Positions 1 to 64,000 of a DNA stretch of 64,000 nt are shown in pieces. A program made the translations under genes and the position numbers. Below the pieces are notes generated by a model that worked only from the letters and a program-made list of their open reading frames with translations, ran no database searches and was not told where the DNA came from. The stretch comes from Membranipora membranacea (Eukaryota; Bryozoa; Gymnolaemata; Cheilostomatida; Membraniporidae), in assembly GCA_914767715.1 (NCBI GenBank), contig OU612065.1:8122001-8186000 (forward strand), read 5' to 3'. The first letter of the stretch is position 1, and each line of letters opens with the position of its first letter.

Positions 1-3000
1 AGAGAAGACTGATGACAATTTATTTGTTGTTGCTAAGGTGAAGCAATTGGAGGCCGGGCCACCTCTCAGATTTCTTGTTGAGTCTGAGAATTTGCCATCC
101 GATGTGTGGGTCAATCGCGCCAACATCAGACTGATGCAGCCACCTTGGCATGATGATCTAATGGAAGCCGGAGTTAGTCAACCGGTAAGCACTACTAATT
201 GCGCCAATTTCTACACAGTCAAATTGCTATTTCCTGAAATACTACCTCATTGGTCATGATTGTTGCAATGCTGCTGTTTGAAAGATATCGCATGAAATGA
301 AACTTTCCACAACGTTTTAGCGCTTTATCCTCCGATAGTGCTGTTTAAAAATTACTGCTGCGATAGTGTATCAAGTACTACTGCTTTTTGATACGTTCAA
401 AGTACTGTACATTACACTATTCATAATAAAGCATGATAACTGCTGACTGTAAAAAGGAATACCACGCATTACTCTGTAGTTATATGTAAGGCCAGATGTT
501 GTAATGTTACCTTAGTACAGTGAAATCCTGGTTTCAGTTATTAAAATTCACAAAGGAGACTCTGGTAACCATAATCGCAATGCACTTTTATATGCTAGTA
601 CTATGTGAGGAAGACAGGCTGTAAAGCTGTGATATGTTGCTGGTTTGTAATACGTGATTGTGGTTTCAGCTAATGTAAATTAGGGGTCATGTGAGGTCTA
701 ACTGTCTGATCATTGTCTGAATATGGTCATTTGACTACTATTATACAGCCAAGCAAAGGCAGGAATTGCCGGTTTAAAGATGGCTCTGTAGGCTAAAGTA
801 GGCTTTTCATCAGCTGTGTGGTAGGACAGCTGGTACAATTAGTACTTGAACCAAGGTCATTGCCTTGGTGACTGGGTTACATAGTAACTAGGTTCTGGTG
901 TATTTTACAGAATCAGCCGTCACCAGACAGTGAGACAGAGGCAGAATTGAGGAATGTCACCAAGTCACCAGCTGCCGCCCGATCTCCTGGAGAGGAACTC
1001 ATGAAACCCCCCAAGAAACGTCCCACCTCTCGAAGCCAAAGTGTACAATCAACGGATAGTGGGCGGGCCTCAACTCCTCGCACCTCACCATTCAAATACA
1101 AAAAAGGCGAAATTGTGTCCACTCCAAGTGGCATTAGAAAAAAATTCAATGGAAAGCAATGGAGACGTTTGTGCTCATTAGAAAACTGTAGCAAAGAATC
1201 ACAAAGACGTGGTTACTGTTCAAGGCATTTATCTCTGAAGGGCAAGTCTTTGAGAGGTGATAGTGGAGACTATGGTATGAGCTCTGATGTCAGCTGTGAT
1301 ACCTCACCTCTCGGAGATTACTCAGCTGTCAAATCTAACAGACTAACATCAAGTAATGAGTTCGATGAGAAGGATGCTGCCTCCATGCTCGTGTCGTTAG
1401 GAAACCCCCCAGGCTCTACGCCCCTGGGCTCTCGGTCTGGCACTCCTGCACATTCACTACCAGGTCCTTCTGTAATGGCTCAGCTAGGCTCTATCGTATC
1501 CCCACAGGCCCCCCGTGGTTTTCCTGGGTTTGTTCCTATATCTCCACAGCAAGCATTGACTAACCCATTGCTCTCACCGCCCCTCAGACCATGGGGCAGT
1601 TTAGCAAACCCAGTTACATCAGGACTGTGTAAACCTGATTTACTGATGCCCACAGCGTTATCAGGGCCCCATATGTTCCCCTCTAAAGCTGCAACCTTAC
1701 ATAGTCTGAACAATCCTCCTACCACATTCACTAATGCTCAAATCAATATTCCGTCCGCAGCTGTTCAACTGCCAACACCAGGAATGGGTGGTGGGCTGGA
1801 CAGAGGCAGTGTAACTGGAACTGACCGATCTCGGTCAGACTCTGGTATAGACATTACATGCAGCAGTGGGAATAGTCCCGCTATGAGGTCTGTAATTGTG
1901 TCACCGAGAAGCCTAGCACTGCAGCAGCAGCGTACCGACGCCTGGTGGAACACACAAGCTGCCAAGGCTTTAATACCACATGTAGATATAAGACCGCCAA
2001 CATCATCAGCACATAACAAAGGTATTAGTAACAGTCAATACAGTTTACGATGGCAGCGTTATAGAGTAAAAGTGTGAAATCAATGAATAGTGATTGATTT
2101 TTCGCAAATTGTTTCAATACTTTTTCCCTTTCATTAATAGATGATTTAATTTGTCTGACAATACTGTCTGTGCCGCCTTGCTATGTGAATGAAAGGTGTC
2201 CTAAATACAGACATTGATTTTAATCTAGGTCTGTATTTGCTGTCAGCTCCCAATGGCATGAGTCTGTATAACGTGCACCAATAGATACAGCACAAGTGTT
2301 ACAGACACAGCTCTTGTGTGGGATCATAGCAGTAACTACGATCATTGCACTGTATTATAGTGGTATTGATCTAAATCCATGCGTACTATAAGGATTTTAT
2401 TGTACATCGATTGATTGATTTAGGTGATATTTGATCACTACGTTTTTATCTTTGTGTAAATATAACCTCAATGCCTTGAGCTTTAGAATGTACAAATGAC
2501 GATAATGCTGCCCAGTCAAAAGTAGTCTTTAACTGACACTCAAAAACCTGCATATGCCTTGCCAGGTGATATATAGAATGTAAATGTTCCTTGTTATAAA
2601 GAATAAGTGCATTGGTCTATTTATAGCTCACAGGTAGTGTGTGTATCTTATCGTATTGTATGTTTTACTAGGCGGGGATACTATGAGTGTGGTAGATGAT
2701 GAGTATATTCCCGTATATCCATGGCATGCACTGGTTCCCTGTATGATTAGACACATATCCACACAAACTGCTCTAGAAGAAAATTCCACTGTTTCGGTAC
2801 AGAGGGATGACCTCAACCACATCGGTGAGCCCACTGCTGACATATCATATCATCAAGGTTGTAGCTGCCATTATTAAGAGCCATCACTTGATATATGGCC
2901 ATGCTTGTCATGTGTCAATGACCGAGATTTTGTGAAGAAGCGATTGACCTACGACTACTACCCTTCTATTATAGTATAGCTGTTACCAGTTTGTGTACAG

Positions 3001-6000
3001 AGCATACCTGTAAGTGCAGCGTTTCAGAATACTTCGAAATAGTCTAAAAATAATAAATCATGAATCATAGTGGATAGTGACCGCACCACATGTGGATGCC
3101 GTGTGCGTGACATGACTGCTACTGGCGTCTAATCTCCATGGATCTGCTGGTGTGACAAAATATAAACCACCACCCAAGTTTAGAGTAAATGTGTCTGTCA
3201 TCACATCTGTCTGACACAGATCCTCCTTCTTAATCCAAGAGAGGGAGGGTGAGGATAGTAGTTAAATGTACAAACTCTTGAGTAACTCCAGGATGGCCGA
3301 TGTTACACTAGTACCCTTAGTATTATCGCTTAGGTCATCATTTATTTTATATGTAAATCTGATACAGCATTTGTTTGGCTTCCTCTTGGAAACGAGACAC
3401 TTTATAATACCACTGAACTTTGGATGGTCTCCTATAATTCAGCAGCTATTGTGTAATTATTTACAAAAACTATGAGCGTAACACTTTGTTTCATCCTTGT
3501 CAGTTTCACCCATGTCTCATGCTCATTATTTAGTAAATGGTAGCAGTTCCAGGCTTCAATAGCCATCAGCGTGTCTCTATTGATGGATGCTCTATTGCTA
3601 TGGCTTCCTCAATCACCTTGTTTTTTATATTAATTGTACCCTCTGATGATGTATATAATCATGTTTGTAGATGGCAGACCTGTGGATTTCTCCAGACATA
3701 TGGTAGCTGGTGGGATGGAGGAGGCCCCTCAGATCTCAGCACAGCGGTACAGAGAGCCCCCTGGTGGTGACCTTTCTGATGAAGAGCTTCTGGTTGATGT
3801 GGATGATGACAACGATGATGTATTCTCAGAACAGCAGCATGTCACTAATGAAATTAGGAATAGTAAACACATACTATCCCACCAACCACTACCTTCATCG
3901 GTGAAGAAAGGAGAACCCAGCACTGTCAAGAAAGTATGTTTGTTTTGATCAAAACATGGGACCCAGTTTCTTGAAATATTGTTTGGTATTCTTTGGATCA
4001 ACTGTCATATATCATATATAAATTTGTATGAATATAACATTACGATTGTTTCAGGAGAAGTCTTTGCAGCCTCGAAGGCCGATGAATGCCTTCTTGATAT
4101 TTTCTAAACGTCACCGGACCCTTGTGCATCAAAGGCATCCCAATCAGGACAACAGAACTGTTAGTAAGATTTTGGGAGAGTGGTGGTATGCAATGGATTC
4201 CGAAGCCAAATCGAAATACTATGAGCTGGCGAAGCAGGTAGGACAAATGTTTCGTAAATTTAACCCTAAAATTAACCAGACTACTTCACACACTACTTGA
4301 AGTGATCAAATTCAATTTAGTTTAAAAATGTGATATTGGTAGAAGGCTAATTGTTTGGTATGATATGAAGTGTAAGTGAAGTATATTGAATGTGATGAAT
4401 AGCTGGTTTTACTTGTCAGAGGTTATAACATTCTGCGGAATGGGTAACACCCCGCCCTCCCACGGTGTCAGATAAGCATCGATTGTAAAAAGCCGTGCTG
4501 ATCAGTGACATTTTTCCCTTTCACAACCAATCGAATTTCCCTTCCATTGATAACATCTCTTGCATTGAATAGCCATATAATATTCCTTTTGTCTTGTTAT
4601 TATGTTGTACTAAAGATGTTGAATTAACGTAATTACACCCTAACCAGGGTAATCGATAAATTTTTTATGTAATACTATAATCACTTCATTATAATGTGTT
4701 GCATAATTGAGGAATTCTTTTTGACCAGAAAATGAAAGCGAATTCATTAAAAAATCAGCATTGATTTGGTGCATACTCAAAGGCACTGAGAGTAGATTGT
4801 GTGAATTCCTTGGGTTGTCTCCTATTGTGAAGGTTTAACGTTGTACACAGTGTAGTGAGTTTTTTTTAATAAGCATTACAAGAGTTTACTAAGCCAATGA
4901 TTTATTGATTACACCCATATTTGCGGGGCTTCACCCATAAAATACATGGTGACAAATTTTCCAAAAATACATCAAAGAATTATTTTTTATTTTATGCTCG
5001 ATCAACAAAAGCTCAATTTTTTACTCAGTTAGGAAGGGGCTGGGTCTTAAAATTGGCAGGCTGCTGTCCGTGACCAAGTTATTTTAATTTTGATAACACT
5101 TCCAGTCCATCTGAGTTTTCGCTGAAAATGGTTTTAATCACTGTTGTCCAGTAATATGGGTATATTTTGTAATGGTTGTTGAGAGAGGTGAGGATGTGAT
5201 ATATGCCCAACTACGTCTCTTTAGTCTGAAATGATAGAGTTATATGTTACCTACATACTCTTCTATCGTTTATTTAGGTCAAGGATGCTCACTTCAAGGC
5301 GTATCCGGACTGGAAATGGTCAAACAAAGAGAAGAGAAAAGAGAGTACATCCAGCATGGCTCCTAGGCTATCTACCACGTCTGAAGACGGGGAGGATGAG
5401 GACGCCCATGCAGCGCTCTTCGACGGTAAATATATGAATCACAGGCTGTCGGGTCACATGGTGCTGAATGATGTGTCGATTTCTGGCGGGTGATCCTTTA
5501 AACCACCAGACACTGGTCGTAACTAGCGGCGGGATAATATGACCACAAAGCTACTATGTGCATTTTATTCCACGAAGATGAGCCCATTTTAAATTTGCCG
5601 CAAAGAGTGCAATTATCTCATGCGAACCTTTAGTTCTCAACAAGGGCGTACATGCACTAATTGCAGAACACTTCTAAGGGAATTATATATAGCATATCTT
5701 CGTTTTTAAAACTATTTTATAGACAAAAAAAGACAAATTAAAATTGAATTTATTTTCAATGTAATAGGTGTCTGACGTCCCAATCTCGTCTGACCGCCCC
5801 TGCTCATACTTGAGACAAGGTTGCGGTCTGGTCAGACTTATCAACCCATTGGGCTGCTAAGGGTCTGTACTGAATACCACCTTTAAGATTGAGATTCACA
5901 ACCCATACAGTAGTCTACCTGCTACACGTGACTCGTAGCCTTTGCTGTTTCAGATAGCATAAGTTTTTTGGCCGTGGCATGTCCGCCATTGGTATCTATG

Positions 6001-9000
6001 AATAAATATTGTCTGTTGGGAAAAGATGTAAATATTGGAACAAGTTGCTTTATTTATACCATTAGTATGTCACGACATAGACCGGACTCACGACATTGTA
6101 GCAATAGGTCCCACGGTACCGGTACCGCTAGTTTCAATATCACAGAGACTGTGTAGTAAAAGCTTGCTGCAGATTAAAACAGTGCGATAACCTTGTCTGT
6201 GGCCATTCCTTTGTAACACAATTTGCTGGTATATATGGATTACTCACATTCAATTGCCTACTGATTTCAGCTATTATATCAGGCTTCTTTTTCAATAAAA
6301 TACTACAATGTGGCTGAGTTGAGAGCTAAATGGTATTGATCTTGATATCAAAGTGTATATCGGCACTCTGATGTTTGAAGATTTGATCTGAAATCAGGTT
6401 TTCGGTAGATTAAAGTCTCATGGGTCTTTCTTCCTGTCATACTGATAGCCTTCATCATTGACATTTAAGACATACAGATTGTCTTTACACACACTATCGA
6501 AAGTTTTTTTTGCATGCATTGTGATATCATAACCGCAGGATTAGGAATATTTAAAAATTGGTTTGAATAAAAACATAGCTAAGACTTGGGTAAGCTGTTA
6601 CAGTATTTCAGTGGCGTTGATTTCTATTTTCATGTAGTGTTGGAGAGAAGTGTGAATGTTGAGTTACCTTTATTTGACGTGAGTAAAGAATCTGAGAGGC
6701 CTACTTATCCAGCTGACAGGAGACCCGCTGGTGAGTGAAATAATATTTTGAGTCAGCCTCAAGTTATTTTAAAGTTTGTGTGTGTACAGGCACGGGCATT
6801 TATCAGTAACATTTATCATTACCTTTGGTTATGAAAATTCCAACTGCTGACATACATTTCAATAGAAAATTATCGAAAATAAACTCAACAAATCTTATAC
6901 AGCGACCATGTTGGTTCCACCCAATTAACACCACCTACCTAACCCGATCAACTATGTTACACATTCAATTATGAATCTATTTTGTAAACTTTGTGGTCAG
7001 TTATTGGAAACACCTGGGCTATTTCCTGGTAACCTAGTATTTGCCTTACAATTTTGTACACAGATGACAAAACACTGAAATATTCCTTTTTTGATTACTA
7101 CTAGTTGCAGTAAATGGTAGTGAGACAGAAAGTGCCGATGAGAATTCCCAGGATGGTATACCTGATATGAGCAGCTCTTCTAAAGCCACAGACAACACAG
7201 GCCAATACAAACTAAATGTACCTGACAAAGTGGAGACAACTTCTCATAGTCAAACAAATACAGCTAGTGGGCATGTGACTCGCTCACCAGAGGGCGCTCT
7301 CAGACCTACACCTATCAAAATGGAGGTAAATTCACCATTAAAATCATTCAAGCTATGTGATGGGGTCAGGATGCTATCTACAGACGGCAATATAACGCTT
7401 CCATAAATGACAAATTATTACCAGAACAATTCAATTTACTGGTGGCATGCCTTTTGCTGCTTGCTTTTGGCAATTTGGGTTTTGAAATCATCGGTCAAGC
7501 AATGGTCATTTATTTGTATTACATTGTCAGTTGAGATTGATAAGCATGATTCTTTAGTAATATACTGATGAAGGGTGCTGGCTGGTTCTCAGTGGTGCTC
7601 GGTGTGAGGCGGTCACATTATTGCTGGTAATTTTTCATTGATCACTACACCTGCAAGTAAACCTGAATCCAATGTCTGCAATCTGCGTTCATTGTGATTT
7701 TACTATTATAATGTGAGCCATCGGCCAGGCTGCTGTGCTACTGAACTCTCAGATAATCACAGTTTATCCAGTTGATCAAGACAATGGCGGTCTGTTGTAA
7801 CTTATTGGAAATAACACTTGAAAAGTATTGAATTGCATAGGAAAATACTATTCAATCATGTAATATCATTTTGTAGTATTATGTGTGGTCTGGACTGTGG
7901 GTAGTGTAATAATAGATCAACTTGATGCTTAGATAAGAGTCTTGTGCAGTTCAATATGTCTGTAATCAATTGAATATTTTGAGGAAAGTGTCGGTTGCCT
8001 GAGGCGCTTTATGTGATAATCCAGTGCTCTAAAATTTTGAATGACTCTCATACACCATTGATTATGTATTATTTGTACTGGTGAATGCCGCTACTCCAAT
8101 ATGGGGTATTACATGAGGTGTCTGGTCGCTGACCGGCTCATTTCATTGCCTCAATGTTTCCCTCACACTCAAATGTTCATTCAATACAATGTGAGATCTT
8201 AGTTCTGTCAGGTTAATTGATGCCTTGTGCAAAGCTATTCATCCCACTCTGGCAATAGATGAAGAATGTTAGATGAAAAATTGTTGCCTTGCAATTTGAA
8301 TCTTTTACACATCATGATGATTAGCGTTGCCAAATTTCAAGCTCCGTATAAAAATTTCACTGCAGAAGACTCAAATTTAATTCTCGACTGTTTTTTGCAG
8401 GATAATAAGTCTCATTCTCCTCCAAGACCATCAAGTAATGGCAGTTTCCACCCGACTGCGTCTGTGTTCAAAGTTCATCATTCACGGCTGGATGGAACCG
8501 CCTCGGCTCCAGAATTAGGCTTAGAATCTGCGCTGCCCACACAGACACGGAGAAAACCTTCTCAACTTTTACACAACCTTGTCACGGAGCCATTGCCACA
8601 TGATTCTGGTAAAACCACAATCCATTACAGACCTAGTTTAACCACACGTCCTGAAAGTTTCGGCGGAAAAGCCTGATCCTGATTCATACTGGGAACGTTT
8701 ACGTTTCAACTGTGTACAAACAAAAACACAATTACTGTCAAAACAACATGATTCACACTTTCTCCATGTAAAAAAAGAACACCATTCTAAGAAGCCCTAT
8801 GTAATTTATTCTTGGTTAGCTTCTGAATGATCTATCTTCATTGTCTCCAAAAACAGAAATTTGGGTTTTGGTCTGTTTTAGAAATCACCAGTATTAAGGA
8901 TTCAGAAGCTGTTCTTAAACCTAGCCTCTCAACATGCTATCAGCCAGTGCCTATAGCTGCCAAGCCCTCTGTTTCATCGATGACATCAAATGTTGCAGTT

Positions 9001-12000
9001 GTCAGACCTGGTACTGCTACAAACAACCAAGGTGCAGTACACTTCACGAAGTGTTACTCAATCATGGAAATGTATTGTTAGAAATACATTATGTAATTAA
9101 ATGTGAGAAAAAAGAAGCTATCAAAAATGATGAAACTGACAATGGAGGACATGCGGAATGTATTATATTATCGAATGTCTCATATTATCAGTGTGAACAA
9201 GCTATTATGTATATTAGCATAGTGACAAATGATATTATGTCTTGTATATCTTTTAAGAAATACAATATAATACCGGATAATAGCTTTTATTACACATTTG
9301 GTGTTGTTTTAAAACCATAGCCAATTTAATTCTTCTACTGGAAACCTGTTCTATCCATTTCAGGATTGAATGTAGCAATGTACTCTGGATCACAATCTGC
9401 ACCAGGTAACGGTGTCGGACGTATGACTCCAGTACAATATGTATTACCGTGGACTAACAGTATAACCAGTCATACAGGCTCGGTCATCTCACTACCTGGC
9501 ACCGCTCAGTACATGGTCACTGATAATAACAACATCAAATCCAACTCAACCGCTGCTGTGGCTGCTTCGGTAAGTTTGGTAACTTGGAAATCTTTCATAA
9601 GAGTTTATCAAGGATATCCCTCTATGCCTGATGGTGACCGCCAGAACTATTATTGATTTATTGAATTATCGAAGTTAAAGGAACTGATCAGTCTTGCTTG
9701 AAAGACTTATATTATATTAAGGTTATTATTAATACAAAACTGCCATCAAAAATTTGTGTTGCTAAGGTTATGACATGTTATTTAGCTATATTTGTCAACC
9801 GAATGTATATTACTTGGTTCAGGTGTCTTTATATGTTTATATTTTAGTTGATGGTCACAAATTCTGGCGCAGATTCCAATAAGCTTCTTTTACCTGCTCT
9901 TGGAAGGTGAGTGTATTTTAACGAGCTCTACTGAAAACTTCTGCTGACAATCAACCACTATGGCATGTTGTCAGAACATGTCCAGTTCCATTGATGATCC
10001 AGACTGCTTGGAGAAGGGCCAACATATTTGAAACCATACGAGATTTCATTTGTTCATCCACAGAGCACATTGTTAAAAAAATTTTTTCCTTTGCATATTC
10101 AATGCCAAAGGTGCCAAAATTCATATTCTAATAAATATAGCGGTATAACTGATGTTCATTCATTGCAGGACGTCTAACACCCAATTGTCCACTACTGAGA
10201 ATGACAAACTGAATAAACTTAAAACAGAGCAGAAGAATAGTAAAAACGTAGCTAATCAGCCTCCCCAGTCTCACTTCCAGAGTTAGTATATATTATCAAT
10301 ATTGCTACACCTGTCTCAAAATTCTGCTAACTTCTTACATAGCAATAGGATGTTTAGGTGGCAAAAAAATTGGTATATGATTTATATCGGGATATCCTGG
10401 AGTATGAAAATCTGTTGTCAAGAAATAGAAAATTGGTCTTAGAAAAACCAGAACCACCTTTCTCGTAATTGTTTGCATCTCAAAATCAGTATATGGTCTA
10501 TATTGAAAGGAAAAATCAGATTACAGTACCCATACTAATACTTGGGATTTTCTCTATGGCCTGTGGTTTGCTCTATAGTAAATCCCCCAGACCTGACCTT
10601 GGCAACAAAATACTATCATTCTGTTACTGTTAGGAGAGGCAGAATCACATGAATATGACTAAGTTATTTGCTGCAATAAATATATGTTTTATCATAAATA
10701 ATTCAATTACGATTAAGAATTTGTATAAATAAATAATGTTCACATTTAAGAAAAATGAATTGCTACCCCTGATGACATCTCCCCAGCGATAACGAAATCC
10801 ACGAAATCTCACGATCACAGAGGGTGATCAAAGTTCTCTGATTGGTCAGGAAAGCCATACAACTATTACAGTGGTTAGCTTGTAGTAGCGCTAACATTCA
10901 TATGTGGTCATTGCCTTAATAATCCACTTATACCGTGCAGTAACGCTAAACATATCCCTTGTCTGACTCTGGTGTGAAGGAAATCCTTGTGTTAACGAAT
11001 CACCAACTTAAACTATAAACAACTCTCAAACATTCCAGCAAACTTGATAATTTGATGCTTACTCTCGACACAGGTGTGATCAATCTGAATGCCTGCGCCC
11101 CTCCTCCATCCTCAACAAAGATAACTGGTAAGGCAGATGTTGGCTTTGTGAAAGATAATAAGAGTACACCTCCCCATCAAAGGGTTAAGGCTGTAACAGC
11201 GAGCGTACCTGTGGCCAACTCTTCAGCTATTATTGATACTGAGCTAGGCAAAGTGTCTAACGAGGTGAATAACAGCGTCAACAGCAGCAAAAACAGACAA
11301 AGACCTGATGCTAATGTGATGAAAAGTTTAAACATTGTAAGTTAGCAGTGTGGTTATATATCCAACGGTAAAGTTCAGTGTCCTGTCAGACTGAGTGTGA
11401 CATAGTTGTAATAATACAATTAATATGACGATAGGACTTATAATTAATATGATGATATCACTGTTATGCCTTGTCTAGTGTGGTTTTGCTGTTGAAATTT
11501 CAGATTTGTAAATAATTGTAGTCTCATTAATCTACCTCTTGTTTTTGTGGGATGATAATTAAGTTGAAGTTCAGGACATATCAAAAGAATTTATGAGGAA
11601 TATGACCTGGGGTAAAGCACAGTGGTGGGGTAAAGCACAGTGATGGGGTAGCATTTGTGGTGGAGTGGCCATCATTTGACTCTCACACATCTCTAGTTTC
11701 CATGGAGTTATTTGCTGGGTGAGCGTATAATTTCTAAAGAGACTTCCAGGCATAAAGAATTTGGCCCATAGTGTTAACATTTATGGCTTCACTTCTCATT
11801 AATGTGGGTTGTGGTTAAATTAGTTTACTATAGTTTATATTTGGTCTTATTTTGGCTAATTGATAGATCTTTCAAAATCCTTTTTTTTGCCAGCACAAAA
11901 AGGCATTTCTTTATCAAATTAAGAAATCATAGACATTACAAGTGGGTCACTTTCAAAAATCTACTGTTAATTATCCAGAAAGACAAAGACTTGCCATGCC

Positions 12001-14741
12001 CAACATCACCTAAACCTACACTTGAAGGCGCATTAACCATTGAGAAGAACCCGACAGATAGTGAACAGATAAAATCAGGGGCTGAACACAGATCTCAGGC
12101 TACCAGAGAGGAGGCTGCTGTAGGATTATCAGCTAAGGTGAGTACATGGCTGTCACAAAACAGCTTTATCAAATGAATCATCCGTGGAACTATGTGTTCA
12201 TTGGATGTTGTGTATATGTATGCAATCTTTCCATCATTAAAACGGGAGGCCTTATTACACTAATCATAATATCATTAGGAAGGTTTTGAAGTATATCAGT
12301 ATAAGGTAAGATAAGTTGACAAGTTTAAGCAGGTTGAGCTATGTAATCAACTGAATTTTGGTTACATTGTAACTTATAGAAAACTAAGAGGATTCCGCCG
12401 CCGCTCGCATTACCAGACCATATGGCAGAGGAAATGGAAGGAGCTAGTCTGTCGATGAAAAACTCTAAGAGCCCTTTGCGGAGTGGGACTTTCTTTAAGA
12501 AGAACATTGACAGTGAACGTGACAAGTAAGATGAGAGTTTATCAAGTTTGGTATGAGTACATTAGTTTTGTGGTCTTGCTTTGGTTCTGCTGGCGACAAG
12601 AACATTGTGTTCACCGAACAGCGGCCTTCTCCAAGGTCATAAGGAATAGCTTTGCTAATGATCTGGTTGGAATGCGAGATCGTATAGACACCAGGCATGA
12701 ATACCATATGATACGAGTCACAGCTGATCAGTTTATACTATATATTTCATACTGTGTATATAATGTAGCACCTAAATCTCTGGTAAGTTTATATTATTTT
12801 TCCATGTGGTTTCTCTCTTTATTCAGAGTTTTAGTGAAGGTGAATTTTGACCAGAAGTTTGACCAGCTGCCAGAATTCCATCCAGATAAGGCAGATGGTT
12901 CGCACAGTGTTCCTCAGAGCCCCAGTGTGCTATTAGCTGGGCTGAGAAAGCGCAAGTTTGAAGGGGGTATGGAAAGCCCTGCTACGCCCCTCAGGTCTGC
13001 CAATGCTGCCACATCAAGGTCTGTTTAGTAACAAGTACTCTATCTAGTTATCACATGTTGGTAAATGATGATAGATAGATTGACAGCCTGTGATAGATAG
13101 CAGTACGTCATCGGTTGTGTACTTTGTACCTAGGTCACAGACGGTGAGATATCTTAGAAAACATACAATTGGTCAAACCTCTCACTCATTCATTTCCATA
13201 ATGAACACCGGAACACGCTTCATGTACTTTTCTGACTGAGACTTTTGCTCCTAAATGGTAATCAAAGAACTTGCTTTGCGGTATATTATTTTTGCATACT
13301 GTGGTTGAACTCATATGACCTCTCCTGTCACATTGTTATCATTTCAGCAGTGCAACCCCAACACCAGGTGCTTTGTCTCTTGGTAGACAATTCTTTGGAC
13401 ACGACTTCAGCGTTGAACACGCTGCCATGGACAGCACCTTACCTCCTCACCTCAGAGGTTAGTCCAAAAAGCTCATCGTATAAATTGTGTCTTTATATAC
13501 TTTATAAATGTATTTGGTTGATATTTCATGTCCCAAGAGTTCCCCCTGAATATTTCTTTTTGGGAACTATGTTCCCACCAGTTTCACTCATTTCTAACAC
13601 TGGATATATATATATATACACATCTGTCATTCATCACTCATGGTCAACATGCACAATTTTATTTTAATATCTGATCCTTTTTTATTAGGTGCGTACAGCG
13701 ACTTGACAGATGTGAGTGACTCGCCGATTACACCTAGAACACCAAGCTCTCCCGGACCCTACTCCACATCCAGAAGGGTGCTCGATCACAGAAGACATTT
13801 AGTTATGCAACTCTTTGAAAATCATGGATTCTTCCCCAGTAGTGAGTGCAGCTTAAATCCTGTCCGTTGGTCTATTCTTTACACATGGCTAGTGACCTAG
13901 ACTGGCCTTGAATTGATTCGGCCTGAGGCATGATGCACCCTGGATATAATATGTGAAGATTCGATTTCTTAGTGAGGCTACTGCTTCAGGTTTTTTACGA
14001 GCACCTTGAAATAGATGCCGGAAATTTACTTAAGGAAACTGGTGTACTAAAGTAGAAATACACACCCAGACGCTTAATGAATTAGCATCCGTGATATTCT
14101 CTAGGATAGGATTTATTGAGCTGATAGGAGTGATGGATCAATAGAGCGCCTCCCTCGTAAAATAATATCAGTGGAAGGTGTCTGATAAAGTGTGAGATGA
14201 ACTTGGAAACAGTGTCTGTGTACTTTATCCCTTCTATTCAATCAATTATAAATAGATACAAATATCTGTTAGATGTGTATGAGAATATATACTGGGTCAA
14301 TGAGCTTTATGGTGGCTAGGTTTTCTTAATCAATCATGAAGAACATCAAGTGCAAACCTTGCTGGAGTTTACTACGAGTGCAAATATGCTGAAACCTTAT
14401 TTCAGAGAAACCTTACTTTTGAATGTATTTTTTCTCTGACTCATCCACATTTTCTTTACCCAGGTGATGCCACGGCTTTCTTTTTTTCTGAACACAAAGA
14501 CATATTTGGCACAAAAAATACACTTCAGTTAAAAATTAGAGAAGTTAGACAGAAGATGATGGGGATACAACACGCTACTGAGGAATACACTCATGCAGAA
14601 TACAAGCCTTCCTCACCCAAACCTACATCCAGTCATGAGAATAAAACGGCTCATATACCCAGCAGTAGAAATAATAATAGCAAAGGCCCTGCTCTACCTG
14701 CTGTTACCAATGAAGCAAAACATGGTAATAGTCAGGACTAA
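1..14741 (+). CDS. CIC: Capicua (CIC) HMG-box transcriptional repressor, 5' partial
   Basis: Sequence-specific repressor that in known animals binds TGAATGAA-like octamers and is relieved by RTK/MAPK signalling; nuclear. The window opens inside the coding region. Twenty exons join in one frame (1463 codons plus TAA): 1-184, 911-2021, 2672-2824, 3671-3933, 4055-4237, 5278-5425, 6638-6730, 7105-7325, 8401-8608, 8882-9031, 9364-9569, 9848-9906, 10169-10281, 11074-11336, 11979-12137, 12380-12525, 12827-13018, 13348-13457, 13689-13841, 14464-14741. Visible domains: a DUF4819-like block (residues 1-61, with PPWHDDLME), the conserved [19 protein letters not shown] block (about 122-177), a YPWHALVP motif (exon 3), the HMG box (about 577-645), VQYVLP (exon 11), and the C1 DNA-binding region in exons 16-20 ([30 protein letters not shown]). 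The DUF4819-like block marks the long isoform. The start codon lies left of the window. Identity is secure; exon 8 and exon 18 acceptors have close alternatives. Confidence 0.95.
4055..5425 (+). other. CIC: CIC HMG-box exons
   Basis: Two exons (4055-4237 and 5278-5425) encode the HMG box. It begins with [14 protein letters not shown], passes through [15 protein letters not shown], and closes after the splice with [14 protein letters not shown]. The 1040-base intron is phase 0 and falls after the AKQ of the third helix. This matches the Capicua subfamily rather than SOX or TCF boxes. In CIC the box needs the distant C1 region, here in exons 16-20, for DNA binding. Confidence 0.95.
12380..14741 (+). 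other. CIC: CIC C-terminal C1 region
   Basis: Exons 12380-12525, 12827-13018, 13348-13457, 13689-13841 and 14464-14741 encode the C1 part of Capicua, which cooperates with the HMG box in DNA contact. Recognisable pieces are [40 protein letters not shown] and [15 protein letters not shown] Ser/Asn/Pro-rich tail of about 60 residues follows and ends at TAA 14739-14741. The spacer after the DUB-unrelated [10 protein letters not shown] piece is poorly conserved. Confidence 0.9.
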
Positions 14742-15678
14742 TTCATGTACAGTTATAGCAATATGCACCTATTGCTAGCTACATTGCTAGTATTCATCAA
14801 GAGAGTAGAATCAACCGAACATGCAAACAAAATTATCTTATTTTTTTATCACTAATGTAGCAGAATACTGATACTTAGGTCCAGACGCTCAATTTCTTGT
14901 TCTATCCAGTATGGAAAATGTGATCTTCACTCTCATATGTATGTGAAATATTTTTTTCCCAAAAATAGTTTGTAAAACATCCCTCATATTTAGGGACCCT
15001 TGTACAAATCAAAGTCTATTAGCATAGCATTTAGAATTTTAAGTTTGTGTGGAACACACAGCAACGATATAATGGGAAGAGTGACTCACAGTCACATAAC
15101 AATGGCAAACTCTCCACTCCTCTTTTGGCTAAGATAGTCATGTATACATGAAACTGTATGGGAGGATAGTGCAAAGCACCACAGAGGTATAAGACTTGCC
15201 TTCTCATGTTATCCAAGCAATCACCAATGCAGTGAGAGTGATACTATAAAGTATAAGTGGTACAACTATATTCCATGTTATAAACATTGTTTGGAAATTT
15301 CAAAGAAAAAAGAAAATCTAAATTATTGGACATAAAACCAGTTTGTCCCAAGGGCATATAAAAGACAATTTGTGCTGTAAATTTGCTCAGTCCATTGATG
15401 CTGTTATTTCTTTCTATACATGTTGCAATATAATTGCCAATATTTCGACTCCTGTTTCCTTTTTTACTTTCCCCTGTCATTTAATACAAAGATAAATCTT
15501 GTTTGAGGGCTCTCAATTTGTTTAGTGTGCAAAAAGATTTGTTGATATATTTTTTGATAGGATGTCACAGTCGCATCAAAACTGACTGTATCTTTACTAA
15601 AGCATCTCAAAAAACAGATTTGGTTTTTCTAGACAGAGAAACTGGTTACAGTTGTGGTTGCAATGGTCTTATCCAAGC

Positions 15679-15684
15679 TTTATT
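15679..15684 (-). promoter_or_regulatory. USP28: Candidate poly(A) signal of USP28
   Basis: AATAAA on the minus strand, about 335 bases beyond the stop codon at 16019-16021. Further TTTATT matches near 15720 are closer alternatives. Confidence 0.45.
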
Positions 15685-15793
15685 TTTACTTACAACGTTC
15701 CTTGCTTCACAGAAAATAAATTTATTTTGTTACAATCCAAAGAATATTTCATATGCACACTTTGAGAGGTCAACTGTAATAGTTAAAGAAAAA

Positions 15794-15812
15794 AATAAAG
15801 CCCGTGAATAAA
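15794..15812 (+). promoter_or_regulatory. CIC: Paired candidate poly(A) signals of CIC
   Basis: Two AATAAA hexamers (15794-15799 and 15807-15812) are the first on the + strand after the CIC stop at 14741. They lie beyond the USP28 minus-strand signal, which implies overlapping 3' UTRs. Confidence 0.45.
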
Positions 15813-16018
15813 GACCTTGAAACAGGAGCTTGTGATTACTACTTAGAAGACAAGTCGCTTTGAGCACCAGTTGCATTTGTTTCTATAGACACTATTAAAA
15901 CATAGACCCGCCCTGTCAACACTTCATCTAAGATGTATTATACCAAAATAAGGGAAAATTTCAAATGAACAATGATGCTTTTCTTGTGTGCTACCAGTAA
16001 TGTCTTTTTAACACCGAC

Positions 16019-19000
16019 TCAGCTAAATTGACTGTCTGCGATTCGTTCATGATATCGCTGTATTGCTGTCTTGTATTTGGCGCCAATGTCCAGAGGAACT
16101 TTCAGAATATCTCCCATATTTAGATCTGAAGATTGGGAAGTAGCTGGCTCAAACACCTGTCCTATAAAATCTGATATGGCCTCGGCTCTAGCAGCTGCAA
16201 GTATAAATCAATTGATATAGGATCGTATTGCAATATGAATACCAAGCAACGCATATTGCAAAATCTGTGACATTTACCGACAGATATAAGTCAACCATTC
16301 GTGAAGTAAAATGTGACATGTATATATGATAGACTGCATTATAAACCATACTAACAGCATAACAGCCTTTCATCACACTTACCATCCATCGTCTCTGTCA
16401 GTGCCAGATTGACCCACTTCTCCTTAACAGATCCCACAAAATTATTATCTGTGTTATCACCTTTCATACTGTCCAGAACGGGTAACACTTTGTGTAACAT
16501 CACTTTTAATGGTGTCAAAAAGTCATCTTCTGTCTCAAACTGAGCCAATGCCATCTCATTGAATCGCTGTCAATCATACATCATAAATGTAAACAATTGT
16601 GTATCATACACATGGCAAAGGAATAGGGAAGTTCATCAACATGATTGAGTGGTTTTGGGTTCCTTTCATCAAGCTAGCACACTAACAAGAGTCATCTTCT
16701 TCTACATAAATGCCCAATAGAGAGGACAACTCATACACTGTCTGGTTGCAGGTTAAGTTTTCTCACTCAGATGAGAGCATAACCCTAAGAATTCACTGAT
16801 GTATTTCAAAATTGAATCAGAATTACCTCGATACATTGGTTTCGAATTGATGCCAGCAGGTGAATATCGACACCTCTCATAAGCGGACTGCTTCGGTCCG
16901 TAATCTGACCACTCTGTATGATTATTGTGTTTTTCATATGAGCATCGTGTAAATAAGGCAACGCTTCTTCATACCTGCAATTATAGGCTGATGATGAATG
17001 CTGTCAGATATGAAAGTTTTGTTGAAGCAAACAGCATTGAAAGATTGGTAGCTGACCAAGAGATCTGAAATACTTTGGCATTGCATTGCCATGCAGTATA
17101 GCTGTCTCTACATTGGCTTAGGAGCACCTAACATTGTGTTTTTATTTTCTGTTCTTGTGTCTATACAGTTAACTTTCTCTAGATTGAATCACCGAGTAGG
17201 GGCTACTCCTGATGAAATTGCAGCGTAAAGCATTAAAGATAAAGTACAGTTGGTCAAGTTTCACTAAAAGTATTATAGCGTCTATGGTCGCAATAAAAAT
17301 TATAATGGTGCTGCCGATACAAACAGCTCCGATATATTGGTAAATTTGTGCGTGAAACAATAAACCCTCTGGATGAGTTGTCAGGCTGCTATACTCTCTC
17401 CAGAAATTATCACAAAAAGTATTAGGCCTAGTTGAAGGTGGGCTTATTAAATCTGCTTTTGTATAAATCTGTCATAGGGGAGATAACATACTGTGAACTC
17501 TTCTACACCCTTGATTTTTTAATTTTGAAATCGATTATTTCACTTACAATGTCCTAGTGCAAGTCAAGTCAGTTGTTTCGTTCATAGCTATGGGATTGAC
17601 TTGATATGAACATAGTTGATCTTTGCTTTCTTAAACACGACACAGTTAGAAGACCCTTTACTATTTAAATTTGCTTGTAAATGCAGCTTTGTCTGAAATT
17701 GATACTAAAAGTGCTCAATTCAGCTCTGAGTACTTATGTCACGTACTTTGACTGGTTGAACAACTGTATGCCTTCTACGAACTGAGAGAGGACAATTCTA
17801 AAGCCATGGTGCTCTCGGTGCCATTTGATGTAATTGTTTTGAAAGTCAGCAGATCCCTCGTAGTAGTTTGATGTCATCTTTGCTGCTTCACGCTGTACAC
17901 TACTCCACCTTAAATCAATCAATCAGTATAGTGAAATACTATCATTAGAATTGAGAATAGTCATGGGTCATGTAAAACATAAAAAGAATTCATATCTTTA
18001 ATTTTTTACAACAGAGCGCTCAACACAACAATCAATTTTATTATAACAATGATATACATATACACGCGCACACGCGCACGCACGCACCCACACACACATA
18101 TATATATATACATATATTTATATACGTACATACCCATAAAGAGGCGTATGTGTTGTATAGAAGGTCATTTATATTTCACCTACCCACTAAGGTCATGCGT
18201 ATTATTGAGTCTGGCCACCTGATCGGCTATTATCATCTTGACATCAGATGGATTGATGACTTGTCCGTAAACCACCAGTAGATAGATAGCGATGTGGGTT
18301 CTTGTGTCTGATACTGGTAATCGCTCAGATAGGTCTTTACTGGCTTGAAGATAGCGTTCATAACACTGAGTCACGAGCTGCAATACAATGTCATCTAACA
18401 TATAGTAGTACTACACATAGAATTATTCTGTGAGAGAGCCAAATGCCCTACAGCATCAAGGGATGACAGCGTAGTATTACATTGTCTGATATAATATTGA
18501 TCGATTGATTGGTTCATAAGAAGCTAATGGTGTCACGAAAATTAGGGACTTGCGTAAGTCATAAGTGAGAAATAAAAACCAGAAAACAGCAAACATTATT
18601 ATCCTGCATGTAATTTAGCTGATTGTAGCAGAATTGTTGAAGTACATATATACCTCCACTAAAAATGCACACCTTTTGCCAAGAAATTTCACAAAGAGCC
18701 AGTTTGTATGTTAAAGATAAAGATCATATAAATGATATATTCAAAAGCCTAAGCTACGTCCATAGACTTGATATATTAAGTCTATGGGTATGCCTGATAA
18801 TACATTTCAACAAGAAGACAAAAATACCAGCTAGACCTGGCAATAAGACAAAAATACCAGCTAGACCTGGCAATAAGACATTTTATTTCCAGCTGAAATC
18901 TAAGCTGGGCAGATTAATATCTGTACAGGAAAGCATCTTGTAGACCTACTTGTTCAAATTTGTTCTGAGGTGTTGGGTAGTCTTGAGATTTTGATATATC

Positions 19001-22000
19001 TCCGTATTTATTGCGGACTAACGACAGCAGAGACTGGGCATGTTCATGGGCATACTCATCGACCTCGGACTTAATACAGTGGACTGCTGTAAAACCTCTA
19101 CTCTGACTGCTTGCTACAAATAAATACAGAGTATTGTCATAATTATGAAATTCCTACATGTACATTATGTCTTAATTGTTGAATTTGTGCATTTTATGTA
19201 ATTATCATCCAAATGACATACTCAATGTAGAAAATGGAATTGTGGTCATGGTGTGTACCTATATCTGGGTTAACTGATGACAGAATGTCAGGAGCGCCCA
19301 GGCTAGACTTAGCCCCAGCTCCATCATGCTCTCCCTCTGCAGCTATGAGGGCTTTACTGGCATCCCACTGTTGAATTTCATCTTGAAGCTTCTGATTGTC
19401 ATCCAGAACATAGGCTTGCAAGTCATCTGGTAATCTGCCTAGTGCTTCTTCCTTACTGGGAAAGTCATGGCCTACAGAAACAACATTGGAACCTAATGAA
19501 ATTGTGCACAAAATAACAGTTTCCAAATCAATGTCAACCGCCTAGCAATTTTCCAGTTGGGTTCTTGTTTTACGGGTAATTTTTAGTCCCAGCTAGGGTG
19601 CAGTGATATAACCCATGTATCGGCTCTCTGAGCAGTGAATGCAGACACCCAAATAAAGAACCTGCTGTAAAAGATTTTGACAGTAAAGATAACTAGATTT
19701 TTAATGAATTGCCTCTGCTAGGTAACCTGAGCTTATTCGAATAATGAAATAATATACCAACAGAAAGATGCTAAATTAAATAAAACAATGCTCCTTTTTC
19801 TTTAGGGCCACCTTATAAAATCGAGTGATAATGACCACCCACAGCGCCATAATTACTGATTACGAAATTTGAATGACAGCAATGGCATCCGATATCACGA
19901 TCAATTCACATAGGACACATTTCATCATTTTTAAACACTTGCGATAGCGGGCCTGATTTAATTAAATCTTCTAAATTCCAAGCACAGTGCCAGGGTCAAA
20001 AGACTACAAAAAGAAAGAATACATTTTAATTCAAACAATTAGCAGACATAAGAACTATGCTTCACATGTGGCTGGGCTTACACAACCCTATTGTCATCAC
20101 ATTGTTTTTTAATTATATCCATTCTTTTTCTGGCAAAGCTACGCACCCATCACTATGAAATTGTCGCTGAAATGCTTTGATCACATAAAAGAATGTAATC
20201 TTTAAAACCTACATGGCCAACCTCTGACATTTGCACATCCTGCGGGGCCCAAAGTCATCATTCATTGAAAGATCAGAGATGTTCCTTTGATGATGCGGGG
20301 TTAAGGAGCCCTAAAACCTAGCGCCTCTTTAGGCAATTAATGAGCGCATCCGAATCAAATTAGTGCAGGTCTGAATTAACTCACAAGCTAATATAGAGCC
20401 GTTACTCAGTGCAGACAATGGCATAACGCATGTAATATATTAATACAGATTTTTGTCTCACGAGCTAATAAAATGATATCACCAGAAAACTTTGCATCTT
20501 GTACTTTTTCAATCTTAAAACAAAGGGACGAGGAAGCTACATTTAATGCGGTTACGGATTGTCTATGTAACAGATGGAATGACACAAGAAATTATAACCA
20601 GATCCCAGGAGCCGCAGAACAGCCAGCGTGGACTAAAATAACTACAAAACCTGATATAATATGCACCTTACATGCTACCCCAAATTTCTAAGTTTCTAGG
20701 TGTAGTTTAAAACACAGGACAGGACCCTCAATGAAATTGAATTAATTTTATATCAATGTACTTTAGAATTTTTTACCTGTTTTTAATAATTTAATTAGGT
20801 CACAGGGTTAGAGATAAACTCAGAAGTAATTTAGCTGATAGACTTCAAAAAGTTAGAATTATTTCCGTCGTCAACTTTCACCTTTAATGAAGAGCTACTT
20901 TCTGAAGCGGAGTCTTATAAGATGATGCAACATCATCATGGCAGCATTTGACATGAATTGATTTCTTACCAGTGAGAAGTACAGCACCTTCGCGAGGTTT
21001 TTCTTGATTATCAGTAGACTGTGTGTATATAAGACAGTAAGCACTGGCCGTTCCGTAACCTCCCTCGCTCTCTTTCACAACTTCCTGCCACGAAGCCTCA
21101 GTCACGCTGATATCGTTAAACTTAAGCCATGTGTTAGCCTCACGATTGTACACATAGGACCAATAGTGACCGGATACAGCCTCACCTTCATGTACCATCA
21201 CAGCGTGCAGGCAATATTTGTGCTAAAAAAGAAAATTTCACCAGTGGCTTCTTATCCAGCAGACAGCCTCCTCCTTTGTAAATTTTTGACACAAGCAATA
21301 TCAAAATATAAAACAAAAATATATATCACTACGGGTTATGACTCAGTGTGTCTACATTTGTCTTGTATGCACGGGGTATTACCAGCTTCAGATGTTCTTG
21401 CTCGTATGTTTTACTGACATCATCCTTGAGGCCACATATACATTTCTCATACTCCTCTATACTACTCATAACCTCCTGTTTCCAGCGATTCAAACATGTA
21501 GTGAGAACCTGCATCTCTTCCTCGCTTACATGCAGTGGTCGAGGTTCAGCCGCACTTGTGCTAGGAAATTTCGGATTACTAAAATACAGAGATTCAGGTT
21601 CAGAATGTTGTTCTACCAAAGGTGACATTCACACGGGACGAATTTGTTATTTATTTCTTTGTCTTTACATAGCATCAAGCAATATCACTATTGCTTTGTG
21701 TTTGGAAAGAAAGGAATTAAATTCAAGATTCCCCAGCACAGCACTGTAATCGAGACAGCTTTTAGAGTTGCATTGATCAGTAACGAGGTGAATATATGTA
21801 TAGTACAGTATTAGATCTATGAGAATACCTGGAGGATGAATGAGCCATAGATTGTGGGGAGGATTGAGAGAGTGCACATGGTTGAGGTATACTGTTATTA
21901 GACATCGCAAACTGTAATGAGTAATCTAATATATCTGATAATGGGAACTGTCTATCTCCTCTACCGTAATGAGTATATCTATAAATAAATAAACGCTATA

Positions 22001-25000
22001 TCAGTATATAAATATACATGTATTAGGTCACTGGTTCAAATTCTGGGTTAGAGATTTTGTTCGCGTAACATATACAGTTAACGTCACATTGTTGACACCT
22101 GACAGAACTATCAGCGCATCCTATGACATTGGATCGGATAGAGTGCATAAGAAGATTAACCCCATTATTTGACTATAGCAGCCTCGGGACTGGGTTTTGT
22201 TGCCAGACCTTTAAAATTCCTAAAATCGGCTGCTAACCACCTGACTGTTGTCTGAACATGTCTAGAAATAGATCCTTTTCTTTCATGATAATTCTTTTCT
22301 TCTCAGACCAATTAAAATAATCAGCAACGTAAGAACTCCCATCAGTGATGATCATAGTTACAATACATAGAAATATAATTACCAATCACTTTTTCTTAGC
22401 TGCTGGTGCTTTATTGTTTGATTAGAGCTAAATAGCCTTACATAATCAAAACATGATTTTTGGCTGCAGCTTTAGAATGGACCGGATCTTTTCATATTGT
22501 ATCCATACATTGCTACGCAAAAGTGTACCAGCTTCAAGTGCATTTCACATGATCAGAAATCAACCTGGTCAGCAGGACGGAATGCTCGGGCCAAAAAGGA
22601 TGGAAAACAGGAAGTAACAATCGATTTCTATATCATAGAAATTCATCATGTTTATTAAAGGGTCCAAAATAGAGAGTATTTATTGATTGAGCAGACCAGT
22701 ACATTGAATTTTGCTAATGTAGCTATGAGGAGACAGTGGTGGAAACTTACTTGTGCAAATCAGTTTCAAGTTTTGATAGTTCCATGCGCAGTCGAGTCAG
22801 TTTGTCTCTTTTTGCTCGCACTTCATCTTTATTTTGCTCTACATATCTGCAACAATTAGTTCATAGAAATTTAACCACACCATTTTTGAGCAATGATTAT
22901 GAGATGCACAGCACGGGACAGTTGTAAATATCATTCCTGCATTAAAAAAAATGCTAGCAATAAGCACAATGGAAATGTAAAATTGAATCATCAAAAGCTA
23001 CAGGGTACTGGCACTGAAGTTGACTTTTACCTGTCTAGATAAAGTGTCTGAGGGAAGGAGAACTTGTTGTGTAATTTTTCAGCCTGTGACTGCATAGTAT
23101 TATAACTGAACCGGGATAGTTCAAAGGTTAATAATGGAGGCAGGTGTGAAAACCATTGCTAAAAAAGACAAAATACAGAAATAAAAACATCAACTATGAT
23201 CTAAAAATGCAAAAAAGGTTCAATCTCACATTTTGATCAGACAGAGAAGGGTACGGAGTGGTTGTTGAAACACCAATATTGTGCCAACTAGAAGCTTATC
23301 AACATTGTTACTATGACAGTAATAGGTGGCCTACACAGGCACAATATGATATGTCAGTCATAGCCTCACTTCTTGATTTGACGTCTGGTCTGTATTGTTT
23401 GTTTCTATATCACCTTGTGCCAACCCGGCCTCTAAACTTTGGTGTATGTCTGAGAATCCAGCTACATACAGAGGCCATTGACCAAAGTGAGTATGTGTGG
23501 TGAATGTCTCTCCTATAAAATAAAGGTAGAAGGAAATAAAATATGTTAGTTCATTTATTTGGCGAAGGCTTGAACAGAAAATATCATAGACTTAATATAC
23601 TTAGTCTAGGGAAAATACTAACAACATTGTGGAATTATGTGAATTTGAGTGTGGTTCTATGAATTGGTTTACCTGCATTGGTTCCGTAAGTACGGACTTT
23701 GCCATAGAAGAGTTTGACCATTGAATTGTTATCATCTTTTTCTTTGGGAGGGGGATCAACATCCCTATAAAAATAGAAATCTTATAATATTCAGTATCAT
23801 AGCATCACTTGCTGCTTGAGGGGCCCAAAAAAATACTGAACGTAAAGAATTATGAATTGCATGACTTGATGCTGTTGGCAGTATGCCAAGCATACCAGCA
23901 TGTGGCCCAATGTTAATACTAGAGCCCTAAAGCTCAAGCTGCTGAGTGAAACGAATGTATGACATTATCATCCGACAGGGCCTTCAAAGGCGCAACGTAA
24001 TCAATCACAACATATTGATACATTCCTTCTAGGTGGTTCTCTCATATTTGGGCTGATTGGAGGGAGAGGTTGAATTGAGGTAAGAGTTCAGATGAGTATT
24101 GTTTAGCAGATTGATAGCAGCAAAGCTTGATAGAAAAAAAGGCCAGTAATCAGACAGGGGTGGACAATGATTAACGCCTCTTATACTACAGACAACACTG
24201 TGTCTGTATGCGAGATCGCGTATATTTGCCCAAACAGCCATACACAATGCTAATAATACAACATGTATGCACTTATACCAAACTAGCGAGACTAGAATAA
24301 CCCTTAGTAATCCCTTTGGAGAAAACAGTTAAATATAATATAAATACTTCGTTTGAATCTGCTGTAGACAGACAGACATTTGAGGATAGGCGATGTGAAA
24401 AAGGAAACAGATGTAATTGTACAAATTAGCTAGAATTAAGAAGTATCCTAGTATGTTTACATTAAGGAGGAACTTGGGTGGGGTGTGGAACATACATGGG
24501 CGTATCCTCATCTCTGCTGGTGGAATCCTGACTTTGAGATTGCTGTGACATCATTTCTGCTTCGGGTGTTTCGTTTTGAACAGCATGGTGAGCTCTGTGT
24601 TGAAACGCCTCTTCAAGCCAGTCTAATAACTTGTGTTGAAACTCGCTCACATCCTTACGAAAGATAATGCAGAATTATTTCAAGCAAGGAAGGCATTCAT
24701 TGGTTATTGATGATCTTTAAAACTGAAAACCACTCTGCGTTGACCATTTTTAAGTGAGTAAATTGGTAATGACATATTTACAGAAAAGATATGAGAGTTC
24801 CTCATCCTTACCTGCTGACCATTAGAGGAGTGAGCTGTCTGACCAGCTTCTCCTGAGCTGAATGAATGCTTCAGAACTTCAATAGCGGTGGATGGGTTCA
24901 GGTACTTTCTGTCAGAGGCCAACATCAGAGCAAACAATCGCTTCAACTCCACCATAAAAACTGCGATCTGATTCTCCTACCAATTATAGATATTAGATAG

Positions 25001-28000
25001 TTTCATACAGAAAGCATCAATGACTAGGGAACTCATCATGGGTCACATCTCGTGCTGAGGGTAACAGGCAAAAGTATTACATAGCTCTGCAACAATTAAC
25101 TGTTCGATACATATTATAATATATATGGCTATGTATAATGTGAAGGCATGTGTAAGATATGTTCTTGTTATATATTTTAGCATTCTCTGAAAATTGGGGC
25201 CACATGGACCACATACCTTGTTTAGTTCTTCAGACGGCTCATAATTCAGCACCAGCTCTCGAAACGTCTCTATATGAAACAACGACTGAAAACAAAAGAG
25301 GAAAGGGTTACAGTAAGGAGTTAGAGACTCCGTGGTTACAGCAAATTGAAAATCTGTACATATCATAATTTAGTCAAATGATCACCACATGCCGATCTGG
25401 ATTTTCGGGAGTCTGTGTGGGATGGAAGAAATGGTTCTCGCCGTACAGTAGAATTAAATACTACCTACATCCCAGATCGCATTATAATTCATGATGAAGA
25501 AAACTGATTGTCTTCTGGCCATGTGGGTTGCCTATCAGCATCAAGTCAATAAAACATCAATAGCACATTACAGAATCTTCGCCTACCGGTCAATATGTTC
25601 ATTTTGAATCAATTAAATTTTAATTCAGAGCATATGGGAGAGTCTGAGTATATTGACATCATCTGTTTGACAGCCTTTTCTCATCCAAATTGGTCAATAT
25701 CGCCCACCAAATATACTTCCTGATGAATGATACACTTTTATGTGATTGCCATATCAGTGAACTGAAAAGAATTAGTCCTACATTCTCCCATAAAACTATT
25801 ATGGCCAAATCCCCACACATCGATTATATTGAAGAATTTAGTTTTAAATTTATATCTTGTCAGTTTTGATCAGCTGATTGAAATTTTAATTTTGTTACAC
25901 TTTATAGATCTAGTAGCAGGTACCAGTAGGGTACCGGTTTGAGCTGTGATATCACAGACATACTGGCATATTATTGAAAACAAACTTTCTATTATATAAC
26001 AGAGTTTTTCATGATTCTTTTTGGGCATAGCTTGGTTCATTTAACTTGTGTGAACCATTTTTCCACTTGTTGGACTGCTAATTACTATCAATAAACACAA
26101 TAGATACCTGATAGGGAGGTTACATGATCATCTTAATAATGAACAGCTGGTTCTCATTTGGTAGCCTAGGTAGATATTTAATTCAAGGAGAAAAAGTGTA
26201 GAAACAGTGGTGGATATATAACATGAAAAGGGGGTGAAAACTGGTGGGCTACTGGCCGTAAAAAGAAGGCGGTGCCCAGAAACCAAGAAAGCAATTTCAG
26301 CCATGGCCACGCAGACAAAGCAGAAGATTATTTTAATTTAATTTAGTCAGTTTTGACTAAAGGCCGAAGTTCATAGAGACAAGCTGATCATAGACATACA
26401 GCTAACCCCTAGATCAAGTCAACACTGGGGCCCTAGGTCAAGGTTCGCACATCATTTCGGGAATTATTAGTATAAAAAGGCAGTGCACGCTGTAATAAGG
26501 CATGTTCTCCTGCGCCTTGTGAGCAAGCGGACCTGCAGATTAAAGAGCTGACTTCAACTGGATTATTTGTCTAAAGTTATCCAAGGTACAGAGAAACATC
26601 AGGTCAGGATATGAGGCTTTTTATATCAGCGCTTCTAGCGCTTAATGTAGCATTGACCTACAGTAAGCCAAGCAACAGTGTCAAGGTCGAGAGCTCTGCA
26701 GATTCTCAAGTGGTGAGTTATTTCAATAATCTACAAAAATATTTTCTGCCCATTTCAATCCATAAATTTCTCAGGTCATCAATATGCAGCAACAGAAAAT
26801 AGTGGCAATAAATGGATAATACGATGAAATGACTGGCTTATTCTATGATATTTCTTCCAAATTGAGTCTAACTTTTTAAGTCAAAATTGATCATTCTATA
26901 ATCTGTTAATTCTTTATAGGCTGTTGCTGGCGAGAACAAGAAAGGAGATGGGGATTCAATGTTTTACGGTTTCCTGAATGGTGGGTACAAATAACAACTT
27001 TGCAAAATATATATTGAGGACATGTGTGTGGTTCTCCTTAGAGTTTTTGAATATGTGAGATCTATGTTATTCGACATAATTTCAACCTTTCTGATATTAC
27101 CATTCACTCTTCGAGATCAAAATAAGGTTCATACAACCAGGAAGGATATGGCAATAATTCAGCTGTTTGCTTTCGGTATCACACTTTAAATAAGCTTACT
27201 GAATAACTTTTTAATTAAGATGCTGCTATGATCAAGTTATGCGTCGAAGGAAGTGATTGCTCATTTGCCACAGTTGGAGAAGCCAAAGCTCTAGATTACT
27301 CATCAATTGCTTCACTGTCTGCTGTGAAAGCTGAACCCAGTCCTCTGTCCAAGGCTCTCACACCATCCATGGCTACCATGTCTGAGTCAATCAGATCTCT
27401 GCAGGCACAGAAACTGGTAAGTATGGCAAGTCTTTCCATCACAGGAAATCAACAAGTAAATGATACCAATATGGTATGTTACAAAATTTACAAAAATATC
27501 CGCCTCGTGAGGTATTTTGAGCATAATATTTTCATGACTTTATTTTTGATTTCATGACAACTTGGTTCTCTGGGCTTACTTTAATCTGTATATAATTTAT
27601 TTGGCATTTCATTTGATGTACATTTTTGTGTGGGATATTGTGAGCACATCTCATTCTTTTTGTCTAATATTTCAGTTGCTTGAGAGTTTGGAGGCACAGA
27701 TGGCAGCTTTGACCTCAGCATCAGCCAAGGGACAGCAACTGTCAGAGAGTGCCAAGGGACAATTTGCCGAGGCTGTCACCAAGGGTGTACAGTTCTCTCC
27801 TAACAACAAAGGACTCGCTGCAGCTCCATCACCACCCAAGGGAATGTTCGCAGCCCAAGCCCCATCCATGAACAAGGGCTTTGCCATGCCACCAAGCAAA
27901 GGAGGTAAGCCAATGCCACATTTTTTTCTATGGAAATTTTCAGCAACCATTAAAAAATTATAAACATGCAATCTTAAAGGGCAAGGCTCTGTCTATCAAG

Positions 28001-31000
28001 TTGACACCTCATTACATATAATTTCACAATTGCTCAATTTTTTAATTTCATAACCCGATGAGAAGGCACATCAGTTAGTATAATATCACGTTTTAGGAAG
28101 CTCTGCTAACACTATGCAGTATGAAGCCATGATGTGCCCAATGACCATGTTCGAGCTTGGCAAATGTCAGAAGGTTGTTACTGAAGAGAAAATGATGTTG
28201 CAAGCTGCTGCTTCAAATAACGCCAGGATGGCTGCTGAGAAGCAGAGATTGGAGGGTGCCCTCCAGGTGAGTGCCATTTTGTGCTCATTTATGTTCATTT
28301 TTTTGGTGCAATACATCAATATAGAACGAGAAGTTTTGACAGCAGCATGTGAAGGCTGTTCATGTAATAGAGGTCAAAGATGCCCTGTTAAATTATATCA
28401 CCCAATTTTGTAGTTTTCTGAGGCTATGAAGACAAAGGCTGAGATGGAGCTCCAGCAGATGGCTAAACTGTATGCTGAGGAGAAGGCAAAGAATGCCATG
28501 CTTGTAAATGCCTTGACCGAGTGTGAGGAGGTGAAAGAGGTAGTAATCTCCCAGAGAGATGCCCTCGAGGTTGAGCTCAAGGAAACCCAGGAAGAACTGG
28601 TCAATGAGAAATCACTACGTGAGGCATGTGATGTAAATCTGGCTGGGTGCCAGGCCGTCAGCGCCGACCTCCAGATTCGGCTGGATGCTGCTGTTGCCAG
28701 AGGAGACAGAATCCAGGATGAATTGGATGCTACCAAACAGAGACTGCAGGAGGTTAGGTGTTCCTACAGGGTCAATAAATGGTTGAGCAATTTATTTATT
28801 ATGCATGTAAAAAGTGGAGTGTAGTGTGTTTGCTCATTTTTATCTTGCTCTAAAAGTAAAATGATCAGTGGATGAGTTCTTATAGCATGGTGTGATTCAA
28901 TTAGCATGGTTTGCCTCCCTCATAGGAGATCGAACGAGCCATCACTTGTGAGGAGAACTTAGGTTTCTGTAACCAGAGACTGGCCAAGAGCGAGGAAGAC
29001 CTCGCAAATGAGAGAGCCGAGAAAGAACAATGCGAGAGCACATTGATGGCTACCATGAACCAACTTGCTGCATGTCAGCGTGAGAGCAAGGTGCTGTCTG
29101 AGAGGCTTTCAGTTGCCGAGGATGAACTCCAGGCTAAGGCTGCGGAATTAGCCAGAGAGCAAGCTTACAAGGAAGCTGCTGAAGCTAAGGTTGCTCAACT
29201 CACACAGGTAAAATCCCTGATATATCTTTGTAGGGTGTGGATTTGTTCTGCCTGCTAAAGCTTGTGTTTTGTGTGTCGTGGTAGGCTTGATTTTCGTAGA
29301 ATAAAGTAATGATTAAAACTATCTGACACCATTATTTACACCAATGATATTAACTTTTGTCCACAGGAGCTGAGAGACACTGAGGAACAACTCAGACAGT
29401 GCAATACTGACCTGAACATCGAACGAAACAATGTCGCTACCTGCAACAGAAAACTGGGTGAGGCCGAGGCAGAAGTAGAGGCATGTAACAATAGAGTGAA
29501 GGACCTGCGTGATGCGATCGAGTCACTCAGCCAAGAGCTTGATGAGACTAAGACTCAATTGAACGGCTGCAACGCTGAGAAAGATCAGGTAAACACAAAG
29601 ACTTAATAATAATTAAAATTGTTAAGACTTAATCGTTTATTATTAAGTCTATGGGTAAACATAAATACAATATCCCAGGGCACTAGATCCCATGCAAGGG
29701 GCAGGACTTCTGAATTAGGAAGCCTGACATTTCTCTTTTGTTTAATGATGATTTTGATGTTAGAAGAGATTGTTCTGATCCGATGATTTCATCTTGTTTC
29801 ATTTCAATTCCAGCTTAGAGAACTGCTTGCTGAGACATCTGCTGAGCTTGAGAATATGACCATTGCCAAGGAGCAATGTGATGTTGAGCGAGCTGAGTGC
29901 AATGTTGCTGCCAAGGAATTGAGTGAGCAGCTGGCCACTTGCATTGTGATGGTTGAGGCTGAAAAGAAGGCTAGAGAGGAGCTGACAGCTACCATCCAAA
30001 TTGTACAGCAGACATCCATGAAGGTTCAGGAAGAGGTAAAGAAGCTGCAGCTGGAGAATCTGGCGCTAGCCCAACAAGTACAGAAACTACAATCTGAACA
30101 AGGTAAAATATGCATTATTAATTCCATTATGATATGAGGGATGAACTTTAAGTAGGGTATGGCTTTGGGTAGTTAGCCCAGCATTCAGCAGACAACTGTT
30201 TGAGACCCCTGGTCCAAATGTCATCGCAATCTGCAGGCAAATGAGCATTTATGCTACAGGTTAGTAACCGAGAGAATCGTGCAGACTTGGGATTAAAGGA
30301 AACCTCAGTTCTACAGAGTGGGGTGTAATAAGATTTTGCTTATTCTTGTCTTATTTTTACAAATGAAACCATAATATCTGTAATTGGCATATTGCAGAGG
30401 TTGCACTGGCTCTTGCTGCTGGATGCCCACCAACTTATGAGAAATTCGGAAGCAGCTGTTACAAATATGTCAGAGAGAAGACCCCATGGAAGATGGCTCA
30501 GGAGCAGTGTATGAAGGATCAGGGTAACTTGGTAGCTGTGGAGGATGCCCAGGAGCAGATGTATCTTGTCGACTACCTGAAGAGAATGGGTAAGATTATA
30601 GTTATATGATTCAGTATGCACAGTGTGTCTCAATCCTGGTGTTTGCAGTGTTGCTTGACTTGGAGAGTTGTAGAAGCCTGTCCAAATATGCAGCAGCTGG
30701 TGAGATTTTCTGGTAAATCTGAAATAGTAATTCCGTTTGGAGGGGAGATGTTTATGATAGCATGATATTTTTTGCATGAGGGCTTGAGAGATTGTTGCAT
30801 GATGAGTGATATCCATAGAACGTGTTTGTGTTATATCCCAGATGCTTCCGATGATCCATATGCATTCACCAGTGGCCACAAGAAGTACAATGGCTGGAAG
30901 TGGCTTGGAACCTCAGATACTCATGTCAATGGAGCTTACTGGTACAATGCTGCCACTTCCATGAAGCCTGGTTATGACTGCATGTCCATGTATTTGGCTG

Positions 31001-34000
31001 ACTCCATGAACTTCGGAAAATGGATTGGATTACCATGCTACAACGCTGCTCCATATGTTTGCGAATACAAGTTGGTACCTGATGGCACTGTCATGCCTGC
31101 CAACCCCGCCGAAACCTTGGCTCTCCAAGGAATGGCTGCCGAGGCACCTCTTTATCTGAGAGCCGGCTCTTCAAGCAAGGGAGTTGGATTCAGAAGATCA
31201 TAACTCCATTTAGAAACTTTTGACACGGACAATTCCAGTCAACAGTGGATACAATTAATGATAATATACCCTTTTTGGACTCATAATAAGCTTTAGAGTC
31301 TCATGATTACCACAATAAAATAATTTCTGTCTCTCTAAGCTGACAACGCTCACAACCCCCAGTATCAACCCACTTAAAACTCTCTTCTCTGTTTGAGTAT
31401 AAATTGCAAGCCACGCATATAATATCTGGGCAATCCTCCTCATATCGGTGCTATTTTAAAATATACGCAAGTTTGTCTGACATTCTCAATACATGTAAAA
31501 TTAAATATTATGTGACATTTGTTGATTTTTGTAATAAAAAGGTGACCTAGTTCAGGGAAAAAATTTTGTCTTGTATGTGCGAAGTTCCGTGGCATCATTC
31601 GTTAACCAATCAAATGATCTTTGTTTCGCATGTGTGTGACAGCATAGTTTAACACAATATTTTGTGCAGTGTGAAATCCTATCTTTTCGGGTCAACCCAT
31701 TGGCGCATACTGCATATGTGTTTGCGTGAGAAGATGTATATTATTTTATATAAGCTGAGTCGCAAAAGTTGTTTGAGGTGCCAATGAGTGCAAGCTGTTG
31801 AACAAATTTGCACTGCAAAATTTACATTACACATGTTTGTCTGCACATTCAAATATCATTCTTTCTTTAGATTTTCAAAAATGGCTACATAAACTCGAAA
31901 ACATGTCATAGAGTTTTGAAAATTGTCCGGATTTATCTCACATTCCCTCCACCCTAGTCTTTAGTGTACTAACTTTGTGTTGCAATCAATAAATAAAAAT
32001 ATGTAATTAAGATAGGTCAGCCAATCTAAAGATAGTCCCTCCTTGTTTGCAAATGATCCTGAGAAATTTGGTTTTAACTTCTTTCTGATTAGAAAGACCA
32101 GGCTGTGCAGATATTTTCCAATGAAAGCTATGTGCATTCTACATAACTAACAATTCGTTAAGTACACATTCACATCTGGAGCCTCTTCAAAGCAATTTTC
32201 CAAACAAATAATTACTGATCATGCTCAAACCACCCAACTTGATTAAACTTGATGCTTTGTGTGCGGATTTCAATTTTTGTTCAATGATTTGAGACATGTC
32301 TAAAAATGGTCAGTCCCTTTTGGTTTTCCTAGTCTCATTCTGTTATCGAATGAATCTATGTCAATCAATGTATGCTTTTAGATGCAAGGTATGATGATAA
32401 GTACATACACATTGGAGCTTATGATTACAATGCAGAAGGTGCTTTCAAGTGGGTCGGCACACAAACACCTCTATTCATGACACCAGCTCATTGGCTGCCA
32501 GGAAACCCGAGACATGGTGGCCGACGATGTCTGGCTCTGCAAACTTGGGATTGGGAGAAGTTTGGAAAATGGGCGGACGCTTTCTGCTGGGTTAATCTTC
32601 CTTTTGTGTGTGAAGTTATGATGCAACCGGCATTTATGCAATAACATGATCACAGTGAAACATAACATGTTTTGTAAACTTTTTGTGCTAAGAATGGTAA
32701 CAAAGTTTCACATGTCATGGAAAGCCTACATGCATCAATTCAATGCTCAAACCTACACTATGTTATAACCAGTTATTATTCGAGCAACATTAGAAAATTG
32801 TTGATATTGAAACTATTTTTTTATGAATCTCTTGACATTCTGCTGGGGCCCCATTATTTTTCCTGTTTCTTTGTTATTTCTACCTCCTTAATGTTATGCA
32901 TACCTCTCCTCAATTTCAGTGCACTGAATTTATCACACCAAAATTCTTCATCACCCTGTACATAATTTTCATAATAAAGCACCTGTTGGCAACATGTTCA
33001 AGTTAATTTCAGCTACTTAACTCAACACTTTTTGCATCATCAATAGTCCAGGGCAGACAAGGATGTTTTGTTTCATGCACTGTATGCACATTGCAGTATT
33101 CCAGATTAGACACAATGTTGCAGCTATTAGGATGTAAGAATAGTAATAAACTAGACTGGTTGCCAAAAAATGAACTACGATCTCACGCCAATTGTATCAC
33201 TTTATCTCACACATGTATTAATTTTGCAAACCCAACCTTTAATTGGAACGCTGAGAAAAAATTTATAATGCAAGTCATATAATTCTAGATTCACTTTCTA
33301 CCTATTTACCATTTGCTATTTTGATTGCTGTTTTTACATGTTTTCACAAAACTAGCAAACATTAATTGGCTGCACATTAGTGACCAGCTTTTTACACAAA
33401 ATCTGTCAATTACCCTGCTGTGAAGTGAAATGGGGCGGCAGCTGTGCATAGACTTGAAGTGAAAGTTACATAACCAATTACCTGGATGACTGCATTGAAC
33501 CAGCAGGTATTCCCAACATTTTTCAGACCAACCGGCCAGCTATTTTCTCGTCTCCTCTCATACGGGTTGGCATGATCGATATACCATACAGGATTCTTTT
33601 TATTGTCCACTTTGGAGTCTGCCAAGCTAGCTTCTAGCACTCTGTTAAACGATACATCAATCATGTTTGTGTTAAGTTTAAACTATATTCATAGCATTCC
33701 TAGAGCTGGCCAAATGTTGTAGTTGGAGTTGCTAGTACTTGTTTCAAAAAGCATCAAGTGCATACAACTCTAAATTTGATCATGACTACTTCTAAGAGAG
33801 AGCAGAAGGAGCCGCCATGGCACAAGGGGTAAGCCATGGGTCTTTTAATCGAGAGGTCCCATGCTCGATTCCCGGCGGGTCACGATGGTGTCAAGAAGAG
33901 CATCCGTTCTCAAATGCTCCTGTGCCCCATCAGGATCCAGTCCGTAGACCTGTACTGATACCGGAAAGAAAAAACAAACAACATCCAGGTTTCTCACAGG

Positions 34001-37000
34001 GTATCACAGGGCATCGCGACTATAGATGGACGTGAGATTTATTTCTAATAGAGAGCGGATTATGTACTCACCTGCTTATATCCTGGTCTTCTCTGGTGAT
34101 CTGACCACCTAACATTGCAGGCTGCACTCCTGGTGCTGCCTCAAGGCTAGCTGCTATGGCCTTCTGTATGTCATCATTATCACCATCACTTGTCAAATCA
34201 ACAATCTGCTTCGATGTGTCTATGAATTAACGAAAATGACACTCATATCTCATGCTCATACTCATGAAGACTTTTTTTTAAAAGCAAATTTTATTAGGAT
34301 TGTCCAATCATGCAGTATCCAAAGTGTATGATGACCGGGTAGTATTCTGATCCTAACAAATTGATTGATTATTGTTGGTATATGGTATATAAAGATGGGT
34401 AATAGACAGCTGGACGACCATGATTTTAAATCTATGTGCTATGGCTCAGCTTTTGATCATTCCGATAGACTCAATTTCAGGGAGCCTAACATGGAAACCT
34501 ACTGAAATCATGAGAAATGTCCTAATTTATATCACTTTCTTCCCACATTCTCATAAATACCATTAAAATATGGTCAGCTAAATCTCATCAATATCTCATT
34601 GTCAGAAAACTATTGCCACGTGTATACATATTTGGGGCCAATAACCTCAGACAGCATTATCATGAGCTTCATGAGGTGATGACGCCTGTAGCCTAGCTGC
34701 TGCCTATCAAATTATTGGAAACCAGGTTAGGGGGTCCTTCAATTTTAATGTGAAATTATTAAACATATTCGCCTTTCAGAGATACAATTATCTTTCTAAA
34801 TTTGTTATATACGACGCATCACAGTTACATCGTGAAGTATAAGAATGTCACCCTACAGGGTTCTTGAACACCAAGATCACAATTTTGCAAACATCAATAG
34901 ATAAACCAAGGCTTTTAATACATACTGTACTTACTAACCACAACAGTTTCATTTCCTACCTGTCTGTGTCTCCATGGAGTTTGATCTCTGGCGATTTTGA
35001 CCATCAGTTCCTTGCTGAACTAGATACTAAAAATATAAAACAAAACATAATTACCTTCAACACAAAAGGGTTATCAGCAAAATGAGGATAAAGTTTTTAG
35101 CATTCATAGCATTTCGAATTTATAGATAAGATGTCGCTTTCTGGCACTCCATTGAGACATACAGATTAGCTTACGTGATTCTCGTTAAAGTGTGAGGTCA
35201 CATCGTAGTTAATATCCTTTACTTTAGGTGTCTGGCACAAAGCAGATATCACTTCAGCTATTGTTGCTTCTTGGTTATTGCCTTTCCTTGAGCAATTATT
35301 CCATGCCTTTCTAATCCTGTTCACATCATCACATCCAGTTATTTCTTTTATTTGTTCAAAGGGTATGTCAGCTACAACCTGAAAGAAGAATCCGTTACAG
35401 AGTTAATGATACATCACCTACTATATTTTCGACCAAAGGGAAATTAAAGGGATCTAGTTCAAATAGTTTCGAGTCCCTTTTATATTGGGTTCCACTCATT
35501 ATTTGGCTCTATTGAGCTCAAAAACGTCCTCCACCTGCCTCAGCCTGCAGCATTGCATGTGTTTCACTGTCTACAGTTTCAAATGCGGCCTGTCCTGTCA
35601 CCAAACAATTTAATTTTGATCAGGAGGGGAGAGTTTGGGGACTGGAATGAACGTACACAGGACCGATTATCGACTGGTATGATGAAAGCCAAAAACATTG
35701 GAATGAACGGCGAAAGTCATTAAACGCATTGGTTCAAGTATGAATATATATAAAATCTGAAGTACGCATTAAGGAAGGAACATTAATCACATCAATTTTT
35801 CCATATCCTTCCCAAAAATCCAACCAACAACACTTTAGATGATAACATATTCTACAAATATCCTTGATTATTTATACACTAGCCTATTAGCGGCTCCAAA
35901 AAAAGCCCTATTGGGGCTGCTGAGATAAGCCTTTGCTATGATACCGTATAACTTTATCCATACTGACTCTCGTGATCTGACTGGGCATGTAGATCACTGA
36001 TAAACTAGGCTATCATTACCACAAAGTAGGCGTCGTAAGGCTAGGTATGCATCATGCGTGACTTGAATTTCCGCATGTGCAAGAACAATGAGTTTAGTTT
36101 GGGCTCTGATTGCAACTTTTGAAAGGGAAAATGGGATGTCCCCTGCCTAAACTGTCAATCAAAATCAGCTAATAATGACAAGAGAGGATAACTATTAATA
36201 ACAAATCCGCACGCTTTGGGGCGTATGTCATCAGAGCAGGTAGCCAATCAGATTGCTTCGGAATTCCGAGACTCAATTTTGCAGAGATCAGCTCATGCCC
36301 AGAGCTGAGCATGCGCAGAATGAACTTTATCGGCAATATAGAATTCATAATGATACCCTTGCCTTGTGCAGGATCCTTAACTTTTACTTGTCAAAGACAC
36401 CACATAATTGACGACTGGTGGTCGGTGCGCAGGAAAAATTATGTACTGTTGCAAGTACCATTGCCAAAAATACCTACACAAATGATAGTACATAACAATT
36501 AATTAATCCCACCGAAATCGATTGAGGTAAAAAATTTGCCTGCGTTGCTAGAATGTAAAAAAAACATGCCCACCATTTATTGCTGATATAATAATCCTTT
36601 ATAACAATGTTTCTGTTGCTTCATTCCAGTACCATTTCAGTGCTTGCACTACATTACTCTCTGACTCCATCTAGCCTTACTAGATTTTATAACCATTATC
36701 ATGAACAGATTTGAGTGCCTAATTTGCGAATGATCATCATTAGTTTGCTACCAGTTACACGATTATTATGTGGAGTTGAACTTGAACCATTTGTATTTAT
36801 AAAATGCATTTTGACTTTTGTTACAGCACTGTGTTCATTTCCAAGTTGGTTCCAGCATACATTCATTCCCGTCGATGTTCAGTCCAACCTATGTCATTCC
36901 AAATTCAAGCTTGCGTTTTAGCTGGCAAACCCATTGCCCTATTACTGGGAGGTACCAACCGAATTGATTTGGCGTTATGGTCCCGCCTTTCTTTAAATAA

Positions 37001-37551
37001 CCAATTTACCAAGCCCATTGACTTTTTGAAACTAAATAAATGTAACCAAAAAAAACCAATGTGGGGTCTTGCTCCGATTATCTATTCGCAAGATAGGTGC
37101 GCTTAAGCTGGTGATAACTCTGTAGAGCCAACAGCTTGAACCAATAAACGATAATTGGGCTGTATGGGCCACTGGGTCTCGAATGTTTTATTTGGCCAAT
37201 TTCAAGTACTCTCCCCCTCCCCTCCTATAAAGATGTCAAGATAGGCTAAAATAGGGGCAAATCTAATAGATAAGATAGATAGTTTGTCATGTCAACTCAC
37301 TGACCAGCCAGTCAATTCATATTTTCCCACGGATGGGTTGGCAAGTATGTAATTAGTAATCCTACTCTCTAGGCTTTGGAGATACTACTAGACTAGAGTA
37401 GAGAGGGAGAATGATTTTTTTTACTTATTCTTCTTACATTATATACTTTATACTACTTGAGTTGATTGATTGTGATAACTGATGGTCTGATGATGATGGA
37501 TGAGTTATTTATCAAATATTTACTTACATCAGGTTGCACACCAATGGTCAT
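16019..37551 (-). CDS. USP28: Ubiquitin carboxyl-terminal hydrolase, USP25/USP28 orthologue
   Basis: Cysteine deubiquitinase of the USP25/28 branch, complete at 1097 codons (human USP25 is 1055, USP28 1077). Exons in transcript order: 37528-37551, 35175-35378, 34960-35026, 34072-34219, 33482-33641, 25217-25285, 24812-24976, 24496-24653, 23673-23764, 23370-23512, 23031-23158, 22751-22846, 21829-21978, 21383-21578, 20970-21222, 19259-19471, 18950-19113, 18184-18377, 17747-17908, 16827-16974, 16383-16566, 16019-16194; frame holds throughout. Domains: N-terminal UBA-like helices (9-76), SUMO-interacting QIVDLT (103-108), one UIM (about 113-126), and the catalytic core with Cys box [12 protein letters not shown] (nucleophile Cys194) and His box GHYW (His619) followed by FND (636-638). 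The family's charged helical insertion is at about 433-465, and the long helical C-terminal domain follows. Intron 5 (8.2 kb) carries another gene. It cannot be assigned to USP25 or USP28, because that split is vertebrate; the symbol is a label of convenience. Confidence 0.95.
18061..18124. repeat. CA/CG then TA microsatellite
   Basis: A run of alternating purine-pyrimidine dinucleotides, first CG/CA units and then TA units, inside the USP28 intron just left of exon 18184-18377. Such runs can adopt Z-DNA, but nothing here shows a function. Confidence 0.9.
18760..18787. repeat. 28-bp near-palindrome, CATAGACTT motif copy 1
   Basis: CCATAGACTT and its complement flank a short AT core, with one mismatched pair between arms. 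Related sequence occurs at 23585-23610, 29599-29655 and 43633-43680. The copy lies in a USP28 intron. Confidence 0.75.
18815..18880. repeat. Tandem 30-bp repeat, 2.2 copies
   Basis: Two exact 30-base copies (18815-18844 and 18845-18874) are followed by the first six bases of a third. The unit begins AAGACAAAAATACCAGCTAG. The repeat is intronic in USP28, and the identity of the copies suggests a recent duplication. Confidence 0.95.
19472..20969. other. 1.5-kb intron of USP28
   Basis: Intron between exons 20970-21222 and 19259-19471. I see no gene, clear terminal repeats or RNA gene in it. The open frame at 20473-20691 has no recognisable product. Confidence 0.6.
20970..21222 (-). other. USP28: USP28 exon 15 with catalytic histidine box
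   Basis: Encodes [20 protein letters not shown], then [17 protein letters not shown] and [13 protein letters not shown], the His box and closing strands of a USP fold. His619 and the Asn636/Asp637 pair are intact. With Cys194 present, the enzyme should be active. The exon ends phase 1 at a GTAAGA donor. Confidence 0.93.
23585..23610. repeat. CATAGACTTAATATA motif copy 2
   Basis: CATAGACTTAATATA followed by CTTAGTCTAGG gives an imperfect palindrome in the USP28 intron between 23512 and 23673. Confidence 0.6.
25286..26470. other. USP28 intron 5, part downstream of exon 5 facing exon 6
   Basis: About 1.2 kb of intron 5 between USP28 exon 6 and the promoter of the nested lectin gene. No coding or repeat structure was recognised. 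Upstream control elements of the lectin gene would be expected here, but none can be named. Confidence 0.5.
26471..26480 (+). promoter_or_regulatory. TATA box of the nested lectin gene
   Basis: TATAAAAAGG lies 140 bases before the start codon at 26611. Transcription would start near 26500, leaving a 5' UTR of roughly 110 bases. No other gene in the window has so clear a TATA element, which suits a gene expressed strongly in one tissue (inference). Confidence 0.7.
26611..31203 (+). CDS. Secreted coiled-coil C-type lectin, isoform a (nested in USP28)
   Basis: Unnamed gene; 814 codons in 11 exons: 26611-26712, 26920-26980, 27220-27416, 27676-27904, 28097-28266, 28414-28752, 28926-29207, 29367-29588, 29814-30102, 30398-30589, 30842-31203. 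Phases agree at every junction. Order of parts: signal peptide [18 protein letters not shown] (1-18); small N-terminal region with two Cys (62, 68); linker with Lys-Gly at 138, 147, 156, 165, 175, 187, 196; coiled coil about 205-630; C-type lectin domain about 639-771, with six Cys as in long-form domains ([31 protein letters not shown]); and a 43-residue tail. Cys 220, 290, 325, 332, 374, 381, 402, 416, 472, 486, 500, 528, 556, 563 and 577 are all spaced by multiples of seven. The sugar/calcium motifs EPN, QPD and WND are absent, so classic Ca-dependent sugar binding is doubtful. The likely role is an extracellular fibrous or adhesive protein (inference). Confidence 0.9.
28097..30102 (+). other. 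Long coiled coil with d-position cysteine ladder
   Basis: Five exons encode about 430 residues of nearly unbroken heptads. Residues at 287 plus multiples of 7 are mostly Leu (Leu at 308, 315, 329, 343, 357, 364, 378, 385, 392, 406, 413, 427, 434, 441 and onward), which defines core position a. The position three residues later (d) holds all cysteines from 220 to 577, otherwise Leu, Ala or Thr. Only Cys210 is off-register. Exon lengths (113, 94 and 74 codons) are not multiples of seven, so the register is kept across splice junctions rather than produced by repeated exons. Confidence 0.9.
29599..29655. repeat. AAGACTTAATAAT inverted repeat, motif copy 3
   Basis: In the intron between lectin exons 8 and 9, AAGACTTAATAATAA is answered by TTATTATTAAGTCTATGG about 20 bases later, with another GACTTAAT between them. 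It shares the AGACTTAAT core of the motif near 18760. Confidence 0.6.
30842..31203 (+). CDS. Alternative terminal exon a (lectin second half plus tail)
   Basis: Begins phase 1 after a CAG acceptor with D-A-S-D-D-P-Y and contains WKWLGT, YDC, FGKW, LPC and PYVCEY, the second half of a C-type lectin domain. It then adds a 43-residue tail ending in [11 protein letters not shown] and TAA. An AATAAA at 31314-31319 follows. Confidence 0.85.
31314..31319 (+). promoter_or_regulatory. Poly(A) signal for isoform a
   Basis: AATAAA, 111 bases past the stop codon of terminal exon a. Its use would remove exon b, making the two ends mutually exclusive. Confidence 0.65.
31320..32381 (+). other. Interval between the two lectin terminal exons
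   Basis: About 1.06 kb with no coding sequence recognised. It acts as intron for isoform b and downstream flank for isoform a. No copy of the upstream half-domain (exon 10) is present here, so exon b is not the end of a second complete lectin gene. Confidence 0.6.
32382..32644 (+). CDS. Alternative terminal exon b (second-half lectin domain)
   Basis: Begins at a TTTTAG acceptor in the same phase (1) and with the same D-A as exon a. It carries [29 protein letters not shown] and PFVCEV, then stops at TAA 32642-32644. Joined to exon 10 it gives a 781-codon isoform with all three second-half cysteines. FGKW and PxVCE are shared with exon a, but most surface residues differ. It also has PGNP where sugar-binding lectins carry QPD or EPN, and WAD near WND. 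It is probably an exon duplicate (inference). Confidence 0.8.
32973..32978 (+). promoter_or_regulatory. Poly(A) signal for isoform b
   Basis: AATAAA, 329 bases beyond the stop codon of exon b. It supports a genuine second transcript end. Confidence 0.55.
32979..33481. other. Left flank of USP28 exon 5 inside intron 5
   Basis: About 500 bases between the end of the nested lectin gene and USP28 exon 5. Nothing beyond the expected minus-strand splice donor (33480-33481) is recognised. Confidence 0.5.
33482..33641 (-). other. USP28: USP28 exon 5 with catalytic cysteine box
   Basis: This exon carries the nucleophile region [16 protein letters not shown] and ends phase 0 directly after VIQ. The next exon (25217-25285) resumes with [17 protein letters not shown], so intron 5 cuts the catalytic core 9 residues beyond the cysteine. 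The upstream part, [19 protein letters not shown], matches the stretch before the core in vertebrate USP25/28. Confidence 0.93.
33806..34035 (+). mobile_element. tRNA-derived SINE-like element
   Basis: The first ~75 bases resemble a tRNA. The RNA polymerase III A box matches TRGCNNARNNGG exactly (TGGCACAAGGGG), a CTTTTAA loop recalls tRNA-Lys, and GCTCGATTCCC is a degenerate B box. Acceptor-like GAGCCGCC and GGCGGGTC pair with one mismatch, but anticodon and T stems are poor, so it is not a working tRNA gene. About 150 bases of non-tRNA body follow. AGAGAGC on both sides may be a short target duplication. It sits in USP28 intron 4; the right end is uncertain. Confidence 0.5.
35379..37527. other. 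USP28 intron 1
   Basis: 2.1-kb intron between the short first coding exon and exon 2. It holds the 364-bp element at 35959-36322. The rest, including the open frames near 36715-37106, shows no recognisable product. Confidence 0.6.
35959..36322 (+). mobile_element. 364-bp MITE with 9-bp target duplication, copy A
   Basis: Begins CATACTGACT and ends GCGCAGAATG, flanked by AACTTTATC on both sides (35950-35958 and 36323-36331). About 94 percent alike by eye to the copy at 55771-56135. The ends are degenerate inverted repeats sharing CATWCTG, CTGGGCATG and GATCWCTG. It has no coding capacity. A nine-base duplication is typical of Mutator-like DNA transposons, so a non-autonomous member is the best guess. 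Confidence 0.8.
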
Positions 37552-37576
37552 TGTTTGAGGGCAGTTCTTGGTTCAT
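37528..37576 (-). promoter_or_regulatory. USP28: USP28 start exon with overlapping upstream ORF
   Basis: The coding start (37549-37551) opens MTIGVQPD, like the MT start of vertebrate USP25/28, and the exon ends at a GTAAGT donor. A second ATG at 37574-37576, 25 bases upstream and in another frame, opens a 15-codon reading frame that ends at 37529 beyond the true start. If the transcript includes it, it could dampen translation (inference). Confidence 0.5.
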
Positions 37577-38809
37577 CTATCAAAAGTTATGCAAGGAGTT
37601 ATAACTGCAGCAATGGGAGTCAAGTAGATTAAATCCTCTTTCTCTTACACAGCAGTCTATCATTTGGTCAAAAAATATTTTCTCACTCATTTGCTCAATA
37701 GTTGTAACTCCAATAAATTTATTATTTCATTGAACACACTGAGGGGGAAGAATATACATGTCAAGTGGGTGTAAGCTTGAAGTAGCAGTCCTATAGCAGT
37801 GTTTAGCCTCATAGATACGTTGTTTCAAGGTCACACAAGATGGCAGCCCCCATAAGACATTAAAAACCAAAACTTTTTTCTTCAAACTTGATATGCATAC
37901 TTTTAGAACTACCTGGTCGTTCTAAAATTCACAATAAATTCAGTTTTGAAATCTTACTTATTCAACTGTCAGCACCCACGCCACATGATAGGTACAGCCA
38001 TATAAAAACATATATTAATCTATGTATATTCATAGTATAAATGAACTAATTAATAATAATGAACTGGTTTATATATATATATATAATAATAATATTAGTT
38101 CATTGGTTGGGCACAGACTACTCACTCCACTGCCAGCTAGCAGTCATGATCCCAATTTGCATTTTTCCCATGTCCTGTATGACAGCTCTGGAAACAGACA
38201 GCGAATATAAATTCAGGGACTATGCATATGCCATGGCTTGCAAAGTTCCTGGCCAAGAGGCCGGCCCAGCCCCATGCTAGTCGCTTGTAGAGTGATTGGT
38301 CCAGAATTAGTTGCATAGATAGATAGGCATCTACCTGCCATCCGGTGTTGCGTTCACCTCTGAGAGATGACCAGAGAACGACTTTGGAAGCTTCCCCATC
38401 AATATCAACCAATCGATTCAGCGGCTGGATCATTGATACTGGCATAATAATATAGTTGTTTTGTTTCTGTCAAAATGTCTTAATTTATGCTAATCGGCAT
38501 TGCACTGTATCCTATTGGACACGGGGTAACTCTACGTTGCATATAATCGTATGGTTAGAGAGCGTGATTAGTATTATTGTAAAATATGCAAAGTTAGTAG
38601 AGCCTTTAGTTTCATATCTAGAGGCAATCGTCTCGAATGATTTTTAGAGCAATATAAATGTCCCCAATTTAACACCTATATCAGCAGTTTTTTGAACATT
38701 GGTGCGGTGAACCAAGGAGTTAACTCCTTGGGTGAACATAGCTTGGTTATCATGTATATTTCAACTGACTTTTGTAGGACCACACAGCCTGCATTGATAC
38801 ACACTCACC
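37552..38809. other. Head-to-head interval, USP28 and the unidentified gene
   Basis: 1.26 kb that must hold both promoters. No TATA box is convincing. It contains a TA/TAA-rich run near 38068-38096 and a perfect 20-base palindrome at 38712-38731. A TTTGTAG acceptor near 38778 suggests an upstream noncoding exon of the + strand gene. The 102-codon open frame at 38137-38445 (-) has no recognisable product. Confidence 0.5.
38712..38731. repeat. Perfect 20-bp palindrome
   Basis: CCAAGGAGTTAACTCCTTGG reads the same on both strands. Related pieces (CCAAGGAG, CTCCTTGG) occur at 52571-52616, and a decayed form lies near 56142. It may be the tip of a dispersed palindromic repeat family. Confidence 0.8.
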
Positions 38810-41800
38810 ATGATGCTGCCATCCAACACAACATTGGTCAATTCACTCTATAAAGGCTTCCCAAAATGGCTGCAACGCTTTTTTGACCACCGCAGCTGTC
38901 AAATATATAAGCATTCAAACACTCAAATTGAAACATTAGCTAAGAAAAACAAACCAAGCGTATTCATGAAGATCACAGGATTGGAGAATTTCGAACCCCA
39001 CCACTACTCCATGTTTGCCAATGCTTTAACATTTGTAAAACAAGAGACAGAAGCTGATGACAGCACGTGTCGTTTATTCATAAAGGTGAGGATTTGTTAC
39101 TTGTACAATATGCTTTGCTGTGATCATGCCTTGTTTCCCTGCCCAGCGAATGTGTATGCTCAATTTTCAAATTGCCTTTACAGTGTCCGCAAGGTTTGGT
39201 GTTGCCCCTTCAAGATATAAGTCAGAGGTTCTGTAGCAGCCACAAACTCAGGGACTCTGTCATACTGTAAGCTTTCCTGTATCATTTTTTATAACATAAA
39301 GGCATTGTTAAAGCTTTTGCAGCCAAAGGATAAAATAATTGTATGTTCTATAACGTAGTTTACTATGTCTTTAATAAATTGGCTTTGTTCTATGCTGATA
39401 GGCTGTTGCGTCAAGATTTATTCTTACTCCTTGGCTACATAGAGCCAGAGAGCATAACATGATGATCACAACATGAATATATTTATACTGATCTCATTGC
39501 AAGATTTCGAAATACTGACAAGATTCCACATAATGTTGCTACTATACCAAAGAGCTCACGGGCTTGGCTGCCAAAATAAAACCCCATAAACATGCTTACT
39601 CCTTTATTGTTATTGATCGTTTCCGGTGGACTTGGAGTAATGAGAAGTTGTTTTATTTTTTACAGAGTCGAGAAATGTGATAACCCATGGCAAAAGAATA
39701 CTATAGATTATATATGTAATGACACAGAAAGGCTTAGTGTTGGCTTACTCTCAGAACAGCGCAGGTATATCATTGTAGATTATGCCACATCTTTATTACA
39801 CAGGTTGAGTTCACTTCTAGGTTTTTGAATTTCTCATTCACAAACAAATGTTAACGAAATTTCGAGGTTATGTCGATCACACTGTACAAATTGGGCAGAA
39901 ATGAGATAGGAAACAGTCAAAAGCTGAAAAAAATACCATTCAATGCTATTTTGTTACCCCGGAATCTCCAACATTGATTGCAATAGTCACGTCATGCTTA
40001 ACAATTTGGGAGCTTTTCCTGAATTTATGGATTGCCTTATTTTTTATTTTGCTCAATTTATAGAACAATAATTTGAAATACGCTGCAATGCTTTAGTCTG
40101 TGTTCCAAGGCTTGGTATAGTTTGAGTGATAATTAGAACTATCTCCTGAATTTGCCCTTCTTAAAACTCAGAACTGCTTATTTTATAACTGTACATCCTT
40201 ACTTCTGTATGTCATTTTTTAAATTCCTTAAAAAGTAGGTGTTTACTCATCATCATCACTGATATGGAGCAATCAAAATTTATTATGCAACGTCGGATCA
40301 TTTTTTCGTTTTTTTTATGTAGTAACCAGCATGAAGCTCATGAATCACGACCTAAGGATTTTGCTGTCAAACTCAGCGATGTGTTCGACCAATACGCTGA
40401 AGCGAATGAGTGGATCGAAGCACACAGGAGGCATGACTGCTCTGTAATGGTGAGAATAAAGGCTTATACAGACACAGTCACCGCCATTTGCGACAGACTA
40501 TGGGATAGAGTATAAAAGTTTGATACGGTTTGCATGTTCCCTATTTTGGGTATCTCACCCTCCACAGTTTAGCCTCCTGATGAAACTGTTGCCGATAGTG
40601 GTGAATAAATTTCCTGTTTTCAGCTGCAGTTGACCAAAGCTTAGCTTCATTCATCATCAATAAGGCAATTAGATTGGCAATATCCCTAAATAAAGGCTGG
40701 TAGAGATTGTATTTTTGTTTTTTGTTAGTTCCTGTTTATTTTACCAGTTTTCTGCCCAGCCTTATTAATTTCAGCGGTGACTATTATAAATTTATTCATT
40801 AACATGATGGAAAAATTGTCTTTAGTTGCGTACCTGCATAAAACTTTTCTCTTTTCAGTTTCGTGTGCAACACTTCTCATCAAAGTTCCCAAATATCTCA
40901 ATACCTGTTTTCGAACACGCCACAGCATATGGAGAAATTCCTTCAGCTCTCGGTAGGTGTGCCTTGAGCATCTTGGTTTGGGAAAAGTCTTGGCTATTAC
41001 TTTGGATACCTGATTATAATTTGATCTTGCACCAAAAATGAGATCTTGCGAAGCTTGAAGATAACTTAGTACATCTCGATGTATATTTGTAGTTGTTGCT
41101 ACTCCTCAGTTTTCAAAGAGTAAATCTGTCTCCAGGCAGCCAGCAGAACTGAATCTGCTCGCCGACTCTGTCTACAGTATATATCAGTTCTGTGTTCGCT
41201 TGAGTGACAATATCCTGAGAGAGGCAATGTCAGCTCTCAGCACATACTCTAATAAGGAGATTGATGAAATATTATCTGAGCATGAGGTAAGAAGTGATTA
41301 CTCAAGCAAAAAGTGATGATTTATCATTGAACCATCCTGATATGTGGTCACCATATTCGTTATGGTTCAACATGTTGTATTGTATCAAGCCTTATAACAC
41401 TATCTGACAATAACCGTATCAAAGTGGTCCAGGCAAGTCTGGTTACGGTCCTGTGTTAGTAAGAGGACTGACTATTACAGAAAATGATTCTGCGGACAAT
41501 TACATTCTTGTCGATGAAATGTCAGTCATTTGGCTCTGTTCAAACTACAATTATTGTTCATGGATTACTGTGTTATAAGGACTATATTATAATAATTACC
41601 TTTATGTACTGTTTTAGAGAAATCCGTCATCCTACTACGCACATAAAAAGCTGGCAGAAGACATCATCTGTATCACAAAAGGGAGTAAGTTCCTCAATCA
41701 TTTTGCTTACAATTACCACCAGATTATTAGCAACAGTTACCCAACTGCTCTTTGCACAAAAATATTATTGTGAGTTGCCTCTCCATGTGAGCAAAGCTTA

Positions 41801-43316
41801 TTTATCCAAAACTTGCATTACGATGCCAAAAAAGAGTTTGTAGCGAGTTTGGTGTCTCCTAACTTTTTGCCACTATTGTACATCACTAATGCTGCTGAAA
41901 TAATCTACCTTGGTGAAGTGTTGGAGTGGTTTCACGTCAAGTGACACATTCTAATGAAAGTCTGGATGCTGGAGGTTTATGGAATGATATCATACGTAGA
42001 TTCCAGATGGGGTGCAATTTTGCTGAAAACTTGATTAGGCATTATAAACATATTCTTTGAAATTAATCTGTCTAATATTAGTTGATTTTGAATGCAATTC
42101 CTACTGGGAGGAGGTTGAATTTTCATTTTATGACCAGTAAAAGCCTTCTGCACAACTAGGACAAAGATGTTTGTCAAGTGTCTTTTTAAATATATTTCAT
42201 TTCATAAGCTTTTGCATACTTTACCTGATGTATGCTAGATTGAATTATATAGACAGTTTTCTGTACTCTGATTTACGCCTCAATTCGGAGTTGTCCTCTC
42301 TCCAGTTTGGTACTTTTAACCCACGCCGCATAGAAAAAACGTGCTGAAAAGAGGGTTATCTTGAAAACCGCCTATAATAGGATAAAAATTCATTTTGATT
42401 CAGAATCTGCAACATTGAAAACTCATATGGACATAGTTTGGGAAATAGTTTTAGTATTTGGATAGACAATTATAGCATTTTCCCGCCTGTTTTGCGGACA
42501 ATTTGGCAGAATCTTCCATGAGTTTCGTCACTAAAATTAAGATTTATCAACATTCAAGCCTCTAATGATTGGGAAACCCTGTCTCACAGGGTTTTCAATG
42601 GTGCAGACTCTGAATCAAAAATCATTTTTATCATAACATTAGCGGTTTTCAATATAACCCTCTTTCAGCAGGTTTTTCCTATGCGGCGTGGGTTAAAAGT
42701 ATCAAACTGGAGAGAGGACAACTCCGAATTGAGGCATAAATAAGAGCTCAGAAAACTGTCTATTATTGATTAACTCCGTGCAAAGAGAGAAAAGTCATCC
42801 CCTTCCTCCCTGTGGGATCAGCTTCTTTTGTTAGTCATTCATTTGCATTCAGTAGTTGCAACAGTGTCATCAACATTCCCATGATGTAATTTGACATGCA
42901 ATGTAGTTCCAATATGGGATCAATTTATGATACTATGTGCATGGGATAGATGGGAGACATTAACAAAAAAACTTTGTCAAATCAAACACTTTATACTATA
43001 ATCAATCAAAAGAACCAGTATGTGAAATTCCCCACCAGATATGCTTACACAGCTGGACTACCCAGAATTCTCATTGACTAATAATCTGCTTATTTTGTTT
43101 TTGTAGTGGAGCATGGTAATCTCGAGGCTCTGATACCTAGTATCAGGTATCTACACAGAGGGAGGCCTGAGACAGCAGATAACTTTGATTCAGAAGATGT
43201 TGAGAAGCTTATCCCTACAGTGAAGTTACAGTATCGAGAGGGGTTGTCACTGCCGGATGTCTGCCAGCTCATATTAGATAATTTACCTGAGATTGAAAGA
43301 CCTTCATTTGAAAAAT
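38810..43316 (+). CDS. Unidentified protein of about 366 residues
   Basis: I do not recognise this family. Eight exons join in frame: 38810-39085, 39184-39266, 39666-39764, 40323-40449, 40859-40952, 41144-41286, 41618-41684, 43107-43316. An in-frame TGA 15 bases before the ATG fixes the start. The product looks soluble and mainly helical, with no signal peptide, membrane segment or familiar catalytic motif. Conspicuous stretches are ITGLENFEPHHYSMFANALT, DFAVKLSDVFDQYAEANEWI, LADSVYSIYQFCVRL and LQYREGLSLPDVCQLILDNL. Acceptor 41144 was chosen by phase among nearby AGs. The last exon ends phase 1 (T). A strong acceptor at 44670 supplies GA, which would build a TGA across the junction and end the protein after SFEK. 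Read-through of the donor gives a stop at 43384 instead. The 3' end is open; the coding exons are fairly secure. Confidence 0.65.
42252..42760. mobile_element. 509-bp foldback transposable element
   Basis: Terminal inverted repeats of about 170 bases (42252-42424 against 42589-42760) begin GACAGTTTTC and end GAAAACTGTC, surrounding a ~165-bp unpaired centre. TA dinucleotides flank both ends, matching a TA target duplication. No coding capacity. It lies in an intron of the unidentified gene. It is a non-autonomous DNA transposon of foldback MITE type; the superfamily is not certain. Confidence 0.8.
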
Positions 43317-43632
43317 GTAAGCGACCATCTAAATTCAACAGGCAGTACAAGTGTATCTATAGCGATGGTGTAAATTATCATTGACTGGCTAATGCGGTAG
43401 CTCACCTTTATTGGTGTTTGAATGCTCTACAAGTGCATGAACAAATGTAGTCTGAGCCCCCCCAGACTGTTGCTCCCCGTCCCACGGCCCCCTGGGAGGG
43501 GGACAATAGATTTGATAGTCTTTGTGTCTTTATCAGTCATAAATATCAACTTATTATAATAATGTAGGTGCACCAACCAGACTCCTTGGTACATGCAATT
43601 TGTGACCGTGTCATGTATGGCCTGAGATATAA

Positions 43633-43680
43633 CCATAGACTTAATATACTCTATAGACTTAATATACTGACTTAATATAC
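43633..43680. repeat. Triplicated AGACTTAATATACT, motif copy 4
   Basis: CATAGACTTAATATAC, then TATAGACTTAATATAC, then GACTTAATATAC, arranged in tandem. The same core occurs in the palindromes at 18760 and 23585. Confidence 0.8.
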
Positions 43681-45066
43681 AATGAGGGGGAACACTGCCA
43701 GGGTTAATCATTTCAATGTTTCTGAGTTGACCTTTTAAACTTCACTAAAATTGTATATCAATTCAATATGTTATATATATTGATCAGCAGTTATATACAA
43801 TACAATGATGAGGGGGAACATTGCCGTTAAAGAAAGTGGGAGAAACAGTATGAAGGCAGTAGAGCGATCTATAGACTATGACCATGTATTCACAAAGAAC
43901 AACATTCACAAGGGATGTACAATGCTAACAGGTGACTATTTGACATAGATTTATTCTATCCTAAACCCCCATCTCTACATCAAATCTCCATAAGCATCAC
44001 AACAAAAATATATGAGCAATGCACTAAAGTTGCCCAGAGAAAGGAAATTGTTTACTAAATATCCCACTTTGCTAAATATTCATTGCACTGGTAAGTCACA
44101 GAGGCATCTCAAAAGTCATAATTATTACTAATAAATTTTTGGCCAGGACACCAAATTTAGTTATCTCATATCTCCTCAGACACTACAGAGAGGGAGTCCA
44201 TTGCTTAGCTCATCACCTCTGTTGTAAATTATATATTAATATATCTTATAACATATAATATAATACTAATATATATTTATTAATTATATATCTTATCGGA
44301 CTCTAGATAATGCGTGAGTGAATAAATGATCCGTAACTCATCTGAAAGATAGTTGTGGCGCTAATAATTATCATTGTAAATGTTTAATATACATAATCTT
44401 GAGTTAATTGACAATTCCCATGTGTAACAATCATCGGCATACGGGGTAAATCTGCAGTCCCCTCCCCCTCCAATATATAGACATATGAACACGAGTCATG
44501 ACTCACAAGACATTGCGACAAGAATATTACAATACAGTATTCTCAGAAAGACTCATATCAACAGTCCCAAGTGATTTCAACTCTTTGTATAACCAGAGAA
44601 ATACCCCTTTTACTTTGTGTTCTAACATATAAAAATAATAAACTATGTCGTTATTACTATCTTTTTACAGGAAAAGGCCGAATGACTAATCACAAGTATT
44701 TTGTGCTCATAAAATGGGAGGGCTTGTGAAAGAAGTGAGGTTTTGGTAAGTATTTCTGACAATATATAGGACATAACTTACAACTGGAATATTGGATGGA
44801 ATCTATGGGTTTGAGTTTATGGGTTCCACACACTTCAACCTTATTTACCTGTGAACCTAAATGTGTGGTACCTCGGACAGGTTTTCTCTCTGCCATAGAT
44901 ACATGGGTTATGAATATGGTATATTTTTGTAGGAGTGAAGAAGGATATATTTCCTCAGAAGAACCCCTTGGGAGACTGTAGTTTGATGAGCAGGAAAGGA
45001 AGACACCGACAACTGAGGCCCTACACTTTTTGTCAAGTGCTTTGTGCGATAATAGACCATTACGAC

Positions 45067-45072
45067 TTTATT
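45067..45072 (-). promoter_or_regulatory. CPSF3: Poly(A) signal of CPSF3
   Basis: AATAAA on the minus strand, 72 bases past the stop codon at 45145-45147. Confidence 0.65.
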
Positions 45073-45144
45073 TACAAATTGACAAGAAATATGTACAACA
45101 CAAATATACACCATCTCCGATCAAAACTACTAGCTGATCTAATT

Positions 45145-51967
<6,823 letters not shown>

Positions 51968-53381
51968 TTTTGATTCCAAGTTATTGCTTGATCTGTTGGA
52001 ATGTTTGTGTAATGCTTCAAAGTATCCAAATGTATTCTTCAAGTGTTAGTGTTCAGATTGAAGGAAAAAACAATTTTTATTAAAAGTGTGGTAGAAATCT
52101 TAATAATGGAATAGCTTAACTTAAAAGCTTGAGATCAATTTTTTTTATAGAGGGTTTTGTATGAACTACTACACTCTCTTTTCAATTATATTTGGTAGAT
52201 TCTCAGACTATAAAATATATTTGTGAGTAGAGAAAATCCATTTTCTCAGTGAAATCTCTAAAACTGTAAAACCAGAATCATAATCATACAACTATAAAAC
52301 AGATAGAACGTGCATGATAAGAAGATAAAAGAGTGTACCAGCCAGGACCTGACATTTCTTGGCCACCCATGCAGCCCTGAAGTAACAAATTGTTAAGAGA
52401 TTGATTGATATCAACAGAACAGACTGGAATTCATTGCTGTGACTGTGAGTTCCCTTCTAGCTAGGAGTGTATGAGATTCAATCATCCATTACAATGATAT
52501 GCCTGACTTTTACCAAGGGCTTGAACCCTGGTTGGCTTCACTGTCTGTGGCATCAGTGAGGTAGAGGAACCAAGGAGGAACTAAATCCTTGGTGGCATCA
52601 GGGAGAATGCTCCTTGGTGGCAACTGCATTCAGTCAATTTTTTGTCACATTACTGTATTGCAGCACAATGCTGTTGTTGATTTGTAATGCATTGGTCATT
52701 CTAAAGCCCTGTACTCACATTTCCATTCCTATTTGTTTTTCTGATTCCAAATTTCCCTCGACTTGAATGAAGACCAGGTGTATTGTAAGTTATTGAGTAA
52801 CTTGTCGCTGATGTCATTTGTAGAAAGAAAAAAAGATAGGACATACCCACGGTGTAGCACAACGTTTCAGGGCATGCTGTACATGGATGTTCTCCTGTTG
52901 TCTCTATTTCTAAGTAAGTCTACTACTGTATTATGCTCTGATCTGCTCATCACAACATATATCTGAGGCCTATACTATAGGCTACATATCACCTGACCAT
53001 CCTCATCAACAATGTAATACTATCAAAAAAACGATACATGGCCTTAGATATATATCAATTTCCAAAGCATAGTTACTGCAGCCCATGGGCTTCTGAGGTT
53101 TGTTGGGTTTGTCCGCTCCAACCTGCCAAGGCAATCACAATTTCTATGGCAGTACTTCCGGTCTATGATATGCCGCTTTGATTTGAAGCAACAATCCAAT
53201 TGGTTAACCTAGCTGTAGTGAAGCAGTATAGGTCCTTCATGCTCTTTTTTGTGTCAATAATCTGTTTCAATTTACCTTCAAGGTATCATATTGTCATGTT
53301 ATATTTGATTAATGGTTGATTTCTATCCCCTTGTAATTTTCCACATGATGAAAGTTATATTTAGTGGTTAGATGGTTGCCA
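51968..53381. other. Head-to-head interval between CPSF3 and TXNDC15
   Basis: 1.4 kb that must contain both promoters. No TATA box stands out. CCAAGGAG/CTCCTTGG pieces lie at 52510-52620. A short upstream reading frame opens at ATG 53372, ten bases before the TXNDC15 start and in another frame. Confidence 0.5.
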
Positions 53382-55349
53382 ATGTGTTTTACCAAACTTT
53401 TCGTCCATTGGTATATTGTAGCGATAGCTCCGACATCTTGTCAAAATAGTCAACCCATACTCGAGGATTTACCGACTGTTAGAAAAGACAATGAAATTGC
53501 TGCTTACCCTGATGGGAGGGTCAATCCTGACACTCCAGAACTTAAACCACTTCCCATATCTAACATCCAAGATGAATTACCAACTCATATTGGGGTAAGA
53601 TGACAAATAATGAGAATTCATAATCCTCTGCCGTACTTCTTTTTCCATCAGTCAACACTATTATTTTACTGTGATATGTTTGTAATAATTTTTCTCTTAC
53701 TTAGGAGGACGTCACTCATAAACTTGAGAGTTATTGGCAAGAGTTTAGAGAAGGCTCAAAAGGTAAGATTAATTTTATTCACATTAGTTTATAAATACAT
53801 TATCAAACCTTTTTATGATAATTCAAAAAGATTTTAACTCGGGCCATAAGAACCATCAACCTCGAACACCTTTCATTTTCTTACATCCGATGAACTTAGT
53901 GAAGTTTTTATATGAATACTTTTTCATCCTAAGATCTAGAAGAAAAATCCGCGGAGAATAAAAAGGACAACTCATCAACAGCAAAAGAAAGTGAGCTGGT
54001 ATCTGTAGAAAAAGTCAACTGCACTGTGAGAAGTAACTTGAATATAACCTCAGAGCCAAGAATGAACAGTGTTATCATGGGTAAGTTGTTATGCTTGAAA
54101 GGTATTCGTGTATATTCAAGCATTTCAGATATGCATAAATTTTAATCTTGGCCAACAAAAACGTTGGACATTATTGACCAATCTTTGGGTTGTTAGGCTG
54201 CTTATCAATATTGTTCTGTCCTTTCATACTCTTACTCATATTTGCAGTCAATGACACAACATTGCAACAGCTGTTGAAGGATGAGAAGAATACCAACAAT
54301 ACCTCTAATACACAGGGTGCCGTGTGCCAGACACTGTTGCTCTATGCCCCTTGGTGTGTGTTCAGTGCCAGACTTGCTCCTCACTATCATGCGCTCAGCC
54401 GACTATTCCCTGATCTGGAAGTGCTTGCAATCAATGCTGTCACTTTAAACTAGTGAGTTAATTGTAACATGTCTACTTATTAATCAATGCTTCTCCCTTT
54501 CTGTCCCTCCCCTTACACAAGATCCTGAGGCTAGGGCTAGGAATGATCGACTGCACCACTGCATGCCTATCGATCCAAATCCAATCCAGGTTCCAGAAAT
54601 AAATTTACATTGTACTCTCAGCTGATTAAGATATAACCTGAGGTTAGAAACTGGACACCACCTAGTCATTACTATCATACAATTTATTGTATTGTATTTT
54701 AGTTGGAATGCCAGATTTGGGACCGTTGCAGTACCTAACGTTCTTCTATTTTACAACGGAAAATTTATAGCCAAATATAATCATACGGACAAGAATATAG
54801 AAAGCCTATCATGGTTTATACAAAATTTCACAAGTAAGTAAAATTCTAAGTTAGCCTTGTATATACTACTTGTGCTGTAGATTTGTCATACGATGAGCAA
54901 GCTTTTCATAGTTCATATGATTCGATGTTAACTTAGAATATAATTTCAAATTTTTGAGATCTGAAACATGACAATAAAACTGTATGCCTCATGATATGAT
55001 TGTGACCATAAAAGCTATGCGTGTTGGATTCCCAGAAACCGAACATCGTTAATTTTACGGACTGGGCTTATGAAAAATGCAACATTATGATTTTTTGTTG
55101 CTGATAACTTTCACAATTAATTTTTCAGTGTTGAATGTGACCGGAGACGCTACCACTCTAACAGAAGGTGATTATTTAGGTCCAGTACCGATAGAACCCA
55201 TCGCTCAAACAGATTATTATCTTATTCTCTCATGTCTTGTTATTCTGTTTTCTCTCGTATATACTGTTGCACATTTCAAAGCAAATATTATAGCTGCATA
55301 TCACAGACTGACTAATCTATTTCACTTTGAGCATCCCCATTTGGACTGA
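53382..55349 (+). CDS. TXNDC15: Thioredoxin domain-containing protein 15
   Basis: Membrane thioredoxin-fold protein needed for ciliary function in vertebrates. Six exons give 324 codons (human 360): 53382-53594, 53705-53762, 53934-54080, 54248-54452, 54703-54833, 55129-55349. The N-terminus MCFTKLFVHWYIVAIAPTSC resembles a signal peptide. An acidic, low-complexity region with several N-glycosylation sites follows (NCT, NIT, NDT, NNT). The thioredoxin domain carries LLYAPWCVFSARLAPHY, then RFGTVAVPNVLLFYNGK. The active site is CVFS, a CxxS with one cysteine (Cys176), as in human. One transmembrane helix spans about residues 281-301 near the C-terminus, leaving a short tail. An AATAAA at 55401 follows. 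The start was taken as the first ATG after an in-frame TAG at 53361. Confidence 0.93.
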
Positions 55350-55400
55350 GTTTGTATCGGTACTCCATTGTTTTATGATTGTAAAATAATATACTCTGTA

Positions 55401-55406
55401 AATAAA
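55401..55406 (+). promoter_or_regulatory. TXNDC15: Poly(A) signal of TXNDC15
   Basis: AATAAA, 52 bases past the stop codon, so the 3' UTR is short. Confidence 0.8.
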
Positions 55407-55770
55407 GATTTAAATTTAAAACGTCGTTGGATCTTTGATAGGTAAATTTGAGACAAGGATGATTTTATAATCGATCATACTTTTTAGAGATATTAATGTT
55501 TAATATTTAGTTTTTTACATAACCATGGCCCATAAATACATCATTTATATCACTATGAGATGAGCATGATTGCAACAGATTGAACAAGATTGAACACTCA
55601 AGCCTTATTATTATTAAGAGACCATTATAGTAAGTAGAGCGAGTTATCTTCTACCATTTTGTGAGGAGACAACTCCCATAAAGACACAAAAACTGAACTC
55701 AGAAACTCAATTAGGTAACAACCACTGAATTAGATGGAATTCAATGGTAACAACATGACTGCACTGGAAC

Positions 55771-56135
55771 CATACTGACTCTCGTGATCTGACTGGGCAT
55801 GTAGATCACTGATAAACTAGGCTATCGTTACCACAAAGCAGGTGTTGTAAGGCGTGTTGTATGCATCATGCGTGACTTGAATTTGCGCATGTGCAAGAAC
55901 AATGAGTTTAGCTTGGGTTCTGATTGCAACTTTGGAAAGGGGAAATGGGATATCCCCTGCATAAACTGTCAATCAAAATCAGCTAATAATGACAAGAGAG
56001 GATAACTATTAATAACAAATCCGCACGCTTTGGGGAGTATGTCACCAGAGCAGGTAGCCAATCAGATGGCTTCGGAATTCCGAGACTCAATTTGCAGAGA
56101 TCAGCTCATGCCCAGAGCTGAGCATGCGCAGAATG
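55771..56135 (+). mobile_element. 365-bp MITE with 9-bp target duplication, copy B
   Basis: Same element as 35959-36322 and in the same orientation. Flanked by CACTGGAAC at 55762-55770 and 56136-56144. Intact duplications with different sequence at the two sites show two independent insertions. Each end carries a subterminal hairpin: GTGATCT with AGATCAC on the left, CAGCTC with GAGCTG on the right. Confidence 0.85.
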
Positions 56136-56396
56136 CACTGGAACAAGGAGTTCTAACTCGTTGAATGTACCTACTACCTAAATAAAACACTATTAGGGCC
56201 TGGAAGGTGAATACAGGATCTTTGGCAGGGTTAATGTTCGATCTATAAACCTTGTCCCAAAATGTCACTGATTTTCAGTTGATAATAAAATGTCACTGTA
56301 AGTGGCATTTCATTATCAAGTAAAGATCAGAGGTTGATAAAACAATGTCACAAGCAGCCACTAACAGCCACCAAGAGTCCCATTCAAAAAGGTTAA

Positions 56397-56838
56397 CCTG
56401 TAAATTGGCGCAGCTCTCAAAAACGTGAAAAGATGAGGAATAGTCTTTTTATAATGAAACTTTTATCAAAGCTCAATGTTTCTGACAACCTACATAAAAC
56501 TTGCTGTGTCACTTTTATCGAGAGTGTGCTACGCTTCCACCTATCGTCTTTATACGGACACTTTTTAGCCAAATCCAAGGACAACATTAATGATATTATC
56601 AAAACCGCAAGAAAGATGGCCAAAGTTAATCCGAACTCTGTAGACGCAGTATATGACAATGACAGTTTTTAAAACGAGATGTCTGAGGCTAACAGCAGGC
56701 TCCAGTGACGACCTGTTTATGACTTTTGATAAGTTGCCATCTGGAAGGCGTAAAGCTGTGAAACACTGGGTCAACTTGAGGACGAACAGCTTCCGTGCTA
56801 AATGTGTACAAAATTACAAGAAACATTTAATTTCATAG
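56397..56838 (+). pseudogene. Decayed non-LTR retrotransposon reverse-transcriptase fragment
   Basis: The translated fragment resembles the C-terminal end of reverse transcriptases of CR1/Rex-like LINEs: a KLLSKLNVS block, a FIESVL block, then LPSGRRKAVKHW and a basic end. The match runs in one frame to about 56650, then continues in another from about 56653 to a stop at 56836-56838, so at least one frameshift is present. Upstream the frame is closed by a stop at 56394 and the rest of the element is missing. It is 5' truncated, non-functional, and not part of a cellular gene. Confidence 0.7.
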
Positions 56839-59800
56839 TTTGAAATTTTTATCATTTTGTTCTTCCATTTTATTTTTCATATTCAAGCTTGTTGATAGGG
56901 CTCGAGCATTATGAATTCTTAGTCTATGACAGAGATAAATACGCATCCATCCATCATCTAAACCATGCAGTATTGTAATTTGTTTGTTTGTTATTGTTGT
57001 TATTGTTTGTTTGTTTTTAATGCTGCAAAGTTGTTCTTGGCTACTTGCTTCTTCTAGATGAGGCAGAGAAGGGCAAACTGTTTCTCAGTGGCATCTTCTC
57101 CGTATACACTGTTGTTTGTACGATGGAAATGTGAAATTAACATTATGTTGTAGTGTGAAAAAGATACTGTTTAGTAATAGACAGAGGATCGTGATGGCCC
57201 TAAGCAGGGTTGCGAGATCCCCTAGGGTGAGGCACATCCTAGACAATGCATCCTAGAAGTGTATGGAAATAAAAGGCCACCTGAACTGTGTGTGCAGCAA
57301 GCTGCCAAAACTGAAACAGGCACCAATCGGCCATTGACAGCGACACTTTTGTCATAGCCAATAGGCTGAGAAGCAATTAAATATGTAAATCGTGGTGACA
57401 ATTTTCATCTCCTAATACCAGAGACTATCTATATTGTCTGCTAACACTGTAACTGCAGCACTGCGATGAGAAGAGAAAGTTCTCTGTTGATGTTGTCTCA
57501 TCAAAACACTCACACATCTGATTACTCCATGATATATTTATTGATCTGTCGATCTGCGAGACAGTAGCCTATAATTTATTGATGAATCAAGGTGTACTTA
57601 ATTCATTTGACATTAGACAGCCTAAGTACCACAACAAAAAGATAAGTTTAGAGGGAGACAATCGACAAATTCATGTGTCAGTTTTCCACAACCAAGACCA
57701 GTATAATAAATGACAGGTTTTATGGCTACCCACAGGTGGATAAGGTTATCTATTTTAAATTGATTTTGAGCTTTTTTCACCTGATACATGGCTCCTAACA
57801 CAAACACCCTGAAAGCTATGAAACTTTCTGCTTGAAAGCACAGGCTATCAACTGTGGCGATAAATAATTATAGTGCGGCTCGAAACAGGTAGCCGCATAG
57901 AGTTTCTATACAGATATCATCAGGCATTAAGATTGTGAGGACGTAAGTTGTAATAATTCTACTTAGATGACATTCACATCCATAACACCATAAATTAGTT
58001 AAGTGCAGAAGAAGAGACAGCTCAAGATATCATCAGAGGCTTCAGATCAAGGATATTACTTCACTGATATTATGAAGAGAAATAGAGACTCGCTTTAAAT
58101 CACTCATTACCTCAATCGTTTCTCCTTATTAAGGTAAGACTAAGATGAGTTGGTATTAGGATACTGTCAAACTTTTACCATTGTTTGTTCTAGAACCACT
58201 AGACTTTTCATTTTCACTGGACTTTCTAGCATTCAGTACTGTTAGGTGTTAGGGCAGGTGGGTGACAGAGGTTTCCAGTTTTACATCTTTATATATGAGA
58301 AATTAGCCATCATTTCTGACATACTCACACACAAGCAGACTCAGAGGGTAAGAGAACAGCAACCAGTTGGAAACAATATACGCTATATGGGCATCAGGTT
58401 CAATAACACCGGCACACTTGTAGTTTTGTTTTGATCTTTTGTTGATCTTCATGTTCCATTAACAGGCAATGCATCACAAACATTGATCGTGTGAGGAAAC
58501 AAATTGCTCTTGTTTCTTTGTCTAGTAAATTACCTGCTAATTCATTTGTGTTATTTTGAGATAGTCACACAAATTGGGTGCAAAAGTTACATGGGGCCGC
58601 AAACAGTAAAACAACGAAGCCCCTTTTACTGTGTTTTAACACACAACATGAAATTTGATCTATAAAATCATGTACTACCACAGATCAACAATATTGCTAA
58701 TGAAACCAATTAATTAGGAGCTATGCTTTCACTAAAGAGCTTGACACTTTCAGCAAGTATTGTCTGAAAAGTTTTCCTTCTGTTTTGACAAAACAACAAC
58801 ATGCACCTAAGCAGGCAAATAAAACAGAAAATCAAGCGGTATTAGATTGTATTTCTTTGCAACTTCTCTCAGTTTACAAAATATTGCTGCTTATTTTGGA
58901 TTTTTTTCATAATAGCAGCTATAGCTTAGTTTGCTTTTCATAGGGCCACCTGTGTTTGTATATAAGTTGATAGCAATTGAATCACTTGTTGAGGCGATTA
59001 ATATTTCTATAGACACATTATTTGTGTATAGTTTATACCAGTGTTGATCTACCATCTATAATAAAGAAAGAGTGATTATATGAGGCAGCAAAGAAATTGA
59101 GACTTGTGTTGTGATCTTATTTGTAAAATATCACAAGGCGAGTGTGATTGATTGCGCTATCTGAGCCTGAGAATTTAGTATCATATCACACAATACTGAA
59201 CACTGAGGCCTAAAAACTTCCCAACGGCGGTGTCTTTAGAGATAAAATCTTTGCGTTGTCGTGTACTATATGACGTCTATTATACTACGATAAAACTGGG
59301 TGAGTAATAAAAGGCTCCCAAGGGAAGCGACAATTAGTGCTTCTGTTTTTACAGCCTGTCAAATCAATTATAAAAACTTTGTTCTTTTGATAATACCTGT
59401 CCAAAGCTGGTACTCTATTTCAATGCAATCTCTGTGATACAAATAGGTAATAGATCCTGCCCTGTAAAAAAGGAAATTGTACTGGCAGATTATTCTGAAA
59501 TAGACTGTTTGGCAGGTAAAGGTGTACTTTGTAATGAAGTTTTTCTCATATGAAAGAGTGGAAGAAGAGGAATTGAAGCTAGCAAATAAATTGCCGTGCT
59601 CTTATTATTTCACCTCTGCTCAAACCTGCAGGGCTTTGGCAACGATGTACTTAGTATCTCTGGCCTTGCTGGTTCATGGTAACAGAGTGTTAATTGGCGT
59701 GACATACATCAGCGCTAGTTCCTACAATGTAATCTATGGAGCTAGGCTGCAACTTGAATAATATCAATGCAAATGTGGAAATCATATTATATCTGATACT

Positions 59801-61573
59801 CATTGAGGTCCGTGTAATATTTCTAATAGAGTTTATGTAGAATCAATTTAGAGTGGAGTTGGCTAGACAACACATTGACAATGAAATTGTCAGGGTTTTT
59901 TCCTTTATTTGGTCAAATCCATCAACTAATAATATTTTACTAAACCTGCCAACCAACACATAAAAATAAGTACTCCAGTATAGCCTTTGAATTTATTTTT
60001 ATTGCCTTTTTTGTGTTTTCAAACTAATTTCAACATCAACCAGGGTGGCAGACAAATGCAACACAATGAAAGTTTATGAAAAATTCTATCGTCACAGTAA
60101 CTTTTTGGTCTCACGATCAGAGTACCGACAGAGCTTTTTATGTAAACAAACTGAATAAGTTGTTAAAACGATGAATACTGAGAACTCTTTCTTTGGTGAT
60201 AAAATCCAAGATACTAATATTGGGATCAGGATCTTGAGAGCACACACTGGTTAAGGTGCCCATTGTGTTTGATCAATCTAAAAAAGATTAGATTTTGATA
60301 GCAATGACTGATGTATTATGTTTATCATCTTGTATGATAGCCAAGGGAAGGGTCCTTGACAACTTGATCCCTTTTACATGTTTGATACTTACTTGGCACA
60401 TTGGTTGTAGATAAGGGCCAACAGGTCATGTGCCTAAAATAAAATCGTCATCATAGTACCTTGTATGCCATAAAAAAACTTGAATGTTATCAAAAAATTT
60501 GTTATTGGAGTTGGTAAAGACAAAGCAGATTCTCCAATCGATTCCAGAGGTGTTACAGTCTGAAACAGGTCATAATATTTATCTGTGTTGGTAAACATTT
60601 CTCACTTTAAATCTCATTAGTCAGATTCCACAGGGTAGAATCAAGGTATCAACGTCACAGCACATTAAACTTAAGGGGACCTGATACTGAACTGCTAATT
60701 TGGTTATTAACAACTACACTGTACTTATATGTAGCTAATATGTACTTTCTGTTTGATACTACATGTGCAAACATGAGATTAAACCATTAGCTAGATCTTA
60801 TCATTGGTAGATTAAGGCAATTAGTGTTACATGATTTGATTAAGACTTGTTGGCAGTAATATATCCTATAATGGAGCACTGCTTATACCCCTGTCAGATA
60901 TGATAACCACTGAGGTATAGTTATACATATCAGTGATCATAACATGTATCTAGGCCATAATCCAGACCTGTAGACATATGCCAAAACGGAGAACAATGTC
61001 TTAACACTCAATTACCATCGGTCAAAATCTGCTGTCAATAAAATCGATGGCGATCTGGTTATTGGGTAAAGTAGCGGACTTAGTTTCCGGAGCTTCTATA
61101 CCTCCCACTGTGCGGGATCACCCACTCTCTGATGGCTGCCAGGAATGTTCATCAGAGATTTTCTAAGGCTTTTATTGTTTAGCGTCTTTTGCCAGTAGTA
61201 CACAAGCAGGGTGAAGCCGATAACAAGATGTTAGTTCACTTCTCTTGTGTGTGGATAAATTGTGTATCTCACCTTTGTCTTTCTTGCTATGAGGAGGCCG
61301 TTTGTGCGTAAAACATAGGCCTGTCTCAAAACAATTATCATTTATTGATGAAACAATTCATTCTGAAGGTGGTACTAATCATCTTTTGTCCTAGACATCA
61401 ATATCATAAATATTTAAGGTGATATTTCTGTTTCAATTGTGCAATGATATTGATTGTGGTTTTATGAAGATGTGGCGCCTGGGTCAGCTTCACTTCAGTG
61501 TTCGTCGTGGCCGCCTCTATAGCTGCTACTGGGAAATTTGAAACCATTATTTAATTTTTCCTGTTATTTACAG
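56839..61573. other. 4.7-kb gene-free stretch before the last gene
   Basis: No convincing exon was found on either strand. It contains a TTTG/TTG microsatellite (56979-57018) and short open frames (57622-57807, 58246-58434, 59522-59761) without recognisable products or splice support. Its size and position suggest upstream regulatory sequence of the gene beginning at 61574, or an unseen 5' exon. Confidence 0.5.
56979..57018. repeat. TTTG/TTG microsatellite
   Basis: Simple repeat of TTTG and TTG units about 140 bases beyond the reverse-transcriptase remnant. It could be the degenerate tail of that element. Confidence 0.85.
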
Positions 61574-63145
61574 CTTGAAGGATACTGAAAACTAACGGAT
61601 AATATTGACTACTGGAGCTGAACATCAGAATATCTGGGATTAATCATGGACCACCCTTCCAGGTTTTGCTTTGGTGAGTTTTTTCAACTTTGATGTCTCA
61701 TCATTGTATATTTTCAAAGCTGAGATGTTCCTCGTGAGCATTGAACCATATGAATTAAACCACTAGGTCAAGGCAAGCTGTTCCAAATATATTGTAAAAG
61801 GTTCTGCAACATATTCTGTCAATGTGTATAGCCGGGTAGTGCCTCATAACCCTTGCGTGTGGTGAACGTAAGCATTGTAATCCTATATAACTTAGCACTA
61901 TAAAATATCCACTCAATTCTAGTCCTCATTGTATATTTTATTTTCTCATGAGATGCCTATGCTGTATTTCATGTAATCTAATTAAAACTTTAGAGAAGTG
62001 ACGCGGATTTAAAGCAGCCCTTACGTTTTCAATGACTGTTCTATATTTGATATTTGCCCCCTCTGGTTCGGATTGAGAAAAGGGTTTTGTATAGGTGAAC
62101 TTTGCTTTGATTTGTGTGAGTAATTCTGCAGATCATACTCAATACCACATTTGAAGCCACAGGCTTTATCAAGAACTGAAAGCAGCCCGCTGACCCCCCC
62201 CCCCCCCACTGAAGCCTTCATCTTGGGTCCCTAACAAGCAAGCCATCGTGATCAGCAAGTGTGCCTGCGCTGAGATTACCTGACATTAAATTAAATGCAT
62301 CCAGACTTGTAATGGGATGATTCATCAGCTCTTTATTGATTTTAAGGTATAGTGTTGTTTAATAAAACGCAAGCTGTGACAAGAGGCATCCATGACAATC
62401 AGCAAAGTACATTTTCAACAAGTTTCTGCTCTTTTGAATACCAACAATTGGATGCTGTCCCATGCGTGAGCACACCTAGTAATTAGAAATTGAGATCGAA
62501 AACTGTGATACAGTTGCGCAATAAAAATTGTCACCAAGTGGTCATTAGTTTATCAACTTGGTGATTGGCGTGATTAGTAGTACCCCTATGGTCTGATAAG
62601 GTTGGGAGGACCAGATGGCAAGGTTATATCACAATGAGCCACGTACAACAGGTTATTGTCATGCAGTGAATCTTGGTTGTACTATCAAACCGTCCCCAAC
62701 TTTGCACGGAAGTTATGCAGCAATGCAAATTCAGTCTTTGTTGTCTGTCATGCCGACATTTTATGATGGTGGACAGAGTTTTAGACACGCATAAGATATG
62801 TAATGTACAGATGGTTGTAGTAAAAGCAAGCTTCTTTTTATTAGGGGAATTCCTGGTAACGTCTTATCATTTCCAATTATAATACTGCCGGTTTACCTTC
62901 AAAATACTGAATTAGAAATTCAGATTAATACCAAGCGACCAACTCATCTATCATCTCATGTGATTTCTCCTTTTTATTTGTAGTAGATAACTCAGGCAAT
63001 ACAGACTACTCAGAATTACACAGATGGTCACCCCATCTACATTCAGGGTATAAGTCACCTGCCCCTGCCGATAACAGCAGCTATATTTATACCTCAGACT
63101 ACGGCTCGTACAGTTCTCAAGAATCAAATCACTCTGGCACAACTT
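61574..63145 (+). CDS. 5' end of an unidentified gene (first two coding exons)
   Basis: I do not recognise the family. An acceptor (TTATTTACAG, ending 61573) opens an exon with 72 noncoding bases, then ATG 61646 and MDHPSRFCF up to a GTGAGT donor at 61673. The next exon is 62984-63145, phase 1 at both ends, encoding about 53 residues rich in Ser, Tyr, Asn and His (HRWSPHLHSGYKSPAPADNS, YTSDYGSYSSQES). The acceptor is a tandem TAGTAG, so 62984 or 62987 may be used, with or without one Val. This low-complexity, Ser/Tyr-rich start is common in transcription factors, but no DNA-binding domain is visible. The gene continues past the window. Confidence 0.55.
62194..62207. repeat. Run of 14 C
   Basis: Homopolymer C tract in the intron of the last gene. 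Its length may be misread or polymorphic. Confidence 0.85.
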
Positions 63146-64000
63146 GTAAGTTTTTTTATGCATATGTCTGTTAGAAGGCCAACCTTCCTACCGGTAAAGT
63201 TTCATTATGATGAGCCCTTTATTCCTGTGTGTATGTATTTGATATTAATGACAAAATAAGTATATAAATATTATAATATGTAGTTACCTCAGCCAGTCAT
63301 GCCAGGGTTCTATTTATGAGTGTGAATCATCGCTAAATCCGTTAGAAGCTATTGTCATGCTACTCTAGCATGACTCCTACAACTATGATAATATGATTGT
63401 TCCTCATTTATAATATGAGACTTAGCATAATTTATTGCTTGCCAAATGAGTCATTTACACACCAAGTTGACTTCTTGTGAAAGAATAAAATTGTAGCTTT
63501 CCAGTCGTCCATACACATTTGAGAATTATGAGTCATTTTAAATGCAACTGAAACCATTGAATGATTGATTACATCGCCTGTTCCTTAGTGATTTGCTATT
63601 AATTCTCTCTTCCGCTCTCGCAGAAAAGAGGCTGTTTATTCAGAACAAGCCTATCGAATTTTCTATTTACCAAGTCAATATTGCCTCACAATCATGCTTA
63701 ATTTGATCTAGCAATGAGACTGACGGACAAAAATGAACGTTTGCTTTGTTTGTTACCTAAAAAAGTTCTCTCAAATCATTAAACCTTTCTATTCATGTAA
63801 GCACAAAGCTATTTGTACCACACGTTGATTATAAGAGAGTTCAAACAAAATCAATTTTTCAACATGAATAACCCATCAAATTAAAAAACGAGGAAGTCAG
63901 AATAAATTAGTGATGGATGGGAAAAAAATGTCTATGATTAAAATGAGCTAAATGAGAAATCTTGTACAATGGCTAGTAGGATAGGCTAGGTTAGGGGATA
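63146..64000. other. Intron of the last gene to the window edge
   Basis: Begins at the donor GTAAGT after 63145. I found no further exon with matching phase before the end of the window. Confidence 0.5.

Follow-up and report, generated by a model that had tools for sequence, protein, structure and literature searches.

A one-register ladder of fifteen cysteines in the coiled-coil rod of an apparently secreted, lectin-headed bryozoan protein

We report a gene of the bryozoan Membranipora membranacea whose predicted product contains a long coiled-coil rod, in which 15/15 cysteines occupy heptad position d. The gene lies within a 64,000-nucleotide stretch of genomic DNA (the window), where we read it as 11 exons at 26611-31203 on the plus strand, with ag/gt at every junction and a product of 814 amino acids. 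In order, the protein comprises a signal-peptide-like start, a small N-terminal module, a linker rich in Lys, Gly and Pro, the rod, and a C-terminal C-type lectin-like domain. We consider it probable that this protein is a secreted, lectin-headed rod, assembled as a parallel dimer of probably identical chains, with a ladder of interchain disulfides and with alternative heads. Secretion, the parallel dimer, the disulfides, the use of isoforms and the role of the protein are what we infer; the gene model, the ladder and the comparison with three homologues (P0001, P0002 and P0003) are described below.

All exons lie on the plus strand. Exon 1 (26611..26712) holds the ATG and the signal-peptide-like segment and was placed by its gt donor, its open frame and its hydropathy. 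Residues 3-17 have a mean hydropathy of 1.97 and form the sole strongly hydrophobic segment of the protein (the best 19-mer beyond residue 25 reaches 0.94), and the ALLAL core of this start is common to 3/3 homologues. By simple hydropathy, residues 3-17 look like a signal peptide, in line with the sequence-only reading made earlier on this DNA, which had proposed one. The N-terminal module is encoded by exon 2 (26920..26980), supported by its ag/gt boundaries and by alignment with the homologues, and by exon 3 (27220..27416), with tblastn identities of 50% to P0001, 49% to P0002 and 37% to P0003. Exon 3 contributes the pair Cys62/Cys68, which is kept in all four proteins. In the predicted structures this module (P0001 residues 41-90) takes a small alpha/beta fold that has no Pfam match, with pLDDT blocks of 71-83 in the P0001 model and 50-74 in the corresponding part of P0002. 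Exon 4 (27676..27904), placed by homologue alignment, encodes a short stretch that is helical in the homologue models, followed by the Lys/Gly/Pro-rich linker.

The rod starts in exon 5 (28097..28266) with Cys220 and runs through exon 6 (28414..28752; Cys290, 325 and 332), exon 7 (28926..29207; Cys374, 381, 402 and 416), exon 8 (29367..29588; Cys472, 486, 500 and 528) and exon 9 (29814..30102; Cys556, 563 and 577), to end in exon 10. We set its limits ourselves at the ELGK(C/S) and GCPPT motifs. From Cys220 to Cys640, the first cysteine of the lectin domain, it measures 420 residues –60 heptads– with zero prolines, and Cys640 keeps the same register. Exon 5 also encodes Cys210, which is out of register, ten residues before Cys220 with a proline directly after it, and lies outside the rod as defined. 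The sequence-only reading had listed the same fifteen residue numbers, with every interval a multiple of seven, and both are exact when taken from the joined exons. It had also assigned the cysteines to core position d on the basis of Leu three residues earlier; Leu is found there for 8/15 rod cysteines, the heptads are continuous, and the assignment holds.

Position a is Leu in 27/60 heptads, and position d of the 60 heptads holds 15 Cys, 14 Leu, 8 Glu, 7 Ala, 6 Thr and 10 others. We scanned the rod with a simple hydrophobic scoring table of our own, in sliding segments of 35 residues and with Cys scored as neutral. The best hydrophobic register was the one that places Cys at d in 360/388 segments; in the remaining 28/388, another register scored best with Cys masked. 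Since the agreement was obtained with Cys scored as neutral, the register is independent of the cysteines. The same scan agreed with Cys at d in 351/388 segments of P0001, 387/388 of P0002 and 249/276 of P0003. The chance that 15/15 cysteines fall in one named register of a 420-residue rod is 4.0e-14 (seven times this value for any register), and the chance of 15/15 at d is 1.1e-5 if cysteines are restricted to a or d. Shuffling gave 15/15 in 0/200,000 free shuffles and in 7/200,000 shuffles limited to a and d. In our residue table, Leu comes second in confinement, with 27/48 at a.

Two other sources of the pattern were considered and rejected. Exon duplication, which had already been argued against on the grounds that the exons are not heptad multiples, does not account for the spacing: the lengths of exons 5-9 modulo 21 are 2, 3, 9, 12 and 16, so that no exon of the five consists of complete heptads, and self-similarity at heptad offsets is weak. 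The rod compared with itself at these offsets reaches a maximum of 17.9% identity vs a mean of 12.9%, and the homologue rods reach 19.1-20.6%. The second candidate, an artefact of wrong splicing, was set aside given the open frame with the acceptor at 28414 and the gap-free alignment of the rods of the Membranipora protein, P0001 and P0002 over every exon join. This alignment also makes unlikely the register-breaking exon joins that had been named as a possible refutation of the ladder.

Among 5.8 billion protein sequences searched, we retrieved three homologues in total. The searches scored 7,994 candidates sharing most words, 280 candidates, and 1,443 candidates; the last of these had length limits that shut out P0001 and P0002 and returned P0003 alone. 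P0001 is encoded on a contig of 2,713 bases. The other two, P0002 and P0003, are protein predictions from the cheilostome bryozoan Watersipora subatra; they lie on contigs that differ in length, and thus we take them as paralogues. In the database, P0002 is named 'adventurous-gliding motility protein Z-like isoform X2' and P0003 'C-type lectin domain family 4 member F-like isoform X2'. We set both names aside, as they look like products of coiled-coil or lectin resemblance. The homologues are 42-48% identical to the Membranipora protein, with P0002 covering 95% and P0003 93% of it. In Membranipora itself, the exon-7 stretch has one DNA-level match in the assembly (339,339,785 bases, 18 contigs), a count that leaves room for diverged paralogues. 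Provisionally, the family seems to be bryozoan-only, found in W. subatra and in P0001, in a database that may lack most bryozoans.

The two Watersipora proteins share with the Membranipora protein the order of domains, the register of the rod and one version of the lectin half; they differ in the number of rod cysteines, 8 in P0002 and 3 in P0003 vs 15. All of the homologue rod cysteines are at d (P0001 4/4, P0002 8/8, P0003 3/3). Homologues that scatter their cysteines over the heptad, which the sequence-only reading had named as a refutation, were looked for and not found, with 15/15 in place. Together, the four proteins have 30/30 rod cysteines at d, distributed over 18 alignment columns. 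Three of the rods are 420 residues long; that of P0003 has 308 (44 heptads) and is shorter by 112 residues, that is, by 16 heptads; proline is absent from all four. P0003 thus combines a large change in rod length with a register that is still kept. From the gap-free alignment and from a length change in whole heptads, we conclude that the register of the rod is conserved and the number of cysteines is not. Rod lengths in whole heptads and the absence of proline suggest that the register is under constraint.

Two columns hold Cys in all four proteins (Cys332 and Cys556 of the Membranipora protein), and the Cys416 column is Cys in all three proteins possessing it. At 9/15 sites, no homologue has Cys, and by this comparison most of the ladder is evidently dispensable in P0001, P0002 and P0003. 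When the homologue cells of the 18 columns are neither Cys nor gap (n=35), they are Thr in 18, Leu in 5, Ser in 3, Ala in 3 and others in 6. Of the nine sites with Cys in Membranipora only, five show Thr in two or all three of the homologues, and the remaining four read Leu/Leu/Leu, Ala/Ala/Ala, Gln/Gln/Glu and Met/Val/Thr. Because P0001, P0002 and P0003 all have Thr in the columns of Cys472, 486 and 500, the extra cysteines of the Membranipora lineage look gained, in a comparison of four proteins with no outgroup.

Leu, Thr, Glu and Ala are also abundant at d in this family, so Cys may simply be one small core residue that d tolerates, which would count against a selected ladder. Developed into a full alternative, this would mean that Thr, Ala and Cys are all acceptable as small d residues opposite the Leu of a, that cysteines drift in and out, and that any disulfides are incidental and not selected, surface positions being closed to Cys since an exposed free thiol does harm in the extracellular space. 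The Thr found at five of the nine Membranipora-only sites fits such drift, as does the finding that, in all four rods, d is the heptad position at which Thr occurs most often. However, Thr is also widespread outside a and d (only 17/37 of the Thr of P0001 are at a or d), and rod Cys never is. Moreover, by the codon table, Thr to Cys takes two base changes, which makes five such sites in one lineage unlikely by drift if Thr is ancestral, and cysteines facing each other in the core of a parallel coil are expected to oxidise anyway. We regard drift as unlikely, and we retain the disulfide-laddered dimer as the preferred reading. A bolder version of it, which we put forward tentatively but as a serious possibility, is that the d layer would act as an evolutionary Thr/Cys switch, going from 3-8 staples in the relatives to 15 here with none off d, to give a covalently zipped fibre of 50-60 nm with tunable stiffness and exchangeable lectin halves.

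Predicted structures were used only for the helix of the rod and for the small alpha/beta module near the N-terminus. The AlphaFold2 models of P0002 and P0001 have a low overall confidence (mean pLDDT of 56.5 and 57.2), and with low confidence they draw most of the rod as a long helix in both homologues. Both also place a low-confidence break in the middle of this helix (P0002 401-404, P0001 410-419), and the lectin domain is of low confidence in both. In a Foldseek search of the P0001 model against the PDB, none of the 97 matches at E<=10 reached E<=0.001; the top row was a lectin domain at E 2.2, which is not meaningful.

The C-terminal domain is a C-type lectin-like domain, as had been read from the sequence. 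The whole protein matches Pfam Lectin_C (PF00059) at 1.3e-11, with 45.6 bits vs a cut-off of 22.6, and the homologues score 48.5-51.0 bits. This was the only domain above Pfam cut-offs in the 814-residue protein; four coiled-coil-like or lectin-like families matched weakly, below their cut-offs. Exon 10 (30398..30589) encodes the end of the rod and the first half of the domain, with Cys640, 651 and 668, at 79-83% identity to the homologues over 63-67 aa. The domain has the conserved cysteines of the long form, six in number (640, 651, 668, 741, 760 and 768); all align with Cys in the three homologues, and they presumably pair.

The second half of the domain exists in two versions, each ending in a stop; the sequence-only reading had made no mention of the second one. 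Exon 11a (30842..31203) is 45% identical to P0001 over 106 aa. Exon 11b (32382..32644) has an ag acceptor, and its relatives are P0002 (62% over 87 aa) and P0003 (54% over 83 aa); the open reading frame that holds it matches Lectin_C at 8.1e-7. Exon 10 can join to either one in the same splice phase. P0002 and P0003 carry the 11b version, and P0001 carries the 11a version. In the stretch searched, AATAAA occurs at 31314, 31533, 31988 and 32973, and each last exon has one within ~350 bases downstream. We infer that both last exons are used in M. membranacea, one version of this half being exchanged for the other. Calcium-dependent sugar-binding C-type lectins typically carry an EPN or QPD motif together with a WND motif. 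By eye, the translation of exon 11a has neither, and exon 11b has NPR and WAD at apparently equivalent places. Since neither version keeps the usual residues, ordinary calcium-dependent sugar binding by either of them is doubtful.

In the mechanism we favour, two chains, most likely identical and parallel, would form a coiled coil over all 60 heptads. The d cysteines would face their counterparts on the partner chain and be oxidised in the secretory pathway, and up to 15 interchain disulfides would fix the register and the partner of each chain and make the rod stiffer. With a coiled-coil rise of ~0.148 nm per residue, the computed lengths are ~62 nm for the 420-residue rod and ~53 nm for the ladder from 220 to 577, close to the ~50 nm of the putative fibre in the sequence-only reading. 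The lectin-like heads would sit at the C-terminal end of the rod, and the choice between exons 11a and 11b would change the half of the domain that carries the ligand site in other C-type lectins. The likeliest role would be outside the cell, in matrix, cuticle or mucus, where the rod may serve as a linker or tether that holds the heads away from the N-terminus.

The number of chains bears on how many of these disulfides could form. The rod could be a trimer or a higher oligomer, like collectins and other trimeric C-type lectins: many soluble C-type lectins have trimeric necks, and a core of Leu at a and varied residues at d leaves the oligomer state unfixed. Three chains would make one disulfide per Cys layer, with spare thiols or inter-rod cross-links and possibly a network. 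We hold this improbable, even more so than drift: 18/59 of the a positions are polar or charged, which is more typical of dimers, and if the number of chains is odd, one thiol in every Cys layer has no partner. As for the collectin trait of a collagen-like Gly-X-Y region, none was seen by eye in the 814 residues, and Pfam gave no collagen match to E 0.01.

The redox state of the cysteines could also be otherwise. Metal binding is known from designed coiled coils that carry Cys in the core, and the geometry of the ladder is compatible with reduced cysteines stacked as thiolate sites for soft metals such as copper. This seems to us very improbable, as the protein is apparently secreted into an oxidising environment and the dense ladder is absent from all three homologues. 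The signal-peptide-like N-terminus and the six-cysteine lectin domain argue for an oxidising compartment, and the disulfide-linked dimer stays our preferred reading.

At the genomic level, the rod gene appears to be nested in a ubiquitin-specific protease gene on the opposite strand (20887-34226, minus strand), within a large intron. The end of the catalytic domain of this protease lies at 20887-21222 (minus strand; Pfam 50.0 bits vs 23.9). An open reading frame that matches positions 1-23 of the UCH catalytic profile lies at 33413-33682 and a UIM-like one at 34071-34226; both are on the minus strand, upstream of the 3' parts of the protease, with Pfam matches below cut-off. Three further minus-strand frames at 24.4-25.4 kb had no Pfam match; we take them to resemble USP25/28. 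Elsewhere in the window, an HMG box is found at 4022-4297 on the plus strand (56.3 bits), in a gene that presumably resembles Capicua. The 64 kb contain no tRNA and no Rfam match at the gathering threshold.

Bryozoans are fouling animals and, to our knowledge, their structural and adhesive proteins are little known. The present gene opens an unnamed family of bryozoan proteins. The rod with 15 cysteines and its relatives with 3, 4 and 8 form a natural series for asking how many staples are needed, how they affect stiffness, and how a covalent rod evolves.

In the open-access literature, judged mainly by titles and the openings of abstracts, we recognised no description of the family or of a one-register Cys ladder. 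Among known systems, the ectodomain of tetherin/BST-2 forms a parallel coiled coil outside the cell, its chains joined by more than one disulfide; it is shorter, has three cysteines, and is membrane-anchored at both ends. The words 'lectin' and 'coiled' are absent from the Watersipora genome note (PMC12902671). In the bZIP of CREB3, a d-position Cys forms an interchain disulfide in a parallel dimer (PMC6423718); this is a transcription factor with one such zipper cysteine, vs 15 in our rod. Closer to the head of our protein, a neck cysteine of mincle links a lectin dimer by an interchain disulfide, and a natural Ser-to-Cys variant of BDCA-2 gives a disulfide-linked dimer (PMC11632378). Both are sugar-binding membrane receptors with a single neck cysteine, and the likeness lies in a disulfide-stabilised C-type lectin dimer.

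A close system in mechanism is PLVAP, the fibre of vertebrate capillary diaphragms, a type II membrane protein with a presumed span of tens of nanometres. According to the available sections of its structural description, its 89-residue CC1, whose structure was solved, forms a parallel dimer joined by five interchain disulfides; the cysteines (142, 153, 178, 199 and 224) are spaced by 11, 25, 21 and 25, with a heptad discontinuity (PMC10083539). The likeness, drawn by setting our protein beside PLVAP by description, would be one of mechanism, placement at d being compatible with a parallel, disulfide-linked dimer. The cysteines of CC1 do not all share one heptad position, whereas all 15 of our rod are at d, and those sections describe no lectin domain (PMC10083539), whereas our protein is lectin-headed and apparently secreted. 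The earlier claim that no named family has this ladder holds within the searches made here: above its cut-offs, Pfam names the lectin domain only. The principle of several interchain disulfides in a parallel extracellular coiled coil is established for PLVAP (PMC10083539). Thus the principle was already known and the rod is not a new kind of structure; what sets it apart from PLVAP is that all its cysteines, at 15 sites, keep to a single core position, together with the lectin head, the apparent secretion, and membership in a family that our searches retrieved only from W. subatra and as P0001.
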